Part shown: piece after piece, positions 1 to 64,000 of the stretch
Layout of the letters: the number at the start of each line of letters is the position of its first letter
Numbering within the stretch: the first letter of the stretch is position 1
Origin: an uncultured Armatimonadota bacterium
Lineage (GTDB): Bacteria > Armatimonadota > Fimbriimonadia > Fimbriimonadales > Fimbriimonadaceae
Length of the DNA: 64,000 nt
NCBI GenBank assembly: GCA_903899015.1
Contig: CAIUHP010000118.1
Span: 1 to 64,000 of the forward strand
Direction: 5' to 3'
Notes under the pieces: model-generated
What the model saw: the letters and a program-made list of their open reading frames with translations, nothing else
The model's database searches: none
What the model was told of the DNA's origin: nothing
Made by a program: the position numbers and the translations under genes

Positions 1-78
1 GAAACACTCTCGCGACAGGCGTATGGATTTAGAAACTTTGAGAACTACCGAACAAGAGTGAGGGTAATGTGCTCGTAA
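1..78 (+). CDS. ISL3-family transposase, C-terminal end (5' truncated by window)
   Basis: Frame 1 reads 25 codons to a TAA at 76-78 and contains the run AYGFRNFENYR. This is the characteristic C-terminal signature of ISL3-type (IS204/IS1001/IS1096/IS1165) DDE transposases, which cut and paste the insertion sequence. The catalytic DDE residues would lie upstream, outside the window, so it is impossible to say whether the element is intact. The frame stays open to the window edge. A possible element end follows at 99-122. Identification rests on one short motif. Confidence 0.7.
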   Translation, partial: ETLSRQAYGFRNFENYRTRVRVMCS

Positions 79-98
79 GGTCAGAAGAATTGAGGGGT

Positions 99-122
99 GC
101 CCCCACGAATGGCGTAGAGCCC
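99..122. repeat. Putative right terminal inverted repeat of the ISL3-like element
   Basis: About 20 bases after the transposase stop is a G/C-rich stretch. Its complement begins GGCTCT and ends in GTGGGGGC, the general style of ISL3-family ends (GGxTCT start, G-run inside). The partner left end is outside the window, so the inverted repeat cannot be confirmed. If right, the element ends near 122, just downstream of the tRNA-Lys transcription unit. Confidence 0.4.
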
Positions 123-190
123 CAAAAAGTCGACTCCGAAAGGAAATCTCCCCTTGCAGCGATGATCTCCCGTTTAATAAGAAATTGGCA

Positions 191-215
191 AATAAAAGTG
201 CCCCCTTGCGGGGGC
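191..215 (-). terminator. Rho-independent terminator of tRNA-Lys
   Basis: On the minus strand a stem GCCCCC, loop GCAA, GGGGGC is followed by ACTTTTATT. It lies 8 bases past the tRNA CCA end, so it most likely ends the tRNA transcript. Confidence 0.8.
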
Positions 216-222
216 TGAAGCT

Positions 223-298
223 TGGTGGACCGGCAGGGACTCGAACCCTGGACCAGATGATTAAGAGTCATCTGCTCTACCAACTGAGCTACCGATCC
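223..298 (-). tRNA. tRNA-Lys (anticodon CTT)
   Basis: This is a 76-nt cloverleaf on the minus strand. The acceptor stem GGATCGG pairs with CCGGTCC, followed by a discriminator A and an encoded CCA. The anticodon loop is CTCTTAA, giving CTT, which reads AAG. The T-loop GGTTCGAGTCC is canonical. It is transcribed away from the GNAT gene and ends in its own terminator. Confidence 0.95.
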
Positions 299-356
299 AG
301 ACCCCAATAATGTACCCGACAGTGGCGCGGGATGCAAGGGTTGTAAACTCTTCTGC

Positions 357-884
357 ATGTCTATTCGTATCCGAATGGCTTCAAATCAGGATTGTGAAGC
401 AGTTGTGGACGTCATTCGCTCCGTTTTTGAGGAGTATTCGTTCACTTGGGAAGCCGAAGGTTATCACGCCGACCTCTATGACCTTGAAGGTCACTACGAT
501 GGAAAGTCTGCCAAATTCTTCATTGCGGAAAATGATGGCAAGGTAGTTGGGACGGTTGGGATCGAATTCTTCCCTCCTCACCCGGATGATCCCTGCGGCC
601 TTACCGAGTCTGAAGGGTTACGATGGGTATCCGGCTCGGATTGCTCGTTAGAACGACTTTACGTTCACCCATCGGGCCGCCGGCTTGGCGTGGGCAGGGC
701 TCTTATGCAACACGTGGTGGATGTAGCCAAAGCCGCCGGTAGAACTCAGATGGAGATTTGGAGCGACAAAAGGTTTGTCGATGCTCACAGACTCTATGGC
801 CAATTTGGAGCAGTCGTGGTTGGAGATCGTATCTTAGACGACCCAGACCTAAGCCCCGAATGGGGCCTGGCCCTAAAGCTATAA
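357..884 (+). CDS. GNAT-family N-acetyltransferase
   Basis: A 175-residue protein with one GNAT fold, predicted to transfer an acetyl group from acetyl-CoA to an unknown amine. The acetyl-CoA pyrophosphate loop is visible as RRLGVGRA around residues 108-115, preceded by the usual beta strand LERLYVHP. The length fits a stand-alone GNAT enzyme. The ATG at 357 has no strong ribosome-binding site. It is a single-gene unit between tRNA-Lys (divergent) and a Spy-like gene (convergent), so context gives no hint of substrate. Confidence 0.85.
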   Translation: MSIRIRMASNQDCEAVVDVIRSVFEEYSFTWEAEGYHADLYDLEGHYDGKSAKFFIAENDGKVVGTVGIEFFPPHPDDPCGLTESEGLRWVSGSDCSLERLYVHPSGRRLGVGRALMQHVVDVAKAAGRTQMEIWSDKRFVDAHRLYGQFGAVVVGDRILDDPDLSPEWGLALKL

Positions 885-913
885 GCTCATACGGAAATAT
901 GGAGGGGGCTCTC

Positions 914-1324
914 CTAGCCGCCCTTCTCTTCTCGCTTCTTTCGAGCTTCCTTAATCAGATCGTTAAACTCTTTGTTCTGCTCTTTGGTAAGGATTGCTCG
1001 CACCGCTTCTTGATTGGCTTTCCTCAACTCTTGAGCCTTATTTCTCGCATCCTGCTTTTTCAGCTTGCCGCTCTTCAGATCTTCTCGCAGAGCTTTTGCA
1101 TCCTGAGTGCTCTTGGCTACAAGCGCTTTAAGCTTTGTCTTCTGATCAGCAGACAAGTTAAGCTTCATGAGCATATCAACCATCGTCTCTTGGTGCTGAG
1201 CTGCCGCTCTTGCTTCACCTTTTTGACTGGTTGACTTGTCAGATGCGCCGGCAGTTTGTGCCGAAGCGGTTGCCACAATAGACACCGCGGCTACGCATAG
1301 GACGATCGAGAGAAACTTCTTCAT
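914..1324 (-). CDS. Spy/CpxP-like periplasmic helical protein (copy 1)
   Basis: A 136-residue protein with a Sec signal peptide ending ASA at residue 22, so it is exported to the periplasm. The mature part is highly charged and helical. It carries LNLSADQKTKL and ILTKEQNKEF, versions of the LTxxQ motif of the Spy/CpxP superfamily (ATP-independent chaperones or stress sensors). A paralogue with the same layout lies at 2405-2827, and the two flank a lipoprotein esterase. Chaperone function is inferred from the family; the metal-sensing members of the superfamily are an alternative. Confidence 0.7.
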   Translation of the reverse strand: MKKFLSIVLCVAAVSIVATASAQTAGASDKSTSQKGEARAAAQHQETMVDMLMKLNLSADQKTKLKALVAKSTQDAKALREDLKSGKLKKQDARNKAQELRKANQEAVRAILTKEQNKEFNDLIKEARKKREEKGG

Positions 1325-1382
1325 GATTCTTTATAGGGTAATCGATTCCTAGCTTCGAATGATGCCAAGTTAGAATTAGTGC

Positions 1383-2300
1383 TTATTTAAGATATTTTTT
1401 AAACCAATTGGCAAGTTTATCGAGCGCTTGCTTCTGGGCGGGCCGAGTGGGATCAAGACCATGTCCCATTCCATCAACATACATCGCTTCCGTGGGGACC
1501 TTAAGAGATTCCAGCCGCTTAGTAGCCACCACCGTCTGAGAAGCAGGAACCACGGGATCTGCCATACCTTGAATAAAAAACGTGGGCGCAGTCTTGGCGT
1601 CAGTGTAGTTAATCGGGCTCGCCGCGCCTCTCTTTTTCTTGTCTGGCTTACCAGTTTCACTAAGAAGTAGTTCGACTATTTGGAATTTGTCACCGGCGGT
1701 CGTCAAAGGCATATTCAGATCGTGAATGCCCGAGATGCTGCCGACTGCTTGTACTCGACTTGAGGAAGCAGGTTTTGATTCTGGAATCCAACTATCGACC
1801 GTTCCAAGGAACATCGCAAGATGCCCTCCTGCACTTATTCCCGCCGCTCCTATTTTGTCTGGATCAATGTCTAGGTCCTTAGCGTGTGCTCGAATGTATT
1901 GCACAGCACTTTGCGCATCCAAAAGTTCTGCTGGCCAAACACTGATTGGAGCGAGACGATAATCGATTGAAGCCGCGACAAAGCCCTTTTGGGCCAAGTA
2001 ATAGCCGATCTCATTCATCTGGGTTTTATCCCCACCCGCCCATCCGCCGCCGTGAATCAGCACAACCGCTAGGTGTAACGCGTCTGCCGGAGCAGGTTTG
2101 AACACATCCATTGTGAGATCGCGAACGTAGGTTACGGTCTCACTGGGTTTGAATACACTTTTAGCTGGAGATTCGGTATCGGAGCTTCCAGTAAGTGTGA
2201 CCGAGGTCGGCGTGGCGGGCGCGTTGGACGAACACCCGGTCAACATCAGGACGCCAGAAGTCAGAAATAAAGCGAAGCAGGCCAAAGAATGGCATCTCAT
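1383..2300 (-). CDS. Alpha/beta-hydrolase lipoprotein (BD-FAE/carboxylesterase-like)
   Basis: A 305-residue esterase-type hydrolase. The N-terminus is a lipoprotein signal with lipobox LTGC (Cys23), so it should be membrane anchored. The oxyanion motif HGGGW (83-87) and nucleophile elbow GISAG (Ser156) are clear. Asp248 (GMADPV) and His280 (GMGHG) complete a plausible catalytic triad. The fold resembles hormone-sensitive-lipase/BD-FAE-type esterases; substrate unknown. It is sandwiched between two Spy-like genes on the same strand, possibly as an envelope-stress cluster. Confidence 0.85.
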   Translation of the reverse strand: MRCHSLACFALFLTSGVLMLTGCSSNAPATPTSVTLTGSSDTESPAKSVFKPSETVTYVRDLTMDVFKPAPADALHLAVVLIHGGGWAGGDKTQMNEIGYYLAQKGFVAASIDYRLAPISVWPAELLDAQSAVQYIRAHAKDLDIDPDKIGAAGISAGGHLAMFLGTVDSWIPESKPASSSRVQAVGSISGIHDLNMPLTTAGDKFQIVELLLSETGKPDKKKRGAASPINYTDAKTAPTFFIQGMADPVVPASQTVVATKRLESLKVPTEAMYVDGMGHGLDPTRPAQKQALDKLANWFKKYLK

Positions 2301-2371
2301 GACGACATAGTAGACGGATCACGAATGAATTACGAGTCGAGCTTTTGTGTTTTACGGTAGGAGCGGAGCGT

Positions 2372-2395
2372 CCTCTTAGCCTTTCGGCTAAGAGG
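2372..2395 (-). terminator. Perfect 10-bp hairpin downstream of Spy-like copy 2
   Basis: CCTCTTAGCC, TTTC loop, GGCTAAGAGG. It lies 10 bases past the stop of the minus-strand Spy-like gene at 2405. There is no T-run on either side, so it may be a terminator of weak type or an mRNA-stabilising hairpin. Confidence 0.5.
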
Positions 2396-2404
2396 AACTG
2401 CTAC

Positions 2405-2827
2405 TTAGTTGCCGCCATCTTTCTTGGCTTTGTTCTTCTCGCGCGCTTCCTTCATGAGTGCGGCGAGTTGCTTGTTTTGATCTTTCGTCAGGATGGCTCG
2501 AATCGCGGTTTGGTTGGACTTCCGTAATTCCTGCATCTGCTTCTTGGCGTCTTCCTTAGTAAGCTTTCCAGCCTTAACCTGGGATCTGAGGTCGGCCGAC
2601 TCGCTTGTTGTCTTTGCGACCTGATCCTTAAGTTTTGACTTTTGATCTTCCGAAAGATTGAGCTTCGCAAGAATATCCATCAAGTTTGTTCTGTGCTTGC
2701 CTGAAGCCTTTGCTTGCTCAGTTTGCTTACTTGACTGATCGGTAGTGCCAGCGACCTGGGCCGATGCAGAAGCGGTGATACCGACTGCAATGGCGAGAGT
2801 TAGAATTGTCGTTAGAATCTTATTCAT
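2405..2827 (-). CDS. Spy/CpxP-like periplasmic helical protein (copy 2)
   Basis: A 140-residue paralogue of the protein at 914-1324. The signal peptide ends ASA at residue 23. The mature region again has LNLSEDQKSKL and AILTKDQNKQL (LTxxQ-type motifs) and a Lys/Glu-rich C-terminus. The two copies share the same order of motifs but differ at many positions, so the duplication is not recent. Periplasmic location follows from the signal; a chaperone or stress role is inferred from the family. Transcribed toward the esterase gene, about 100 bases upstream of it. Confidence 0.7.
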   Translation of the reverse strand: MNKILTTILTLAIAVGITASASAQVAGTTDQSSKQTEQAKASGKHRTNLMDILAKLNLSEDQKSKLKDQVAKTTSESADLRSQVKAGKLTKEDAKKQMQELRKSNQTAIRAILTKDQNKQLAALMKEAREKNKAKKDGGN

Positions 2828-2887
2828 GGTTGTGATAGGGCTAATCGAGATTCCAACGGAAATGTTCGTTAGCTTTTCTTACGGAGA

Positions 2888-2914
2888 GATTTTTAAGTTC
2901 GAAACTTAAAAATC
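2888..2914 (-). terminator. AT-rich hairpin ending the purF-carA unit
   Basis: A perfect 11-bp inverted repeat (GATTTTTAAGT, 5-base loop, ACTTAAAAATC) begins 5 bases past the carA stop. The T-rich arm would give a U-rich 3' end on the minus strand. Confidence 0.6.
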
Positions 2915-2918
2915 ACCC

Positions 2919-4022
2919 TTATAAGGTTGCGCGCATTTTCTCGACAAACTCAGCAAAGTAGGGTCGAGAATCCCATGGACCAGGGGCTGCTTCGGGATGG
3001 TACTGAATACTTGATGCGTCCGCACCCTTAATTCGGATTCCTTCCACCGTCTCGTCATTGAGGTTCAGCTGGGTTACTTCTGCACCGGTCCCCGTTAAGC
3101 TATTGGCGTCAACGGCGTACCCGTGATTTTGGCTCGTGATCGTAACGGTGCCCGTGATTAAATCTTTAACGGGGTGATTCGATCCTCTATGACCAAACTT
3201 AAGCTTGTATGTCTCCCCACCGACTGCGTGGCACAGTAGCTGGTTTCCGAGACAAATTCCAAAAATCGGACGCTTTCCAATGAGGCCCTTTACGGTTTCA
3301 ACAACCGGTCCGAGTCGGCGAGGATCTCCAGGCCCAGGAGATAGCAAAATGCCATCGGGTTTGAGATCCATAATTTGGTCGACGGTAGCAGTGGCGGGAA
3401 CAACGATCGGTTGGCAGCCTGCCTTCCAAAATCTTCGCAGGATGTTATATTTCAGCCCACAGTCCAGTACAACTAACCTCACTCGACCCGATTCGTTTCC
3501 TTCTCCAATTTCACGCCTTCCTTCTCTGCCCCACTCATAAGGGTCGGAGGTAGTCACGTCATACACAAAGTCCGTCTCGTCGTAGTTCTGAACGCTCTCA
3601 AGCCTGGCTTTACCGACTTCTAAGTCGTCGCAAATACATCCCATCGTGACACCGGCAGTACGAATCCGCTTCGTAATCGCGCGAGTATCAAGCCCTTGGA
3701 TGGCAACCTTGTTCCTCTCTTTAAGCAACTGGTCAATGCTCTTCGTTGCTCTCCAGTTACTGGGGACTTCACAAGCCTCTTTGACGATGAGACCAGTCGG
3801 TTGAATTCGATCCGACTCAAAGTCGTCATCGTTGATCCCATAGTTGCCAATCAACGGATAGGTTAGGAGAACTATCTGGCCCGAATAGCTTGGATCGGTG
3901 AGGATCTCTTGGTAGCCAGTCATTCCGGTGTTGAAGACCACTTCTCCAACGGTTTCACCCGAAGCCCCTAAAGGCTTACCTGTAAAGACTGTGCCGTCGC
4001 TGAGGAGGAGGTATCGCTTCAA
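2919..4022 (-). CDS. carA: Carbamoyl-phosphate synthase small (glutaminase) subunit
   Basis: A 367-residue CarA. It hydrolyses glutamine and passes ammonia to CarB to make carbamoyl phosphate for pyrimidine and arginine synthesis. The N-terminal CPSase small-chain domain (about 1-130) is followed by a class I glutamine amidotransferase domain. That domain has Cys257 in FGICLGNQ and the pair His342/Glu344 in QYHPEAA. The length is normal. carB is not in the window. It is the last gene of a minus-strand unit with purF and the mutase-like gene, linking purine and pyrimidine/arginine nitrogen supply. Confidence 0.97.
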   Translation of the reverse strand: MKRYLLLSDGTVFTGKPLGASGETVGEVVFNTGMTGYQEILTDPSYSGQIVLLTYPLIGNYGINDDDFESDRIQPTGLIVKEACEVPSNWRATKSIDQLLKERNKVAIQGLDTRAITKRIRTAGVTMGCICDDLEVGKARLESVQNYDETDFVYDVTTSDPYEWGREGRREIGEGNESGRVRLVVLDCGLKYNILRRFWKAGCQPIVVPATATVDQIMDLKPDGILLSPGPGDPRRLGPVVETVKGLIGKRPIFGICLGNQLLCHAVGGETYKLKFGHRGSNHPVKDLITGTVTITSQNHGYAVDANSLTGTGAEVTQLNLNDETVEGIRIKGADASSIQYHPEAAPGPWDSRPYFAEFVEKMRATL

Positions 4023-4076
4023 TCTAAGGGTAAATGATACCCTCGGTTCACCTCAAGGTGCCAAGAGTTCGAACGA

Positions 4077-5207
4077 TTAAAGTCCAGATTCGACAAGGGT
4101 CCAAAGATCTCGCGTCGAAATGGCCTTTTCGTCTAGTGATCGCTCGTCAAAGGGGTAGCGGGTGTTCTCTAGCTGCCCCGTTTCGGAAATCACCGCAAGT
4201 CCGATCTCACTCGGTTTCAAATTCATAGTTTCCGATTGCGTCAGACACCCGGGGGCGATGATCGTCAAGCGTGACGGAGTTCGATTGTGATCGTCAAGCA
4301 AGGGTTGTATGAGTTGCCCATCAAGCTCTCGAATGAACCACGCCAATTCTTCTTCCCTATTGTCTCGACGTAAGTTTTGAGCAACGTCTAGGTAAGCAAT
4401 CGCAACCGGAGCTTCTAACAATCGATCGGCCAGGTTCCGTAATTTTGTTGCGAGCCCCTTGCCAAGAGCCTCTCGAGATCCATGCTTGTAACCTGCCAAT
4501 CGAGTCAAGCCAGCAAGTCGCATACTTGCGCTTTCAACTTTCGCGGGCTCGCCACGTCGCAAGGCAAGGTTTGGAACCGACGTGCGTACGCCACCACCCC
4601 AAGGCCACAGGACGTTAAATGGTGGCAATCCTTGATCAACTCTACGCTCATTGAGTTCAAGTTCCGCAATCATATTGATTGAGTCATCCACAAACCGCCG
4701 GAATGAAGATTCGCCGTCCCCTTCGGGCAGATGGTCTTTCATTAGATGCCCGTCAACATCAGACGCGCTTGTCATTCCAATATCGCCAACCGACTCCCAA
4801 ACCAAAGCATGATCGAACATCTCTCCCTGAAGAACGGTGAGAGTCTTCGTATTGAGGCGTTTCGCTTGCTCTAGGATGTGATCGACTTCAGACGGCAGAG
4901 GAAGGACGTCTGGGACGATAAGCCTTCCCTCTTGAAGAGACATCAGTGAAAGATGAAAATGAGTGGATCGCTCGGGCGGGTCCCAGCCGAGAGCAGATAC
5001 GGTCAATGGACCCTGATGGAGTGAAACGGTTCTTGGGTTCATGCCCAGCAACATGGCCTCTGGCGTTTCAATTCGAGGCAACCGAGTTACTTTGCTCAGA
5101 TCCCCTTGCTCGGTAAGGCGACACATCCCTACCGCACCTTGTCGTAGGTAACTCTCGCCCTCGGTCGACGAAAGCAAGCCAGGCACGATCAGAACGGTTC
5201 GACGCAT
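4077..5207 (-). CDS. Phosphoglycerate-mutase-like (ApgM/alkaline-phosphatase superfamily) pseudoenzyme
   Basis: A 376-residue protein with an ApgM-like outline. ALGWDPPE and the later FNVLWPWGGG (compare the family motif NxIWLWGQG) lie in the right order, and an RLAG..GYKHG block follows. The metal-binding residues that define the superfamily are not seen: the N-terminus reads LIVPGLL where ApgM has a metal-binding Asp-Gly, and YLDVAQN and IAPGCLT stand where DExGH and DH motifs are expected. It is therefore probably not a functional mutase. It sits 9 bases after purF and 54 before carA, suggesting a structural or regulatory role there. The homology call is by eye. Confidence 0.6.
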   Translation of the reverse strand: MRRTVLIVPGLLSSTEGESYLRQGAVGMCRLTEQGDLSKVTRLPRIETPEAMLLGMNPRTVSLHQGPLTVSALGWDPPERSTHFHLSLMSLQEGRLIVPDVLPLPSEVDHILEQAKRLNTKTLTVLQGEMFDHALVWESVGDIGMTSASDVDGHLMKDHLPEGDGESSFRRFVDDSINMIAELELNERRVDQGLPPFNVLWPWGGGVRTSVPNLALRRGEPAKVESASMRLAGLTRLAGYKHGSREALGKGLATKLRNLADRLLEAPVAIAYLDVAQNLRRDNREEELAWFIRELDGQLIQPLLDDHNRTPSRLTIIAPGCLTQSETMNLKPSEIGLAVISETGQLENTRYPFDERSLDEKAISTRDLWTLVESGL

Positions 5208-5216
5208 GCTCTGCTT

Positions 5217-6689
5217 TTACATCTCGATCAGTTTGAACTGACCGTGAGAAATCGTGGCGATTTCGCCAAATTCAGGAGGCTCGTCAAAAGCACTCTTGCT
5301 CAGATTATTCGGCACAGGAATGGGATAATCCCCCGAGAAACAGGCAAGGCAAAATTGGTCTTTAGTTTTCCCTACTGCTTTTACCGCACCTTCAATACTA
5401 AGATATCCAAGGGTTGTTGCGCCGATTTCCTTACCTAACTCTTCAATTGACATCTTGGCCGCGGCAAGCTCGCCCTTGCTTGCCATGTCGATACCGTAAA
5501 AGCATGGAAATTTGATTGGAGGGGCGGTAATTCGAACGTGAACCTCAGTCGCACCCGATTCAAACATCATCTTTACAATTTGTTTCGTCGTTGTCCCACG
5601 AACGATAGAGTCGTCCACGAGAATGACTCGTTTTCCTCGCAGATGATCTTCCAGAGCCGTAAGTTTCATTCGCACTCCCAATTCTCGCATGCGCTGATCG
5701 GGCGCGATGAAGGTTCTATGGATATAACGACTCTTGACCATTCCCTCGCGGAATGGAATGCCGGACGCAGCACTATAACCTAAAGCAGCGGGAATTCCAC
5801 TATCAGGGACCGGCACAACGATATCAGCTTCGACTTTGTGCTCCGATGCTAGCTCAGCCCCCATACGCTCCCGAGCCGAGTAAAGTGAAGTGCCATACAT
5901 GGCCGAGTCCGGACGAGCAAAGTAGATAAATTCGAAGAGGCACATTGCCTTGCGCTCCGATTTAGCGCCGCACGCTAGCCTCATGCCGTTGTGATCGATG
6001 ATGACCATTTCCCCTGGCTCCAGCTCTTGGATGGGTGTACCACCCACGGGGTGAAAGGCACATGTTTCGCTGGCGATCATGTAGCCGTCTTCTCCCAACT
6101 TGCCCACCACAAGGGGGCGAATACCGGTTGGATCTCGGAAACCAATGAGCATTCTCGGCGTGAGAACGGTCACGCTGTACGCACCTTTGGCTCGACGCAT
6201 CACTTCCGCAACCGCCGCTTCGGGGCCGAGATGCATGTTCAAGACAAAAATTCGAGCAAGGATTTCAGAGTCACTTGATGAATCAAAGTGCTCACCATCT
6301 GCTTCCATTTCCTCGCGTAGCTCGCGGGTATTGATCAGGTTGCCGTTGTGAGCGATCGCAATCTCGCCTACTTGGCTCTGACAGAAAATGGGTTGGGCGT
6401 TTCTAATTTCGCTGGCACCAGTGGTGCTGTAGCGAGTATGCCCGCATGCAATATGGCCTGGTAGATCACCAAGATCGGCCTCATTGAAGACTTGATTGAC
6501 GAGACCCATACCACGCCGAAGACGCACTTTCGTTCCATCGCTAACCGCAAGGCCAGCAGATTCTTGCCCCCGGTGCTGAAGTGCGAAAAGCCCAAAAAAG
6601 CCAATTCGCGCAGCTTCCTGGTTTGGCGAATAGACACCGAGTACACCGCACTCTTCTTTGAGTCTATCGTCGCGTTCGAGGTCTACCAC
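5217..6689 (-). CDS. purF: Amidophosphoribosyltransferase (glutamine PRPP amidotransferase)
   Basis: A 490-residue PurF, the first committed step of purine synthesis: PRPP plus glutamine gives phosphoribosylamine. A 13-residue propeptide precedes the nucleophile Cys14 (EECGVLG), as in the Bacillus-type enzyme. The PRPP loop VILVDDSIVRGTT is present. Cysteines in KAMCLF, FPCFYG and CLACFSG match the 4Fe-4S ligands of the iron-sulfur class. It heads a minus-strand unit with a mutase-like pseudoenzyme and carA. All key residues are intact. Confidence 0.97.
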   Translation of the reverse strand: MVDLERDDRLKEECGVLGVYSPNQEAARIGFFGLFALQHRGQESAGLAVSDGTKVRLRRGMGLVNQVFNEADLGDLPGHIACGHTRYSTTGASEIRNAQPIFCQSQVGEIAIAHNGNLINTRELREEMEADGEHFDSSSDSEILARIFVLNMHLGPEAAVAEVMRRAKGAYSVTVLTPRMLIGFRDPTGIRPLVVGKLGEDGYMIASETCAFHPVGGTPIQELEPGEMVIIDHNGMRLACGAKSERKAMCLFEFIYFARPDSAMYGTSLYSARERMGAELASEHKVEADIVVPVPDSGIPAALGYSAASGIPFREGMVKSRYIHRTFIAPDQRMRELGVRMKLTALEDHLRGKRVILVDDSIVRGTTTKQIVKMMFESGATEVHVRITAPPIKFPCFYGIDMASKGELAAAKMSIEELGKEIGATTLGYLSIEGAVKAVGKTKDQFCLACFSGDYPIPVPNNLSKSAFDEPPEFGEIATISHGQFKLIEM

Positions 6690-6782
6690 TCGTTAAGTAT
6701 GGCATCCCAGCTTAACCCTACACCTTAAGATTGGCCGTTTCCGACTGGCAAAGTGTGATGTTACGGGAATATTCGCAATTGC

Positions 6783-7025
6783 CTACGGAGGGCCGATGTA
6801 TTTACCGTCGCTCGAAATAATGGGATGGTCGCGAAGGGTCTCGGCGGTGAATTTGGCAAGCATTGTCTTGTTCTTAAACTGTAAGCCGAATAGAAAGACA
6901 ATGTCGCAGATCGCTGAAACAACCGCGAAAGCTTCAGAAGAAATTGTCTTGGTAAGCCTTAAAGAGAAGAAGATCACTTGTGTTAGAAGAAAGAGCCCGA
7001 ACCACGGTATGCAGGCCACCAACAC
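6783..7025 (-). CDS. Small two-helix membrane protein, function unknown
   Basis: Read from the GTG at 7025 it is 80 residues. Two hydrophobic segments (about residues 1-18 and 30-45) are followed by a hydrophilic tail ending IISSDGKYIGPP. The frame continues upstream of GTG through 11 codons reading IEEQAKPFKRK, a plausible basic cytoplasmic lead, until an in-frame TAA at 7059-7061. No ATG is available there, so the true start is the GTG, an ATA at 7058, or the gene is broken (see 7059-7142). I do not recognise the family. Confidence 0.5.
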   Translation of the reverse strand: MLVACIPWFGLFLLTQVIFFSLRLTKTISSEAFAVVSAICDIVFLFGLQFKNKTMLAKFTAETLRDHPIISSDGKYIGPP

Positions 7026-7058
7026 TTTCCGTTTGAAAGGCTTGGCTTGTTCTTCTAT

Positions 7059-7142
7059 TTAGTTTAATGCTTTGATAGCGTCCGCCTCTCCCATAGTGGA
7101 AACGAGTGTCTCCATCATCTGTTTCCGCATGGCTGGTGACAT
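7059..7142 (-). pseudogene. Possible 5' part of the small membrane gene, cut off by an in-frame TAA
   Basis: On the minus strand, an ATG at 7142 opens 27 codons (MSPAMRKQMMETLVSTMGEA...) with protein-like composition. They end in TAA at 7061-7059, in exactly the same frame as the following membrane-protein ORF. The two together would give a cytoplasmic helix, a basic linker and two membrane helices. This may be a nonsense mutation, a sequencing error, a small upstream ORF or a programmed stop. The frame stays open upstream of the ATG for over 100 further bases. Confidence 0.35.
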
Positions 7143-7254
7143 GAAGATATTATGCTGCGACGAGTACCGTGGTAGTGGAGAAACGACGTGTTGGAGTGTG
7201 AGTTCACAATCCGTAGATTCTTTGAAGATCGGAGATGGGTTGTGCTCCGGTTTA

Positions 7255-7420
7255 GTTTGTAGAGCCCGTAGCCTGTCTACGAAGATTCACACGCGCAGTA
7301 GCAAAACCGGGGCATGACCCATCCCCGGTCTACGAATTTCCGGGGGTCATTTCCTTCGTAGAAACCAGAGCACCACCCATCCCCGGTCTACGGATATTCG
7401 GGGGGCATTTCCTCCGTAGG
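7255..7420. repeat. Cluster of stem-loop repeats (two 46-base copies 58 bases apart plus degenerate copies)
   Basis: Copies at 7317-7362 and 7375-7420 both begin ACCCATCCCCGGTCTACG and end in a CGTAG block. Each can fold through a 7-bp stem. In copy 1 CTACGAA (7330-7336) pairs with TTCGTAG (7355-7361). In copy 2 CTACGGA (7388-7394) pairs with TCCGTAG (7413-7419). The single difference in the stem is compensated on the other arm. An ACCGGGG/CCCCGGT pair (7306-7312, 7323-7329) and a degenerate GTAGA...TCTAC copy (7260-7281) lie just before. No protein is evident in the rest of 7143-7540. Confidence 0.7.
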
Positions 7421-7542
7421 TCGTGCGTTCCACATACACTTGGCATGCGCCGGTACGAACCTTCCGGCGGCTACGCGTCATTCGGGAGGACGATTGTGAG
7501 ACGTGCAATCCAACCGCCGGCAGAATCCAAAACTCACATACG

Positions 7543-7577
7543 AAAAAACGGCACCCTATTACGAGGGCGCCGTTTTT
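7543..7577 (-). terminator. Rho-independent terminator of rpmB
   Basis: On the minus strand AAAAACGGCGCCCT, a 6-base loop, then AGGGTGCCGTTTTTT. The only non-Watson-Crick pair is G-T on the minus strand (it would be A-C on plus), so the structure is built for the minus transcript. It lies 12 bases past the rpmB stop. Confidence 0.85.
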
Positions 7578-7588
7578 GAAATCTTGGC

Positions 7589-7858
7589 TTACAGGTTGTA
7601 GGTGGGTTTGACCAACCAAGCCTTTGGCACTGGTCGGAGGCCACAGGCAACCATGTTGAAAGCTTCTGACTTGATGACTGAGGTCGCAACCTTGAGTCGA
7701 ACCACGCCGTTTGGAGTCTTCAATCGAACGATTTGAAGATTCGGCGATTGCACACGATTCTTGTGCGGTGCCTTATATTTCCAACCCTGTGAGTGTTGGT
7801 TCCGAATGTGCTTTGCGTTGTTACCACGCTTACCGCTAACCTGACAGATTTTCGCCAT
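7589..7858 (-). CDS. rpmB: Large ribosomal subunit protein bL28
   Basis: An 89-residue protein beginning MAKICQVSGKRGNN, the standard bL28 opening (CxxTGKR-like). It continues with the basic region and VRLKVATSVIKSEAF, where family members have VRLRVSAKG. bL28 is a small subunit-assembly protein of the 50S ribosome. The C-terminal end (PVPKAWLVKPTYNL) is longer than the minimal family length. A strong terminator follows. It is divergent from the ABC permease, with about 60 bases between. Confidence 0.85.
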   Translation of the reverse strand: MAKICQVSGKRGNNAKHIRNQHSQGWKYKAPHKNRVQSPNLQIVRLKTPNGVVRLKVATSVIKSEAFNMVACGLRPVPKAWLVKPTYNL

Positions 7859-7920
7859 ATTCTTCCTCGACTGCTAGAGCAGCGAAGGGAAACTATACCC
7901 GCATAACTTGTCAGGTTGCA

Positions 7921-8751
7921 ATGCCGCACCGCCAAGAACCGGTGCTTAAGGTGGTAAAACTTACCGTGCGACGCTATTGGAAAGTTTACCGCTCATTCTT
8001 TACTAGTTCGTTCGCACGAGAGCTTGAGTTCAAAGCAAACTTCATCGCGAAGATTTTTCGCAACCTTTCTTGGATTTTCTTCTTCGTGATGGTGTTGCTG
8101 GTCATTTATGGAAAGACCAACAGCGTAGCGGGATGGAGCCGAGGCGAAGCTTTTGTCTTGGCCTCTTCCATCTTCCTCATGAACGCGATCTTTAACGCGT
8201 TTTTCTTTTCGTTACAAGATATTCCATCTCAAATTCGATTGGGAACGATGGACTTCGTCGTGACAAAGCCTATGGATACCCAATTCTGGGTGAGTTGTCG
8301 GCGGTTTAATTTCGATCAGATCGGTGAGACATGCGCCGGGCTGATTCTCTTATGGATCGGAGTTCATACCGCTAACATTCACGCGTCGATAGCTCAGTGG
8401 CTGAGCTACAGCGTGATGGTATTCATGGCAATTGCCCTGTTCTATTCGTTTTGCCTCACGCTCATGACAACGGCAATATGGCTGGTTCGGGTCGACAATC
8501 TTTGGGTGCTCGGAGAATCCGTCATTGGAGTCGCTCGGTATCCCATCGACATTTACTCGTCGCCCGTCCGTCGATTCTTAACGAATGTCGTTCCTCTCGC
8601 TTTTCTCGCAACGATGCCCGCTCGGCAGTTGGTCTATGGGGTCGACGCCGTCGCAGTCTTGGAGAGCCTAGCTTGGGCTGCAGTTGCCCTCTTAGTTTCC
8701 CGAACATTCTGGCGCTATGCCATGCGCCACTACACCAGTGCGAGCAGTTGA
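7921..8751 (+). CDS. ABC-2 family transporter permease (DUF990 type), orphan
   Basis: A 276-residue membrane protein with about six hydrophobic segments (starting near residues 43, 75, 140, 170 and 220). SFARELEFKANF and IRLGTMDFVVTKPMD are typical of the ABC-2/DUF990 permease family (PF06182). Such permeases normally come as a pair next to an ATPase, but no partner is encoded here. The substrate is unknown. The ATG at 7921 has a weak ribosome-binding site; a GTG at 7942 is an alternative. It converges on the LptD-like gene, ending 3 bases before that gene's stop. Confidence 0.8.
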   Translation: MPHRQEPVLKVVKLTVRRYWKVYRSFFTSSFARELEFKANFIAKIFRNLSWIFFFVMVLLVIYGKTNSVAGWSRGEAFVLASSIFLMNAIFNAFFFSLQDIPSQIRLGTMDFVVTKPMDTQFWVSCRRFNFDQIGETCAGLILLWIGVHTANIHASIAQWLSYSVMVFMAIALFYSFCLTLMTTAIWLVRVDNLWVLGESVIGVARYPIDIYSSPVRRFLTNVVPLAFLATMPARQLVYGVDAVAVLESLAWAAVALLVSRTFWRYAMRHYTSASS

Positions 8752-8754
8752 ACC

Positions 8755-11076
8755 TTAGTAGCTCGTTCCAGTTCCCGTTCCAAGAGGCTGGCCACGACTT
8801 CCAGCGCCAAAACTCGAGTTGAATGGGAATGCCTTCAATCTGAAGAAGAACTGATAGGTTGTTCCCGCGTTAAATCCGGTGTTTTGGCTCATGACCGTGA
8901 AGACCGCTTCTGCACAGTGCAGATCGTAAATCATGGAGTATTGCTGGTTATCGAACCTTCCGGTGAAGCCATTGAAGTTTAAAATTGCGCTCAGCTGAGT
9001 TCTTCCCATCTTCAACGAATCCAAGAAGATGTTGACGTTACTCCAGGTGTGACGAATCCCATCGTAGTAGGCACCAAGGGATACAAAAGTTGCTCCTGGC
9101 TTGTAGCTCATATCGACCCGAATGTTGCTCCATGCTTGTTGGAACGTGTCATAGGTCGATTGAGCACGTAAAAGGAAATAATCCTTGGGTTGAAACTCCA
9201 TTCGGACTCCAACCGGTTGCCATGCGCCCTCATGAAGCTGCGCGCGAAGCAAGTCGTAACCTGATTGAGCGCCGATACTCAAAGTCTTCACGGGATGAAA
9301 ACTCAAATCCGTCGTCGCCACATTTGTCTGCCCCGTGAAGTCGATTGGAAGAGGCGAGAAACCGTACGGCCGCAAGTAACTGTATCGAAAATTCACAGAT
9401 GTCTGTTTGGCAATACGATAACTCTCCGTGTCGGAGAAGTTCAGAACGTATTCTGCTGTTCCATCCGAATACAATCCTTGCTTGAACTCCGCTTGAACGT
9501 CGCTGTGAAAGGGGCCCGTACTTCGATCAGACTTATTGAATCCAAAATCGAAGTAATCGCGCGTAATCTGACTTCCCTTCAATTGATCCGAAAACTCTCC
9601 GATGGAAAGTGACGTGTGGAAGGGCCAATTCTGTGCCGCTTCTCCACCGATCAACCTTCTAGCGTCGGTAGCCAAGGTTACGACCGGAGTCTGGTTGTTG
9701 CCGCCAAAAGTTGCCTGAGTCGTTCCGATTGGAATATTGCGCTGATAAGTTAAATCAGCAGTCGCCTTGCCCAGATCGTCCGTGACATTGGCCTTAAGGT
9801 TCATGTTCTGAGTGGTCTGACTAGTTGGGCCACCCAAGGACTGGTACGTTGTTCCGTTTTGCTGGTAATCGAGGGCAAAGTTGGTGACGATCTTGTCTCC
9901 AATGTGCCGAGTATCTGCGATCGCAAAGGACTCATTGGAAGACGAGAAGCCATTGGAACTGCTGCCTGACTGGTTCACCGTGAGGCGCGTCATACCATTT
10001 CCTCGTTGAGGAAATGTTAGCAAAGCCTGAGTGCTCTCAGTTGTCGTGTCGGGAGCAACTAGATAGTTGTTCTTTTCATAGTCGGTGCGGAACGACAAAG
10101 TTCCCCATTTAAACTTTTGATTGTGATCGTCTGTGATCTTGAGCATCTGGCCCGCACCAGCAATGGTGTAGACCTGCAAAGTTCCGTCGACCAAGCGGCT
10201 GCGGTAAAGGTAGTCTCCACCCACTCCCAACCCCAACTTAGACATGTAGTCCAGGTGGGTGTAAAGGATATTCTCACCTTTCAACGGTATGCCGTAGCGC
10301 CACTTTACGTAATAACCTTCTACCGGGCTCTGGCCAATGATCGGAAGGTTGTTGTAACTCCTATCGTCAAGCGGAATCACTAAGTACGGAATCTTTATAA
10401 TCGTTCGGCCAAATAGCTTGACCCTCGCCTTACGGAAAATCGCACGCTTACCAGGACGGATAATGATGTTATCGCCGGTGATGTCGTAGTGAGGTCGAAC
10501 TTGGTCACAGCTGGTGATGTCACCGAATAAGATCTGTTGCTCGTTAGCGCTTCCATATGCCTCCATCCCATGGGCATAGAGGTCTTTCACGAAGTTGCCT
10601 TTCAAAAGGCCAGGCTTCACATCGGCATAGGATTTGGTTGCGTGATAGATCTTCTTGTCAAAATCAATCGTGACCGATTCACCCGAAATAAGCGCGTCCT
10701 CACCAATGATCTTCACATCCCCTCTAAGGGAGAAAATGCTTGAAGTCAGATTTCCTTCGACCTCGTTCGCAAAGACGTGGTAGCCACGATACATAAATTC
10801 GGCACCATTCCGAATCGTCACGATATCGCCTTCCTGACGATAAGACTTTGCAAGAATGATCTGAAATGCCTTATCTTTTGACTCAGGTTCAGGCACCTTC
10901 TGATCCGCTTCGGTGGTCGTCTTCTGGAGCGGATTACCTGGGTCCAAGGTTGGCACGAGGGCATGCTCCTGGAGGGCTCGAACCATGTTGCCCGTCGCTC
11001 CAAATGCCGCCATTTGAGCATTCGCGACAGTTGCTCCACCAAGCAGAATCGCTGCGCCGAAAGCCCTTCGCTTCAT
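8755..11076 (-). CDS. OstA/LptD-like outer-membrane protein
   Basis: The likely start is the ATG at 11076, giving 773 residues: it overlaps the upstream stop as ATGA, is preceded by GGAGG, and opens with a signal peptide MKRRAFGAAILLGG..ANAQ. An OstA-like region around residues 80-180 (VTIRNGAEFMYRGYHVFA, VTIDFDKKIYHATK) is followed by a long beta-strand-rich part ending in an aromatic residue, as expected of an LptD-type barrel. The inferred role is insertion of lipid A/LPS-type lipids into the outer membrane. It is last in an operon with an LptF/LptG homologue and a zinc-ribbon membrane protein. The canonical LptD cysteines were not verified. Confidence 0.75.
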   Translation of the reverse strand: MKRRAFGAAILLGGATVANAQMAAFGATGNMVRALQEHALVPTLDPGNPLQKTTTEADQKVPEPESKDKAFQIILAKSYRQEGDIVTIRNGAEFMYRGYHVFANEVEGNLTSSIFSLRGDVKIIGEDALISGESVTIDFDKKIYHATKSYADVKPGLLKGNFVKDLYAHGMEAYGSANEQQILFGDITSCDQVRPHYDITGDNIIIRPGKRAIFRKARVKLFGRTIIKIPYLVIPLDDRSYNNLPIIGQSPVEGYYVKWRYGIPLKGENILYTHLDYMSKLGLGVGGDYLYRSRLVDGTLQVYTIAGAGQMLKITDDHNQKFKWGTLSFRTDYEKNNYLVAPDTTTESTQALLTFPQRGNGMTRLTVNQSGSSSNGFSSSNESFAIADTRHIGDKIVTNFALDYQQNGTTYQSLGGPTSQTTQNMNLKANVTDDLGKATADLTYQRNIPIGTTQATFGGNNQTPVVTLATDARRLIGGEAAQNWPFHTSLSIGEFSDQLKGSQITRDYFDFGFNKSDRSTGPFHSDVQAEFKQGLYSDGTAEYVLNFSDTESYRIAKQTSVNFRYSYLRPYGFSPLPIDFTGQTNVATTDLSFHPVKTLSIGAQSGYDLLRAQLHEGAWQPVGVRMEFQPKDYFLLRAQSTYDTFQQAWSNIRVDMSYKPGATFVSLGAYYDGIRHTWSNVNIFLDSLKMGRTQLSAILNFNGFTGRFDNQQYSMIYDLHCAEAVFTVMSQNTGFNAGTTYQFFFRLKAFPFNSSFGAGSRGQPLGTGTGTSY

Positions 11077-12143
11077 TCGAGCCTCCGAATCGCAAACACT
11101 CCGATAACGGCAAAGATGATGTTTGGTAGCCAAGCCGCGAGCCACCCTGGAATCGCATTCACTTTGGAAAGGATCTCAGTAGAAATGACAAACGCGTTGT
11201 AATAGAGCAAAACCAAGACAATGCTCAGGAAGACTCCTACGAACCCGCCGCTGCGAGCAAAAATAATTGCAAATACGGGTCCAATCATTGCGAAGATAAT
11301 GCAAGCGGCTGGCACACTGAACTTTACGTTGAGCATGACTTCCTGTTGTTTGGTGCTCGCACCCGTTTTTCGACCGGCCTCAATCGAAGCGATAAGTTCC
11401 CTGGTCGTCATTTCCTCGTTGACGGGAGGGGCGAACATATCACCAGGGACAATTTTTTCGTTGATCGTGAAATCTTTCAGGGGGTGAAAAACCTGTAGGT
11501 CCATGCCCTTTATGATCCGAAAATAGGAATCATGGAACGACCAAACGCCGTTGTGGTAGGTTGCCGTTTTTGCGGTTGTAAGCGCGGTCACATCTTGCTG
11601 AGGCTGTTCCACGAGGAGGATTTTCTTTATTTGGAGGTCTTCCCCGTTTCGCTCGACCAATCCAAACGAGGCCGTGTATTGCCTCAGATTGATGATCGTA
11701 TTCGTCTTCATGTTTGGCGCAAGACCCATGATTCCGATTTCGACTCCAATGCGATTGGCCGCCTTTGTCGCGGGAGGAATCACGAGTTCTACTAATAGAA
11801 AATTAGCGATTGACACGAAGATCCCGAAGACGATGATCGGAGTAATCACCCGCAAAATCCGGGCTCCCGCCGCTCGAATTGCCGTTAGTTCTGATTCTCG
11901 AGCAAGCCGTGAAATAGCGAGCGAAGACGCAAGCGACATTCCTACCGGCAATGTCATGTTCAGGTAAGTCGGAGTCTGATCAAGAATGAATTGGAAAACC
12001 GCCTTATGAGGCAGATTATCCAGGTTGTACGTTTTAGCTAAGTAGATGTACGTGTTCGCCTGAAACATTAACACGACGGAAAGGGTGCCAATGAGGAACG
12101 GGACGATGAGTTCTCGGATAATGTAGAAATCTAATTTCTTCAA
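11073..12143 (-). CDS. LptF/LptG family permease (YjgP/YjgQ)
   Basis: A 356-residue inner-membrane protein with three N-terminal helices, a large periplasmic domain (about 130-260) and three C-terminal helices, the usual LptF/LptG layout. It starts MKKLDFYIIRELIVPFLIG, a typical opening, and has SRESELTAIRAAG-like coupling-helix text (SRLARESELTAIRAAGA). The predicted role is extraction of LPS-type lipid by the LptBFG ABC transporter. It overlaps the LptD-like gene by 4 bases (ATGA) and the upstream gene by 4 bases. Only one LptF/G copy is visible and no LptB. Confidence 0.88.
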   Translation of the reverse strand: MKKLDFYIIRELIVPFLIGTLSVVLMFQANTYIYLAKTYNLDNLPHKAVFQFILDQTPTYLNMTLPVGMSLASSLAISRLARESELTAIRAAGARILRVITPIIVFGIFVSIANFLLVELVIPPATKAANRIGVEIGIMGLAPNMKTNTIINLRQYTASFGLVERNGEDLQIKKILLVEQPQQDVTALTTAKTATYHNGVWSFHDSYFRIIKGMDLQVFHPLKDFTINEKIVPGDMFAPPVNEEMTTRELIASIEAGRKTGASTKQQEVMLNVKFSVPAACIIFAMIGPVFAIIFARSGGFVGVFLSIVLVLLYYNAFVISTEILSKVNAIPGWLAAWLPNIIFAVIGVFAIRRLE

Positions 12144-12940
12144 GCAGCTACACCGCCAGTCGGATCCTTAAAAGCCATATAAACCATAGCGGTGGCGAAG
12201 AGCATCATCAAAACAATCAGGGCAATACTTGGACCAGGCGGCATCGCCTTCGCAGCTGGAATTCCGATGAGAACAGCAATCAGAGATACCCAAGTTGAAA
12301 TTAGTTTCTTTCCTAATCGATTGCCCACCCCTTTCCCTTTGACGAAGTCCAAGAGAAAGGGTGCGCCGCATTGACGGCAAAAAAGGATTCCGCCTTCATT
12401 TGAGGTGTGGCACTCGGCACAAACGATTGGCGCAAAAAAGTGAGCTTCCACCCTCATCATGTGCCAGCGCTTGAGCATCCGGATGTCTTCCATAAAGAAT
12501 CGCTGAGGCATGCTGGGCAGTAACGCCTCTACGATGCGAATCGCATGTCCGCATACCCCCAAATCCCAAAGAATCTTCGCGATTCGGATCTTCGCCATCA
12601 CGTTATCGTTTCGCATACCAAGAGATGCGTAGGCTTTCTCTAACGCCTCAATGTCGATGCTCCTAAGAGCCCTCTTATCCATTGCCGACCGAACAAAAGG
12701 AAACATGAACACGGTGATAAACACGGCAATAACGGTAAGCGGAGCAAGCTGGGGAACGGGAGGATTGATGGCCTCGTAGCCTAAACCGATCGCTACTGCG
12801 ATCCCACCCAGTCCGGTCAGGGGATCAACATCCCCACCGATCGTCCAGTGGACGCAAGCCATGATCCAAACCGCAAGAGGAATCCACGCAATACAACCGA
12901 CAAGAGCCGTTGAATGCTGGGCAATGCGGTCAAAGTTCAT
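12140..12940 (-). CDS. Membrane protein with internal zinc ribbon, function unknown
   Basis: A 266-residue protein with N-terminal hydrophobic helices (about 14-32, 40-56 and 68-84) and two more near the C-terminus (about 215-260). A cytoplasmic middle carries one zinc ribbon: C174AEC177 ... C188RQC191. A helical segment (about 95-165), perhaps TPR-like, precedes the ribbon. It is first in the operon with the LptF/G and LptD-like genes, overlapping the former by 4 bases (ATGA), which suggests an envelope-assembly link. I do not recognise a named family. Confidence 0.7.
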   Translation of the reverse strand: MNFDRIAQHSTALVGCIAWIPLAVWIMACVHWTIGGDVDPLTGLGGIAVAIGLGYEAINPPVPQLAPLTVIAVFITVFMFPFVRSAMDKRALRSIDIEALEKAYASLGMRNDNVMAKIRIAKILWDLGVCGHAIRIVEALLPSMPQRFFMEDIRMLKRWHMMRVEAHFFAPIVCAECHTSNEGGILFCRQCGAPFLLDFVKGKGVGNRLGKKLISTWVSLIAVLIGIPAAKAMPPGPSIALIVLMMLFATAMVYMAFKDPTGGVAA

Positions 12941-13021
12941 GATGGAGCCTTATAGAAAATAGGACGTATTTCAATGCGGTGAGGCACCGAATGACAAACT
13001 CTTAGCTGACTTTTGGTCCGG

Positions 13022-13687
13022 CTATTCAGCGTCGGATTCAGGCGGTTCTTCTGACGCAACTTGCTTCGGCTCTTTTCCGAAGCTAAATTTCGGCTCGGTT
13101 CCATCTCGAAGGCGCGCGATATTCTTTTTATGCCGATAGATTACAAATACGGTCAACAACGCATACACGGGAACAAGTTCCCGCGCTTGGCCAGGAAAAA
13201 ACCAACCGAAAATCGTTGCCGATCCAACACCGATTATGCTCGCTAGGCTCATATATCGAGTGGTGAACAACAAAACGAGGAAAAGTCCAAAACAACCGGA
13301 AGCCACGAGTGGAGCGGCTCCGATAACCATCCCAAGAGCAGTCGAAACTCCCTTACCCCCCTTGAATCCCAAAAACGGTGACACGCAGTGTCCGAAAATC
13401 GCGATCAGGCCGGCCGAAAACCAAAAAACTTGAGCCGGTATTCCATGTAATGGATGGTCCACTAACAATCGTGCAATCAGACAAGGCACCGTTGACTTCG
13501 CCACATCTAGCACGAAGACCACAAAGGCTATTTTGCTACCCAAGGCACGCTTAACATTGGTTGCTCCAATGTTTCCACTCCCAACCTTCATCAGGTCAAT
13601 GCCCTTTCGCTTCGCAAACAGAACACCAAACGGGATCCCACCGCAGAGGTAAGACGCCAAATACAGCAAGATGAGCTTAAAAATCAT
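13022..13687 (-). CDS. plsY: Acyl-phosphate:glycerol-3-phosphate acyltransferase
   Basis: A 221-residue integral membrane PlsY, which makes lysophosphatidate from acyl-phosphate and glycerol-3-phosphate as the first step of phospholipid synthesis. Conserved blocks are GGIPFGVLFAK near residue 16, GSGNIGATNV near 36, and FKGGKGVSTALG near 108. A hydrophilic tail of about 30 residues (EPKQVASEEPPESDAE) is longer than usual. It is last of four overlapping genes (UXS, nth, glnE, plsY) and overlaps glnE by 4 bases. Confidence 0.96.
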   Translation of the reverse strand: MIFKLILLYLASYLCGGIPFGVLFAKRKGIDLMKVGSGNIGATNVKRALGSKIAFVVFVLDVAKSTVPCLIARLLVDHPLHGIPAQVFWFSAGLIAIFGHCVSPFLGFKGGKGVSTALGMVIGAAPLVASGCFGLFLVLLFTTRYMSLASIIGVGSATIFGWFFPGQARELVPVYALLTVFVIYRHKKNIARLRDGTEPKFSFGKEPKQVASEEPPESDAE

Positions 13688-16329
13688 GATTTCAGGCGTT
13701 CAAGCGCTTCGAGATACAACTGTCGGACCGCTTCAGTAATTGTTTGATACCTCGCAAGCAGCAAGTTACCTTCCGTAAACCCACGAGACGCTGCGAGACG
13801 GTCTAATTTGTCGGGGTTTTCCGGCAACAAGTCTTCTTCTATTCCTATCAAGAATATTCGAATACGAAGTGAAACAAGGAATGCATGAGCATCGCTTAAA
13901 ACATTGCCTTCAACTGCATTGATTAACCGAGCAATCACCAAGTTTTGGATACGAGCTTCCATCAAGGTCGTTTCACCCGCTTTAGTCGCAGTCGGGTACC
14001 TCATTTCGTGAAGGTGGACCAGCCATTCAATATCGCTCAAACCTCCAATCCCCAGCTTAATTTGACGTCGAACGTGCTGCGGCGAGACTCTTTCAGTCTC
14101 GATTCGGCGTTTCATCTTTGTAAGCTCCGTCAATCGTTCGGGAGTGAGCGGAAGTCCGTGAGCGCAATGGAGAACGACTGCAAGCGATGCTGGATTGCCA
14201 TAAACTTGGCGCGCATGCCCAAGTGCAAATCTCTCCCACATCTCCATGCCATCCAAATCGTACGCTCGGAGTCCATCAAACGTACGTACAAGTAACCCCT
14301 TCGAGCCTTCAGGACGTAGCCTCAGATCGAATTCGATGGGAACCCCTAATCTTTTCAGTTGGCTCAAGAGAGCCAGAAGTTTTTGAGCCTGCCCTTCTGC
14401 CGCCGATTGCATCGAACGGTCTTCGACTAGAAGCAACATATCCGCGTCAGAACCAGGCCCTAAATCTTCGGTCCCGTAGCTGCCAAGCGCAATGATGTCG
14501 AATTGAATCGCGAGTCTCTTCGCGCAATGTTCAAGCAGCGTGTCGGCTAACTTCGCGAGACAAGGTCCAATCGAAAAATCGGCGTTCAACACCCATCGTG
14601 CGAGTAGCGCAGTTTGGGCGTGAACATAAAGATCTGCAAGATGCGGCAATTCCGTTGTGACAAGCAGCTTTTGAATACGGACCCAAGGATCATCAATCTC
14701 TTCGATTTCGCCACTCATCAGCAATTCCGTTAGCGAAACAGATGATTTGAACTGGTTGATGAGGCGAGGCGCATTTGAGAGAATGCTTCTTACTCGTTCT
14801 AAGCTCCCTTCGTTGGTGATCAACCCCTTGTAAAAGGCAGCACTTTCAGGCAACCCATCAAACCAATTCAGAGCCGATGCCCCCAAGGCTCCAAGACTTT
14901 GAAGGACCTGGCTCCGATCTTCACTCGTTTTAGGTTCAAGTTTGAGAGTCGACCGATAGATGGCTTGGATGGTTTTGCGTTGGTTTGCGAGAATTTGACT
15001 CAGGTTTGCCCACGTATCGCACCCCATCATCTTTGCGAGCCCTTCCCTTGCCTCAGGACTTGAGGGAATGGAGTGAGTTTGTTGGTCGCCAACCAACTGC
15101 GTGCGATGTTCCAACTTCCTGAGGAACGTATATCCTTCGACCAGGGCTGTCGCGATTGAGTGCTCCAAAACCCCAGCCGACTCCAATGCTCGAATCGCGT
15201 CACATGTTGAGAGAACTTGGAGTTCAGGTCGATCATGTCCGTGAATCATCTGTAAGATCTGAGTCAAGAATTCAACGTCTCGGATGCCACCTTCCCCTCG
15301 CTTTAAGTCCAATTCGGCCGCGCCTGACTCGATTCGCGCCTTCATGGAGAGCATTTGTTCGAGACTGATCTCACTCAGGGTTGGGCGGAAGCAGTGCAAT
15401 CGACGCATCTCGTTCCAACGCGCGATGAGCGCAGGACTCCCTTCGATTGGTTTTGACCGAAGTAAAGCCTGAACTTCCCATGGCTCGGCATAGAGTCGGT
15501 AATAAGCTTCGTACGCTCGCATGCTCCTGAGAATGGGACCTGCGCCACCATAGGGTCTGAGTCGAAGGTCAACGCGATATAGTGAGCCCCTGCCCATTCG
15601 ATCCGAAAGGGCTCGGCCAAAGTTTTCGAAGTACCGGGTGCAGTCTCGATCAACTTTCTCCTCGAGACCGTCTTCGACCACATAAACTAAATCGACATCA
15701 GAGGAGTAATTGAGTTCTTGTCCGCCAAGCTTCCCGAACCCAACGATCATCATCTCGGGACGGTGATCGAGGTTCTTCTGTTTGGCATATTCCTCCCACT
15801 CGACATCGGCGGCTAACTGAATGAGCACATCCGCCAGGTCCGAGAGTGCCTTCCATACAACTTCTTGCTCCCAAGCGCCCGAGAAATCGTTAATCGCAAT
15901 CGGTAGGTTCCAGCGTTGCCGCAAGAATCGCAATCGGTCGAGTGCATGTAGATGAGACGTTGAAGCTGACAAGAGGCGAAGCCCTTCATCTCGCATCGAT
16001 TCAGGCCGCGGGATTCTCCGAAGTTCAGAAGCCTCAAAGATCAGACTTGCTAACTCAGGGTTCTGAATCAAAGTATCCGCAATGGGCTGACTCGCTCCGA
16101 ACATGGAAAGCAAGATCCGTCCGACGGGAGGCAGATTTACAATTTGCTCGAGATACAGACTTGGATTCGATGTGGTCCGCAACCATCGTTCCAGATTTGT
16201 TAGGGCAACATCAGGTGCCACATTTCCCACGAAAGCGAGTTCGAAAAATTGGTCGAGCGCAAGTCCTGACAATTCTTCCAGCCTGTTCTTTGCTGAAAGA
16301 GCATGATCGGGATGCTGAAAATGATTCAT
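13684..16329 (-). CDS. glnE: Bifunctional glutamine synthetase adenylyltransferase/deadenylase
   Basis: An 881-residue GlnE with two nucleotidyltransferase halves. The N-terminal active site is in GFGKLGGQELNYSSDVDLVY and the C-terminal one in ALGSYGTEDLGPGSDADML, each with the GS/GG-D-x-D motif. It adenylylates and deadenylylates glutamine synthetase in response to nitrogen status. The length is close to the E. coli enzyme (about 946). It overlaps nth upstream and plsY downstream by 4 bases each. No glnA or glnB lies in the window. Confidence 0.95.
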   Translation of the reverse strand: MNHFQHPDHALSAKNRLEELSGLALDQFFELAFVGNVAPDVALTNLERWLRTTSNPSLYLEQIVNLPPVGRILLSMFGASQPIADTLIQNPELASLIFEASELRRIPRPESMRDEGLRLLSASTSHLHALDRLRFLRQRWNLPIAINDFSGAWEQEVVWKALSDLADVLIQLAADVEWEEYAKQKNLDHRPEMMIVGFGKLGGQELNYSSDVDLVYVVEDGLEEKVDRDCTRYFENFGRALSDRMGRGSLYRVDLRLRPYGGAGPILRSMRAYEAYYRLYAEPWEVQALLRSKPIEGSPALIARWNEMRRLHCFRPTLSEISLEQMLSMKARIESGAAELDLKRGEGGIRDVEFLTQILQMIHGHDRPELQVLSTCDAIRALESAGVLEHSIATALVEGYTFLRKLEHRTQLVGDQQTHSIPSSPEAREGLAKMMGCDTWANLSQILANQRKTIQAIYRSTLKLEPKTSEDRSQVLQSLGALGASALNWFDGLPESAAFYKGLITNEGSLERVRSILSNAPRLINQFKSSVSLTELLMSGEIEEIDDPWVRIQKLLVTTELPHLADLYVHAQTALLARWVLNADFSIGPCLAKLADTLLEHCAKRLAIQFDIIALGSYGTEDLGPGSDADMLLLVEDRSMQSAAEGQAQKLLALLSQLKRLGVPIEFDLRLRPEGSKGLLVRTFDGLRAYDLDGMEMWERFALGHARQVYGNPASLAVVLHCAHGLPLTPERLTELTKMKRRIETERVSPQHVRRQIKLGIGGLSDIEWLVHLHEMRYPTATKAGETTLMEARIQNLVIARLINAVEGNVLSDAHAFLVSLRIRIFLIGIEEDLLPENPDKLDRLAASRGFTEGNLLLARYQTITEAVRQLYLEALERLKS

Positions 16330-17126
16330 GGGTTTATTCCAGCCGAACGATCCTTCGTTACTCGTTTGACTGATTTACGATTCTGAGTACGTGCTTTAGA
16401 GAGCTCTGCTTTTCGTTTTGCGGGACCATCTTTCTTGTACCACTGGCAACGATCAACAATCGGGCAGTTTGAACAGTCCGGAAGGGGAGCCTTGCAAACG
16501 ACGCGACCGTGTTGAATAAGGTCGATGTGATATCGAAAGGCAAGTTCCGGAGGCACAACCGCCATAAGGTAATCATGGGCTTTAACTTCCCCGATATCGT
16601 CAGGAATGATTCCAATTCTCCAAGAGACCCGATAAATATGAGTATCCACTGGAATCGTTTCGCGTCCCATTGAGAAGCAAAGAACGATTGAAGCAGTCTT
16701 GGGCCCAACTCCTGGCAGTTCCATGAGCCATTTTCGTGCCTCCAGCGTTGGCATCGATCGAAGGAACTCGAGCGAATATTCTCCAACCCGCTCGTAAATC
16801 GCGTTGAGGCACGCGATAATGCTTTTTGCCTTCTGGTTAGCAAGGCCAGCTTTGCGAATAACATCAGCCAGTTGAGTTGGTCCTGCGTCAACCACTTGCT
16901 GCCAATCAGGATACGTTGCTCGAAGGTGAGTGAACGCAGGAAAAGAACTTGAGTCGCTTGTATGCTGACTTAGAATGCAGCTTATCAACTCATCCATCGG
17001 CTCAAATCTTGCGATGATTCGTGAAAACCCGTACCGGACTTCTAACGCTTCAACAACACTGACCGCGAGAGCCGTCCGCTTTTTCAGCTGCCTTACACTC
17101 CCGACCAAAGCGGCTTTCTCACGCAT
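16326..17126 (-). CDS. nth: Endonuclease III (DNA glycosylase/AP lyase)
   Basis: A 266-residue HhH-GPD base-excision repair enzyme. The helix-hairpin-helix is [13 protein letters not shown] with catalytic Lys143, and the catalytic Asp161 is in [10 protein letters not shown]-terminal 4Fe-4S cluster is complete: Cys211, 218, 221 and 227 (C-x6-C-x2-C-x5-C). Both ends are longer than E. coli Nth (211 aa), with a basic tail of about 35 residues. It overlaps the UXS gene by 8 bases and glnE by 4 bases, so expression is probably coupled. Confidence 0.95.
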
Positions 17127-18072
17127 CAGTTTCTGATTGCTTGGAAAGTTTGACCCGGAAGTATGCGATTGTTTCTTGAAGTCCTTCTTCCAATGAGATT
17201 TTGGGTTCCCACCCTAAAATTGTTCTGGCTCGAGTCGTGTCCGGACGGCGTTGTTTAGGATCATCGACTACCGCAGGTAGGTGAATAATTTCACTTCTCG
17301 AATTCGTAGCCTTAACGACCGCATTCGCAAACTCGAGGATGGTTCTTTCCTCCTGAGTGCCTAAGTTCACGGGCTCCGAATAGTCTGACAACGCGAGACG
17401 ATACACTCCATCGATGAGGTCACTGTAATACCCAAACGATCGCGTTTGAGACCCGTCGCCATAAATCGTGAGTGGTTCGCCCATGAGTGCTTGCTTCACA
17501 AAATTTGGAACCACTCGCCCGTCATTCAATCTCATGCGGGGGCCGAAAGTGTTAAAGAAGCGCGCAATGCATGTGTTGAGGCCGTGCGCATTGCGGTAGG
17601 CCATCGTAAGGGCTTCACCATATCGTTTGGCCTCATCGTATACAGCACGCGGTCCAATAGGATTGACATTTCCCCAATACGTTTCTGGTTGGGGGCTCAC
17701 CAAAGGATCACCATAGACTTCGCTCGTCGAAGCCATCATGAATTTTGATTCCTTGGCCTTTGCTAGTCCGAGCGCATGTAACGTCCCTACTCCGCCCGCT
17801 TTCATTACCTTTATGGGATAATTTCGGAAATCTTCTGGACTAGCGGGGCTTGCAAAATTAAAAACGTAATCAACTCGTCCTGCGACTTGGATGGGCTCGG
17901 AGATATCCCACTCCATGAACTCCAGTCGCGACTCATGCTTCAGGTGAGCAAGGTTGTCCAGCGAACCCGTAATTAGGTTGTCGATGACAACAACATCATG
18001 ACCTTCTGCCAACAACCGATCCACTAGATGTGAGCCTAGGAATCCAGCCCCACCTGTCACTACAGAACGCAT
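17119..18072 (-). CDS. UDP-glucuronate decarboxylase (UXS-type extended SDR)
   Basis: A 317-residue extended short-chain dehydrogenase. The NAD-binding motif GGAGFLG spans residues 7-13. The catalytic residues are Tyr145 and Lys149 (YDEAK), with STS near 115-117. The context [16 protein letters not shown] and [10 protein letters not shown] is characteristic of UDP-xylose synthase rather than UDP-galactose epimerase. The predicted product is UDP-xylose for surface polysaccharide. It is first in the UXS-nth-glnE-plsY overlapped unit. RmlB/GalE-like sugar-nucleotide enzymes remain a less likely alternative. Confidence 0.85.
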
Positions 18073-18364
18073 ATCTCAGCATAGCGAACCAAGTAACTCA
18101 TGGTCTACAGAAACCCGAAAAATTGCTAGGTGGATGACACCGAATCCCGGTAGACTTGCCACTTAAGCGTCACTGCCTTTGGAGCATGGGTAGGAACCGC
18201 GCGACGGTAAATTAAAAAGCACTCTTCTCAAATGTCGAATGCCACAATTGCAGACATCAGGGTATGCAATCCGTTTCACAAAAATCCACTCGGTTAATGG
18301 GGCTTTCAGCACCAAATGCGAACAGTTAGACGTTGAAAAGAGTCGTAATCACCAGGTTTAAAAT
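18073..18364. other. Divergent intergenic region, 292 bases
   Basis: This region separates the divergent UXS and S53-peptidase genes and presumably holds both promoters. I see no ORF, convincing hairpin or clear -35/-10 pair in it. Confidence 0.5.
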
Positions 18365-21300
18365 ATGAGTATTCGTCGCATTCTTGGCCTAACGGGCCTC
18401 CTTGCGTTAACAAGCGTTAGCTTTGGACAGACGCAAACGCGCTTTCTTCAATTGGCCAAAGACCCGCCAAAAGAGATGCTTTTGGCGACTCCTCGCGGAC
18501 TCAAGCCGGCAACTGACATTCTTCACCTCTCAATCAGTCTCAAACCGAGAGATGTCAATGCGTTCGAGTCTTTTGCCGATTCAGTTTCTGATCCGAAGAG
18601 TCCTAACTATCGCAAGTTCATATCCCCCGAAGAAGTGGGAGCAAGGTTCGGACTAACCGACACGGAAGTCAGTCAGGTTACAAACTACTTGGCATCAAAT
18701 GGGATGCAAGTCAAGTTAGTTGCCAAGAATCACCTTTCGATTCTGTTTGACGCCACTGTTGCTCAGGCTCAGAATGCATTCCATACGAACTTCCATCAGT
18801 TTTCTGTCTTCGGTTCCAAACCGGGAACACTTGAAACGAAATACTCATTCACGTCCCGACCTGAGTTACCTTCGCAGTTCGCTCTGAAAGTCGATAACAT
18901 CGGCGGACTAGAGAACTTCAACCACAAACTCGCAAGAACGCCGCTTACACCTACTCAATTGCGAGGTGTCTATAAGGTCGCTTCAATTTATGCCAGTGGC
19001 AATAAGGGACAAAATCGAACGATTGCGATCTCGAATTTTGATGGATTCCGAGTCGAAAACGTCGCTACTCTTTGTACTCAATATGGCCTTCCAACCCCCG
19101 CCGCTGGAGCGGGAACAAATGTGACAGTAAAGCCGGTAAGTGGAGGCTCAGGAGCGGGCACCCAAAGTGGCGAAGGTGACCTCGACATCCAAACTGCCCT
19201 TTCAATTGCACCTCTATGCAATCTCATCGTATACGATGGCGGCAATGACGACATGATTGGCGTTTTAACGCTAGAAGCAAACGACAATATCGCTGATATC
19301 ATTTCTGAGAGCTATGGCTGGAGGTTAGACTCGCAGACTTCAACTGCGGCCCACAATCTGCACCTCGCGATGACGGCTCAGGGAATAACCTACATGTCGG
19401 CTTCGGGCGACACTGGAACCTCCTTCCAAGGCTACGTTTATCCAGGCAACGATCCAGAAGTCTTGTCTGTTGGCGGCACGTCGGTTGTCGTTGACGCCAA
19501 CAACAACCGAGTCACAGAGGTTGGTTGGAACTCAAACGGCGGAGCCGGAGGCGGTGGCTGGAGCCCGACGAATGAAGCTTTCAATAAGCACCCCGCCTAC
19601 CAAGTAGGCAAAGGCGTTCCGTCCGCGACAAAAGTTCCTTACCGCTTGATTCCCGACCTAGCCCTTGATGCCGATCCTGATACGGGTTACGTGATTTTCG
19701 ATAGCGGCATGCCTTATCAGTTTGGAGGCACGAGCGGAGCTTCTCCGACATTTGCGGGTGCTCTGGCGGCTGCCGAGCAATATCTCATCTCAAATGGTTT
19801 TCTCAACGCAGACTCGAAAGGCCACTACCGACTCGGTAGGATCCAGGATCTGATCTATTCTTGGAACGGTGATCCAAGTGTCTTCTATGACGTAACCTCT
19901 GGCACGAACGGGACACTTCCTGATCAAACGACATCGAATGCTGGAATTGGTTGGGATACTGATACCGGTTGGGGAGCCATGAATTTCGCTGGCTTCATTG
20001 CCAAACTTTCGAGCGGTGCTGGCATCAAATCGCTCGTCATATCACCTTCAACGGTAGAAGGCGGTTCAACTGCCGTTATCACAGGAACCATCACTTTAGC
20101 CTCGGCTGCAGGATTTTCCGGCACCACGGTCACGCTATCCTCGTCTTCATCTTCGGTAACTGTTCCAGCATCTGTTGTTCTAGCTTCGGGCAAGACGGTG
20201 GCAACATTTAAAGTCACGACGAAGACGGTGGGCCAACTTCTCAATGCCACGATCACCGCTACTTCTGGTGGTGAGAGCGTCTCCGCCGCCCTCACCGTTA
20301 CCCCACCCGTTCCTACTGCAGTCACGATTGCTCCTGCAACAGCAATCGGTGGCAGCACGACGAAGGTTACAGGAACGGTCAAGCTAGATAAAGTTGCCCC
20401 AGCAGGTGGCGTTTCAGTCACGCTCCTCTCAGATGCACCTCTCGCTGGCTCAGTCCCAGAGACCGTCACGGTTGCTGCCGGTGCATCAACCGCTACCTTC
20501 ACCGTCTCCACTCATGGAGTCTCGGCGAGTACTGCGGTTCACATTTCAGCTAACACGGGAGGAGCTCCGAAGTCGGGCACCCTAACTGTGACTCCTGCGG
20601 TTTTGGCTTCCATGACAGCTGACGCAACATCCGGCCATTCTGGCGATACCGTTACGGGACACATCACACTGACCGGACAGGCAGGCGGAACAGGCGCGAT
20701 GGTTTCGATTTCAGTTTCGAGTAGCCAGTACGCGACCGTTACTCCAGCCATCGTGATTGTCCCAGTCGGAACAAGCACAGGAACTTTTAGCGTGCTGCTG
20801 AAGAATATTGATGCCGCGAAGAGTCTCGTTGTGACCGCGAAACTTGGCACCGTAAGCAAGACCGCGACGATCAAACTGTTGCCGCCAGGTGTGGCGACCG
20901 TTACATCGAGCATTTCGACAGGGCTCGGTGGAGTTGATAAATCCACTATTACGGTAACCCTAAACGGTCCAGCCGGCGCTGCTGGAGCTAAGGTTGCCCT
21001 CTTGGTGAGTCCCGCAGCCGCCGCGAAGTTCGTGGCTACAAGCGTTACCATTCCATCTGGAAGCAAATCGGGCACTGCCGTGTTAACGTTGAATCCGGTC
21101 GCCGCTGACACGACAGTGACCGTCACCGCAACCTATAACGGTAGCGCGAAAGCCACCTTAGTCGATAAAGCTGCAGTCTTAACGAACTTTACGCTCAACG
21201 CGCAAAGTGTAAAAGGTGGCCTTTCGACCGTCATCGGAACAGTGACTCTCAGTGGCCCAGCCGGTCCAGGAGCGCGGACAATAACACTCACAAGCTCAAA

Positions 21301-21463
21301 CAAGACATTTGTGACGGTTCCCGCAACCGTAGCAGTTGTGGCAAACAAAACGGTCGCGACATTTGTTGTCGGCACGAAGAAAGTCACGGCCAGCACCGAC
21401 GTCACCCTAACCGCCAAGCTAGGCACGGTCAGCCTCACTTCTGGACTAACCGTCACGCCTTAG
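18365..21463 (+). CDS. Secreted S53 (sedolisin/kumamolisin-type) peptidase with five Ig-like repeats
   Basis: A 1032-residue exported protease. The signal peptide is about residues 1-21, followed by a pro-kumamolisin activation domain (about 25-185) and an S53 catalytic domain (about 195-545). Glu270 and Asp274 lie in GEGDLDIQ, the oxyanion Asp349 in SGDTG, and the nucleophile Ser457 in GGTSGASP. The Ca-site text YDVTSGTNG and GWDTDTGWG is present. About 480 residues follow, made of five Ig-like repeats of about 95 residues, each opening like SPSTVEGGST..GTITL. Acid-active serine-carboxyl peptidase activity is known for the family. No C-terminal anchor or sorting signal is seen. Confidence 0.92.
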   Translation: MSIRRILGLTGLLALTSVSFGQTQTRFLQLAKDPPKEMLLATPRGLKPATDILHLSISLKPRDVNAFESFADSVSDPKSPNYRKFISPEEVGARFGLTDTEVSQVTNYLASNGMQVKLVAKNHLSILFDATVAQAQNAFHTNFHQFSVFGSKPGTLETKYSFTSRPELPSQFALKVDNIGGLENFNHKLARTPLTPTQLRGVYKVASIYASGNKGQNRTIAISNFDGFRVENVATLCTQYGLPTPAAGAGTNVTVKPVSGGSGAGTQSGEGDLDIQTALSIAPLCNLIVYDGGNDDMIGVLTLEANDNIADIISESYGWRLDSQTSTAAHNLHLAMTAQGITYMSASGDTGTSFQGYVYPGNDPEVLSVGGTSVVVDANNNRVTEVGWNSNGGAGGGGWSPTNEAFNKHPAYQVGKGVPSATKVPYRLIPDLALDADPDTGYVIFDSGMPYQFGGTSGASPTFAGALAAAEQYLISNGFLNADSKGHYRLGRIQDLIYSWNGDPSVFYDVTSGTNGTLPDQTTSNAGIGWDTDTGWGAMNFAGFIAKLSSGAGIKSLVISPSTVEGGSTAVITGTITLASAAGFSGTTVTLSSSSSSVTVPASVVLASGKTVATFKVTTKTVGQLLNATITATSGGESVSAALTVTPPVPTAVTIAPATAIGGSTTKVTGTVKLDKVAPAGGVSVTLLSDAPLAGSVPETVTVAAGASTATFTVSTHGVSASTAVHISANTGGAPKSGTLTVTPAVLASMTADATSGHSGDTVTGHITLTGQAGGTGAMVSISVSSSQYATVTPAIVIVPVGTSTGTFSVLLKNIDAAKSLVVTAKLGTVSKTATIKLLPPGVATVTSSISTGLGGVDKSTITVTLNGPAGAAGAKVALLVSPAAAAKFVATSVTIPSGSKSGTAVLTLNPVAADTTVTVTATYNGSAKATLVDKAAVLTNFTLNAQSVKGGLSTVIGTVTLSGPAGPGARTITLTSSNKTFVTVPATVAVVANKTVATFVVGTKKVTASTDVTLTAKLGTVSLTSGLTVTP

Positions 21464-21480
21464 GTGAGCGAACCCCAAGC

Positions 21481-21516
21481 AACAAAGCTCCCGCGATTTT
21501 CGCGGGAGCTTTGTTG
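21481..21516. terminator. Bidirectional terminator between the S53 peptidase and glmS
   Basis: ACAAAGCTCCCGCGA, a 3-base loop, then TCGCGGGAGCTTTGT. The T-rich arms on both strands serve the two converging genes. Confidence 0.85.
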
Positions 21517-21530
21517 TGGATCCAAGCTAA

Positions 21531-23360
21531 CTACTCGACCGTGACCGACTTGGCTAGGTTTCTAGGTTGGTCGATTTCGCAACCTTTGAGTCGAGCCACA
21601 TGGTAAGCGAATAATTGCATCGGAATGATCGTCAAGAGGGCATTCAAGAAATCCATCTTGGAATGAGGAATTCGAATAACTTCATCCGCTGCTCGTTCGG
21701 TAACAGCATCGTCTTCGGTAACGATCGCGATGACCGTTCCCCCTCTTGCCTGGACTTCCTTCATGTTGCTGACGACTTTGTCGCGAGTTTCGCTATCGGT
21801 TGAACCGAAAATGGCTACGACACCCGGCTGAACCAGGGCAAGAGGTCCATGCTTCATTTCTCCTGCGGGAGACTCTTGGGTCGGAATGTAGGCGATTTCT
21901 TTGAGCTTTAGGGCCCCTTCGAGTGCGACGCTGGCATCAGCTCCTCGACCTAAGAAAAAGCACAGAGGCATCGACTTGTACTTGTCCGCAAGCTTGATCA
22001 TCTGTTCCTCAAGCTTCAAACAAACTTCTGCCTTCTCACTCAAAGCAACCAACTCCGCAACGGCATCTGAAACGCGCACACCGGGCATCTCTTGAACCTG
22101 AGCGATGTACATCGCTAGGAGAGTGAGAACCGTTACCTGAGCTGTGTAAGCCTTCGTACTTGCAACGCTAATCTCGGGACCTGCCTGCGTGAAGATGGTT
22201 CGATCGCATTCTCGGGCGATACTCGATCCGATGACGTTAACGACGCCTAAGGTTCGGATGCGACGAGATTTACAAAGTCGAAGTGCCGCAAGGGTGTCGG
22301 CCGTTTCACCCGATTGACTAACGAAGATCGCTAACGACTTAGGCGAAAGCACCGGGTCACCATAGCGAAATTCGCTTGAGAAGTAAACGTCAGTTGGCAA
22401 CCGAAGTAGTTTCTCAAACAGATGCTTGCCCATCAACCCGGCATGGTAAGCGGTTCCGCAGGCAATGATATTGACTCGGTCAATCTCGGTCCAAACGTGC
22501 TCTGAGAAGACCTGCTCCAACCGGACGCGATTCTTTTCATCGATTCTTCCAGCCAATGCTTGTCTCAAGACTTGGGGCTGCTCGTGAATTTCCTTGAGCA
22601 TGAAGTGCTCATAGCCACCTCGCTCTGCTGCCGCGATGTCCCAATCAATATGGATCGGTTCAAGGGGTAGTTCACGCCCATCAAGGTCTGTGATGTGCAC
22701 AGATTGCCGTGTCAGGGTTGCGATGGTGTCCTCTTCGAGGATCACGACTTCGCGCGTGTAAGGAAGTAACGCAGGAATATCACTGGCAAGCATATTCTCG
22801 TCGATTCCGATACCGAGAATGAGAGGACTCGCGTTTCGTGCGGCAACAATCTTGTCTGGTTCTAGTTTTGAGACGACAACCATGGCGTAGGCGCCACGAA
22901 GGCGTTGAACACCTTTCCGTACTGCTTCCTCAAGCGGCGTGCCTTCGGTGTATTCCTCGCCGATCACATGTGCGGCAACCTCGGTATCAGTCTGAGATTT
23001 GAAGGTGTGTCCCTTTGCCAAAAGTTCTTCGCGAAGGTCGAGATAGTTTTCGATAATGCCGTTATGAATAACCGCGATTCGCTCCAACCTGTCGAAGTGA
23101 GGGTGTGCGTTTTCATTGGTGGGTCCACCATGAGTCGCCCAGCGCGAGTGCGCGATGGCAATTCGCGAATCGCGAGGAGCCTCGTCTAGAAGTTTCTGTA
23201 ATTCAGTGAGCTTTCCGGCTCGCTTAACAATCTCAATTCGGTCGTTTTGAGGATAAGCGATTCCTGCGCTGTCATACCCTCGGTACTCCAACCTCTTTAG
23301 CTGATCGTATACAACTTCTACACCGTTGCGGGGTCCAATATATCCTGCGATGCCACACAT
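21531..23360 (-). CDS. glmS: Glutamine--fructose-6-phosphate aminotransferase (isomerizing)
   Basis: A 609-residue GlmS that makes glucosamine-6-phosphate, the entry to peptidoglycan and LPS amino sugars. The class II glutaminase domain begins MCGIAGYIG with nucleophile Cys2 after Met removal. Two SIS isomerase domains follow (ACGTAYHAG, SQSGETADT, then LGRGADASVALEGALKLKE). The C-terminus is KSVTVE, the family's strictly conserved end. The length is exactly that of the family. The short upstream region has no room for a glmS ribozyme. Confidence 0.98.
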   Translation of the reverse strand: MCGIAGYIGPRNGVEVVYDQLKRLEYRGYDSAGIAYPQNDRIEIVKRAGKLTELQKLLDEAPRDSRIAIAHSRWATHGGPTNENAHPHFDRLERIAVIHNGIIENYLDLREELLAKGHTFKSQTDTEVAAHVIGEEYTEGTPLEEAVRKGVQRLRGAYAMVVVSKLEPDKIVAARNASPLILGIGIDENMLASDIPALLPYTREVVILEEDTIATLTRQSVHITDLDGRELPLEPIHIDWDIAAAERGGYEHFMLKEIHEQPQVLRQALAGRIDEKNRVRLEQVFSEHVWTEIDRVNIIACGTAYHAGLMGKHLFEKLLRLPTDVYFSSEFRYGDPVLSPKSLAIFVSQSGETADTLAALRLCKSRRIRTLGVVNVIGSSIARECDRTIFTQAGPEISVASTKAYTAQVTVLTLLAMYIAQVQEMPGVRVSDAVAELVALSEKAEVCLKLEEQMIKLADKYKSMPLCFFLGRGADASVALEGALKLKEIAYIPTQESPAGEMKHGPLALVQPGVVAIFGSTDSETRDKVVSNMKEVQARGGTVIAIVTEDDAVTERAADEVIRIPHSKMDFLNALLTIIPMQLFAYHVARLKGCEIDQPRNLAKSVTVE

Positions 23361-23516
23361 GAGGGGATACTACCTTGCATGCGAGCAACGTTTTGAGGGT
23401 TGTCGACGTCCTCTCTTAGGACCAGTCAAAAGGTCCCGGTTTACCACGTAGCAACTTGGAACCCAAACAAATTACAGATCGCCTTGTGGCGCTTCCGTTT
23501 GAAAAGAGAAATTGTG

Positions 23517-24449
23517 ATGTCTGAATCAAATAGGTTGGATCAAACATCAGTCAAACGGTCGATTCCGATCAGCGTCATCAAACTACTTCGGCCGAAGCAG
23601 TGGGCCAAGAACCTACTCGTATTTGCGGCGCTTATATTCACCGCCGGTTACCACTCTGCCGACAAAGTCATCTTGGCGATAGCTGGTTTCGCAGTCATGT
23701 GCATGGCAGGTTCCGGAACCTACGTTTTCAACGATCTGATTGACGTTGAGAAAGATCGTAAGCATCCTAAAAAGAAGTTTCGGCCTATTGCTTCGGGCGC
23801 GGTTCCGAAATCGGTAGCAACGGTCGTTGGAGTCGCTGCTTTAGCCGTCGCGATTATTGGCTCTTACAGTCTTAATAAATACTGTTTTGCCATCATCGCC
23901 ACTTACTTGGTTCTCCAGGTGTTGTACAACTGGCGTCTGAAACATATCCCGGTTGCCGACGTCTACTGTATCGCGGTTGGCTTTGTTCTGCGAGCCGCTT
24001 TAGGTGCGGCGGTTTTGAAAGCTGGAATATCGGGATGGCTCCTGTTTTGCACAGGATCGCTCGCGCTCATGCTTGGATTTGCGAAGCGAAGGAATGAATT
24101 TATCCTCCAAGGAGATGATAGGACGAGCAGTCGAGCAAGTTTGGCCGGTTATTCTCAACTCGCCTTAGACGGATTTGTTTTAATTACGGCTTGTGCGGCC
24201 AGCCTCTGTTACGGAATCTACTCGCTTGATAGTGCGACCGCTCATAAGTACCCTGCGCTAATCCTTACTGCGCCATTTGTTTTTTATGGAATTTCCAGGT
24301 ACGTCTTACTTGTTTTCTCAGTTAACGAGGGCGGCGAACCTGCCGACGTTTTATTCGGAGACGTACAAATAATCGTATGCGTGTTGTCGTTTGTGGCGTG
24401 TGCCGCGTTTGCAATGAGTGGTCTCCGTGTTCCACTTTTGGAGCGCTAG
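23517..24449 (+). CDS. UbiA-family phosphoribosyltransferase, decaprenyl-phosphate phosphoribose (DPPR) synthase-like
   Basis: A 310-residue polytopic membrane protein; the ATG at 23517 is chosen over an upstream in-frame start with no family support. It carries LLRPKQWAKN and the Asp-rich motif NDLIDVEKD (72-80) followed by HPKKKFRPIASG. That wording is typical of DPPR synthase (Rv3806c), which adds 5-phosphoribose-1-diphosphate to a polyprenyl phosphate, rather than of quinone-pathway UbiA. The next two genes encode the matching DprE2- and DprE1-like enzymes, which strongly supports this. A Rv3807c-like phosphatase is not seen. Confidence 0.85.
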   Translation: MSESNRLDQTSVKRSIPISVIKLLRPKQWAKNLLVFAALIFTAGYHSADKVILAIAGFAVMCMAGSGTYVFNDLIDVEKDRKHPKKKFRPIASGAVPKSVATVVGVAALAVAIIGSYSLNKYCFAIIATYLVLQVLYNWRLKHIPVADVYCIAVGFVLRAALGAAVLKAGISGWLLFCTGSLALMLGFAKRRNEFILQGDDRTSSRASLAGYSQLALDGFVLITACAASLCYGIYSLDSATAHKYPALILTAPFVFYGISRYVLLVFSVNEGGEPADVLFGDVQIIVCVLSFVACAAFAMSGLRVPLLER

Positions 24450-24461
24450 GAGACCGAGTCA

Positions 24462-25190
24462 GTGCCTAATTTTCGTCATGCAATCGTAGTAGGAGCCTCA
24501 TCCGGCATCGGAGCCGAGCTCGTTCGTCAACTTGCCCAACAAGGTTGTCGAGTTGCGGCAATCGCGCGTCGCGGGGATCGACTCAAGGGGCTCGCTGCTG
24601 AATTTCCAAGCCTAGTGATTCCGGTTGAACACGACGTTACGGATTACGCCAGAGTCCCCGAGGTTTTTCAGAAGGCAACGGGAGACTTGGGTGGCCTGGA
24701 CTTGATTATTTACGCGGCTGGTGCAATGCCGACCGTTGGTGGGACTGAATATGACTTCAACAAGGACAAAGTCATGATTGACGTAAATGTCCTCGGAGCA
24801 ATTGCCTGGCTTGATCAAGCCGCGGTTCGATTCCAGAACACCAAATCCGGTTCGATTGTCGCTATTGGCAGTGTCGCAGGAGATCGTGGCCGAGTCGGTC
24901 AACCGGTTTATAACGCCTCGAAAGCTGCCCTAACAACCTATGTTGAAGCCCTGAGGAATCGTCTCAGTCGATTCGGCGTAAAAGTAGTTACGATCAAGCC
25001 CGGTCCAACTGAAACAGAAATGACGGCTCACCTTCACATGAAAGGAATGATGAAGGCGGAAGATGTGGCCCGTTTTATCCTTCGCAAATCGGATAAGACC
25101 GGCGAGTTTTACGTTAAATTCACTCATAGGCTCGCGTTCTTTGTTATTCGACACTTCCCTAGTTGGCTCTTCCGCAAGCTCAGCGTATGA
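24462..25190 (+). CDS. SDR oxidoreductase, DprE2-like (decaprenylphosphoryl-2-keto-ribose reductase)
   Basis: A 242-residue short-chain dehydrogenase starting at GTG. The cofactor motif GASSGIG is at residues 11-17. Catalytic Ser137, Tyr150 and Lys154 (YNASK) are intact. A hydrophobic C-terminal stretch (HRLAFFVIRHFPSWLF) could attach it to the membrane, which suits a lipid-linked substrate. It lies 12 bases after the UbiA gene and overlaps the DprE1-like gene by ATGA. In the inferred pathway it reduces the 2-keto intermediate to polyprenylphosphoryl-D-arabinose. The sequence alone would only support a generic SDR; the context makes the specific call. Confidence 0.8.
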   Translation: MPNFRHAIVVGASSGIGAELVRQLAQQGCRVAAIARRGDRLKGLAAEFPSLVIPVEHDVTDYARVPEVFQKATGDLGGLDLIIYAAGAMPTVGGTEYDFNKDKVMIDVNVLGAIAWLDQAAVRFQNTKSGSIVAIGSVAGDRGRVGQPVYNASKAALTTYVEALRNRLSRFGVKVVTIKPGPTETEMTAHLHMKGMMKAEDVARFILRKSDKTGEFYVKFTHRLAFFVIRHFPSWLFRKLSV

Positions 25191-26623
25191 AGACCGGACC
25201 CACTGAAATGCAGCCGACCCTTCTCCTTCCGCCAGAAAGAATTCACAAGCTAACGGGCTATGGAATGCGTACTCATGCGGACGGCTATCTTTTCCGGCCA
25301 ACTTCCGTTGACGAAATTCGTCGGGTGCTCGACATTGCCCGCAAGAGTGGCCGTAAAGTTGTCTTGCGAGGTGCCGGACGAAGCTACGGAGATGGCAACA
25401 TCGGCGCAGAGTGTGTGATTATCGACACCACCCGAATGAACCGAGTGCTTTCGTGGGATGCTGGAACCGGGATCATCGATTGTGAAGGTGGCGTCACCAT
25501 TGAAGGTCTTTGGCGGACGACAATGGAGGACGGATATTGGCCTCCCGTGGTCAGTGGCACCATGTACCCGACCTTGGCCGGTGCACTTGGGATGAATATC
25601 CACGGGAAGAACTCTTTCAAAGTCGGAACCATCGGAGATCAGGTGATCGAGCTTGATGTCTTATTCACCACTGGCGAACTCAGGACTCTCACTCCTGCCG
25701 ATGATCTCTTTTTTGCCGTTATCAGCGGAGCAGGACTGCTCGGAATCATCACCCGCGCCAAGTTGAAAATGAAGCGTGTCCACAGCGGAAACGTTAAAGT
25801 GCTCGCGGTCTCATGTCACAACTGGGACGACCAATTTAAGGTGTTCAATCAGTTCGAGCACGATGCGGACTATCTTGTAAGTTGGATCGATTGCTTTGGT
25901 AGAGGAGCGTCGGCAGGCAGAGGTCAAATTCATGTCGCTTGGTATTTGAATGAAGCGGCGGAATTGCCATCTTCCCTGCGGCCCGACAATCAGGACCTGC
26001 CCGACAACATCTTAGGTTTCTTCCCGAAGTCTTCTATGTGGCAGATCTTGAGATACTTCAATAATCGCCTTGGAATGCGATTCATCAACTCTGCCAAACA
26101 CAACGCCTCGCTTCTGCTTGGGAACGGTAAGGAAGTCGAGCAGAGCCTTGTAGCCTTCTCATTCCTCCTTGACTACGTACCTAATTGGCGCAAAGCCTAT
26201 CTTCCTGGCGGATTCATCCAATATCAATCGTTTGTCCCCCGCGAGCACGCCAAGGAAGTGTTTTCACAGCAGATATCCCTCCAGCAGGAGGCAAAGCTTG
26301 AATCGTTTCTTGGGGTGTTGAAACTACACAAGCCGGATAACTTCTTGTTTAGCCACGCGACCAATGGCTACTCGCTCGCACAAGACTTCAAAGTGACGCC
26401 AAAGAATTGGTCCCGCATTGAAGCGTTGTGCCATAAAATGAACGATGTCGTTTTATCGGCCGGTGGTCGCTTTTATTTTGCCAAAGACAGCACTTTACGC
26501 CCTTCGGATGTTAAGGCTTATCTTGGCGAAGAGGCACTTTATAAGTTCAAACAGTTCCGATCGACATGCGATCCAGAAGGGTTGCTCACTACAGATTTGG
26601 CAAAACGCCTGGAGTTAATTTGA
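25187..26623 (+). CDS. dprE1: FAD-dependent decaprenylphosphoryl-ribose 2-oxidase-like protein
   Basis: A 478-residue VAO/PCMH-type flavoprotein; the ATG at 25187 overlaps the SDR stop. The FAD-binding part has GAGRSYGDGN (62-71) and IHGKN (138-142). The substrate half has PGGFIQYQSFVP and GGRFYFAKDS with Lys433 at the position of DprE1 Lys418, ending LAKRLEL as DprE1 does. By eye alignment the benzothiazinone-target Cys387 of the mycobacterial enzyme is Ala398 here. It oxidises the 2-OH of polyprenylphosphoryl ribose, working with the SDR. Third gene of a tight three-gene unit. Confidence 0.87.
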   Translation: MKTGPTEMQPTLLLPPERIHKLTGYGMRTHADGYLFRPTSVDEIRRVLDIARKSGRKVVLRGAGRSYGDGNIGAECVIIDTTRMNRVLSWDAGTGIIDCEGGVTIEGLWRTTMEDGYWPPVVSGTMYPTLAGALGMNIHGKNSFKVGTIGDQVIELDVLFTTGELRTLTPADDLFFAVISGAGLLGIITRAKLKMKRVHSGNVKVLAVSCHNWDDQFKVFNQFEHDADYLVSWIDCFGRGASAGRGQIHVAWYLNEAAELPSSLRPDNQDLPDNILGFFPKSSMWQILRYFNNRLGMRFINSAKHNASLLLGNGKEVEQSLVAFSFLLDYVPNWRKAYLPGGFIQYQSFVPREHAKEVFSQQISLQQEAKLESFLGVLKLHKPDNFLFSHATNGYSLAQDFKVTPKNWSRIEALCHKMNDVVLSAGGRFYFAKDSTLRPSDVKAYLGEEALYKFKQFRSTCDPEGLLTTDLAKRLELI

Positions 26624-26678
26624 CGTTTGAGTACAATGACGGAGATTTGACACCTTTATTTACGGTTCGGAGTCGACG

Positions 26679-27656
26679 ATGAGCATTGCCAAAGATCTTG
26701 CTCCGGCATTTCAGAAGGAACTTGAGAACGTTTCTTCGGTCCTCATCGGGACCCACCTTAATCCAGACGGCGATGCCCTTGGCAGCGCACTTGCGGTTTC
26801 GCTGTACCTAGACGGAATCGGTATTCCCAACGAGGTCATGTGCCATCACGGTGCGCCCCAGAACCTTCGCTTCTTACCGAAAGTTCAATCGGTCAGCCAG
26901 ACTCCGAAGCTCGACAAATACGATCTTGGAATCGTTGTTGATCTGGACGCCATGGATCGACTTGGCCGAACACAGCCGTTTTTCGATACTTGCAAACGAT
27001 TAGTGGTTGTGGATCACCACCTCCCTGTTGATGCGCCCGGAGATATCCGAATCGTCGATACCACCGAACCCGCAACGTCATTGATCTTGACGAGGCTCTT
27101 CCTTGAAATCGGCGCCAACATAACCCCGGATATCGCAACGTGCCTTCTTACAGGAATCGTTACGGACACCGGGTCTTTCCGATTTAGAAACACGACTCCT
27201 GACGCTTTGAGTCTATCCGCGATCCTGCTCGAGCACGGCGGGGACATCAATCTTATTAGCGAAGAGATCTTCCAAAGCAAGCCACTCTCTTCGGTTAGGT
27301 TACTCGGTCATGCGCTCGAGACTATGAAACTGGACTGCGATAACCGGCTGGCGTGGTCAACGTTAAGCAATCACGATTTTGTCGTCGCAGATGCACTTGA
27401 CGAAGATACCGAAGGGATCGTTAACGAGATGCTCTTTATCACGTCGGTCCAAATTGCGGCTCTTATTCGAGAACCCAAGCCCGGTAAGGTGCGATGCTCG
27501 TTCCGTTCACGTGGTCGCTATGATGTAGCAGAGGCCTCGCGCGACTTCGGGGGAGGCGGCCACAAAAATGCCGCTGGCTGCACGTTTGACATGCCCCTAC
27601 ATGAAGCTGAAGAATTAGTGGTTCGGAGGCTGAAACTTTGCTTGGAATCCTCCTAG
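26679..27656 (+). CDS. nrnA: DHH/DHHA1 phosphoesterase (NrnA-type oligoribonuclease/pAp phosphatase)
   Basis: A 325-residue protein of the DHH superfamily. Metal-binding motifs are HLNPDGDALGS (His26, Asp30, Asp32), DLDAMDRLG and DHH at 112-114. The DHHA1 part ends with FGGGGHKNAAG. NrnA degrades short RNA oligomers and often dephosphorylates 3'-phosphoadenosine 5'-phosphate. It overlaps truB by 19 bases; nrnA-truB pairs are common in rbfA-nrnA-truB clusters. rbfA is not in the window. Confidence 0.93.
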   Translation: MSIAKDLAPAFQKELENVSSVLIGTHLNPDGDALGSALAVSLYLDGIGIPNEVMCHHGAPQNLRFLPKVQSVSQTPKLDKYDLGIVVDLDAMDRLGRTQPFFDTCKRLVVVDHHLPVDAPGDIRIVDTTEPATSLILTRLFLEIGANITPDIATCLLTGIVTDTGSFRFRNTTPDALSLSAILLEHGGDINLISEEIFQSKPLSSVRLLGHALETMKLDCDNRLAWSTLSNHDFVVADALDEDTEGIVNEMLFITSVQIAALIREPKPGKVRCSFRSRGRYDVAEASRDFGGGGHKNAAGCTFDMPLHEAEELVVRRLKLCLESS

Positions 27657-28510
27657 TTCACAAGCCGATTGGAGTGACATCTCACGATGTCGTGAACGAT
27701 GTGCGTCGCCGATTTGGGACCAAACGAGTCGGCCACGCGGGCACTCTTGATCCGCTTGCGAGCGGAGTTCTTGTGGTCGCAGTCGGTCCAGCTACGCGCT
27801 TCCTGCAATATCTTCCCCTCGAACCCAAGGTCTATGTTGCGGATATCGTTTTCGGACATTCCACTACCACCTATGATGCGGAAGGAGAACTTTCTGAGGC
27901 TCTTCCAGTGCCCGAAAATCTCACAAGCGTGCTCGAATCGGTGCTTCCGCAATTTCGAGGCCTCATCCAGCAGCAGCCACCCATTTACAGTGCGGTTAAG
28001 GTTGGGGGCAAAGCGATGTACAAATATGCTCGAAGTGGTCAAGAAGTGGAACGAGAATTTCGGACCGTGCACATTACATCGTACGAAGTTTTGTCTGCCT
28101 CTGAAAATCAAGTGAAGGCTCGTATCATCTGTTCGGGTGGCACTTATATTCGGTCGTTGGCTCACGACTTGGGTCAGACAATTGGATGCGGCGCTTACCT
28201 TTCGGGACTAGTCAGAACCGACGTGGGCAGGTTCTCGATTGATCAGACGACTCACCTCAAGGACCTCACGCCCGAGTGCCTCATACCCCTTCACCAGGCG
28301 CTACCTCCCATGCCTTTGATTCCCCTGGACGAACTGCAAACGGCGAATATTCGTGAGGGAAGGCAAATCACTTTAACGGAAACGCCAACCGCAACTATGG
28401 TAGCCCTCCTCGAACCGAGTGGAACGGTATTTAGCGTTGCTCGAGTTGATGGCAACGTCTTGCAGCCCGAATGCGTCATTCCTAGTGGTGTCCCTCATGC
28501 CACTTCTTGA
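27638..28510 (+). CDS. truB: tRNA pseudouridine-55 synthase
   Basis: A 290-residue TruB that makes pseudouridine 55 in the tRNA T-loop. The catalytic motif is GHAGTLDPLASGVL with Asp38. The N-terminus LLVHKPIGVTSHDVV is standard. The start is a TTG at 27638 inside the nrnA coding region, with GGAGG at 27625-27629 (8-base spacing); no ATG fits. The ribosome-binding site therefore decides the start and implies translational coupling to nrnA. Confidence 0.95.
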   Translation: MLGILLVHKPIGVTSHDVVNDVRRRFGTKRVGHAGTLDPLASGVLVVAVGPATRFLQYLPLEPKVYVADIVFGHSTTTYDAEGELSEALPVPENLTSVLESVLPQFRGLIQQQPPIYSAVKVGGKAMYKYARSGQEVEREFRTVHITSYEVLSASENQVKARIICSGGTYIRSLAHDLGQTIGCGAYLSGLVRTDVGRFSIDQTTHLKDLTPECLIPLHQALPPMPLIPLDELQTANIREGRQITLTETPTATMVALLEPSGTVFSVARVDGNVLQPECVIPSGVPHATS

Positions 28511-28970
28511 ACCAGGTTATGATCGAAAGTCTTTAAAGAGCCAACCCATGTGGTTTGGCGGATGGCTCATTGTCACGCTGATTGGGGCTTTTCTGCACCC
28601 CGACCGAAGTGGACACGGTACTCACCAGCAACTCGGATTGCCACCTTGTCCGAGCGTTCTGCTCTTTGACCGACCTTGCCCTGGCTGTGGATTGACGACA
28701 AGTTGGACCGCATTCATTCACGGAGACCTCGCGTATGCGTTTCATGCTCACCCGCTTGGGCCCCCGATGTATATCCTCTACACCGTCTCGGCGTTTATGG
28801 CCCTCTACGCCTTCTTCAAGAATCTTAGATTCTCAACCGATACCCGTGAGTTCAACCGAGTGATGGCGGTTGCGATCACCGTTTTCGTTGTTTTTGGTTT
28901 CTTCCGCATGGCAACTACTCCAAACTTCGGAACCGTCTCCGAACACTGGCTAAGCCGGCTTCCCAACTAA
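28497..28970 (+). CDS. DUF2752 membrane protein
   Basis: A 157-residue protein from the ATG at 28497, overlapping truB by 14 bases. Three hydrophobic segments lie at about 19-32, 82-103 and 121-138. The family signature is FDRPCPGCGLTTSWTAFIHG, followed by HAHPLGP. DUF2752 proteins are small membrane proteins of unknown function, with the CxxCG pair possibly metal- or disulfide-related. Its stop overlaps the stop of the convergent PLP-enzyme gene by 4 bases, leaving no room for a terminator. Confidence 0.8.
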   Translation: MPLLEPGYDRKSLKSQPMWFGGWLIVTLIGAFLHPDRSGHGTHQQLGLPPCPSVLLFDRPCPGCGLTTSWTAFIHGDLAYAFHAHPLGPPMYILYTVSAFMALYAFFKNLRFSTDTREFNRVMAVAITVFVVFGFFRMATTPNFGTVSEHWLSRLPN

Positions 28971-29950
28971 ACGAACAGGGCAGGTACGCCTCCGGTGTGC
29001 CAAAACAAAACCTTTCCTGTCAGACTTCCCTTCTGTGCTAAGTCAATCACGGCCGAAAACGCCTTTGCTGAGTAGATAGGATCCAGAAAAATCCCTTCGG
29101 TGCGAGCCATTAACTCAAGCGCCGCATTTCCAGCAGCACTAGGGATCCCATAGCCGGGGCCAACGTAATTGAAGTCCAAATCATAGTCTGAAGCGCAAAG
29201 AGGCGTGTCCCCGAGAATCTCACGACTCAGTTCTAAGGATAACTCCGCGAAATCTTGTGCAATTTCGGGTTCGGGATCGCAGGCAATCCCCAGAACCCGG
29301 GTGCCCGTTCCGCGGAATCCGTGCGCCAATCCGGTTTGTGTACTCCCACTACTACTTGCAAAGACGATGGTGTCAAACGGCTCGGTGATTTCCTTTGAAG
29401 CTTCATAAAAGGCATATGCCCCAAGTGCCGATGAACCGCCGATCGGAATTCGGTAAGTCTTTAACCCCTGAGTTTCATAGGCTAGAGCGATATTCTCCGC
29501 ATGCGCGTAAAGCTCATCCCAAGTACCGTCTGTAAAAGGATGCAACTCGATCCCCAATATCTGATCGAGAACCAAATTTCCGCGGTAACCCATGCGACTG
29601 ATCGAATTAGGTCGCACCTCGTCGTATGGCATGGACATGATCGCGGCTGCGCATCGAACGCCTTCCATCGCACAGGCCGCCCCCAACTGACGGATGAAAT
29701 TCGACTGTGACGCGCCACAAGTCACAACGATATCAGCCCTTTCTGCTAAGACCGAGGCCATGAGATACTCCAGCTTTCTCCCTTTGTTCCCACCCAACGC
29801 CAAGCCAGTAAGGTCGTCTCGTTTAATCCACAGATCAAGATTCAACAATTTAGACAGCCTGTTCAGTCGGTGAAGCGGGGTTGGAGTTTGAATTAACGAG
29901 ATACGCGATGGACTCACACGCAACAGTTTACGTTGCGGCGACATAATCAA
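28967..29950 (-). CDS. PLP-dependent D-cysteine desulfhydrase / ACC deaminase family enzyme
   Basis: A 327-residue fold-type II PLP enzyme. The PLP lysine is Lys56 in GGNKGRKLEYL. GASQSNFIRQ corresponds to the GxxQSN-RQ block of the family, and SSGSTQTGLAHG to the phosphate-binding loop. Homologues either release H2S from D-cysteine (DcyD) or open aminocyclopropane carboxylate. The sequence does not decide which, though DcyD is commoner in bacteria. It is a single-gene unit on the minus strand, divergent from a pseudopilin-like gene only 4 bases away. Confidence 0.85.
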   Translation of the reverse strand: MIMSPQRKLLRVSPSRISLIQTPTPLHRLNRLSKLLNLDLWIKRDDLTGLALGGNKGRKLEYLMASVLAERADIVVTCGASQSNFIRQLGAACAMEGVRCAAAIMSMPYDEVRPNSISRMGYRGNLVLDQILGIELHPFTDGTWDELYAHAENIALAYETQGLKTYRIPIGGSSALGAYAFYEASKEITEPFDTIVFASSSGSTQTGLAHGFRGTGTRVLGIACDPEPEIAQDFAELSLELSREILGDTPLCASDYDLDFNYVGPGYGIPSAAGNAALELMARTEGIFLDPIYSAKAFSAVIDLAQKGSLTGKVLFWHTGGVPALFV

Positions 29951-29954
29951 TCAT

Positions 29955-30509
29955 ATGGGTTTAGGCAAACGACTTGTACGCCGAGTGGGCTGTGGATGCT
30001 TGGGGATCCTCAGCCTTGTCGTCCTCATTCTTTTGGTGACACCGTTGGGGCACACCGTCCTTACTCTTTACCGGCGTGGCTATTTAGATGCTTACGTTAA
30101 CCCAGACGAGGAGCGTAAATATCAGGCGGGAGAAGTAGAGAACTTGAAAGCTCTCTACACAGCGATGAATCTGTATCACGAATCAGAGGGCCAGTATCCG
30201 TATGCAAACGGTTGGATGGACGCAATCAAGAGCCGCACGAGTACATCTGATCTGGCAAAAGGAGAGGCGGAAAAGAAATTCATCAGCCCCGCTTTAGCCG
30301 GCAAGCCCGGACAATTTGGATACGCCATGAATGATAAAGCAAGTGGCAAGTACAAGGGCGATTTGAAAACACTCAAAGAACCGCTTTTGTTCGTTTCCAG
30401 CGATACGTCTCGAAATGCTCACGGAGATCCAAAGAAGCTAACCCCAAATCCTCCGCGACCGGGTGGAAACGTTGGAATTGCGGTGGACGGTACCATCGTC
30501 AAGCTATAA
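29955..30509 (+). CDS. Membrane-anchored pseudopilin-like protein
   Basis: A 184-residue protein with one N-terminal transmembrane helix (about 14-34) and an extracytoplasmic domain. NLKALYTAMNLYHESEGQYP resembles the region after the first helix of GspG-type pseudopilins, but there is no prepilin peptidase site (G|FTLxE). It is probably a prepilin-derived envelope protein rather than a pilus subunit. The C-terminus GGNVGIAVDGTIVKL looks like the last strand of such domains. The function call is tentative. It lies 58 bases before the E1 fusion gene. Confidence 0.5.
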   Translation: MGLGKRLVRRVGCGCLGILSLVVLILLVTPLGHTVLTLYRRGYLDAYVNPDEERKYQAGEVENLKALYTAMNLYHESEGQYPYANGWMDAIKSRTSTSDLAKGEAEKKFISPALAGKPGQFGYAMNDKASGKYKGDLKTLKEPLLFVSSDTSRNAHGDPKKLTPNPPRPGGNVGIAVDGTIVKL

Positions 30510-30567
30510 TTGATGCTTCATCGATGCTGATGAGCACACTCACGTTCAACGTTGAATAGAGAAAAAC

Positions 30568-32529
30568 ATGTCAACCATCCCAGCAAATAAAGCGTTTTCG
30601 AAGATCGATTTCCTAAAGCTCATGCTCCTTAGCAGAGAGGGAGATCGACGGGAAGGAATCCTGCTCCGCCAGAGCAAGGGTTGGTTCCAAGTCAGTGGTA
30701 TGGGACATGAGGCCCTAGGAGCACTCTCCTTAGCCCTCCGCCCGGACGATTACATTTTTCCGTATTACCGAGACCGTTCCATCGTTCTTGCTCGCGGTGT
30801 CTCAAATTACGATTTGGCACTCGCCTACTTTGCAAAACGAGGGAGTAGTTCGGGTGGCAGGCAGATGCCAGGACACTACTCGGACCGCGAAAAAAATATT
30901 TTTAGTGTCTGTACCCCGACCGGTGGTTCGTTATTACCCGCCTGCGGTACCGCTTGGGCGATGAAAATGGCCGGAACCGATTCGGTCTGCCTCGCCAGTG
31001 TCGGCGACGCAGCATCCAGGCAAGGCGAGTTTTTTGAGGCACTGGCATTTGCGCTCCAAGAAAAACTCCCGGTTGTCTTTGTGGTTGAAGATAACAAGTA
31101 CGGAATCTCGACCCCCACCGAAAAATTCCTCCCCTTCCATTTAGGATTGCTCAACGAAGACATCGTTATCAAGGTCGATGCTCGGCATCCCGACAATGTT
31201 TATGAAGCTGGTAAAGCTGCAATTGAGCGTGCTCGACGGGGCGAGGGTCCCTCTCTTATCTGGGCTGACCTCGATCGACTCTCATCGCACACCTCTAGCG
31301 ACGACCATAGGGTCTACCGAGCCTTAGCGGACATCGAAGAGATGAACAAGCGAGATCCCATCCGACTCCTTGCTCAAGAGCTTATCGAATCCGGCGAATT
31401 GGATGAATCAGGTTGGCAAACGATGCAGGACAGTATCGCTAGCCAAGTAGATGAGGACTATCTCCAAGCCGAGAAGGAACAAGACCCGCTCGCATCGGAA
31501 ACGTTACTGCACAATTTCGGCCCCGAACCCGTAGCAGAGACGCCTCCGATTCAATCTGGCCAGAGAACGACAATGGTTTCGGCAATCAATGGCACCTTCA
31601 AAAAGGCCCTTGAAGACGATCCTAAGGTTATCTTTTTTGGTGAAGACATCGAAGACCCAAAAGGCGGAGTTTTCGGTATCACCAAGGGTTTAAGCGATAG
31701 CTTCCCGAATCAGGTTTTCAACGCTCCGCTCGCAGAAGCGACGATCATGGGAGTTGCGGTCGGAATGGCTGCCTACGGATACCGCCCGGTTTTCGAGCTT
31801 CAGTTCATCGACTTCATTGCTCCCGGATGGAATCAAATTACAACGAACATGTCCACCCTTCGGTGGCGTTCGTTTGGGAATTGGACTTGTCCATGTGTCA
31901 TTTACGCCCCTTACGGCGCGTATCTGCCGGGCGGCTCGCTATGGCACAGTCATAGCAACGAAGCCTCTCTAGCCCATGTGCAAGGCATTCGGGTTGCTAT
32001 TCCTTCAACTCCTGAAGATGCAGCCGGTCTTCTTTGGACCGCTATTCACGCTGAAGATCCTTGCTTCGTTTTGGTTCCCAAGCACATCTTCCGAAAGCAG
32101 ATGGATGTTGAGAATGCCGTCCCCGTTCCATTCGGGAAGGCAAAGGTTGTTCGTGCAGGCTCTGACGTGACACTTGTCACTTGGGGTAATTGCTTGGAAC
32201 TAGCCCACGAAGCAGCCGCTCAAGTGAATGCGAGTGTAGAGATCATTGATCTTCGTTCAATCGTTCCATGCGACTACGACACAATTGTTGCCTCACTTGA
32301 AAAGACAGGACGACTTGTAGTTGTTCACGAGGACAATCGAACCGCAGGATTCGGACAAACGATCGTCGCAGAAATCACGAGCGTGCCCGAGAGATGGAAT
32401 CTGTTCCTTTCCCCACCTCAACTTGTCACCCGAGACGACGTCCATATCGGTTACAACCCGATTTATGAGTACGCCGCGTTACCAGATGTTAACCAAGTGA
32501 TTGAGGCGATTCGAGTCGTCATGGAGTAG
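30568..32529 (+). CDS. 2-oxo acid dehydrogenase E1, alpha and beta subunits fused
   Basis: A 653-residue thiamine-diphosphate enzyme. The alpha half (about 1-310) carries the ThDP motif GDAASRQGEF..EDNKYG. The beta half (about 330-653) carries FFGEDIEDPKGGVFGITKGL and ends like other E1 beta chains. The fusion order and text (GMGHEALGALSLAL, GRQMPGHYS) match branched-chain (2-oxoisovalerate)-type E1 fusions. It decarboxylates a 2-oxo acid and acylates a lipoyl E2; E2 and E3 are not nearby. A separate E1 beta gene lies at the right end of the window, so two different complexes are likely. Confidence 0.9.
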   Translation: MSTIPANKAFSKIDFLKLMLLSREGDRREGILLRQSKGWFQVSGMGHEALGALSLALRPDDYIFPYYRDRSIVLARGVSNYDLALAYFAKRGSSSGGRQMPGHYSDREKNIFSVCTPTGGSLLPACGTAWAMKMAGTDSVCLASVGDAASRQGEFFEALAFALQEKLPVVFVVEDNKYGISTPTEKFLPFHLGLLNEDIVIKVDARHPDNVYEAGKAAIERARRGEGPSLIWADLDRLSSHTSSDDHRVYRALADIEEMNKRDPIRLLAQELIESGELDESGWQTMQDSIASQVDEDYLQAEKEQDPLASETLLHNFGPEPVAETPPIQSGQRTTMVSAINGTFKKALEDDPKVIFFGEDIEDPKGGVFGITKGLSDSFPNQVFNAPLAEATIMGVAVGMAAYGYRPVFELQFIDFIAPGWNQITTNMSTLRWRSFGNWTCPCVIYAPYGAYLPGGSLWHSHSNEASLAHVQGIRVAIPSTPEDAAGLLWTAIHAEDPCFVLVPKHIFRKQMDVENAVPVPFGKAKVVRAGSDVTLVTWGNCLELAHEAAAQVNASVEIIDLRSIVPCDYDTIVASLEKTGRLVVVHEDNRTAGFGQTIVAEITSVPERWNLFLSPPQLVTRDDVHIGYNPIYEYAALPDVNQVIEAIRVVME

Positions 32530-32544
32530 CCAGAAGGCTGACGC

Positions 32545-32587
32545 AAAAAAGACTCGGTCGAGCAAAGCTCGGCCGAGTCTTTTTTGT
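32545..32587. terminator. Bidirectional terminator between the E1 fusion and sdhC
   Basis: A run of A, then GACTCGGTCGAG, a short loop, CTCGGCCGAGTC and TTTTTTG. The single mismatch is G-T type. A- and T-tracts on both sides serve both converging genes. Confidence 0.88.
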
Positions 32588-32593
32588 TTGCGC

Positions 32594-33319
32594 TTAGGCG
32601 GCAATGAATCGAGACGAAGGTGCCGATTCCAGCCGAACCTGAGACTGACCTTCACCACTTGTTCCTTTCTGGGGAATCAAGAAACCGGCGAGTGCTCCCC
32701 ATCCGATAAGGGTGATAGCGACAAACATTCCGAAGGCAAATTTCTGAACTTGGTTTTGAGCCTTTTCAGAGATCGTGATGCCCCAGCGAATGCTGAAGTT
32801 CCAAACGCCGTAGGCGAGGTGGTAGCTAGCGGCCGCAACACCCAAGATGTAGAGGACCAACCAGATATAAGGTGCGGAAGAAAGCTTCTCGTGCCAAGCG
32901 GCATATTCGATCACCTTAGCCGAGCCCGAAACGTACTTGGCTCCCGTGGTTGTGGTGACGTGAATCATTAAGAAGAAGAACAAGAAAATGCCTGACCACC
33001 GTTGTAGGGTGTACATCAGGTTTTGAGACCATCCGTAAACACTTCCAAAATAGTTTGGCTTTGCCCGGGACACAATAAAAATCCCATAAACCGCGTGGAA
33101 GATGAGCGGGATCCAGATTGCACAAACCTCCATGATGAGGAGGAAGAACTTCGGCATGCTCTCAAAAAAACCGATGACAGCATTGAATTTCTCTGGGCCA
33201 CCTAAAGTGAACGAGTTCAGCACCAAGTGTTGGACCACGTAATAACCCACTGGAACGATGCCGCTCAGCGAATGGAGCTTATGAAGAACGTAATTCTCTT
33301 TACCAACTGCGACTGCCAT
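32594..33319 (-). CDS. sdhC: Succinate dehydrogenase cytochrome b558-type membrane subunit
   Basis: A 241-residue membrane protein with five predicted helices. LHKLHSLSGIVPVG and YVVQHL near the N-terminus, FHAVYG, MIHV and SYHLAYG supply the His residues expected to bind two haems b in the Bacillus-type (b558) SdhC. It should anchor SdhAB and pass electrons to quinone. No sdhA or sdhB follows: the gene ends into a terminator, so it is an orphan here. It is divergent from eno with 80 bases between. Confidence 0.85.
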   Translation of the reverse strand: MAVAVGKENYVLHKLHSLSGIVPVGYYVVQHLVLNSFTLGGPEKFNAVIGFFESMPKFFLLIMEVCAIWIPLIFHAVYGIFIVSRAKPNYFGSVYGWSQNLMYTLQRWSGIFLFFFLMIHVTTTTGAKYVSGSAKVIEYAAWHEKLSSAPYIWLVLYILGVAAASYHLAYGVWNFSIRWGITISEKAQNQVQKFAFGMFVAITLIGWGALAGFLIPQKGTSGEGQSQVRLESAPSSRFIAA

Positions 33320-33347
33320 GACTCTGTACGGAAGCTTACCCGCCTAA

Positions 33348-34694
<1,347 letters not shown>

Positions 34695-34710
34695 GCAGAT
34701 CCCAAAGAAA

Positions 34711-34745
34711 TATCCCTCGATGGACGACCATCGGGGGATTTTTTT
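34711..34745 (+). terminator. Rho-independent terminator of eno
   Basis: ATCCCTCGATGG, ACGA loop, CCATCGGGGGAT, followed by seven T. It overlaps the 3' edge of the convergent DinB gene (stop at 34744). Confidence 0.88.
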
Positions 34746-35202
34746 ATCTCAGAGACAAGTAAGCGGAAAGCTGTTCGATGTGATACATATCGTGCCCCAG
34801 GAGCATGTTTGCCTGGTCCGTAATCGACATCAAACCATTTGCCGGGTGTATGAAGCACTTCGCAAGTTCTTCTTCTGTGAGCGAGTGCAGGAGCAGCTTC
34901 GTTTTCTGTCTTTGAGTAGAAAAGATGTTAAGCTGCTCGTCTAAATTGGACTGCGAATATTTCATCTCAATCGCTCTTTGCCCCTCGTCGTGAACAACGA
35001 TGGACGTTTCTGGTCGAGTTAAGGCTCGATCCATTCGACCTCGGAACAAAAGTTCCCAGTCTGCGAGATGCGCAACAACTTCACGTACCGTGAACCGATC
35101 TGGTCCAAGTGCGACGTCGATCTTGCTATCGGGAATCAGGTTCACAAGTCTACGAACGACAGTTGGCCCTAAGCCGATGCTTTTAAGAAGGTACGGATTC
35201 AC
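34744..35202 (-). CDS. DinB-family four-helix protein
   Basis: A 152-residue protein of the DinB/YfiT superfamily, small four-helix bundles that usually bind a metal through three histidines. The candidate ligands are His45 (VVAHLADWE) and His137 and His141 (GHDMYHIEQL). Family members include thiol-dependent transferases; the substrate here is unknown. The gene is separated by 21 bases from the CDF transporter upstream and may be cotranscribed with it. It ends at the eno terminator. Confidence 0.85.
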   Translation of the reverse strand: MNPYLLKSIGLGPTVVRRLVNLIPDSKIDVALGPDRFTVREVVAHLADWELLFRGRMDRALTRPETSIVVHDEGQRAIEMKYSQSNLDEQLNIFSTQRQKTKLLLHSLTEEELAKCFIHPANGLMSITDQANMLLGHDMYHIEQLSAYLSLR

Positions 35203-35223
35203 CGTGTTAGAATACCGCTCGAC

Positions 35224-36153
35224 TCAATTCATAGCAGGCATTCCTGCCTTCGCATGGTCAAATGGATCGATATGAACGACTACATGAGCCGGCGGCAAAG
35301 CGGCTTCTAGCTTCGATTCAATCTCGTCAGCTAAGTTATGACCTTGCACAACCGTCCAATGATTAGGAACCACCACGTCCACATCAATGTAGTGAACGTT
35401 TCCGCTGTGACGAGTCCGCAACCGATGGTAAGAAATCATATCGGGGATCCCTTGAAGTACTTCGTGGATCCGCTTGATCTCGTCGTCAGAAACTCTTCGG
35501 TCAATCAGTTGCTCAATCGCTTCCCTCGAAATCGAGACCGCGTTGTAAGCAATCCATAAGGCGAGCCCCATAGCGAACCAAGTATCTGCCTGTTCCCAAC
35601 CTGTAAATTTCGTAACACAGAGGGCAACAAAAACGCCAACACTTGTCCAAAAATCAATCAACAGATGACGGCCGTTTGATTTAAGTGCCGCGCTTTCAGT
35701 CTGAAAACCGACCTTGCTCACAAAGAGTCCCACGAACAGACTGATCAGTGCACTCCCTCCCATGATCCAAAATCCGATCTCAACACTTCGAACATGAGAT
35801 CCATGACTTAAGCGATCGATCGACTCTTTAAAAATAAAGAGCACGATTAAAATGAGAAGGATCGATTCTGCAAAGCTCGCTAAGCTCTCGACCTTTCCAT
35901 GTCCATAGGGATGTTCCTCATCGGGTGGTACCGCGGCTACCCTAACGGAGAGGTACGTGATGATCGAAGCGATGACATCAGTGGTGGAATGAATGCTTTC
36001 AGAAAAGAGGCTCACGGAGCCTGTCAGGACCGCTGCGATGACTTTCAAAAGCGTAAGGAGCAAGTTCGTCGCAAGCGATAGAACGGACCCAATTTGCTTA
36101 GACTCTTCGTGCGATCTTGCTGTCGGCTTAACTAATGACATGGCCCTGAGCAC
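35224..36153 (-). CDS. Cation diffusion facilitator (CDF) family transporter
   Basis: A 309-residue CDF transporter with about six helices. The first metal-site region is SLFSESIHSTTDVIAS, with the His/Asp pattern of the transport site. The second region reads KSNGRHLLIDFWTSVGV, where other members have HxxxD. A C-terminal cytoplasmic domain (about 210-309) ends HVVVHIDPFDHA. It exports divalent cations (Zn, Fe, Mn or Co) by proton antiport; which metal is not decidable. The ATG at 36141 (MSLVKP) is an alternative start. Confidence 0.9.
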   Translation of the reverse strand: MLRAMSLVKPTARSHEESKQIGSVLSLATNLLLTLLKVIAAVLTGSVSLFSESIHSTTDVIASIITYLSVRVAAVPPDEEHPYGHGKVESLASFAESILLILIVLFIFKESIDRLSHGSHVRSVEIGFWIMGGSALISLFVGLFVSKVGFQTESAALKSNGRHLLIDFWTSVGVFVALCVTKFTGWEQADTWFAMGLALWIAYNAVSISREAIEQLIDRRVSDDEIKRIHEVLQGIPDMISYHRLRTRHSGNVHYIDVDVVVPNHWTVVQGHNLADEIESKLEAALPPAHVVVHIDPFDHAKAGMPAMN

Positions 36154-36210
36154 AGTCTACTTGCAGGCAAGTGTGACCGAATCTACGTTCGATTTGGATG
36201 CCATGGCTCC

Positions 36211-37113
36211 TCAAGGAGTCAGTGCAAATAGATCGAGCCTCGACACACTCCATAATGGCACCCCCGCTGGGGGTTCAATCGTGATTTGTACGGTCGATTT
36301 TCCATTCGTCAATTCAGGAGCAATGCCAAATTCGGAGTATGCCCATCTGTGGATGCGATTCTCCCTGGCTATGTACCACCAACCAGCGAATGAACCGTCC
36401 ACAAAGACCCTCGCTCGTTGCCTGCCATGAAACTGATCAAATCGTTTTCTCAGGATCAATCCAACGTTCGACTCTGGTACGTAAAAACTGAAGGTAGCCG
36501 CATTCAAATGACTGGCGACAAAATCGTCTAAAGTAGTTCCGTCTTCAAATTTAGAGCTCAAAGCAAAGATTGCACTCATGTTTTGAACCTTGAAACCGTG
36601 AGATTTCAGGTCCTCTAAATCGTTGATCGCAACCCCATCTGCCCGCTCACACGATTCTTGAGCCCGAATAATATCGAGACGACCACTACCGGAAACCTGC
36701 CGGTAGAAAGGAACGCAAATTCCGACTGCGGGCCTCGGCGACGAAACGGAATTCTCGTCGGTTTCAAATTCGTTGTCCGCCGAAACAACCCAACCCGCAC
36801 CTGAGTAGCGGTCTTGGAACGAGACGACTTCCCCTGATGGCGGCGCTGACCGACCGAGGGCAATCACGACCGAACACGGGCCAGTTTCTCGGGAGACCAA
36901 CAAACTTCCGTTTTCAAAGGCAGCTGGAACATCTGAGATTGTTGAGTCAAGGTTTACCGAATACAGTTGTTCCCTGCCCTCAAGGACGATTTGATAGCCA
37001 GCACCCTCAACATCTGCGATTACTCGGCGTCCGTGATGATCTCGGTATAGGCATTCCGAACCATCAAATCGGTGCCAATGGACTTTTTCGAGGGGAGAAA
37101 TAGTAGGAACCAT
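36211..37113 (-). CDS. DUF2961-like beta-sandwich protein, function unknown
   Basis: A 300-residue soluble protein with no signal peptide or membrane segment. Its last third (LILRKRFDQFHGRQRARVFV..GSFAGWWY) resembles the C-terminal jelly-roll of DUF2961 (GH172) proteins, which read RLYDQxxGxQxAxVxVDG-AGxWY. The catalytic first half of that family is not evident. The middle contains GICVPFYRQVSGSGRLDII. It may bind sugar without cleaving it. It is divergent from a zinc-ribbon gene and 57 bases upstream of the CDF gene. Confidence 0.5.
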   Translation of the reverse strand: MVPTISPLEKVHWHRFDGSECLYRDHHGRRVIADVEGAGYQIVLEGREQLYSVNLDSTISDVPAAFENGSLLVSRETGPCSVVIALGRSAPPSGEVVSFQDRYSGAGWVVSADNEFETDENSVSSPRPAVGICVPFYRQVSGSGRLDIIRAQESCERADGVAINDLEDLKSHGFKVQNMSAIFALSSKFEDGTTLDDFVASHLNAATFSFYVPESNVGLILRKRFDQFHGRQRARVFVDGSFAGWWYIARENRIHRWAYSEFGIAPELTNGKSTVQITIEPPAGVPLWSVSRLDLFALTP

Positions 37114-37160
37114 TTAGCTTGAACCGATGATCTTATCGTTACGGATTGGATGGTAGCACG

Positions 37161-37469
37161 ATGAGGTTCCACATAGACAATCGAAGTCCAAAGAACGAGG
37201 CACGACGAATTTGTAGCGCTTATGCCCTTAAGCGTTGCCCACTCTGCGACGCTATCAACGGATTATTGAATGGTGAGTGCTATGTTTGCCGATGGCGCGG
37301 TGAGTTTGATCTCAATCCCATAAATCTCCAAAAAGGCGTGGAAGATTTGATTGCGACAACCTCCGATTGGATCGTGAATCCTGAGCCCAAATCAACTCAA
37401 CTTAATCTCCTAAACCGGATAATTACATCCATTTGGATTAGATTCTGTCCTAAGCACCAGCGGGCATAG
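37161..37469 (+). CDS. Small zinc-ribbon protein, function unknown
   Basis: A protein of about 102 residues from the ATG at 37161, with one zinc ribbon CPLCDA..GECYVCRW near residues 26-44. The rest is hydrophilic, then amphipathic and basic. The ribbon resembles rubredoxin-knuckle-like proteins with no assigned function. It lies 58 bases before dnaB on the same strand. The gene call rests on the metal motif and codon content; the start is uncertain (in-frame candidates at 37146 and 37161). Confidence 0.6.
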   Translation: MRFHIDNRSPKNEARRICSAYALKRCPLCDAINGLLNGECYVCRWRGEFDLNPINLQKGVEDLIATTSDWIVNPEPKSTQLNLLNRIITSIWIRFCPKHQRA

Positions 37470-37519
37470 AAACTCGCGCAATAACCTCGGGTTGGGGATT
37501 TTCCGCACTCGCTCGGGCC

Positions 37520-37525
37520 TATAAT
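37520..37525 (+). promoter_or_regulatory. Consensus -10 box (TATAAT) for dnaB
   Basis: A perfect TATAAT lies 3 bases before the first ATG of the dnaB frame. No matching -35 at 17 bases is obvious. If used, transcription would start around 37531, after that ATG, which argues for translation starting downstream (see the hairpin at 37528-37545). Confidence 0.5.
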
Positions 37526-37527
37526 AA

Positions 37528-37545
37528 ATGCTCCCTCAGGAGCAT
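37528..37545 (+). promoter_or_regulatory. Hairpin covering the ribosome-binding site of dnaB
   Basis: ATGCTCC, CTCA loop, GGAGCAT is a perfect 7-bp inverted repeat. Its right arm contains the AGGAG (37538-37542) that sits 6 bases before an in-frame TTG at 37549. Folding would block that site. Confidence 0.55.
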
Positions 37546-38949
37546 CCCTTGTCGTTTGGCCCGGAAGAATTAACACCGCTTTATAGTTACGAAGCCGAGA
37601 TGAGCACGCTCGGTTCAATGCTGCTTTCTGAGCGAGCAGCCGAAGAGATTGTCACCATTCTCGACGAAATGGACTTCTATCGTCCCGCTCATCGCATGAT
37701 TTTCAAAGCGATGAAGCAGCTCACTCAGAACAACAAGCCAATCGATATGCTTACGTTGCGAGATGAGCTATCCGCACGAGGCAATATGGCGGACGTCGGC
37801 GGTGAGGACTATCTGCTCGAAATTGCCGAGTATGTTCCGAGCCCCGCAAACTCCAACTATTACGCGCAAATTGTTTTAGACAAATCCACCCTTAGACGTC
37901 TCGAAGATGCGGGCCAACGCATCCGGGGAGTGGTTCATGATCCAGATGCAGGATCAGTTGACGATAAAGTCGACAAGGCAGAGCAACTCGTTTTTGAAGT
38001 CGGTCGAAAATCACTCGGAAAATACTTCCAGCATGTTCGTGGTTTGGCAAAAGAGTTCTTTGTCGATGTTGATAACATCATCGAGTCCGGTACTCCCCTT
38101 AGCGGATTGAAAGTCGGATTCTGGGATCTTGATCGACTCACAACAGGTTTTTATCCGGGAGACTTCGTGATTATCGGAGCACGACCTGCCATGGGAAAGA
38201 CTTCTCTCGCCCTGGACATGGTGGTAAATGTTGCCCAGAAGCTTGTTCGAGAAGAAAAGGAAGGCAGCATTGCCGTTTTCTCGCTTGAAATGGGTGCGAT
38301 CCAGCTCGTTCGACGTATGGCTTCGATGATCAGCGGCGTTTCGGCGAGTGTCTTACGACAGGACAAGCCCATTACCGATCGTCAGTACAAACTACTCGCC
38401 GACGCTTGCGACGAACTCTATAGTCTTCCGATCTACATCGACGATGCTTCCGACGTGACTCCTCTCGAAATGCGGGGTAAATGCCGCCGATTGAAGGCCG
38501 AACGCGGCTTATCGATGGTTGTTATCGACTACTTACAGTTAATGAAAGGTGGACGACGTACAGAGAATCGCGTCCAAGAAATTTCCGAGATTGCACGCGC
38601 TTGCAAGTCCATGGCGAAAGAGCTGGAAGTTCCCGTCATTGCTCTCAGCCAGCTAAGCCGTGCTGTTGAGAATCGTGACGATAAACGCCCTCAGCTAAGC
38701 GACATTCGTGAGTCCGGTTCGATTGAAGCGGAAGCTGACTTGGTCATGCTCCTTTATCGAGACAGCTACTACAAAGCCAAAGAAGAGCATCGCCCCGAAA
38801 CCGAGAATTTTGACGATGTTCAATCTGCTGAAGTCATCATCGCAAAGCATCGAAACGGCCCGACAGGAAAAGTCATATTAGGATTTCAGCCCGCATTTGC
38901 TCGCTTCCGCAATTCACAAGAAGGTGGATTCCGAGCGAGTGATGATTGA
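37528..38949 (+). CDS. dnaB: Replicative DNA helicase
   Basis: A DnaB of 473 residues if begun at the ATG 37528, or 466 from the TTG at 37549 that has an AGGAG at proper spacing and lies after the likely transcription start. The N-terminal domain has YSYEAEMSTLGSMLLSE. The RecA-like motor has Walker A GARPAMGKTSLA, VVIDYLQLM (Walker B region) and SDIRESGSIEAEADLVMLLYR. It unwinds DNA at the replication fork as a hexamer. No intein is present. It follows a zinc-ribbon gene and precedes purD by about 190 apparently non-coding bases. Confidence 0.97.
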   Translation: MLPQEHPLSFGPEELTPLYSYEAEMSTLGSMLLSERAAEEIVTILDEMDFYRPAHRMIFKAMKQLTQNNKPIDMLTLRDELSARGNMADVGGEDYLLEIAEYVPSPANSNYYAQIVLDKSTLRRLEDAGQRIRGVVHDPDAGSVDDKVDKAEQLVFEVGRKSLGKYFQHVRGLAKEFFVDVDNIIESGTPLSGLKVGFWDLDRLTTGFYPGDFVIIGARPAMGKTSLALDMVVNVAQKLVREEKEGSIAVFSLEMGAIQLVRRMASMISGVSASVLRQDKPITDRQYKLLADACDELYSLPIYIDDASDVTPLEMRGKCRRLKAERGLSMVVIDYLQLMKGGRRTENRVQEISEIARACKSMAKELEVPVIALSQLSRAVENRDDKRPQLSDIRESGSIEAEADLVMLLYRDSYYKAKEEHRPETENFDDVQSAEVIIAKHRNGPTGKVILGFQPAFARFRNSQEGGFRASDD

Positions 38950-39138
38950 TATCGAAGGTTTTATATGCTGGATCGTTTCATCGCGAAGTTCTACCGAATT
39001 GGCAGTCGTTACTGGTATTGAACTTGAGTGGGCTGAATAAGTCACGAGTCGCCTCAATGCCAATATGCGCGATACAACAGTTTTGTTTTCCTTTTCGCAT
39101 TCTAAAGATCGTCACAGGATGCCACAATCCCAGATGAC

Positions 39139-40389
39139 ATGAGAATCTTGGTGGTTGGCGGCGGTGGTCGTGAGCATGCGTTGGCGTGGAAGCTTTCACG
39201 AGAGGCAGAAGTAATAGCCGCACCAGGAAATCCCGGAATGGCGGAGGACGTCGAAGTTGTTCCGATTTCACCCAAGAAACACCTTGAACTGGTTGACCTG
39301 TGTAAGAAACGAGAAATTGACCTTGTCGTAGTCGGCCCGGAAGATCCACTTATCGAGGGTCTCGCAGATGTACTTCGAGAGAATGGCATTTCGGTATATG
39401 GTCCGGGCGCAGACGGTGCCGGTCTTGAAGGCTCTAAGGCCTTTTCCAAGCAGTTGATGGCAAATGCGGGTGTTCCAACCGCTAAGTTTCAGACGTTTAC
39501 GGACGCGAAGCTGGCAAAGGAATACGCAAAAGCTCGATTTGATGCTGGGAAGTCGGTTGCCGTAAAAGCAAGCGGAAATGCACTGGGTAAAGGTGTCGTG
39601 GTTGCCGCTTCCTTCGAAGAAGCAAACGATGCCATTCACCAAATGATGGTGGGTAAACAATTTGGTATCGCCGGTGAAAAGGTTGTCATCGAGGACAAGC
39701 TAGAAGGACCCGAGTTTAGTGTTCTCACCATCGTTGGAGATCAGAACTTCGTCAGTCTTCCAATTGCCCAAGATCATAAGCGAGCGTACGACGGTAATAA
39801 AGGGCCTAACACTGGCGGAATGGGAGCGTTCTCACCGGTGAGTTGGGTTCATGATGGCCTCGTTCGACAAGTTGAAGAAACCATCATCAAGCCCACGTTG
39901 GCTGCGCTCAAGGACTCAGGAATTACCTATCGAGGAACCTTGTTCTCCGGAATCATGATGGACGAAGGTCGCCCTCATTGCCTGGAATTCAATGTTCGCA
40001 TGGGAGACCCAGAAACCCAAGTTATCGTTGCCCGACTTGGAAACGGATTCATGAACGCCCTCGCAGCATCCGCTAATGGTGAATTCATCGAAGAACCGGA
40101 AGTTTTGCAGAACGCGGTCGTATCAGTGGTCGTTGCAAGTGAGCACTATCCAATTTTAAGTTCGAAAGGCAGCCCCATCACGTTCTTGGAATATCCCGTG
40201 GGTGTTAAATTCTTCCACGCAGGAACAACGATGATTGGCGATCAGCTTGTCACAAATGGAGGCCGAGTGATCAACGCAACCGCTGCCGCAGGCACGCTAA
40301 GAGATGCTCGCAAGCTCGCCTATCGGGCTGCGGCGGCCGTAAGTTTTAAAGCTGCACGTTTCAGAACCGATATCGCTTCGGAAGAATAA
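39139..40389 (+). CDS. purD: Phosphoribosylamine--glycine ligase (GAR synthetase)
   Basis: A 416-residue ATP-grasp enzyme catalysing the second step of purine synthesis. The N-terminus MRILVVGGGGREHALAWKL is diagnostic. ATP-grasp features include KASGNALGKGVVVA (residues about 143-156), AQDHKRAYDGNKGPNTGGMG and FNVRMGDPETQ. All family blocks are present. It is separate from purF (2919-6689 unit). About 160 non-coding bases follow. Confidence 0.97.
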   Translation: MRILVVGGGGREHALAWKLSREAEVIAAPGNPGMAEDVEVVPISPKKHLELVDLCKKREIDLVVVGPEDPLIEGLADVLRENGISVYGPGADGAGLEGSKAFSKQLMANAGVPTAKFQTFTDAKLAKEYAKARFDAGKSVAVKASGNALGKGVVVAASFEEANDAIHQMMVGKQFGIAGEKVVIEDKLEGPEFSVLTIVGDQNFVSLPIAQDHKRAYDGNKGPNTGGMGAFSPVSWVHDGLVRQVEETIIKPTLAALKDSGITYRGTLFSGIMMDEGRPHCLEFNVRMGDPETQVIVARLGNGFMNALAASANGEFIEEPEVLQNAVVSVVVASEHYPILSSKGSPITFLEYPVGVKFFHAGTTMIGDQLVTNGGRVINATAAAGTLRDARKLAYRAAAAVSFKAARFRTDIASEE

Positions 40390-40496
40390 ATTCCGATAGG
40401 TAATCCATTCATTGCGCCGCAGATCGCAACAATGAAAAGTGCTTAATTTGCACCTTGTTCTTGTGAGCGATGTTTGGCGCAAAAGTTAGCATGGTA

Positions 40497-40508
40497 GGGC
40501 TTAAGCCC
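40497..40508. repeat. 12-base perfect palindrome upstream of the Tat phosphoesterase
   Basis: GGGCTTAAGCCC, 43 bases before the ATG at 40551. It could be an operator for a dimeric regulator or chance; nothing else nearby helps decide. Confidence 0.3.
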
Positions 40509-40550
40509 CAGAATCGGCGTAGCATTAAAGAGTTCTAACCGAACTTTTTT

Positions 40551-41513
40551 ATGAACGCCGAACTAACTTCAAGAAGAAGCCTCCTAAAACTAGCTGGTAT
40601 GGCGGGGGCTGCAACACTCCTTCCCGGTTTGGCATTTGCAGACGGTCGAAAAGGCAAAGTCGGCCGAAAGAGGCTACTCAGGGTTGCACACTTTACGGAC
40701 TCTCACGTTCATCACGACGGACCAGGCGGTAAGTGGCTTGGAAAAGCCTTAGAACATGCGAATAACCTAACGGATAAGCCGTCGCTCATTCTTTTTGGCG
40801 GAGACATGGTTTTCGATGGACCAGCAGTTGATGCCAGCAACATGGCATCTCAATGGGCAGAGTTTAAGGGTGTCATGAATAACAGTAATGACATTCCAGT
40901 TCAATACTGCATTGGAAACCACGACATTTGGGGTTGGAATCTACCTTCTGCCGATGTGAGACATCCTCAATACGGTAAGAGCTGGGCGCTCGAAACACTG
41001 GAAATGACCCATCCGTATTACAGCTTTGATAAGTCGGGTTGGCATTTCGTGGTGCTCGACAGCGTTGCAAAGCATCACCACGGATACATTGGCCGATTGG
41101 GACATGAACAGTTGGAATGGCTCGCTCAAGACCTTTCCCAAAACTGTGATCGCCCAACAATGATTCTGTCCCACATACCTTTGCTCTCGGCATGTTGCTC
41201 GTTCTTTGGCGATTCTGAACAAGACGGCAATCGATGGCATGTACCGGGAGCCCTCATGCATATTGACTCGCGACACACTAAGAACCTGTTCTTGAAGCAT
41301 CCTAGTGTTCGATTAGCGCTGAGTGGGCATATTCATCTCGTCGACCGAGTGGATTATAACGGTGTCAGTTATCTGTGCAACGGTTCGGTTGCTGGAAATT
41401 GGTGGCAAGGACCTTTCCAGGAAACACCTCCCGGATACACGCTGATGGACCTGTACGATGACGGCACTTGGCATCGAGAATATGTCAAGTACGGCTGGCA
41501 GCCGATCGCCTAA
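40551..41513 (+). CDS. Tat-exported calcineurin-like metallophosphoesterase
   Basis: A 320-residue phosphoesterase. The Tat signal SRRSLLKLAGMAG (from Ser7) ends near ALA-like residues about 30, so a folded, metal-loaded enzyme is exported. Metal motifs run in the right order: FTDSHVHHDG, FGGDMVFDG, IGNHDIWG, LSHIPLL and SGHIHLVD. This set matches the CpdA/Icc-like branch of calcineurin-type phosphoesterases. The substrate is unknown (cyclic nucleotides or surface phosphodiesters are possible). It is a single gene; a possible terminator lies at 41546. Confidence 0.9.
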   Translation: MNAELTSRRSLLKLAGMAGAATLLPGLAFADGRKGKVGRKRLLRVAHFTDSHVHHDGPGGKWLGKALEHANNLTDKPSLILFGGDMVFDGPAVDASNMASQWAEFKGVMNNSNDIPVQYCIGNHDIWGWNLPSADVRHPQYGKSWALETLEMTHPYYSFDKSGWHFVVLDSVAKHHHGYIGRLGHEQLEWLAQDLSQNCDRPTMILSHIPLLSACCSFFGDSEQDGNRWHVPGALMHIDSRHTKNLFLKHPSVRLALSGHIHLVDRVDYNGVSYLCNGSVAGNWWQGPFQETPPGYTLMDLYDDGTWHREYVKYGWQPIA

Positions 41514-41545
41514 CCTAAATGTGACCGAGAGGGCTTGGATTCTGT

Positions 41546-41577
41546 CGTGCATTTATTTGCACGTCTCCCTTTCTTTA
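41546..41577 (+). terminator. Possible terminator after the Tat phosphoesterase
   Basis: CGTGCA, TTTATT loop, TGCACG, then a pyrimidine run TCTCCCTTTCTTT. It is located 33 bases past the stop. The stem is only 6 bp. Confidence 0.4.
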
Positions 41578-41700
41578 CAGATCATCCCAAACCTCTCCCA
41601 GTCGTCGCCAACTACGGCGACACAGGAATGATCGGAAAACCCAAGTGTTAACTTATCTGCTCTAGGACTATTAGCGAGGTAATCAGTCTCTTGTGATCTG

Positions 41701-42408
41701 TCATTTGATTTCAAACAGGGAGTCATCAAGCCCCGAATTTAACTTAATGTCAACGTAGTCGGTCACGCCTGCTAAATGACCTTCCCCATTCTTCACTTCC
41801 ATGTGAGTCGGAATCCAGACATCTCCAAACTGTTGGGGAGCCGAAAAATCAAATGTCGCAAGTTGAACGCCTTGCTGATTGAACCAATCTCGACGCACGA
41901 TGTATTTCTTAGAGCGATCTAGCCAGACTCGGCTCCGGCTCTTATCAACGTCGCCGTTTCCATAAGTAAGGTCAAAAACGGCCGTTCCCGTCGCTTTGTC
42001 GTCTTCAATGAATTGCGCGGTGTAAAGTGAGCCGAAAAGATCGACAGTTAAAACTCCCGTCTCAAGGGTTGTTTGACGGCGCCCTGGACGGTTAGCCAGA
42101 TTTTGCTTCGACTTAAGCGAGCCCAGCTTCATGATCATGTCCGTTCCGTTTACGATATAGACAACACTTGTGTCTTCCACTTTAGATTCTGCTCGCATCT
42201 TAAAAGGGGGCTTGAACGATAAAGTCGTCTTTTCAAACCGATAACTCGCCCCGAAATCTTTGTTGATCTTTTTCAATTCAACTTGATCACCTTTCACGAT
42301 CTTCGCCGTCAGAGTGAGGTCCTTAATCCCAGCAGGAATATAATCCTCGATTTTCGTATCCTGTCCTGAAATCAAGACAAGTGTCATCAAAGCGGCCAAT
42401 GTCATCAT
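41701..42408 (-). CDS. LolA-like outer-membrane lipoprotein-sorting protein family member
   Basis: A 235-residue exported protein with a short hydrophobic signal (about 1-15). The body is beta-strand rich: LTAKIVKG, FKMRAESKV, VVYIVNGTDMIMK, SRSRVWLDRSKKYIVRRDWF and GDVWIPTHMEV. This is the pattern of the LolA/LolB-like half-barrel used by COG2834-type proteins. It probably binds acyl chains in the periplasm. No cysteine lipobox is present. It is divergent from the membrane cluster at 42455 with 46 bases between. True LolA is usually shorter (about 200 aa), so a paralogue is likely. Confidence 0.6.
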   Translation of the reverse strand: MMTLAALMTLVLISGQDTKIEDYIPAGIKDLTLTAKIVKGDQVELKKINKDFGASYRFEKTTLSFKPPFKMRAESKVEDTSVVYIVNGTDMIMKLGSLKSKQNLANRPGRRQTTLETGVLTVDLFGSLYTAQFIEDDKATGTAVFDLTYGNGDVDKSRSRVWLDRSKKYIVRRDWFNQQGVQLATFDFSAPQQFGDVWIPTHMEVKNGEGHLAGVTDYVDIKLNSGLDDSLFEIK

Positions 42409-42454
42409 CTATTCCCTACTTACCTTCAATTTCGTTCCAACGAACCTTCCTACG

Positions 42455-43498
42455 TTGGATACACTACGTGTCGTGACATCCGATCCGGTTGCACGGTTCC
42501 TTGCAGAGCGAGGAGCCAAGGTCGATCGCAAAAACCGAATGCGATTGATGAAGTCGAGCGAAATTCTCGACACGGCCTTACGCATCTATCAGCGTATGGG
42601 GCTCACCTTTCTACGCTTTACTGCAGTCCCCGCGCTTCTTTGTCTCGCCTCACTTGGGTTCGTCGATAATTTTGTTCTACCCAATCTGTTCACCACCAGC
42701 AGTAACGGCAGTGCGGGACAAGTAATGGGCGAATTTGCCTTTTCAGTTGGATTAGCGGTTTTTGTCGGTGGCCCCTTGTTTCTGTTAGGTGTTTCCTACA
42801 CATCCGCGTTGGTCGTACAACTGGTTTCGGAATACATGTTAGGACACGCTCCCGCTCCCGAAGAGGCCGCGAGTGTCGCCAGCCGACTCCTCCCCAAGCT
42901 ATTTGTTCTGAACCTGCGAGAATTGGTTCTATCCATCTCCGGAATCCTGGCTTCAACGGCAATCATCGGACTCAGCGGGTACATCGCGAAGACATCGCCC
43001 GACAGCGATTCAACGGCTGGTATTGTCGCGGTGGTAGGAGGCTTAGGAGTCTTCGCGGGAGCGATTATCTTCTTGTTCATCATTGCGAGCGACGCTTTAG
43101 CGGTTCCCGTCGCAGTCCTGGAGCGAATATCCGCAAGAGATGCCGCAAAACGAAGTCGGAATCTGCTCAAAAGAGTTGGTTACCATCCCTCGGGAACGGG
43201 GAACATTTGGTCACTCTACTTCTTGCTTCTCTTTCTCGCCCTGATTCTCGCGGCTGGGCTCTATGCCTTCATTGGTATTTTTGATTTACGGGACCATTTC
43301 TCCAATTTAGTGTCCTCGGTGCCAGGTCATCCATTGCTCGTTCAAGCATTTGACCTTTTTCCGCCCTTTGTGATTATTTGGACACTCCTCCCGGTCTGGG
43401 CATCCGTCATAACCATCGTCTACTATGAAAGGAAAATTCGCTTGGAGGGATTTGACATTGATGTCCTTGCATCCGAAATTCCAGTTGACCGCCGCTAA
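42455..43498 (+). CDS. Multi-pass membrane protein, function unknown (first gene of DUF4129 cluster)
   Basis: Up to 347 residues, with about six hydrophobic segments (near 45-70, 90-125, 155-175, 190-215, 255-280 and 295-320). The start is uncertain: TTG at 42455, GTG at 42473 or ATG at 42539 (MRLMKSSEILDTALRIYQR). The last matches how similar glycerophosphodiester-phosphodiesterase-associated membrane domains begin. It overlaps the DUF4129 gene by 38 bases. A role in envelope or spore-like assembly is only suggested by the cluster. Confidence 0.6.
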   Translation: MDTLRVVTSDPVARFLAERGAKVDRKNRMRLMKSSEILDTALRIYQRMGLTFLRFTAVPALLCLASLGFVDNFVLPNLFTTSSNGSAGQVMGEFAFSVGLAVFVGGPLFLLGVSYTSALVVQLVSEYMLGHAPAPEEAASVASRLLPKLFVLNLRELVLSISGILASTAIIGLSGYIAKTSPDSDSTAGIVAVVGGLGVFAGAIIFLFIIASDALAVPVAVLERISARDAAKRSRNLLKRVGYHPSGTGNIWSLYFLLLFLALILAAGLYAFIGIFDLRDHFSNLVSSVPGHPLLVQAFDLFPPFVIIWTLLPVWASVITIVYYERKIRLEGFDIDVLASEIPVDRR

Positions 43499-44396
43499 AG
43501 CAGCTTTCATAGGGGCGTTGATCATGTCGAGCATGTTCGCGAGCGCTGGTCCTTACCGCGATCTCCAACTCGCCCTAAAGTCCGCCAAGACTCCGCAACA
43601 AGTGATCGATGCGGTTACAAGCGAGCGACGCTTGACGAGTCAGCCCGATATTAAGCGAGAGCTAGATGGACTTTCTGATCCTGAAACCGACAGAGCCGCC
43701 ACCGCATCAGATTTGAGGGCAATGATCGACCTCGGTGCGATGGCTGAAGATCGGAAGCCTTCGCCGACAAGTCAGTCTCAAGCGAAAAAGATCAAGGATT
43801 CGCCTCTTTATTCCGACCAAGGGATTGATCGCAAGAAGAATTGGCTCGGCGATGCTCTTAGTCGCCTGAAGAATCTCAAGCTTAAGGACGACACGAAACC
43901 CAACCTAAAGAGTCCCGATCTTAGCCCGGTTGGCGAGTTTGTAAAATTGGCAATCTGGATTCTATTGGTCGCGGCGGTTTTGATCCTGCTCTACTATGCG
44001 ATTCGATACATCGATTGGCGCAAAGCTCTCACACGGCGTACGAAGGCGTTAATTGAAGACGATGAACCTGAGCGAACTCTCGATGAATGGTTGGAACTTG
44101 CCGATCAACATGCTGCTAACGGAAGATATCGAGAAGCCGTTCGAGCACTCTACTTAGCTTGCCTCTTACGATTTGACGAAAATAACGTCGCTCGCTTTGA
44201 CCGTGGAGAGACTAACTGGGAGCATCTCGCACGTATCATGGCAAGTCCCACCAAGCCCGAGGACGTCGATTTCACAGAACCCACCAAGCGCTTTGACCGC
44301 ATCTGGTATGGCTTCCAAACCCAGGGTCAACCGGATGTAGACCTCTTCCGAGCTTGGTACAAAAACCTAACCGAACAACTGAAGGTGCCGCATTGA
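43461..44396 (+). CDS. DUF4129 domain membrane protein
   Basis: About 311 residues from the ATG at 43461 (GGAGG 17 bases upstream); an ATG at 43425 would add 12. A signal or anchor lies near the start, with one transmembrane helix (about 162-182, VKLAIWILLVAAVLILLYYA). The C-terminal DUF4129 domain reads EWLELADQHAANGRYREAVRALYLACLLR. DUF4129 proteins accompany MoxR ATPases, DUF58 proteins and transglutaminases; those are absent here. It overlaps its successor by 4 bases (TTGA). Confidence 0.75.
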   Translation: MSLHPKFQLTAAKAAFIGALIMSSMFASAGPYRDLQLALKSAKTPQQVIDAVTSERRLTSQPDIKRELDGLSDPETDRAATASDLRAMIDLGAMAEDRKPSPTSQSQAKKIKDSPLYSDQGIDRKKNWLGDALSRLKNLKLKDDTKPNLKSPDLSPVGEFVKLAIWILLVAAVLILLYYAIRYIDWRKALTRRTKALIEDDEPERTLDEWLELADQHAANGRYREAVRALYLACLLRFDENNVARFDRGETNWEHLARIMASPTKPEDVDFTEPTKRFDRIWYGFQTQGQPDVDLFRAWYKNLTEQLKVPH

Positions 44397-45568
44397 AACG
44401 TTCAGGACTTCCTTCAATTGCCTGGGTTTTGGTTGGCTTACTCGGCGTGGCCGCCCTGCTGTTGACTCTCGGACAACAAGATACAGAAACCAATCCCGAA
44501 GTGAGCTCATTCTCGCCGAGCGGTATTTCTGCGTTCAGCGAGTTATTAAAGCAAAACGGCGTCTCGGTCGTAGTCGATCAACAACCGAAACCACGCTTAA
44601 TGCCAAACGATATCCTTGTTGCCTTTGCTCGAAAGAGTCCTGACGAGATCAGCTTGGCTGCGAATCAGAATCCCGAAGCTGAGTTCCGCAACTATTTCTG
44701 GAAACAGATCCAGGATGGGCATTCTGGAATCCTTCTCAACGTCGATAAGGACTTTTCTGGAGGTTCAAAGAAAGTCGTCGAACGGGAGCCTTTACTCGTG
44801 AACGATTCAGCGACTGGGGAGTCGTTTAAAGTCAGCACATCTCTCGCGGATCAGGCTGAGATCGATGACCCGGACGAATTGGAATCAATGGTAGATGTCA
44901 CTCTTTGGACCAATAGCAATTTAGCATTCCTGAAGGCTTACCGTTTTAAACAAGGAACGGCTCTTGTCGTCAAGGATGGCATCGGAATCACGAATCGATT
45001 TATTGACAAGAACGATAATGCTCGGGCGTTTACTTCGCTGATATCAATTCTCCATAAGCCGGGCTCCCGAGTCGTCTTTGCTGAGGCTAGTTTTGGCAAT
45101 GTTCACGAGCGTGGCCTGCTGGAAACCATTGGTCCGTGGGCGAACGCCGCTTGGCAACAACTACTTTTCCTAGGCGTCGTTGTCGTGTTTACGCTTGGCC
45201 GCCGATTCGGCCTGCCCGAAGAGACTCGAACGGTTCAACGCGGTTCCCGAGAACTACTCGACGCAGTTGGGGACACGTTCCATCGAGCCAAATCAACTCA
45301 GATCGCACTCGAAACGGCTTGGTTGCGAGCAGATATTGAGCTTCGCCTTGTGCTGAAATTGCCAAAGGATGCATCCAGAGACGAACGAGACCGCCTATTG
45401 CCAGACACCCTTCAAAATGCGCTCAGAAGGTTGGAGGCAGCAAAACAGATGGATCGGGTTGCGTCCGATCAGGCGTTGATTCTGATTCAAAAAGCCCAAC
45501 TAGAAATGGATGCTTTTCTTGGCACACGCAGAAGTAACTCGCGTCGTCTTGCTAAACTAAAGAAATGA
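44393..45568 (+). CDS. DUF4350 domain membrane protein
   Basis: 391 residues from a TTG at 44393 whose bases overlap the previous stop (TTGA), with GAAGGTG 7 bases upstream. One N-terminal helix (about 7-25) is followed by the DUF4350 region. SFSPSGISAFSELLKQNGVSV is typical of the family (substrate-binding-like domain after one helix). A second helix (about 250-268) follows, then a cytoplasmic helical tail with GSRELLDAVGDTFHR. It belongs to the DUF4129 cluster and overlaps the next gene by ATGA. Confidence 0.75.
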   Translation: MKRSGLPSIAWVLVGLLGVAALLLTLGQQDTETNPEVSSFSPSGISAFSELLKQNGVSVVVDQQPKPRLMPNDILVAFARKSPDEISLAANQNPEAEFRNYFWKQIQDGHSGILLNVDKDFSGGSKKVVEREPLLVNDSATGESFKVSTSLADQAEIDDPDELESMVDVTLWTNSNLAFLKAYRFKQGTALVVKDGIGITNRFIDKNDNARAFTSLISILHKPGSRVVFAEASFGNVHERGLLETIGPWANAAWQQLLFLGVVVVFTLGRRFGLPEETRTVQRGSRELLDAVGDTFHRAKSTQIALETAWLRADIELRLVLKLPKDASRDERDRLLPDTLQNALRRLEAAKQMDRVASDQALILIQKAQLEMDAFLGTRRSNSRRLAKLKK

Positions 45569-45945
45569 AACTCGTTTCTGTTCCAGCAATCCTTGCCCTA
45601 TGCGTAGTGCTACCTTCGTTGACCATTGCACAAGGCCCTGCGTCCGGCGGTGCAGACAAAGCGCGCTTGACGAAACTTGAGAAGGAATTCAACGCAGCCA
45701 AAGCCAAGTTGGCGAATTCTCCAAAGGACAAGAAACTCCAGAAGTCGTTTGTTGACCTTGGCGCACTCTATGGGCACGAGAGCATGATGTCACCGGTTCT
45801 CCCATCCAAAGTCAAATACCGCCAAGCTCTGCACATCTACCGCGAAGTCCTAAAGGTCGATCCGAAAAATCCGGTTGCCAAGCAAGATTCCGACCAGATC
45901 ATTTCGATCTACCAGAGCATGGGTCGCCCTATTCCAAAAGACTGA
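45565..45945 (+). CDS. Exported small helical (TPR-like) protein
   Basis: A 126-residue protein with a signal peptide (about 1-22, ending TIAQG). The remainder is Lys-rich and helical: LTKLEKEFNAAKAKL, then KYRQALHIYREVLKVDPKNP, which resembles one TPR unit. It is the last gene of the four-gene membrane cluster and overlaps the DUF4350 gene by 4 bases. Function is unknown; the context suggests a periplasmic partner of the DUF4129/DUF4350 proteins. A strong hairpin follows at 45967. Confidence 0.6.
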   Translation: MKLVSVPAILALCVVLPSLTIAQGPASGGADKARLTKLEKEFNAAKAKLANSPKDKKLQKSFVDLGALYGHESMMSPVLPSKVKYRQALHIYREVLKVDPKNPVAKQDSDQIISIYQSMGRPIPKD

Positions 45946-45966
45946 TCCTCCATTCCATAAATGCTT

Positions 45967-45998
45967 AATGGCCGGTTAGCAAGTGCTGACCGGCCATT
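45967..45998 (+). terminator. Hairpin ending the DUF4129/DUF4350 cluster
   Basis: AATGGCCGGT, a 12-base loop, ACCGGCCATT, then TGTGTAA. It is a perfect 10-bp stem but has only a weak T-tract, so it is a likely but not classic terminator. Confidence 0.6.
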
Positions 45999-46103
45999 TG
46001 TGTAACACGATCTAGCAAAATGATTCAGTCACTCATTGTCGACGCGAACTCAAACGCGCATCTTATTGTTTGCTCGTTTACGGTTTAAATTTGGAACCCT
46101 CTT

Positions 46104-47984
46104 TTGGAAGAAACTCAACTAAAATCGCCGGCCAATAAGACATTTACCGAGATGTCCGACAAGAAATTCTTGTCCCTTCTCGTGGGCCTCACTGTATTTC
46201 TGGCGGCATTACCATTCATTATTGGAATGCTAACAGCTCCGCCGGGAGGGTCTTATCTTGGGTACCAATTCGGGACCGATGACCACATGGTGTATTCGGC
46301 CTGGATGCGTCAGGCGATGGACGGGCATTTCTTCCTCGACAATCGATTCACAACCGTTCAACAACCAGGGATCACTGTCCATGTTTATTTCTTTATGCTC
46401 GGATTGATCGCAAAGATTACGGGCATTCCCATTGCATCCGCATTGAGTCGACTCTTCTTTAGCGGACTTTTCATCGTACTGATGTGGCGCTTGATCCAAA
46501 GACTTGGATGGAATAGTTCGACCACTCGATTCGCATCCCTTTTCACCGTCGTCGGCGGAGGAATTGGGTTCTTGGTCTGGCACACCTTTGGTGTGGCTAT
46601 CGTGTCCGGATCACCTGCCCCCCTTTCTGATCTATTGGGAGGACTGCTACCAACGGATGTTTGGCAGCCAGAAGGGTTCGTTTTCCCGTCAATGCTCGTA
46701 AACGGGCTGTTCATGGTCAGCTTGTGTTTGATCGTCACCACTTTTCGATGCTTGCTAGATGCGAAAGAGAGTTGGAAACCGGTTGGCATCGGGGCCCTAT
46801 GTTTGGGCATCTTGATGAACATCCATAGCTATGACGTCTTGCTTATCGCCTTGGTGATGGTAGGGTTTCTAGCTGCATCGATCTACCAGAAACAAGTCAC
46901 TCGGAACTGGGTTATCCGTGCCGCAGCCATCGCCATGGGCGCAATTCCAGCCGCTCTTTGGTTCGTGCATGTCTTAAAGTCGGACGTCGTCTTTCAAGCA
47001 CGTGCCCAAACCGACACTCCAACCGCCAACTTCAAAGCGGTGTTGTTTGGCTATATCCTCATGATAATCTTGGGGCTAGTTGGACTCGCCAACCGGCCTA
47101 CCGAAGACTCGAATCTCAAAAAGCGCAGACTCGCTGGCGTCGGGCTAGCTACTTTCCTGTTCATTGGAATGTATCTCGCCGCATTCAGCTCAAAGGATAA
47201 ATATTTCCTTGACTTCGGCGGTTGGGCGTTTATTTTCGTGATCGCGCTGGCCGCAACAACTTTGTTAAGCGATGAAAACCCAGTGATGAATCTGATCGTA
47301 TCTTGGGCTCTTGTCGGAACAGTCGCCATCTATTTCCCAGGGCTCTTTCAAAGAAAACTATCCATGGGATTGAGTATTCCCTGGGCGATTCTTGCCGTAT
47401 ACGGAATCGAGACCCTCCTAGCAAAGCAGGAGAAATCGGTTCGAACTTTGGGAACCGTCTTGGCAACTCTTGTATTAGCGGCTACTTCAGTTCGCTGGCT
47501 GGGTCGTGAGTTTCGACTCATCCAGTCAAATGCGTCGAATACTTCCGTTCAGACCGCATATATTGAGCCCGACTTACAAGAGATCCTGAAATACTTGAAC
47601 GCGCAACATGGTCGACATGTGCTCATCGCCGCACCCGGAATCCCGTCACCTGCATTCCAAAAGAATCTCCAAGAATCGGGCACTGAAAGCATTACTCCGA
47701 CGCTAGCGGACTTCAACCCGATCGCGTCTGGCCTGTCCGGTGTCTACACCTATGCTGGACACTGGAGCGAGACTCCTGATTACAACAAGAAGCGCTCTGT
47801 ACTCTCCAAACTGTATTTCGCAAACATTCCAGCAGAGGCCCGCAAAGAGTTGCTCAAGGAGACAGGAGCCGACTTCATCGTCAACGTCGAAGCCAAGGCT
47901 CAACCCGCTCCCATGTTTGACTTCAACGCTTTTGGAGAAGCAGTCGTAAAAGGAACTCGATTCAGCCTTATCCGCGTGAAATAG
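46104..47984 (+). CDS. GT-C-like polytopic membrane protein (possible glycosyltransferase)
   Basis: 626 residues from a TTG at 46104, or 610 from the ATG at 46152 (MSDKKFLSLLVGL). About ten to eleven transmembrane helices come first. The first outer loop holds YQFGTDDHMVYSAWMRQAMDG, a paired Asp (59-60) like the catalytic loop of lipid-dependent GT-C glycosyltransferases. A soluble C-terminal part (about 500-626) follows. The donor, probably a polyprenyl-phosphate sugar, is unknown. The arabinose-donor genes at 23517-26623 make a polyprenyl-linked pentose one idea. Its 3' end overlaps the convergent VanW gene by 17 bases. Confidence 0.6.
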   Translation: MEETQLKSPANKTFTEMSDKKFLSLLVGLTVFLAALPFIIGMLTAPPGGSYLGYQFGTDDHMVYSAWMRQAMDGHFFLDNRFTTVQQPGITVHVYFFMLGLIAKITGIPIASALSRLFFSGLFIVLMWRLIQRLGWNSSTTRFASLFTVVGGGIGFLVWHTFGVAIVSGSPAPLSDLLGGLLPTDVWQPEGFVFPSMLVNGLFMVSLCLIVTTFRCLLDAKESWKPVGIGALCLGILMNIHSYDVLLIALVMVGFLAASIYQKQVTRNWVIRAAAIAMGAIPAALWFVHVLKSDVVFQARAQTDTPTANFKAVLFGYILMIILGLVGLANRPTEDSNLKKRRLAGVGLATFLFIGMYLAAFSSKDKYFLDFGGWAFIFVIALAATTLLSDENPVMNLIVSWALVGTVAIYFPGLFQRKLSMGLSIPWAILAVYGIETLLAKQEKSVRTLGTVLATLVLAATSVRWLGREFRLIQSNASNTSVQTAYIEPDLQEILKYLNAQHGRHVLIAAPGIPSPAFQKNLQESGTESITPTLADFNPIASGLSGVYTYAGHWSETPDYNKKRSVLSKLYFANIPAEARKELLKETGADFIVNVEAKAQPAPMFDFNAFGEAVVKGTRFSLIRVK

Positions 47985-49338
47985 GGCGAGCTTGGAATCC
48001 AGAGTTGGTTGAACCGAGCGGCGTGAACGCTCTTGGAGCAACCGGCGAAGTGGGAGAAGGTCCAACCGCGATGATCTTTTCGCCACCGCCATAGTAGCTA
48101 CGGTTCAGAAGTTGCTTGTCAACGAGAACACCGTTCTTATAGATCAAGCGATAAGTAGTAATAGAGTGTCCCCAACTTCCCTTTTCAACAACTTCACGCG
48201 AACCAGCAGGAAGCTTGGGATCTTGAATCACTTTCGTTCCCATATCCCATGACTTCCCCCCTTCCTGAACGAGCTTTACAGTCATTCCTGGGTCCTTTTT
48301 ACCAAGGATACGAAAAGTCAATTTGCCTGGCTCGAATGCCGAACTGACCGCGATCGGGAACGGCTTGTCGTTCTGGATAATAAGGTCGAGGTTGCCGTAA
48401 TCAACGGTTGCGTCGCGACCGAGTGGGACGTAAGCAACCGGCATCGAGTGGTTTGACCGATGAACGATCTTCACATTGCTAAAGATGCACGCATTGTATA
48501 GCGTAGTACTCACCTGGCAAATACCACCGCCAATTCCGGTGTCGTGACGACCGTTCTTATAGACTCCCGCCAGTTTGAATCCCCGTTCAACAGTCCGTTT
48601 GCCAACGGTGCCATTGAAACTTAATTTCTCACCCGGAAGCAGGATAACCCCGTCAAGTTTGGAACTAGCCAACTTAATATTCAAATTTCTATTCCATTGC
48701 TTTTTAGGAAATCTTGTTGAGAACGAAGCCATCACGTCGGTGATCTGACTAACTGTTGCGTCATCAAGTCTCTTTGGGCCCTGAATAAGTGGGAGTTCTA
48801 TGACTCCATTGCCTTTCATCGCCGCAAGAACCGCTGTGGGCCAAGCCTTTGCATCGATCTGGGTTTCCGTTACTTCCGGCTCTTGAACAACCAAACCCTT
48901 TCTAATCGTGACTCGGGCAGGCCTCGGCTTACCGATTGCCTTGGTAATCATGGCAACTAGTTTTTCTGGAATCGGCTCGGAAACGATAAAGGTGGGCTCA
49001 AGTTCCTTCTCTGCGGTATCTCCCACGACCGTCGCGGATTGCATGGGCAAGTGAGCTACCGTAGCCTTGTCATCAAGCTGAAGACCAATGTCGGACGGAT
49101 GAAGGACGGGCAACTGAGTTCGAATCAAATTCGAATGAATTCGGAACTCACGGGTCTTCTGAGATTGCCACCAAACTCGGAGTTGCTTGCCTGCTTGTTC
49201 GGGTGTGAGACCACCAAGTTCATTGCCAGCTACCTTCGTGTAGGCACGGACGATAATGTCCTGTTGTTGACCAGGCTCCGCCTCCACAAAAGCGAGTGCG
49301 GAAGAAAGGATAACAAGGCTGAGAGCAAGTCTGTTCAT
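47968..49338 (-). CDS. VanW family protein with peptidoglycan-binding-like domain
   Basis: 456 residues from the ATG at 49338 (signal peptide MNRLALSLVILSSALAF); a start 24 bases upstream would add an unlikely leader. The N-terminal half resembles the putative peptidoglycan-binding domain found before VanW (EKLVAMITKAIGKPRPARV). The VanW domain reads LLPGEKLSFNGTVGKRTVERGFK, GGGICQVSTTLYNA and RSNHSMPVAYVPLGRDATVDYG. VanW proteins are exported, and their exact role in the cell wall is unknown. It overlaps the 3' end of the GT-C-like gene. Confidence 0.88.
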   Translation of the reverse strand: MNRLALSLVILSSALAFVEAEPGQQQDIIVRAYTKVAGNELGGLTPEQAGKQLRVWWQSQKTREFRIHSNLIRTQLPVLHPSDIGLQLDDKATVAHLPMQSATVVGDTAEKELEPTFIVSEPIPEKLVAMITKAIGKPRPARVTIRKGLVVQEPEVTETQIDAKAWPTAVLAAMKGNGVIELPLIQGPKRLDDATVSQITDVMASFSTRFPKKQWNRNLNIKLASSKLDGVILLPGEKLSFNGTVGKRTVERGFKLAGVYKNGRHDTGIGGGICQVSTTLYNACIFSNVKIVHRSNHSMPVAYVPLGRDATVDYGNLDLIIQNDKPFPIAVSSAFEPGKLTFRILGKKDPGMTVKLVQEGGKSWDMGTKVIQDPKLPAGSREVVEKGSWGHSITTYRLIYKNGVLVDKQLLNRSYYGGGEKIIAVGPSPTSPVAPRAFTPLGSTNSGFQARPISRG

Positions 49339-49592
49339 GTGGGGTACGGTGAGTTCAAGCAAGGCAGTGGAGTCGACGGCAAATTCTGGCTTTGAAAACG
49401 CGCCTAACTACCCATTATGGCATTTTTGGGCCCATTGACTGGGCCATTCGTCGGCGAGGGCGTATGCCATTTAAAGCCATGCATTTCTTCTTAGTTAATA
49501 CGATTTGTAAGGGTCAATCGTCACGCTTTCTGTTATGTTCACCCTGTAAGCGGAAACAGGGTAAATCCAGTTCCATCGAGTAAAATCCCGAA

Positions 49593-50468
49593 ATGCCTAA
49601 GTTGGTTTGGCTCAATGGCCAGGTGATGCCCCTGGAGTCTGCAGTAACTACCGTTGCAGACCATGCGCACTTGTATGGTGATGGTTTGTTCGAAGGAATT
49701 CGAATTTACAACCACCGTGTGTGGAAACTCGACGAGCATCTTGACCGCCTCTATCACGGCATTAAATTCCTCGGCTATGAGATGAAACAGTCGGTTACTG
49801 AGCTGCGCGCGATTTTGCTCGATGTCTGCAAACAAGCCGACATCAGTGATGGCTACATCCGGTTGAACGTGACTCGCGGTACTGGTTTAGGACTTGACCC
49901 AAAAGGAATTGATCGAACTCCAAACGTGATGATCATGGTCTCAACGCTGGCCCTTTATCCGCCATCCGCCTACGACTTGGGACTCGACGTCATTACCTCT
50001 TCCATTCGAGTGATCCCATCGGACGCCTTAGACCCTAGACTGAAGTGCATTGGTCGTTACGCCGCAAACATCCTCGCAAAACAGGAAGGCAACCGCATGG
50101 GTGCAGGCGAAGCTCTCATGCTTAACTATCAGGGTCAAATTGCGGAATGCACTGGCGACAACATTTTCTTGATCGAAAAGGGCGTTGTCCGAACTCCTCA
50201 CCCGTCGTGCGGAATCTTGCGTGGCGTGACTCGAGATACCGTTATCCAGATGGCGAAGGATGCTGGCTACACCGTAGAAGAGACGATCCTCACGACCTTC
50301 GATGTATTCAGCGCCGATGAAGCCTTCTTGACTGGAACGGCTGCGGAAGTTATTCCAATGGTCACTCTCGATGCCAAGAAGATCGGAACTGGCACGCCGG
50401 GGCCGATTACTAAAGAGATCATGAGCATCTTCAGAACACAGACAACCACCACTGGAGTCGAGTTCTAA
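49593..50468 (+). CDS. ilvE: Branched-chain amino acid aminotransferase (class IV)
   Basis: A 291-residue fold-type IV PLP transaminase. The PLP lysine is Lys151 in RLKCIGRYAANILAKQE. The PLP phosphate-binding text SCGILRGVTRDTV and GTAAEVIPMV are typical of IlvE. The N-terminus LVWLNGQVMPLESAVTTVADH and YGDGLFEGIR are standard. It catalyses the last step of leucine, isoleucine and valine synthesis. The D-amino-acid aminotransferase subfamily is a less likely alternative. Its stop overlaps the apparent start of the McsA-like gene. Confidence 0.93.
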   Translation: MPKLVWLNGQVMPLESAVTTVADHAHLYGDGLFEGIRIYNHRVWKLDEHLDRLYHGIKFLGYEMKQSVTELRAILLDVCKQADISDGYIRLNVTRGTGLGLDPKGIDRTPNVMIMVSTLALYPPSAYDLGLDVITSSIRVIPSDALDPRLKCIGRYAANILAKQEGNRMGAGEALMLNYQGQIAECTGDNIFLIEKGVVRTPHPSCGILRGVTRDTVIQMAKDAGYTVEETILTTFDVFSADEAFLTGTAAEVIPMVTLDAKKIGTGTPGPITKEIMSIFRTQTTTTGVEF

Positions 50469-50809
50469 TCGAAGGCTGTGCATCGTGCGGCATGCTTGCG
50501 GAGTTCAGCGTCGTTCAAGACGGTGTTCAAACGTGGGCATGCAGCCGGTGTATCGACTTGTTGTTGCCTGACGCGGGTCTGTCGTCAATATCGTTGGCAC
50601 TTTGCCCTCCCAAGCGTATGCTTGGAATTTGCCCTTACTGCAAGTCCACTCAAGAAGAAGCACTCCAAACCGGCTTAGTGGGATGCCCCCTCTGCTACGA
50701 AATGCTGGATGCAGCGGCACTTGTTCACTTCGGAATCGCCAAAGGCGCATGGCAACCCGAGAAAAAATGGTCACTCGTTCTTCCCAACGGCGTGATTCCA
50801 GTCGAGTAA
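50468..50809 (+). CDS. McsA-like double zinc-ribbon protein (apparent ATC start)
   Basis: 113 residues if begun at 50468. It has two zinc sites. The first is Cys4/Cys7 (GCASCG) with Cys25/Cys28 (ACSRC). The second is Cys55/Cys58 (CPYC) with Cys73/Cys76 in TGLVGCPLCYE, which is McsA/UvrB-partner-like text. The first CxxC lies upstream of the first in-frame ATG (50492). No ATG, GTG or TTG exists between there and the stop at 50411. The best start is ATC at 50468, in TAATC overlapping the ilvE stop, with GGAG at 50454-50457. McsA activates the McsB arginine kinase; no mcsB is seen here. Confidence 0.6.
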   Translation: MEGCASCGMLAEFSVVQDGVQTWACSRCIDLLLPDAGLSSISLALCPPKRMLGICPYCKSTQEEALQTGLVGCPLCYEMLDAAALVHFGIAKGAWQPEKKWSLVLPNGVIPVE

Positions 50810-51137
50810 CCACGCGACTCTTGCCAGACAAATATGGTACTGAATCGACCTCACGATGCCTGAGCTAGCCATTTAAAGCTCTCATCCAAGGCACGTATCG
50901 TAGGAGGCAGAAAATCAACCTCTCCCGTTTGGCTCCACTTGTAAATTACTGATTTTTGGCGGACACTATAGGGTGTCGCTTCGAAGAGGAAGCGCCAAAT
51001 AATGCGCTTCGATGCCTTAGATCATTCACAAATCACTAGGTTCTCAAGTTCTGGTGTGGAAGTGAAGCATTCCAGGGTGACGGAGTGTTAAACTGACAAC
51101 CCGCGCATCGATTTGATCGGCGCGCCCGTCTTTGTCT
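50810..51137. promoter_or_regulatory. 328-base region upstream of the ECF sigma factor, with inverted repeats
   Basis: No ORF of note. CGCTTC and GAAGCG arms occur at 50979-50996, with a further GCGCTTCGATGC at 51003-51014. A GCGC-centred palindrome (CGCGCATCGATTTGATCGGCGCG) lies about 51103-51125, next to the gene. Together they suggest a regulated promoter, perhaps autoregulated by the sigma factor. I find no convincing -35/-10 pair. Confidence 0.4.
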
Positions 51138-51683
51138 ATGCCGAATGACGCACTACAAGACTCACTGGCCGAAAAACGCTGGCTCACCGCTCTCGCAGAG
51201 GGCGATCCTAGCGCGCTTGGTGGAATATACGAGTTGTATGGTGAGCGGATTTTCCGCTACACCTTTCGGATGCTTGGTAATCGCACGGATGCAGAAGACG
51301 CAACCGCAGAAACATTTCTGCGGGTGGTTCGGCGCTCAGCCGAACTTCGCGCCGATGGTGCCTTTCGGACTTGGTTATTCCGCATTGCGCGGAATCTATG
51401 TATCGACAAACTACGGCAGCACAAGCTTATGGAGTTGCCGCCCGACGCTCAGTACTCGGGTGCAGAAGAACGCACAACCCTTAGGGTCACCGTTCATCAA
51501 GCACTTAATGACTTGCCCTTGGAATACAGGGAGCCGCTAATTTACTGCGATCTTGAAGAAATGAGCGCAAAAGAAGCAGCCGATATCCTGAAGATTAGCG
51601 TTCCGGCGCTGAAATCAAGGCTATATCGTGGTCGAAGAGCACTGAGAGACAAGCTAGGAAGCGCCATGGAGCGGACGCTATGA
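51138..51683 (+). CDS. ECF-type RNA polymerase sigma factor
   Basis: A 181-residue sigma-70 family factor with regions 2 and 4 only. Region 2 is ALGGIYELYGERIFRYTFRML..DAEDATAETFLRV, and the -10 recognition helix is FRTWLFRIARNLCIDKLRQ. Region 4 is DLPLEYREPLIYCDLEEMSAKEAADILKISVPALKSRLYRGR. The ATG at 51138 is preferred over a TTG two codons upstream. It directs transcription of an unknown regulon. The next gene overlaps by 4 bases (ATGA) and may encode its regulator. Confidence 0.92.
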   Translation: MPNDALQDSLAEKRWLTALAEGDPSALGGIYELYGERIFRYTFRMLGNRTDAEDATAETFLRVVRRSAELRADGAFRTWLFRIARNLCIDKLRQHKLMELPPDAQYSGAEERTTLRVTVHQALNDLPLEYREPLIYCDLEEMSAKEAADILKISVPALKSRLYRGRRALRDKLGSAMERTL

Positions 51684-51967
51684 ACAATGAACTTTTCGAA
51701 AAACTAGTCGACCTTTATGCTGGTCGAGACCTGACCAGCGAACTTGATGAGCAAATGGAGGCGGCTGCGGCCGTCGATACGGGGCTCGGTCACGAAATGA
51801 CCTCTCTGAGAAATACAGTAGACCTGTTGCACAGCGATCCAGGTCCCATCTACACCGAAGAATCCTATCAAAGGATTCTCATGAAACTTTATGCAAGGGG
51901 TGCGGCCATTCAGCCGAAGGCGCCGTCACCGATCCACTTGCAATATCACCTGCCCATTCAGGGCTAA
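51680..51967 (+). CDS. Small protein coupled to the sigma factor, possible anti-sigma factor
   Basis: A 95-residue soluble acidic protein with no membrane helix and no cysteines, so it is neither a typical RseA-like nor a ZAS-type anti-sigma factor. The first part (ELFEKLVDLYAGRDLTSELDEQM) is like the N-terminal helices found in putative anti-sigma proteins. Gene order and the ATGA overlap with the ECF gene are the main evidence. The C-terminus is Pro/His-rich. dnaN follows 14 bases later and may be cotranscribed. Confidence 0.55.
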   Translation: MNNELFEKLVDLYAGRDLTSELDEQMEAAAAVDTGLGHEMTSLRNTVDLLHSDPGPIYTEESYQRILMKLYARGAAIQPKAPSPIHLQYHLPIQG

Positions 51968-51981
51968 GCGACCTGTAACCT

Positions 51982-53085
51982 ATGAAGCTTGTTTGTCCAC
52001 GTAAGGAGTTCTTTGAAGCGGTTAGCGCAGCAGCAGTTGCGGCGAATGTCCGCACCTCTCTCAACATTCTTCAATACCTAAAGATTGAAGGTAGTGAGAA
52101 TTCGGTCCGAGTCATCGGTTGCGATGGCGAAATGTGGGTCGAAAGAGAGATGGCTTGTTTCATTTCTGAGCCTGGCTCAATTTGTCTTCAGGCGAAGTTG
52201 CTCAATGACATCGTAACTTTGATGCCAGACGGCGATATTGAACTTCAAACATTGGATAACGGCGGCGTTCTGCTTCAACAAGGTGCTTCAGAGTACCGAA
52301 TGATGAGCCTGGACGCAGATGACTTCCCCGAGCCTCCAACCTTTGGCGGCGACGGTGAACTTAAGCTCCAAATGGGTCTTCTCCGCAAAGCGGTTGATTC
52401 CGTCATCTATGCGGTGACTCCGGAGCAGCATAAAGCAGTTTTAACTGGCGTCCTCTTTTCCTACAACGGGAAAACCTTAACGCTAGTTGCCACCGACACC
52501 CATCGGTTGGCAGTACGCAAGATTGACCAAGAGGGTATTGGAACAAGCATCAATGCGGTCGTTCCTGAAAAGGCTCTCCGAGCCATTAAGGCTCTTCCCA
52601 TTCCGGACGATCATGATGTCGAAATCCGTTTCGGCGGTGGTCGCTTGGGAGTTGAAGCCGGTGGCGCAAAAGTTGTCTCGCAACTTCTTGCCGGCACCTA
52701 TCCCAACTGGGAGCGCGTTGTTCCCTCCGAGTCGACTCGAGCATGGCTTGTTGAAGTAGACCAACTTACTGAGAAGGTCAAGCGAACCATGATTCTTGCT
52801 CGCGATAACGCTAATCGCGTTCGATTCAAAGGAGCTAACGATCAGATCCTTCTGGCCGCACGATCCGAAGAAAAAGGTGAAGCCAAGGAAGAAGTCAGCA
52901 TGGTTCCTTCCAATGGTGAAGTCGAGATTGCGTTCAACGGCAAATATGTTCAAGACGCTCTCGGAGCCATTGAAGGCCCCGGTGTCCGAATCGAGATGAC
53001 TGAAAGCACTCGACCTGCAGTTTTCCGTCCTGCAGACGACGAGAGCGGCTACTTCTGCGTCATCATGCCAATGGCATTGGCCTAA
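51982..53085 (+). CDS. dnaN: DNA polymerase III beta subunit (sliding clamp)
   Basis: A 367-residue beta clamp with three similar domains. Recognisable blocks include MKLVCPRKEFFEAVSAAAVAA, LTGVLFSYNGKTLTLVATDTHRLAVRK, LLAGTYPNWERVVP and the C-terminal FCVIMPM (the family ends in PMR/PVR). The clamp tethers polymerase to DNA. It is not next to dnaA here but follows an ECF sigma factor pair with a 14-base gap, an unusual location. It has its own terminator. Confidence 0.96.
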   Translation: MKLVCPRKEFFEAVSAAAVAANVRTSLNILQYLKIEGSENSVRVIGCDGEMWVEREMACFISEPGSICLQAKLLNDIVTLMPDGDIELQTLDNGGVLLQQGASEYRMMSLDADDFPEPPTFGGDGELKLQMGLLRKAVDSVIYAVTPEQHKAVLTGVLFSYNGKTLTLVATDTHRLAVRKIDQEGIGTSINAVVPEKALRAIKALPIPDDHDVEIRFGGGRLGVEAGGAKVVSQLLAGTYPNWERVVPSESTRAWLVEVDQLTEKVKRTMILARDNANRVRFKGANDQILLAARSEEKGEAKEEVSMVPSNGEVEIAFNGKYVQDALGAIEGPGVRIEMTESTRPAVFRPADDESGYFCVIMPMALA

Positions 53086-53102
53086 TTAGATTCGTCAAAT
53101 AT

Positions 53103-53134
53103 AAAGGAGTCCACGATTGTGGGCTCCTTTTTTG
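53103..53134 (+). terminator. Rho-independent terminator of dnaN
   Basis: AAAGGAG-T-CCAC, GATT loop, GTGG-G-CTCCTTT followed by further T residues, 18 bases past the dnaN stop. Confidence 0.88.
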
Positions 53135-53295
53135 TTGGGCTTGGTACGCTCGCATCACCGCCATTTTCATGATGAATCCTCAGGTTTATCCTTCCTGAAG
53201 AAAGGCGATGCTGCAGACTATCTGCCAACCGCAGCACTGATTTCATGGTGAAAGGCGATAAAACTGACCTCATTCACCGAAAGCTGAAACCAGCT

Positions 53296-53697
53296 TCAAC
53301 GTCGGCATTGCTGCTGAAGTCTTAAATTGAGGACGTGAAAGGAGACTAACAGAACGCCGCCAGCGACTGCAAAGAATGTCGTCATCATTCGCGTCATAAC
53401 ATCTTTGCTCTCATGATCCAAAACAAAATGGCTGATCACGATTGAAATAACACCGGCTAGAAAAATGAGAGCCGGCCGCCACGACCCGTGACGTCGAATC
53501 CCCGTGATGATCGCTAAGCTCGCTACCGACAAAGTGACCGTCAAGAAAATGATGTCCGTCGTTGTGGAGCCGATAAACCCCATCCCGACTACCGACAGAA
53601 CCCCAAGTGCTAGACCGCTAAGCAAGCAATGAATGGCACAGGCAGCGCTTGCAAAAGCACCCACCTTGTCCAGATTCATCCGCCCCATTGCTCGCAT
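53296..53697 (-). CDS. MerC-domain membrane protein
   Basis: A 133-residue protein with four hydrophobic helices. The first helix holds C20AIHC24, the MerC signature. MerC proteins import mercuric ions in mercury resistance; chromosomal relatives often have unknown roles. The second cysteine pair of true MerC is not evident, so transport of mercury is doubtful. ATG codons at 53697, 53688 and 53679 are all possible starts. A CsoR/CstR-like operator at 53710-53726 lies 13 bases upstream, suggesting metal- or sulfur-responsive control. No other mer gene is near. Confidence 0.75.
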   Translation of the reverse strand: MRAMGRMNLDKVGAFASAACAIHCLLSGLALGVLSVVGMGFIGSTTTDIIFLTVTLSVASLAIITGIRRHGSWRPALIFLAGVISIVISHFVLDHESKDVMTRMMTTFFAVAGGVLLVSFHVLNLRLQQQCRR

Positions 53698-53709
53698 GAC
53701 GTATCTATG

Positions 53710-53726
53710 ATACCCCTACTGGGTAT
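53710..53726 (-). promoter_or_regulatory. Putative CsoR/CstR-type operator upstream of merC-like gene
   Basis: ATACCC, 5 bases, GGGTAT: a perfect 6-bp inverted repeat of the form described for CsoR/CstR repressors (ATACCC-n-GGGTAT). It is placed where it could block transcription of the MerC-like gene. No CsoR-family gene is in the window. Confidence 0.55.
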
Positions 53727-53839
53727 TGGAATAGTGCTTAGAAAATTGAATCCCGAATCGGAACTCTACCCAATTGCTTCGACGCACTTAGATCACAGAA
53801 CAACAAAATAGAACCAACGAATCTCCAAAATCAGGTAAC

Positions 53840-53866
53840 AAAAAAGCCCCCAAATGGGAGCTTTTG
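53840..53866 (-). terminator. Rho-independent terminator of tRNA-Arg
   Basis: On the minus strand AAAAGCTCCC, ATTT loop, GGGGGCTTTTTT, 12 bases past the tRNA CCA end. Confidence 0.85.
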
Positions 53867-53877
53867 CAAATTTTATT

Positions 53878-53953
53878 TGGCGCGCTCGATAGGACTCGAA
53901 CCTACGACCCTCAGCTCCGCAAGCTGATGCTCTATCCACTGAGCTACGAGCGC
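53878..53953 (-). tRNA. tRNA-Arg (anticodon GCG)
   Basis: This is a 76-nt cloverleaf on the minus strand. The acceptor GCGCTCG pairs with CGAGCGC, with discriminator G and an encoded CCA. The anticodon stem TCAGC/GCTGA encloses loop TTGCGGA, so the anticodon is GCG, reading CGC. Most bacteria read CGC with an inosine-modified ACG tRNA instead, so this is unusual. The T-loop and D-loop are normal. It is followed by a terminator. Confidence 0.9.
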
Positions 53954-54162
53954 ACTCTTCGACTAACCCCGATACTATACCTGAAAATAGAACCGACATT
54001 TGAACCTGAATTGGTCGTCTTTGGCCCCCTCCACAGGATCAAAAAAACACATTACAAGGTGGAATTACCATTGTGTTCCAGTCCTCAAAAACCATGCGAT
54101 CAAGGATATCAAACGTCGCAGGCCTCTGAATTGAACAGATCACAAGCCAATGAAGTGACAAG

Positions 54163-54945
54163 TTACGGAGCAACACTTCTGGCTGGTTGGCTCCTTGGAT
54201 CAACGCGTGTGGAGGAATGTCCCGAATGCTTCACCAGCGGCGGTCCAGCTTCTCCATCGGTCGAAGGAATCGCTCCCGAGTCAAGTGATGCTCTTGATTC
54301 TGGCTCCATTTGCATTCTTGCGATACTTTGAATCGGAATAATTCGAACGCGGCCATCCTTGGGCGAGAATAGAAAGATGTAGCTGGAATTGGATCCTAGC
54401 AGGAGACTGGTTACTTCCTTGAGCTTCGGATTAGGATCTGTCAATGTTGCGTTTAGCTCAATCGAGATAGCTCTCCCCTTGCCAAGCATCAAATTTGAAG
54501 CATTGTACTTTGCAAACACTTCTGTGGTGCAGAAGAAGTAGGTGCAAACGAAGGCAGGATAAATGAGCCAAGTACTAAACCACATCTTGGTCTCAACTCG
54601 CTCCATCGCCTTCCGGTATTTCACTGACTTTGCTCGCCACTTTCGATCCTTCAGGATGATTCGCCAGACCATCAGGACCGATACGAAAAACAATACGAAG
54701 AGGACCGGTTGCCTAAATCCCGCCAGAACAAAATCGCTGGGCTGAGAGAAATTCAAAATCGGAACGTGAAAGATGTCAAAAAACAGAACATCGTAAATGA
54801 TCCCGATCGCAGTAAGGAACAAGTAGCCGATCGTAACGAATAAGCCGGGATGGTGCTGCAAGAAGGCAAACGGCCCCGTCGGTCTCTTTGATCCGCGAGG
54901 TGCTTTCTCAGTTTCAGTGTGAGGCTTCTCTTCTAATTCAGTCAT
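54163..54945 (-). CDS. Four-helix membrane protein, function unknown
   Basis: A 260-residue protein. A charged N-terminus of about 30 residues is followed by two helices (about 34-52 and 72-97), a basic cytoplasmic loop, and one or two more helices (about 120-142). A soluble domain (about 150-225) then contains ISIELNATLTDPNPKLKEVTSLLLGSNS-like text (in two parts) and ends GRVRIIPIQSIARM. The Ser/Pro-rich tail looks disordered. No family is recognised. It is a single gene; upstream lies the ATL-like gene's far flank, downstream the tRNA-Arg. Confidence 0.6.
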   Translation of the reverse strand: MTELEEKPHTETEKAPRGSKRPTGPFAFLQHHPGLFVTIGYLFLTAIGIIYDVLFFDIFHVPILNFSQPSDFVLAGFRQPVLFVLFFVSVLMVWRIILKDRKWRAKSVKYRKAMERVETKMWFSTWLIYPAFVCTYFFCTTEVFAKYNASNLMLGKGRAISIELNATLTDPNPKLKEVTSLLLGSNSSYIFLFSPKDGRVRIIPIQSIARMQMEPESRASLDSGAIPSTDGEAGPPLVKHSGHSSTRVDPRSQPARSVAP

Positions 54946-55081
54946 ACCGTCTCACACCTTCCCTGCCACTTTTGATCCGACAAGGTGAATCATATCTGGT
55001 TATTCTGAAAGGAATATGAAGGCCGGCAATTCTTCCCATAGAAGTCGGCAGAGAGTTGATCCCAATTGGGCAAGCTACGCC

Positions 55082-55501
55082 TCATCCCATGAGGTCCTTG
55101 AGTTCCTGATCAAGAATGGCTTTTTGACCGTCCGTGCCGCCAGGCCACTTAGGAAAGTGCTTACCCTTTTGGTCAACCACTCGCCAATATGGAGTGTGCC
55201 TCGTGAGACCAAGCCGCGCCGATTCTTCGCATGCTTCGGCAGCAATTCGTAAGAAAATGCCCATACAGAGCGGACAAGTGTGGTCCGCTCCAAGTCTTTT
55301 AGCCAAAGTCGCTCGCATGAGTTTGGGGTTAGACACCGCTCCCAAAGGAATCTCACGGACCAGAGATTCGATTTGGCGAGGCGTTGGGATTAGAAGGTTG
55401 CCATGGAATCGATTCCCTCCGTCAACGATCTTCCATTCCTGGACTCGATCAAGCTTTGCTTGCCAAGATGTTCTGCCGTTCTTCATTGATTTGACCGACA
55501 C
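55082..55501 (-). CDS. ATL/MGMT-fold (alkyltransferase-like) protein lacking the active cysteine
   Basis: 139 residues (134 from the ATG at 55486). VREIPLGAVSNPKLMRATLAK resembles the DNA-binding winged helix of MGMT/ATL proteins. TPYWRVVDQKGK (103-114), followed by PGG..GQKAIL, occupies the position of the PCHRV active-site block. The alkyl-accepting Cys is replaced, as in ATL proteins that flag alkyl-guanine for nucleotide excision repair. A CPLC pair (76-79) is extra. A role in alkylation damage recognition is inferred. The homology is weak by eye. Confidence 0.5.
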   Translation of the reverse strand: MSVKSMKNGRTSWQAKLDRVQEWKIVDGGNRFHGNLLIPTPRQIESLVREIPLGAVSNPKLMRATLAKRLGADHTCPLCMGIFLRIAAEACEESARLGLTRHTPYWRVVDQKGKHFPKWPGGTDGQKAILDQELKDLMG

Positions 55502-55663
55502 GCGTACCCTCTCGAACCATAACTCAAGGCTTGGATGGAATCAAGTGTAATAGGGAAAAGAAAGACAGAACGTGATGTTTTGCTATTCTGATTGTCTTCA
55601 AGGGCATATTTCTTCCAAGAATTCCTGCAATGGTTTAGACTGCATTCGCAGGTTCGAACATCG

Positions 55664-56152
55664 ATGCTAATCCGCGATATTATGACGGTTGATCCCGTCC
55701 TCATTGACCCCGACGCTAACCTTCTCCGGGCAGCGGAAATCATTTCTCTCACAGAAGTTACCGACATCATGGTTGTCGGCGAAGGTCAGAAATTTATTGG
55801 TGTTTTTTCGGAAGGAGACATCCTTCGAGCCATGCTCCCGAACGTCGACGAAATCATATCGGCGGGTGGTTCCCTAAAAGACGCATTCGATTTCTTCAGC
55901 AAGAAAGGACAAGCTCTTCGTAACCGACCGATTGCCCCTTACATTATTCGAAACGCCATCGCGATGAGGCCAAATGACAACGCGGCTATGGCTGCGACCG
56001 CGATGATGGAGAAACAGATCCGACGGTTGCCAGTTGTCGATGGTGATCGGCTCGTGGGAACAATCTCAAGGTCCGATATTTGTCGAGCTTCCGTGTTTGG
56101 GTTCACCCGGTATCAGCCAGATCCAGTTGTACTTGAAGGTAGTCCTCTCTAA
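55664..56152 (+). CDS. Two-CBS-domain protein
   Basis: 162 residues from the ATG at 55664; an upstream in-frame TTG at 55592 would add 24 residues with no family match. Two CBS motifs are visible: MLIRDIMTVDPVLIDPDANLL..VVGEGQKFIGVFSEGDILR, and NAIAMRPNDNAAMAATAMM..RRLPVVDGDRLVGTISRSDI. A CBS pair normally binds adenine nucleotides and reports energy or redox state. Its stop overlaps the start of the IDO-reductase fusion as TAATG, so the two proteins are made together; it may regulate the fusion through AMP, ATP or NAD(P). Confidence 0.88.
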   Translation: MLIRDIMTVDPVLIDPDANLLRAAEIISLTEVTDIMVVGEGQKFIGVFSEGDILRAMLPNVDEIISAGGSLKDAFDFFSKKGQALRNRPIAPYIIRNAIAMRPNDNAAMAATAMMEKQIRRLPVVDGDRLVGTISRSDICRASVFGFTRYQPDPVVLEGSPL

Positions 56153-59100
56153 TGGCTGCGCAGTCACCCGCGCGTGAGGCGCTGAACCGCGCAATCGCAG
56201 CAAATAAGGCTAACGGGCACGAAAATCTTGGTGCGTTGTCCGAAGAATTTGGCTTTATTCCCGCTACTCGCCCGCTAGAGCGTCTACCCGCTTCTCACTC
56301 TCAGTGGGATGATTTAGCGCATCAGCTTCCTTCGTTGCACCTAACCTTAGGATTAAGGCAAGCCGTCGAAAAGATGGCCACTCTTGACGCCTCAGCGGGA
56401 CACTTGCCCGATGAATTCCTATCTCGAGCGGCACTCGTTCTCAGCACGATCGCCCATGCTTACTGGTGGGTGGAACCAGAGGCACCAGACGAGCTTCCTG
56501 AATGCTTGAGCAAACCTTGGGAGCAAGTTTCAGCTCGATTAGGGCGTCCCGAGGCATTCATGCCTTATACAGACGTGTTCCTTTACAACTGGCGTGCCTC
56601 CAAGGATTGCACAGCATCGGACCTCAAACTAGAAAGGTTAGAAGTTCTGGTTCCGACCTTCGGTAACGCAGCCGAACGAATCTTCCTGCTTACACAAGTT
56701 GAAATTCACGCTCACTGCTCGGCAATTGTCGGAGCAGTCGTGCGTGCTCAAGAAGCCGTTATCGCTGACGACCCTCACAAACTGGGCTCAGAGCTCCTTT
56801 CAATCGTTGATTGCCTCAATCACATCACCAACTATTCCCTCCTTAAAATTGACGCAGATCCTTACAGTCCAACTTACGTCGATCCAGTCGTTTGGTCGAA
56901 AACGATAGCACGATATGCTGTGCCCATCAAAGAAGGCATTCAAGGGCCGAGTGGTACGGCTTCCCCGTTATTCCAGCTTCTTGACATCTTCGTTGGCCGG
57001 AATCAATTCAACTCGCCACTTGGCCAAGCCGCATTACAATCCCGTAAATGGCTCGCGCTCAACCACGTTCAGTTTCTAGATGCGGTCGAACAGGTTTCGA
57101 TTAGGGACTACGTTCGCGAGTGTAGCGACCCAAAGATCAAAGGACTTTTTCAGTCCGTATTAGAAGCCTATGTGGGAGATACCGGCTTTCTTGGTGCCCA
57201 CCGGCTTAAGGCATATGGCTTCTTAGAAACAGCATTCAAGATGGGCCGTACTTCCGAGTATTTGGACAGCCATACCCGAATCAAAGATCGAGGGTGGGAG
57301 TGTTACCATGCCCAACTCGCTCAGTCACGTTTAGAAAGACTCGAAGGAGCCCCAACTCATTGCCAGTTTGGACAAATCGTTTCGAGTGAAGCGACAACTG
57401 CTTCTGCTGATGACCAAGTTAAAAGCGTTATCATCAACACAAAGGATGCTGGCATTCGATTTGAACCAGGGGACCGAGTTGGGATCTTCCCGGAGAACAG
57501 TCCCGAGTTAATTTCCAAGACTCTGAAGGCACTGAAAGCTACCGGCGCGGAGAATATCCGTCTCGATGGACCTTGGAAGTCAACTTGGCCCAGTATTTCC
57601 GGAAACCATGCCGATTCCCTACCTTTAGCTGACCTCCTGCGATACGCGAAGATTTGTCCGGTCACCCGTGATTCCGTACAGACGCTTTTCAAGCTCACCT
57701 TTAACTCCCGGCTTCAGACCATTTTGCATCGCCGCAACGAAACCCAATGGGAGCTTTCAGGCATCCTCGAGATGCTCGCTAAAAGCGGCTTTGACACTCG
57801 AAGACTGTGGAAATCTGAACCGTGGGAACCAGAGAATATCTGCAAGTTAGCCCCTACCTCCATGTTCAAGATGTTTACCGCGGCATCTGCAATGGATGGA
57901 GAAACCGATGACACGGCTCAAACTCTCGAAATCACTATCGGAGAGCTAGAAGAACAAGCTGGCTTCTATCCCAGCTCTACCGAATCTGAAGAGTTCGGGG
58001 AAGCAAGTTCGAGCATCACCCGAAGCACTTGGTACCAAGAAGAGTTTGGAATGTTCGCCAACGGTGCCAACCTCACTCTTAAAGTCGTTCACCCGACACG
58101 CTTCCATTTGCCAATCGATGCGAAGACTCCCATCGTCATGTTCGCTTCGGGACCAGGAATCGCACCCTTCCGAAGCTTCATTCAAGCACGCTCCCGAATG
58201 TCCCAAACGGGCGAAAATTGGCTGTTCTTCGGTGCCAATAATCACGATGAGTTCCTTTATCGTGACGAGATCGAGAGCTATGTATCCAATGGAAGGCTTA
58301 AATTCGAAATTGCTTTCTCTGCCGAGAATATTGAAGCAGAATGGGACAACCTATCAAAGCAGTACAAGTTGGTTACGGGATCTCCTCGATTTGTGTCGCA
58401 ACTCATTGAATCCGAGACTATTGCCGCTAAGATCTGGGATTGCATTCGCACCCGGTCAGAAGGGGGGCTTGAAGCTAGTTTTTATGTCAGTGGAAGTGCA
58501 GGATTCGCCGTTTCAATCATGTCGGCATTGAAGTCGGTTGTCGCTCGGTTCTCGGGAGCCAACGATGAGATGGATGCCGAAGAAATAGGCAAGGTAACGT
58601 TGTTCCGAATGGTCGGGGCGAAGCGATTCATGCAATATGTCTACGCTTCGTACACGCCTTTCGATGAAGACGAACGAACCTACCAAGTTTCTGAGATCGC
58701 TCGCCACAACTCAGACCAAGATGGTTATTGGACAGTTATCAACGGCAAAGTCTATGACGTTACCACCTACCTAAACCTCCATCCTGGCGGGAACACAATC
58801 CTCCGTTTTAATGCGGGACTTGACGCCACAACCGCGTTTGAAAGTGTTCAGCACCACTTGAACTCGGAAATTAACGCCGTACTCGGCATGTACCAGATCG
58901 GTCGAGTACAGCAATTGAACTTTGCCAACTCCTGGGGAGTAGCCGTAGGAGCTGAGGGTCTGCGATTCGTTTCACTCGACTCAGCTCACTTGTCATGGGT
59001 TCAATTCCTCTACCGTCTTGTGGAAATTGAAAACCTAATTGCCGTCGATCTTGCCAGTCTCTACGAACCGCTCACCCAGCATGATTCCGGCCAGAAACTT

Positions 59101-59571
59101 ACTCCTCTCAAATTGCAGATGGTCATGGACACCCATCTTCGGTTTCGACATAACTGCCTCGACGGAGCGTTTTCCCAGGACTTGCACGAGCTGTGGGCTA
59201 ACTCCATCGGACTCTGCGGTCCTCAGGAAAACATTCAATACATGCAAGCGGATCTCAAAGAGATTTACGGAAACTCTGACGCAGATTTCGTTCACAAGAA
59301 AACTCTTTCGCTACGCGATGAAGCTGTCCATCTACTCAGCCAGGAGGCAGAGTCAGTTGAGCGCAATACGGGAATCATTCAGACGATCCTCAATCACGAC
59401 CTAAATTATCTCGCCTCGCTTAAGCGAATCGTAAGTGACTGCGTGCGAGTTTTTGAGACTTACGAACACGCCACCGCTACCTTCGGCAACGAAGAGCTTC
59501 TCGATACGATCCGGCAAATACCCGCGATTACTAAAGGCTATTACGAGTCGATGGCTAACGATCTGGCGTAA
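56152..59571 (+). CDS. Indoleamine-dioxygenase-like / FAD-NADPH reductase / cytochrome b5 fusion
   Basis: 1139 residues. Residues 1-380 align by eye with IDO: SRAALVLSTIAHAYWWVE, YTDVFLYNWR and GAHRLKAYG, with His350 at the proximal haem ligand and Arg254 near IDO1 Arg231. The pocket residues Phe163/Ser167 of IDO1 are not kept (about Arg176, Leu180). Residues 400-835 form a CPR/sulfite-reductase-type module with FEPGDRVGIFPEN, FAD motif KMFTAAS (Arg replaced by Lys), GPGIAPFR (667-674) and LFFGANN..FLYRDEI, but no flavodoxin domain. Residues 842-920 are cytochrome b5 (YWTVINGKVYDVTTYL, HPGG His877, second ligand His901). The last 215 residues are helical and unknown. Predicted: NADPH to FAD to b5 to dioxygenase haem. 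Confidence 0.85.
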   Translation: MAAQSPAREALNRAIAANKANGHENLGALSEEFGFIPATRPLERLPASHSQWDDLAHQLPSLHLTLGLRQAVEKMATLDASAGHLPDEFLSRAALVLSTIAHAYWWVEPEAPDELPECLSKPWEQVSARLGRPEAFMPYTDVFLYNWRASKDCTASDLKLERLEVLVPTFGNAAERIFLLTQVEIHAHCSAIVGAVVRAQEAVIADDPHKLGSELLSIVDCLNHITNYSLLKIDADPYSPTYVDPVVWSKTIARYAVPIKEGIQGPSGTASPLFQLLDIFVGRNQFNSPLGQAALQSRKWLALNHVQFLDAVEQVSIRDYVRECSDPKIKGLFQSVLEAYVGDTGFLGAHRLKAYGFLETAFKMGRTSEYLDSHTRIKDRGWECYHAQLAQSRLERLEGAPTHCQFGQIVSSEATTASADDQVKSVIINTKDAGIRFEPGDRVGIFPENSPELISKTLKALKATGAENIRLDGPWKSTWPSISGNHADSLPLADLLRYAKICPVTRDSVQTLFKLTFNSRLQTILHRRNETQWELSGILEMLAKSGFDTRRLWKSEPWEPENICKLAPTSMFKMFTAASAMDGETDDTAQTLEITIGELEEQAGFYPSSTESEEFGEASSSITRSTWYQEEFGMFANGANLTLKVVHPTRFHLPIDAKTPIVMFASGPGIAPFRSFIQARSRMSQTGENWLFFGANNHDEFLYRDEIESYVSNGRLKFEIAFSAENIEAEWDNLSKQYKLVTGSPRFVSQLIESETIAAKIWDCIRTRSEGGLEASFYVSGSAGFAVSIMSALKSVVARFSGANDEMDAEEIGKVTLFRMVGAKRFMQYVYASYTPFDEDERTYQVSEIARHNSDQDGYWTVINGKVYDVTTYLNLHPGGNTILRFNAGLDATTAFESVQHHLNSEINAVLGMYQIGRVQQLNFANSWGVAVGAEGLRFVSLDSAHLSWVQFLYRLVEIENLIAVDLASLYEPLTQHDSGQKLTPLKLQMVMDTHLRFRHNCLDGAFSQDLHELWANSIGLCGPQENIQYMQADLKEIYGNSDADFVHKKTLSLRDEAVHLLSQEAESVERNTGIIQTILNHDLNYLASLKRIVSDCVRVFETYEHATATFGNEELLDTIRQIPAITKGYYESMANDLA

Positions 59572-59572
59572 G

Positions 59573-59594
59573 GCGTGAGAACGTACGGTCACGC
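59573..59594. terminator. Short hairpin between the fusion gene and the WD40-like gene
   Basis: GCGTGA, 10-base loop, TCACGC then TTTAAAA. It occupies the whole 24-base gap between two converging genes, so it is a likely bidirectional terminator, though the stem is short. Confidence 0.5.
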
Positions 59595-59595
59595 T

Positions 59596-60537
59596 TTAAA
59601 AGTCAAACTTAATGGCCTCGACTCGGTGATGCGTGCATCCAACAATTAATTCGGACCCCGAATGATCAAATGCCATGCAAAGACCCGATGCAGCATCAAG
59701 TTCATGCCTTGAGAGGAACTGCCCGCTCAAAGCAGAAAATGAAATCCGACTTCCCTCACCACAAGCAACGAGCGGTTTCGAAGGGTGAAGCGCAACAATT
59801 GGCGTACCGGGCTCAACCGGTATCGAACTCATTCGGGTCTCACTCTCAATGTCCCAAATGAGCACTTCCTTTAGGGTTCGAACGGCCGCAATCGTTCCTG
59901 CCTGGTTCAAATCCATGCCATAGACCCGATCTGGCAAGACAATCTTTCGCTTCGCCTTTAGGTTCGCAAGGTCCCAAATGCACACACTAAAGCTATCAGT
60001 ACCAACAATTCGGCCTGCGTCTGCCGCATATTTCAAAATTCGAGGACAATCGTTGTCGTTCCAGCGAGCTCTTAGTTCCCCGCGAGAATCCCACACCTTA
60101 ACCGAGCCGTTATCAAAAGCGACCGCTATTTCACCCTTTGTGGAGACATCGAGAGTCATGGGCGAGATAATAAGGAACCCAAATGATCTTGGTGCAACGT
60201 AGCTCCATCGAATTTGCCCATCGTATGCACCAATTGCCCAAAGCTTCTCACCCGCCGCGATATAAATCTGTGATCCATCCGGCGAAAATGCTAATCCTCG
60301 CACTCGTTCAGTCGGCTTAATTTTCTCGTTCGCCGAGCTGAAGTTCTCGTTAAAGATAACGGTGCCTTCACTTTCTATGACGACATTCATGTCGACGTCG
60401 CTTGTTGCTCGCAGCTTTCCATCACGGGAGATCGCGAAACGATTGATTCCATGTTGAAATCGATCAACATGGGTCGATACAGGTGCATCTTTTTCGGCAA
60501 CGAACATAGGAACCTTCCATAAATGACGGATACTCAA
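59596..60537 (-). CDS. WD40-like beta-propeller protein
   Basis: A 313-residue protein made of about seven repeats of roughly 40 residues. WD-type endings include GAYDGQIRWSYV, NGSVKVWDSRGELRARW, SFSVCIWDLANLKAKRK and KEVLIWDIESETRM. There is no signal peptide, so it is cytoplasmic. WD40 propellers serve as protein-interaction platforms; the partner is unknown. It converges on the fusion gene with only 24 bases between and is divergent from cysE. Confidence 0.8.
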   Translation of the reverse strand: MSIRHLWKVPMFVAEKDAPVSTHVDRFQHGINRFAISRDGKLRATSDVDMNVVIESEGTVIFNENFSSANEKIKPTERVRGLAFSPDGSQIYIAAGEKLWAIGAYDGQIRWSYVAPRSFGFLIISPMTLDVSTKGEIAVAFDNGSVKVWDSRGELRARWNDNDCPRILKYAADAGRIVGTDSFSVCIWDLANLKAKRKIVLPDRVYGMDLNQAGTIAAVRTLKEVLIWDIESETRMSSIPVEPGTPIVALHPSKPLVACGEGSRISFSALSGQFLSRHELDAASGLCMAFDHSGSELIVGCTHHRVEAIKFDF

Positions 60538-60597
60538 ACTATGTTAACCAGTTGCAAAGTTATTCGCTAGTCAAAACTTCAACCTTCTAATAGTGCG

Positions 60598-60603
60598 TAT
60601 AAT
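60598..60603 (+). promoter_or_regulatory. Consensus -10 box (TATAAT) for cysE-cysK
   Basis: A perfect TATAAT lies 34 bases before the cysE ATG in the AT-rich divergent region. No good -35 is found at the usual distance. Confidence 0.4.
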
Positions 60604-60636
60604 TGATAGACTACTAACGTATACCAAGTTGATTCA

Positions 60637-61488
60637 ATGGATGTCTTCGAAATAAAGAACAAGGAACTCGTGGAAGAGTTGATGGCTCGACGGAGTGAAC
60701 ATCGATTTCCAGTTCAGATTCGTTCAGCCGCCAAGCGGTTTGCCCACGAGCTTCTTGCAGTCCTTTTCCCTCACTTCACCGACCACATACAAGATAGTGC
60801 CTCGCAATTGGACTCTGAAATCCAGAAACTGGAGGCAACACTCCGAGATATTCTGGGCTCTCTAAGCGACATCTATCCAAAAAGCCCTGAGTGTGTAGTG
60901 AGGACGTTCATTGACAACCTCCCAAGCATCTACCATGCTCTACTCCTTGATGCTAAGGCAATTTATCATGGCGACCCAGCTGCGGTTAGTGTCGACGAAG
61001 TGATCCTTGGATATCCTGGCTTCTATGCCATTGCCATTCATCGAGCCGCCCACGAACTCTACAAGTTGAAGTTTCCTTTGCTGCCCAGGCTGCTGGCTGA
61101 ACATGCCCATCATCACACTGGCATCGACATCCATCCGGGAGCAACCATTGGTCGCTCTTTCTTCATCGATCACGGGACTGGCATCGTCATTGGTGAAACG
61201 GCCCTTATCGGCAATGGAGTGAAGTTCTACCAAGGTGTCACTCTTGGTGCCCTCGTCGTTCAGAAGCATCTATCCAATCGAAAGAGGCACCCGACGATCG
61301 GTGACAACGTTGTCGTGTATGCAAACGCCACCATTCTTGGCGGGGAAACTGAAGTGGGTCATGACAGTGTCGTAGGCGGTAACGCCTGGATCACCGAGTC
61401 TATCCCTGCCTTCTCCATTGTAGGAAGGAACAGCGACGTACGACCGCGTAAGCCAGGAGCGGAAGCGGATATCGAATTTAACATCTAA
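60637..61488 (+). CDS. cysE: Serine O-acetyltransferase
   Basis: A 283-residue hexapeptide acyltransferase that makes O-acetylserine for cysteine synthesis. The N-terminal helical domain (about 1-165) is longer than in the short EpsC type. The left-handed beta-helix has [42 protein letters not shown] and [17 protein letters not shown]. His in DHGTG is the catalytic base. cysK follows after 11 bases, so both steps of cysteine synthesis are cotranscribed. The C-terminus (DIEFNI) ends in Ile, the residue known to dock into CysK. Confidence 0.95.
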
Positions 61489-61499
61489 GGAACCAAAAA

Positions 61500-62411
61500 A
61501 TGAAGGCAAACAACATTCTAGAGACAATCGGAAATACGCCTCACGTCAAGGTTAATCGCCTTTTCGGAGACAAGCACCATGTGTGGGTCAAACTTGAGCG
61601 CGCAAACCCAGGAGGAAGCATCAAAGATCGTATCGCCCTGAGCATGATCGAAGCGGCCGAAAAGGACGGTTCTCTCAAGCCAGACGGTGTGATTATCGAG
61701 CCAACTTCTGGAAACACTGGAATTGGATTGGCCATGGTTGCAGCAGTCAAAGGCTACAAATTGATTTTGGTTATGCCCGAGTCCATGTCAATCGAACGAA
61801 GAAGGCTCATGGCAGCCTATGGTGCAACGTTCGAGCTCACCCCACGCGAACTCGGTATGAAAGGTGCCATCAACCGGGCTCTTGAGCTCACCGCGGAAAC
61901 TCCCGGCTCGTTTATGCCTCAGCAGTTTGATAATCCTGCAAACATAAGGATTCACCAAGAGACCACCGCGCAGGAGATTCTCGCCGACTTCCCGGACGGT
62001 ATCGACTACCTCATCACCGGCGTAGGTACAGGCGGACACATAACGGGCGTGGCAGAGATCCTGAAACCCAAGTTCCCGAACCTCAAAGTTTTCGCAGTCG
62101 AGCCCACAAAATCACCCGTCATTTCAGGCGGTCAGCCAGGTCCTCATAAGCTACAGGGCCTCGCAGCCGGATTTATCCCAACGAACCTTCACACGGACGT
62201 TCTCGACGGAGTCATCCAGGTAACTGAAGAGGCAGCCTATGACTACGCAAAGAGAGCGGCGCTCGAAGAAGGTCTCTTCATTGGAGTTTCGTCTGGTGCG
62301 TCACTTGCAGCGGTTGCTCAGAAGCTTGATGAGATTCCCGAAGGCAGCACGGTCCTAACCTTTAACTACGATACGGGTGAGCGCTACCTGTCTGTCGAAG
62401 GACTGTTCTAA
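61500..62411 (+). CDS. cysK: Cysteine synthase A (O-acetylserine sulfhydrylase)
   Basis: A 303-residue fold-type II PLP enzyme making cysteine from O-acetylserine and sulfide. The PLP lysine is Lys42 in [12 protein letters not shown]. The substrate loop is PTSGNTGIG, and the phosphate-binding loop [10 protein letters not shown]. All CysK hallmarks are present. A good ribosome-binding site AAGGA lies about 8 bases before the ATG. It forms an operon with cysE and ends 7 bases before the convergent TPR gene. Confidence 0.97.
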
Positions 62412-62418
62412 GCTTCGA

Positions 62419-62832
62419 TCAATCTCGCGCAAATTTAATCTGGTGGGCGAGGTGGGCAGTGCGCTCCCATCCGTCCACCCGGTTACCGCGTACTTGGTAT
62501 TTCAGCGCCTCAACGAGCCCTTGAAGGTTTCTATCTTGAGGTCGAACTCTAAGCCATTCTTTCGCAATCGAGTAAGCCTCTTCATACCGCCGTAACCGAT
62601 CATGACACTGGGCGAGCTTAACGCCCGCCTCCCAAAAATTTGGGTCAAGAACGGAGGCTTTCCGAAAGGGTTCAATGGCCTTTTCAAACTCTCCCTTGCG
62701 GAAATGACACATTCCCAAATATCCGAGAATTCGCGTGTTCACAGGCTGAGACTGCAAGATACTCTTGCACTCTAATATGGCTTCATCCCATCGACCTTGT
62801 TGCATCAAGGCGTCTATGCCTGGATTACTCAT
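62419..62832 (-). CDS. Small TPR protein
   Basis: A 137-residue soluble protein with about three tetratricopeptide repeats: WDEAILECKSILQSQPVNTRILGYLGMCHF, EFEKAIEPFRKASVLDPNFWEAGVKLAQCH-type units (in pieces) and RYEEAYSIAKEWL. TPRs mediate protein-protein contacts; the partner is unknown. It is a single gene, converging on cysK. The 206 bases upstream carry only the pdhB terminator. Confidence 0.8.
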   Translation of the reverse strand: MSNPGIDALMQQGRWDEAILECKSILQSQPVNTRILGYLGMCHFRKGEFEKAIEPFRKASVLDPNFWEAGVKLAQCHDRLRRYEEAYSIAKEWLRVRPQDRNLQGLVEALKYQVRGNRVDGWERTAHLAHQIKFARD

Positions 62833-62983
62833 TGAACACCAATAGATTAAACAGCTAAAACGGTAAAAAGTTTTCCTAAGTTGCTAAAAACCTAGTGTTT
62901 TTTAAGTTAAAGCCTCACGGAAAACCCTCATACGCTTGAGCGATATTCTTTGGGTGTCTCTGGTTCCGAATGGAGTTCAAAAA

Positions 62984-63018
62984 AAATTCGAGTGAAGAAA
63001 ATCTTCACTCGAATTTAA
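62984..63018 (-). terminator. Rho-independent terminator of the pdhB unit
   Basis: A perfect 15-bp inverted repeat (AAATTCGAGTGAAGA, 3-base loop, TCTTCACTCGAATTT), followed on the minus strand by a T-run. It lies about 20 bases past the pdhB stop. Confidence 0.92.
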
Positions 63019-63037
63019 GAATAGCGGCTACTCGAAC

Positions 63038-64000
63038 TTAGCCAAGTTTTCGAACGGCTTTGACGACATCATTCTCGTCTGGAATACACTCAAGTTCAAG
63101 AATGCGTGAGTAAGGCATGGGCACGTTTAAGCCGCCTACTCGTCCAACTGGAGCGTCCAGATAGTCGAAGCAGTCTTCGCTGATTCGAGCCGCAATCTCC
63201 GCTCCAAATCCGCCACTTCGCCAGTCTTCGTAAACAACCATGGCTCGATTCGTTTTGCGAACAGATGCGTAGATCGTTTCAGTGTCTAGCGGAAGCAACG
63301 ACCGAACGTCGACGACTTCGCAGGAGATGCCGTCCTTCTCAAGAATCTCGGCCGCGGCAAGGTTGACATGCGTCATACGGCTGTAGCCGATGAGGCTCAA
63401 GTCTTTACCCTCACGGAGAATTTGAGCTTTGCCAAACGGGATCTTGAATTCAGGATCGTCTGGGACGATTCCCTTCATCGCATAAAGGCCTGGGTTTTCA
63501 TAAAGAATGACAGGATTGTCATCATCAACCGCAGTTTTCAGCATGCCATAAACGTCAGCAGGGGTCGACGGAGCCACAACCTTCAGTCCTGGAACGTGGG
63601 CGTACCAACCTTCCATCGAGTGAGAGTGCTGAGCTGACAACTGCTTCGCCGCACCACCAGGTCCTCTGAAGACGATTGGGCACTTCACTTCGCCGTTAGT
63701 CATGTAATGGACCTTGGCGGTGTGATTGATGATTTGGTCAAGCGCCAAGATCGAGAAGCTCATAGTCATGAACTCAACGATCGGGCGGAGACCCGCCATG
63801 GCAGCACCCGTTGCAATACCCGCGAAGCCAGCTTCCGTGATAGGAGTGTCGATGACGCGCCGATGGCCGTATTTGGGGAACAGACCGCGAGTTACTTTAA
63901 AAGTGCCTTCATATCGGCCAATGTCTTCGCCCATCAAGAACACGTCTGCGTTCTTGTCCATCTCTTCGACCATGCTCTTGTGCAGGGCCTCACGATAGGT
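63038..64000 (-). CDS. pdhB: Pyruvate dehydrogenase E1 component beta subunit (5' end outside window)
   Basis: At least 320 residues. The frame is open to the window edge, and the codons before the first internal Met read TYREALHKSMVEEM, the usual E1 beta opening, so the true start lies outside. Motifs include VFLMGEDIGRYEGTFKVTRGL, DTPITEAGFAGIATGAAMAGLRPIVEFM, RGPGGAAKQLSAQHSHSMEGWYAHVPGLK and VYEDWRSGGFG. With E1 alpha it decarboxylates pyruvate using thiamine diphosphate. Other subunits would be upstream, off the window. It is distinct from the E1 fusion at 30568. Confidence 0.93.
   Translation of the reverse strand, partial: TYREALHKSMVEEMDKNADVFLMGEDIGRYEGTFKVTRGLFPKYGHRRVIDTPITEAGFAGIATGAAMAGLRPIVEFMTMSFSILALDQIINHTAKVHYMTNGEVKCPIVFRGPGGAAKQLSAQHSHSMEGWYAHVPGLKVVAPSTPADVYGMLKTAVDDDNPVILYENPGLYAMKGIVPDDPEFKIPFGKAQILREGKDLSLIGYSRMTHVNLAAAEILEKDGISCEVVDVRSLLPLDTETIYASVRKTNRAMVVYEDWRSGGFGAEIAARISEDCFDYLDAPVGRVGGLNVPMPYSRILELECIPDENDVVKAVRKLG

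Follow-up and report, generated by a model that had tools for sequence, protein, structure and literature searches.

On the minus strand of the window, the 64,000-nucleotide stretch of DNA analysed here, an open reading frame termed c0 lies between purF and carA. It spans 4077..5207 (-) and encodes 376 aa, with ATG at 5207 and TAA at 4077; its assignment as a pseudo-ThrB2/ApgM gene draws on the list of open reading frames, a match to TIGR00306, the fold match and the loss of catalytic residues. The upstream neighbour is purF (5217..6689 (-); TIGR01134, 523.6 bits, cut-off 350), and the downstream neighbour is carA (2919..4022 (-), TTG start at 4022; TIGR01368, 471.5 bits, cut-off 307). The initial annotation placed the frame 9 bases after purF and just before carA, and this spacing is correct: the gap to purF is 9 bases, and 54 bases separate the c0 stop from the carA start. 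c0 is single-copy in the window's genome, where a related-locus search on the contigs found no relative. No signal peptide is seen in c0 as judged by eye. Elsewhere in the window are two LTXXQ-like small proteins with apparent signal peptides (914-1324 and 2405-2827 (-); weak Pfam matches of 22.6 and 14.8 bits), which flank a hydrolase-like lipoprotein frame (1383-2300) on both sides, as well as tRNA-Lys (CTT; 223-298 (-)) and tRNA-Arg (GCG; 53878-53953 (-)).

Homology and predicted fold

c0 is recognisable as a distant homologue of ApgM. TIGR00306 (ApgM) matches residues 52-368 with E 4e-18 and 65.6 bits, below its curated cut-off of 320. The scores with TIGR02535 (58.0 bits, cut-off 446.3), PRK04024 (22.7 bits, cut-off 489) and PF10143 PhosphMutase (E 0.02, 15.2 bits, gathering score 21.5) are likewise under threshold, and that with PRK04200 (61.2 bits) is far under the curated cut-off. 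A phmmer search of c0 against PDB sequences gave nothing significant (2zkt, E 0.65), and a comparison of folds was therefore needed. An AlphaFold2 model was built on a 63-row alignment (A2), consisting of 62 of the 74 c0 loci of the window's family (f1) plus one f4 row; L108, L117, L124, L128, L133, L135, L145, L150, L155, L157, L159 and L167 were left out as near-duplicate, truncated, broken or surplus.

The predicted structure has a pLDDT of 96.4 and a pTM of 0.93. Among solved structures it is closest to 2zkt_B, an ApgM from Pyrococcus, with which 339 of 376 residues align at Z 30.9 and rmsd 3.1; the ApgM proteins 3kd8 and 3idd score Z about 27 (27.4). The match to iPGM and phosphopentomutase is far poorer, with about 205 residues aligning at Z about 15, so that core and cap are both kept in the prediction. 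Thus, c0 is predicted to have the full ApgM fold, core plus cap, and the comparison with ApgM structures proposed in the initial annotation bears out the homology that it had claimed.

Catalytic loss, conservation and selection

Seven catalytic and metal positions (D, S, D, H, D, H, H) were scored. At these c0 has P, gap, Q, R, P, G and P, so that none of the seven is kept. Among 71 rows from the 74 f1 loci (L117 and L167 being truncated and L159 having a broken frame), 62 keep none of the positions, nine keep one, and no row keeps two or more. Intact relatives of the same order (n=12; 5 ThrB2-type, 7 mutase-type) keep six or seven, the three scores of six being gaps at start-truncated rows. 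The motifs are gone as well: DHxTP is found in 0/71 f1 rows, GSD in 1/71 and D..GH in 3/71. The absence of recognisable metal ligands reported in the initial annotation is thus confirmed, and extends to all 71 f1 homologues aligned, none of which keeps more than one of the seven positions. The alignment indicates that the catalytic residues are lost across the whole f1 family.

The loss is unevenly distributed along the protein. Conserved columns (>=75%) were compared with those of 40 intact ThrB2/ApgM-side rows, with domain borders in c0 that are estimates from alignment and secondary structure. In the N-terminal core (residues 1-72, 4992..5207 (-)), 10 of 72 columns are conserved against 35 in intact relatives; the lost N-terminal Asp is now P9, the nucleophile Ser is lost, and the region corresponding to GSDxxN of intact enzymes reads ETPE (residues 47-50). 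The cap domain (residues 73-195, 4623..4991 (-)) has 26 of 123 columns conserved against 45, and retains H133, G163, D175, S176, N186 and R189 of the intact enzymes. The return strand and helix (residues 196-245, 4473..4622 (-); 15 of 50 columns against 22) carry the NVLWPWGGG landmark and RLAGLTRLAGY; N198, W201, W203, G204 and G206 join the six cap residues just named as positions conserved in the c0 family and the intact set alike. The C-terminal core, or metal half (residues 246-345, 4173..4472 (-)), has only 4 of 100 columns conserved against 40. Five of the seven ligands of intact enzymes lie here, and all are lost in c0, with D..GH and DHxTP gone. The C-tail (4080..4172 (-)) holds a family signature, PFDER (residues 352-356), with frequencies in the 71 f1 rows of P 0.96, F 0.86, D 0.83, E 0.77 and R 0.87. 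By these column counts, conservation has collapsed in the metal half and persists in the cap half, as would be expected if the half that clasps the substrate kept a binding role after the chemistry was lost.

The fold is entire, and E50, E287 and R356 are new conserved core residues, as might be found if c0 were still an enzyme with a new active site, either metal-free or relocated. However, the metal half is nearly unconserved, whereas active sites tend to be more strongly conserved than other parts of a protein. In the 71 f1 rows, E50, E287, D354 and E355 are the only core acids conserved at >=75%, and neither His nor Cys reaches this level, so that a conventional two-metal site at a new place is unlikely. 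These four acids could in principle hold metal in a new way, which counts against a pure binding role; nevertheless, a surviving enzymatic activity seems improbable.

A decaying pseudogene or chance frame would also account for the lost catalytic residues, and one genome (G085) does have broken frames in c0 and in c1, the gene that most often follows it. This explanation is scarcely credible given that c0 is present in 74 of 85 f1 genomes, 71 of the 74 loci give full-length usable rows, the predicted model is compact and confident, and dN/dS is 0.07-0.20 in the six unsaturated pairs of the 11 computed (five saturated pairs, pS 0.67-0.75, were not used). The substitution patterns indicate that c0 is under purifying selection and is not a pseudogene. 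The broken locus L159 (G085:C1) belongs to a single-contig genome; its broken frames are either indels from sequencing or a sign that the two genes are decaying together. In the class as a whole, 91 of 113 genomes carry a c0 homologue, a count that includes the intact ApgM copies of f3 and f5. The gene has been lost in 11 of 85 f1 genomes, and its role is thus dispensable. In three genomes the loss is clean, between conserved neighbours: G046 and G049 have VanZ-[lost]-c1-carA, and G071 has purF-[lost]-c1.

Origin on the ThrB2 branch and degenerate relatives

The initial annotation labelled c0 a phosphoglycerate-mutase homologue. The ApgM homology is real, but the label is imprecise, as the parent branch is of the ThrB2 (TIGR02535) type. 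At branch-diagnostic columns c0 carries the ThrB2-type residues T120, G128, W137, G163, W201 and W203, which are absent from mutase-type rows. The NVLWPWGGG landmark, cited earlier as a feature of ApgM, is present; its Trp-x-Trp is, however, typical of the ThrB2-type branch, with W at both sites in 5/5 ThrB2-type rows and L and R in 7/7 mutase-type rows. In the trees, c0 falls on the ThrB2 side, apart from the mutase type, with strong support (100/99 in the first tree, 100/100 in a wider tree of 50 selected rows). The diagnostic residues and trees together place the descent of c0 in the TIGR02535 branch rather than among the mutases. In the first tree, which had few rows, c0 is placed next to the f3 ThrB2 copies (99/98), whereas with wider sampling it falls with degenerate rows instead (96/90 and 87/64). 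An AU test in which c0, f4 and the intact f3 copies were constrained to group did not reject that arrangement (p 0.161). As this keeps the first placement alive, the branch is claimed here for c0 but not an exact sister group.

ThrB2 proteins (TIGR02535/PRK04200, BT2402 type) resemble c0 in fold, branch and branch-specific residues. The order also has intact copies, carried by genomes that possess thrC but not thrB; the G110 copy exceeds the cut-offs of both TIGR02535 (512.5 over 446.3) and PRK04200 (514.4 over 426). c0 differs in having lost the metal and Ser positions and in having no link to thr genes in the window's genome. The zinc sites of BT2402 are fully conserved (PMC9765024), and in the alignment c0 does not keep these ligands. 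The homoserine kinase role of TIGR02535 is a proposed function, not a proven one: BT2402 mutants need threonine, but the protein failed to complement a thrB mutant of E. coli (PMC7311316). The role is backed by co-occurrence and operons (PMC9026213). ApgM, the archaeal-type cofactor-independent mutase (TIGR00306, PRK04024; 2zkt, 3kd8), shares its whole fold with c0; unlike ApgM, c0 keeps no catalytic residue and lacks the mutase-type diagnostic residues. PhpG (NF038358; CMP-5'-phosphonoformate--3-phosphoglycerate phosphonoformyl transferase) is, by its NCBIfam name, also an ApgM relative with a changed job. It is named as an enzyme, and c0 scores only 22.2 bits against its cut-off of 545. A divergent ApgM-like frame in the window's genus, L173 (G026:C105), has PhpG, an enzyme of phosphonate type, as its best match (232.9 bits, same cut-off).

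Both ancestral jobs are covered by other genes in the window's genome. On C28, thrB (229.1 bits) lies next to thrC (306.5 bits), and the genome also has a cofactor-dependent mutase, dPGM (TIGR01258), over cut-off with 233.7 bits in two pieces. A glycolytic mutase role for c0 was rejected given the catalytic loss and the presence of dPGM, and an active homoserine kinase role given thrB and thrC side by side. Neither bacterial iPGM (TIGR01307), considered as the genome's mutase, nor thrB_alt, considered as an alternative kinase in the class, is over cut-off in any of 113 genomes, and both were discarded. c0 and ThrB are not complementary in occurrence, since the window's genome has both; ThrB is over cut-off in 22/74 c0-bearing against 5/11 c0-lacking f1 genomes.

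Canonical ThrB accompanies thrC in 27 f1 genomes, including that of the window. G093, G107, G109, G110 and G112 have thrC over cut-off and an intact ThrB2 without ThrB, the ThrB2 assignment being by TIGR02535 score for the G110 copy and by tree for the other four; in G112, thrC lies beside ThrB2. In G111 (f4), ThrH (319.2 bits, cut-off 133) is beside thrC (L240, G111:C21, 3320-5307 (-)), and the ThrB2 homologue of this genome is dead. One order thus shows three solutions for a single step, with thrC accompanied by ThrH (f4), ThrB2 (f5) or ThrB (f1). A takeover of the ancestral ThrB2 job by other enzymes would have left the old protein free to change, and we infer that the ThrB2-type ancestor of c0 lost catalysis after this job was covered elsewhere.

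Dead or part-dead ThrB2 relatives are present in seven further families (f4, f17, f18, f24, f28, f30 and f44). Outside the class, 50 ThrB2-side rows were picked from the matches and from 60 chosen genomes, a non-exhaustive set in which 37 keep 7/7 positions, seven keep 3 to 5 (f28, f30, f17 and f18), five keep 0 or 1 (f24 and f44), and one (L292) is truncated. The f24 genomes G202, G203 and G204 each carry a dead and an intact copy. The dead copies are L228 (G202:C50), L262/L274 (G203:C56) and L259/L276 (G204:C149). With 349 bits, L228 exceeds the TIGR00306 cut-off of 320 and is an annotation trap: automatic annotation would call this dead copy a mutase. In L281 and L282 (f30), L285-L287 (f17/f18) and L279 and L280 (f28) the nucleophile Ser or some of the ligands are lost and others kept; the seven positions read S[VS]DHDYH, DPDHTHH and D[CP]NLDH[AP]. 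By these residue patterns, the part-dead copies look like intermediates.

These proteins share with c0 a catalytic loss on the same branch, but they are less diverged and some keep several ligands. All degenerate rows and c0 lie on one side of a weakly supported branch (87/64). With the AU result above and the long branches in play, the data are compatible with one old loss as well as with several. Neither c1 nor purF is found beside L228 of f24 or L237 of f44, within the 5.1 and 3.8 kb covered. Literature searches, with most subscription journals outside their coverage, found no described pseudoenzyme of the ApgM fold or from Armatimonadota.

Gene neighbourhood and possible function

Neighbours on the same strand and within 350 bases were counted at the 74 f1 loci; several stretches end at contig ends, and the counts are therefore lower bounds. 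The commonest neighbour is c1, a gene for a putatively secreted repeat protein, directly downstream of c0 in at least 43 loci. A gene for a VanZ-like membrane protein is directly upstream in at least 22, and the order surE/VanZ-c0-c1 recurs over many genera. purF is directly upstream in at least 22 loci, 17 of which are in the window's genus, where all but one of the 18 c0 loci have purF adjacent. carA is directly downstream in at least five loci, and within 6 kb in at least 16.

c1 is about 900 aa long and matches only HEAT_2 in Pfam (e.g. L090:2014-4575 (-)). Its alignment (A1) covers 15 of 40 full-length sequences. The c1 model (pLDDT 85.6) begins with a helical part, continues at about 220-570 as a beta-solenoid with GxGxxGxGxLxDxxGxDxY-like repeats, and ends in a HEAT C-terminus. 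That c1 is secreted rests on an N-terminal signal-like stretch judged by eye. Many genomes of the class also encode shorter c1 paralogues, of about 650-790 aa, that match the solenoid region. There is no full-length c1 in the window's genome (best match E 5.9e-12).

Present-day genomes can be read as a series, surE/VanZ-c0-c1(-carA), purF-c0-c1 and purF-c0-carA, and the simplest reading is that the gene order in the window arose late, with purF arriving upstream and c1 dropping out. The position beside purF and carA is most likely incidental, a late accident of gene order. The initial annotation had suggested that a pseudoenzyme in this place could regulate the partition of nitrogen between purines and carbamoyl phosphate. 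The pseudoenzyme part of that proposal stands, with catalytic loss in 71/71 aligned homologues and purifying selection. Regulation of PurF and carbamoyl phosphate synthase would fit the close packing of the three genes in the window and the conserved adjacency to purF within the genus, but the association does not hold across f1: 52 of 74 loci have no adjacent purF (some stretches being cut by contig ends), and purF and carA occur together as neighbours in only 6 species. Furthermore, no Rfam regulatory RNA is found in window positions 2300-7400, and purF and carA persist where c0 has been lost. The clean losses between conserved neighbours imply that PurF and CarA do not depend on c0. A role in nitrogen partition is thus very improbable.

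A rather unlikely alternative, though one to be considered before the others, is that c0 forms, together with c1 and the VanZ-like protein, an envelope-associated unit of which it is the cytoplasmic component, for example controlling production or export of c1, and that it outlived c1 in the window's species. The frequency of both neighbours, the repetition of their order over many genera and the architecture of c1 are consistent with this. However, full-length c1 occurs without c0 in G018, G043, G046, G049, G071 and G072, and c0 occurs without full-length c1 in G000, G014, G016, G017, G024, G026, G028 and G030; the apparent lack of a signal peptide in c0 also argues against it.

On balance we favour a reading in which c0 is a soluble, non-catalytic protein of the ThrB2 branch whose conserved cap half binds a ligand or partner, and in which its place beside purF and carA is incidental. 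Four computed points bear on this: the fold is kept, the catalytic positions are lost family-wide, the gene is under purifying selection, and both ancestral jobs are redundant. c0 most likely works by binding rather than catalysis. In the ancestor, the cap half would have closed over the substrate, and it is this half that is still conserved in c0 (H133, D175, N186, R189, N198 and WPWGxG). The cap half may therefore be the working part, binding a small ligand or a protein partner, and the binding could be passed on by opening and closing of the cap, with no transfer of phosphate. The link with c1 would be the best lead for a partner. It would not suffice as an explanation, since c0 and c1 each occur alone in some genomes; with full-length c1 missing from the window's genome, no single partner fits all cases. 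Many of the conserved cap residues (Gly, Pro, Trp, Leu) may be structural, and the dispensability of c0 in f1 also weighs against a binding role.

A bolder and improbable extension of the binding reading is that an ancient ThrB2 paralogue became a non-catalytic sensor after the takeover by ThrB or ThrH, its cap clasping a phosphorylated or amino-acid-like ligand. It would control c1 together with the VanZ-like protein in most of the family, and would have been rewired into a purF-carA operon in the window's species after c1 was lost. If true, this would be a new unit for signalling from metabolites to the envelope. No long-standing question is opened by c0 alone, and the purine/pyrimidine explanation is best abandoned. 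What c0 does represent is a dead ApgM/ThrB2 family, a family-wide clade under selection after complete loss of its catalytic site. The part-dead relatives in the phylum look like steps towards this state, and together they provide a natural series in which to study a metalloenzyme becoming a binding protein.

Follow-up and report, generated by a model that had tools for sequence, protein, structure and literature searches.

A single gene on the forward strand (56152..59571, +) encodes a 1139 aa protein in which an indoleamine-2,3-dioxygenase (IDO)-like haem domain is followed by a CysJ/CPR-type FAD-NAD(P) module, a cytochrome b5 and a C-terminal helical orphan domain. The gene lies in a window of 64,000 nucleotides, the whole stretch of DNA analysed, from an uncultured Armatimonadota bacterium. 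We read the fusion as a member of a distinct IDO-like clade and as a self-sufficient haem oxygenase with a His ligand, one that would be fed with electrons, act on a substrate other than tryptophan and be controlled by a CBS-pair protein. We put the probability of this reading slightly above one half.

An earlier note on this DNA had proposed that one ORF holds an IDO-like domain, a reductase and a cytochrome b5, and had suggested a domain search of the whole ORF and a survey of other genomes. The frame is open throughout, and Pfam and NCBIfam matched all three domains, IDO, FAD-NAD(P) and Cyt-b5. The survey produced six further full-length fusions, so the architecture is confirmed by seven full-length copies. 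The six have the same domain order, are 35–47% identical, and come from two phyla, with two copies in Armatimonadota and four in Chloroflexota (the latter from three genomes). Because the same order recurs in six other full-length proteins from two phyla, the fusion is not an assembly accident. The fusion has no second copy in its own genome, and occurrence among genomes is patchy. This distribution is a lower bound, as the contig scan relied on two narrow peptide patterns, which overlooked copies that were found later, and it describes mainly Armatimonadota and Chloroflexota, other phyla being hardly sampled. Among plasmid records none contained the fusion, and the matches listed were CysJ-type or b5 stretches. 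An apparent split version in genome G376, consisting of a stand-alone b5 plus C-terminal ORF at a contig end, was discarded as probably a cut-off copy. Full-text searches of a literature library returned no description of an IDO fused to a reductase or b5, in agreement with the view that no protein with this order is known to have been described.

The IDO-superfamily haem domain occupies residues about 29-400 (56236..57351, +) and is supported by Pfam, phmmer and Foldseek/VIA. Pfam IDO matched residues 29-335 (E 2.5e-37), and phmmer matched the domain to IDO1, an immune enzyme in humans (E 4e-16). The full-length AF2 model, built from four sequences, was poor (pLDDT 49.7) and was used for the IDO fold only, being unfit for domain packing or pocket geometry. 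A structural match to the IDO superfamily, which had been set as the test of this domain, was found. Foldseek aligned about 330 residues with IDO1/IDO2 (E 1e-10). With the full-length model, whose IDO part is of mixed confidence, VIA gave Z 22-24 overall, with Z 24.3 for IDO2 (336 residues, rmsd 5.0) and Z 23.2 for IDO1 (337 residues, rmsd 4.8). His350 (57199-57201, +) had been named as the haem ligand, and the alignment bears this out, since the proximal His of that column is invariant in 7/7 fusions and 19/19 stand-alone bacterial IDOs. The human IDO1 fragment ends before His346, and the match of His350 with His346 therefore runs via the bacterial IDOs. Placement of His350 beneath the haem rests on the alignment rather than on the model because the full-length model is poor. 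In a tree, the fused IDO domains form one clade with a support of 100/100 on a long branch.

The pocket of the fused domains is remodelled. In human IDO1, Arg231 secures the tryptophan carboxylate, and the GTGG motif is fully conserved across IDO and TDO (PMC5700043). The claim that the corresponding arginine is kept as Arg254 was based on the wrong column; Arg231 aligns with Ala253, and the neighbouring Arg254 is not conserved. The Arg231 column contains Ala or Gly in 7/7 fusions and Arg in 19/19 stand-alone bacterial IDOs. GTGG, in the JK loop, is present in 18/19 stand-alone bacterial IDOs, the remaining one being cut short, and in 0/7 fusions. The G262 column is Pro in 6/7 fusions and Ser in the other, the Phe226 column is Trp in all seven, and the loop preceding the GTA motif is ∼20 residues shorter in fusions. 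The IDO columns Tyr126, Phe163, Asn133 and Asp274 are kept. Phe163 and Ser167 had both been reported as not conserved, which is correct for Ser167 and incorrect for Phe163. The window copy has Phe178 in the Phe163 column and Gln182 in the distal His/Ser167 column, where 6/7 fusions have Gln. Taken together, the replacement of Arg231 by Ala or Gly, the absence of GTGG and the change at G262 indicate that IDO1-like tryptophan recognition is lost in the fusions.

The CysJ/CPR-type FAD-NAD(P) module and its connecting region span residues about 413-833 (57388..58650, +). NCBIfam cysJ matched residues 413-726 (E 1.4e-30), Pfam NAD_binding_1 matched residues 663-732 (E 1e-9), and phmmer aligned the module with E. 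coli SiR-FP (1ddg, E 1.2e-23). One orthologue (L015) matched 1ddg across the whole module (E 4e-28). No flavodoxin/FMN domain was detected by Pfam at E up to 1, and the IDO domain precedes the FAD module instead; the description of a CPR/sulfite-reductase-type module without the FMN domain was thus accurate. FAD_binding_1 was below the cut-off in the window copy (residues 417-465, E 1e-4), while two orthologues gave E 8e-11 and 3e-13. The FAD motif of the window copy is KMFT versus RxYS, and the motif is intact in the Chloroflexi 54-19 and AVDCRST_MAG63 orthologues. Given this motif and the subthreshold FAD_binding_1 match, flavin binding appears to be the weakest link in the window copy. At the NADPH 2'-phosphate site (Ser-Arg ... 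Lys-x-Tyr) the Ser is kept, the Arg is lost in most copies and the Lys is partly aligned; in most copies the residue after AFS is A, N or G. The electron donor, given as NADPH in the earlier note, may be NADH or NADPH. CysJ, the sulfite reductase flavoprotein, is the nearest relative of this module. It shares with the module the RY(M/L)QD end as well as the connecting region, whereas the fusion is missing the FMN domain and most copies do not keep the Ser-Arg pair.

The cytochrome b5 domain is at residues 847-919 (58690..58908, +), where Pfam Cyt-b5 gave E 1.5e-19. A phmmer alignment to cytochrome b5 type B had E 1.4e-15 and paired both HPGG and the second His. The second axial His lies 24 residues past the first. 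The ligand pair that had been assigned, His877 and His901, is conserved in all complete copies, and HPGG is replaced by HAGG or HVGG in some of them.

These domains suggest a route for electrons. NAD(P)H would reduce the FAD of the CysJ-like module, and one-electron steps would carry electrons from FAD to the IDO-type haem at His350, with the fused cytochrome b5 as the most likely carrier between them; b5-to-haem transfer within the fusion is assumed. The ferrous haem would then bind O2 within the remodelled hydrophobic pocket and oxidise a substrate that is presumably not tryptophan, or is bound otherwise than tryptophan. Dioxygen insertion by IDO takes no electrons after the first reduction, while monooxygenase turnover consumes them (PMC12921851). 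As the fusions retain a covalent NAD(P)H chain, we infer that electrons are probably needed at each turnover, as in a monooxygenase, where IDO and TDO enzymes need only a priming reduction. The co-operonic CBS-pair protein probably gates the activity on an adenosyl ligand.

Several known systems share parts of this design. IDO1, IDO2 and the bacterial stand-alone IDOs have the fold, the proximal His and the Tyr126, Phe163, Asn133 and Asp274 columns in common with the fusion. References given in PMC13142367 report that IDO1 can be reduced in trans by cytochrome b5 and CPR, and a passage of that paper describes cellular IDO reduction as still unclear. Those partners are supplied separately to IDO, while the fusion has the reductase, b5 and C-terminal domain in one chain. 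It also differs from IDO in its missing Arg231 and GTGG, distal Gln, shorter loop before the GTA motif, CBS partner and separate clade. The His-ligated haem-dependent aromatic oxygenases (PrnB, MarE, TyrH, SfmD, TDO) use a His-ligated haem to carry out reactions with O2 or H2O2, a principle to which the fusion may be likened. According to the part of PMC11791213 drawn on here, this superfamily has departed from tryptophan dioxygenation before, and that part describes no fused reductase or b5 for these enzymes, unlike the fusion. Self-sufficient P450s of the P450 BM3 type, like the fusion, combine a haem oxygenase with a CPR-like FAD-NADP module in one polypeptide. The fusion has an IDO fold and a His ligand rather than a P450 and Cys, and its cytochrome b5 replaces the FMN domain at the opposite end of the reductase. 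Flavohaemoglobin (Hmp) also has a His-ligated haem and a FAD-NAD(P) module on one chain, but it has a globin fold, no b5 and a reductase of another subfamily.

The gene for the CBS-pair protein (about 162 aa; 55664..56152, +) is directly upstream, and Pfam CBS matched it in two stretches (E 6e-23). Its start was placed at the ATG conserved in most orthologues; the longest ORF begins at 55592. Its stop codon and the fusion's ATG share 1 nt (TAATG), and the CBS-pair gene directly precedes the fusion in 6/6 loci checked, including that of the window. The homologues in the five other loci are on the same strand and are 52–78% identical, and the two genes form an operon. No recurrent pathway gene was found beside the CBS gene in the fusion loci, so there is no metabolic context to back an enzyme of a given pathway. 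A link to sulfur assimilation through the downstream cysE-cysK was rejected as neither gene is a neighbour at the other loci, and a link to phage defence was dropped as PADLOC gave no match. The fusion's own genome has a kynureninase-family gene, surrounded by sugar-transport and dehydrogenase genes, and no other IDO or TDO. A kynurenine pathway link was also discarded, since many genomes of the genus carry kynureninase-family genes while lacking IDO and TDO.

Three other explanations were weighed against an electron-fed oxygenase. The first, which we consider unlikely, is a NO dioxygenase or related gas-detoxifying enzyme, whose fused NAD(P)H-FAD(-b5) chain would re-reduce the haem after each NO oxidation. 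The design logic shared with flavohaemoglobin, the distal Gln and the lost amino-acid clamp are consistent with it. So are the patchy occurrence of a self-contained gene pair lacking pathway neighbours and, at one copy, an adjoining gene that is catalase-peroxidase-like from its translation. Against it, Pfam found no globin domain and the N-terminal part is an IDO; the neighbourhoods contain no recurring NO-stress regulator or denitrification gene, and the retained Tyr126, Phe163 and Asn133 columns would be superfluous for a pure gas enzyme. The second, likewise improbable and placed just behind it, is a redox or gas sensor in which the CBS protein and the helical C-terminal domain, joined in one copy by an FHA domain, would read out the haem and flavin states. 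It is the G632 copy that begins with the FHA domain (E 2e-19), and the CBS and FHA associations would equally suit a sensor, as would the orphan domain and the lack of pathway context. A complete NAD(P)H-FAD-b5 chain exceeds the needs of a sensor, however, output domains, whether kinase, cyclase, DNA-binding or other, are absent from the chain, and FHA is present in 1/7 copies only. The third, a tryptophan (or indoleamine) 2,3-dioxygenase that brings its own activator, is very doubtful given the altered tryptophan-clamp residues in 7/7 copies and the long separate clade, despite the IDO fold, the proximal His and pocket residues kept, the activation of IDO1 in trans and a kynureninase-family gene whose relatives are common in the genus without IDO/TDO. 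The same columns leave the all-in-one IDO1 in the title of the earlier note unsupported, and its fallback, a non-tryptophan substrate with a monooxygenase-like reaction possible, suits the evidence better.

If the electron-fed oxygenase reading is true, the IDO fold is able to run on a continuous electron supply. The fusion offers a single polypeptide in which electron transfer from b5 to IDO can be studied, and it could give biocatalysis an alternative to P450 fusions that relies on a His ligand. Chances are about even that IDO-fold, His-ligated haem monooxygenases (or NO dioxygenases) with a covalent NAD(P)H-FAD-b5 drive, a CBS switch and a helical orphan domain make up a self-sufficient class, the equivalent on the IDO fold of P450 BM3 or flavohaemoglobin.

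The C-terminal orphan domain comprises 223 residues (917-1139; 58900..59568, +); this domain and the upstream CBS gene had been overlooked in the earlier note. No sequence match was found in Pfam or PDB, and there was no clear fold match with Foldseek (best E 0.08). VIA matches reached Z 8.4, but these were to assorted helical bundles, are ordinary for such folds and were set aside. In the AF2 model of the domain (pLDDT 75, pTM 0.77) a beta hairpin leads into a helical bundle. A profile search of 291 Armatimonadota genomes found it confined to the fusion, and together with the fixed CBS partner it suggests a regulated two-gene unit, for which the literature library searched gave no description. 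His995, Arg997, Asp966, Lys1091 and Glu1102 are invariant in this domain.

The open reading frame at 56152-59571 (+) encodes 1139 residues and has no internal stop. Pfam placed an IDO domain at residues 29-335 (E 2.5e-37), FAD_binding_1 at 417-465 (E 1e-4, below the cut-off in the window copy), NAD_binding_1 at 663-732 and Cyt-b5 at 847-919 (E 1.5e-19), with no flavodoxin domain, and the NCBIfam model cysJ matched residues 413-726 (E 1.4e-30). These searches agree with the earlier note, which had read an IDO-like domain, a FAD reductase without an FMN domain and a cytochrome b5 in one ORF. The b5 haem histidines it named were also recovered, the alignment with cytochrome b5 type B spanning HPGG and the second histidine. 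Because the FAD part exceeded the cut-off in two orthologues (E 8e-11 and 3e-13), the module counts as a true reductase of the CysJ/CPR type. The window copy, whose ORF is intact, has the weaker FAD motif KMFT (residues 572-575, ~57865-57880) where most orthologues have RxYS, and GEAS (residues 617-620, ~58000-58011) where most have GTAS; its flavin motifs and those of the Fimbriimonas copy are the weakest of the set. Ser-Arg at the 2'-phosphate site of the NAD(P) module is mostly lost among the fusion copies, so the electron donor may be either NADH or NADPH.

Six further full-length copies were identified: one each in a Fimbriimonas MAG of the same genus (47% identity) and Armatimonadetes bacterium AVDCRST_MAG63 (47%), two in Chloroflexi bacterium 54-19 (37-39%), and one each in G532 and G632, genomes of the latter's phylum (35-38%). 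The G632 copy starts with an FHA domain N-terminal to the IDO domain (locus L021, 1102-1890; Pfam E 2e-19). The fusion was present in 3/291 Armatimonadota and 3/400 Chloroflexota genomes, the latter with one additional fragment at a contig end. The architecture is thus rare and patchy, yet conserved. It is real and, as far as a full-text literature search reaches, undescribed; that search found no protein with this domain order, and the first reading knew of none.

The IDO part of a poor full-length model matched IDO2 (Z 24.3, 336 residues, rmsd 5.0) and IDO1 (Z 23.2, 337 residues, rmsd 4.8), and Foldseek matched it to IDO (E 1e-10), which bears out the proposed fold. The pocket was judged from an alignment that combined the seven fusions with 19 stand-alone bacterial IDOs and a human IDO1 fragment. 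His350, invariant in the fusions and the bacterial IDOs, is by this alignment the proximal haem ligand, as proposed earlier. Every fusion retains the residues at the Tyr126, Asn133 and Phe163 positions, so the earlier note erred in calling Phe163 unconserved. It was right about Ser167: this distal position, His in bacteria, is Gln in 6/7 fusions and Thr in the other. The Phe226 column holds Trp, and Gly262 is replaced by Pro (6/7) or Ser (1/7). Arg231 is Arg in all stand-alone enzymes and Ala or Gly in all fusions (Ala253 in the window copy); the Arg254 previously reported as kept is the following residue, which varies among Arg, Pro and Thr. The GTGG motif is missing in every fusion, as is a loop of ~20 residues ahead of the GTA motif; GRS(V/M)T lies near the GTGG place in 5/7 fusions, and GRSVT is lost in the window copy. 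In a maximum-likelihood tree the fusions formed one group (support 100/100), which a long branch set apart from the stand-alone IDOs, the place of the human fragment being subject to long-branch caution. By descent the haem domain thus belongs to the IDO superfamily, but it does not qualify as a tryptophan dioxygenase. The fusion is a new variant of the superfamily and not, as first proposed, a self-contained IDO1.

A single priming electron suffices for IDO and TDO, which need no steady supply, whereas monooxygenase turnover on the same fold consumes electrons (PMC12921851). IDO1 is supported in vitro by NADPH-CPR with or without cytochrome b5 (PMC13142367), and the IDO relatives MarE, PrnB, TyrH and SfmD use a His-ligated haem for different chemistry (PMC11791213). 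A covalent NAD(P)H-FAD-b5 chain kept at 35-47% identity in two phyla, with the tryptophan clamp lost, points to chemistry that uses up electrons at each turnover. The most likely route would be NAD(P)H to FAD to b5 to the His350 haem to O2, with a substrate that is probably not an amino acid. NO dioxygenase activity is the strongest specific alternative. The tryptophan reading is not rescued by the kynureninase-family gene of the host genome, which has one gene of the fusion type, no second IDO-family gene detected and no TDO, because many genomes of the genus carry such a gene but neither IDO nor TDO, and the setting is one of sugar transport: in both genomes of the genus with the fusion (G000:C78:148872-150023, L040; G013:C64:19098-20240, L041) the translations place the kynureninase-family gene in a shared cluster with sugar-ABC-transporter and oxidoreductase-like genes.

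The earlier note lacked two features. A further domain spans residues 917-1139; it is conserved in every copy, had no family match and was not found outside the fusion protein in 291 Armatimonadota genomes. Its AF2 model (pLDDT 75) is a hairpin plus helical bundle, for which structure searches returned no convincing neighbour. Directly upstream of the window fusion lies a CBS-pair gene whose stop overlaps the fusion start (TAATG). A homologue, 52-78% identical, lies directly upstream on the same strand in 5/5 other loci with upstream DNA searched, the gap ranging from a few bases to a few hundred. The CBS protein probably acts as a switch that responds to a ligand. No other neighbour recurred in the loci compared.

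In the window, a MerC-family mercury-resistance-like membrane protein is encoded at 53296-53697 (-). Downstream, at 60637-62411 (+), translations resemble serine acetyltransferase and cysteine synthase (cysE-cysK); in other genomes the fusion does not have these genes beside it. One Chloroflexi copy (locus L015) is adjoined by a gene whose translation is catalase-peroxidase-like (11546-13723, -), followed by a Fur-like regulator.
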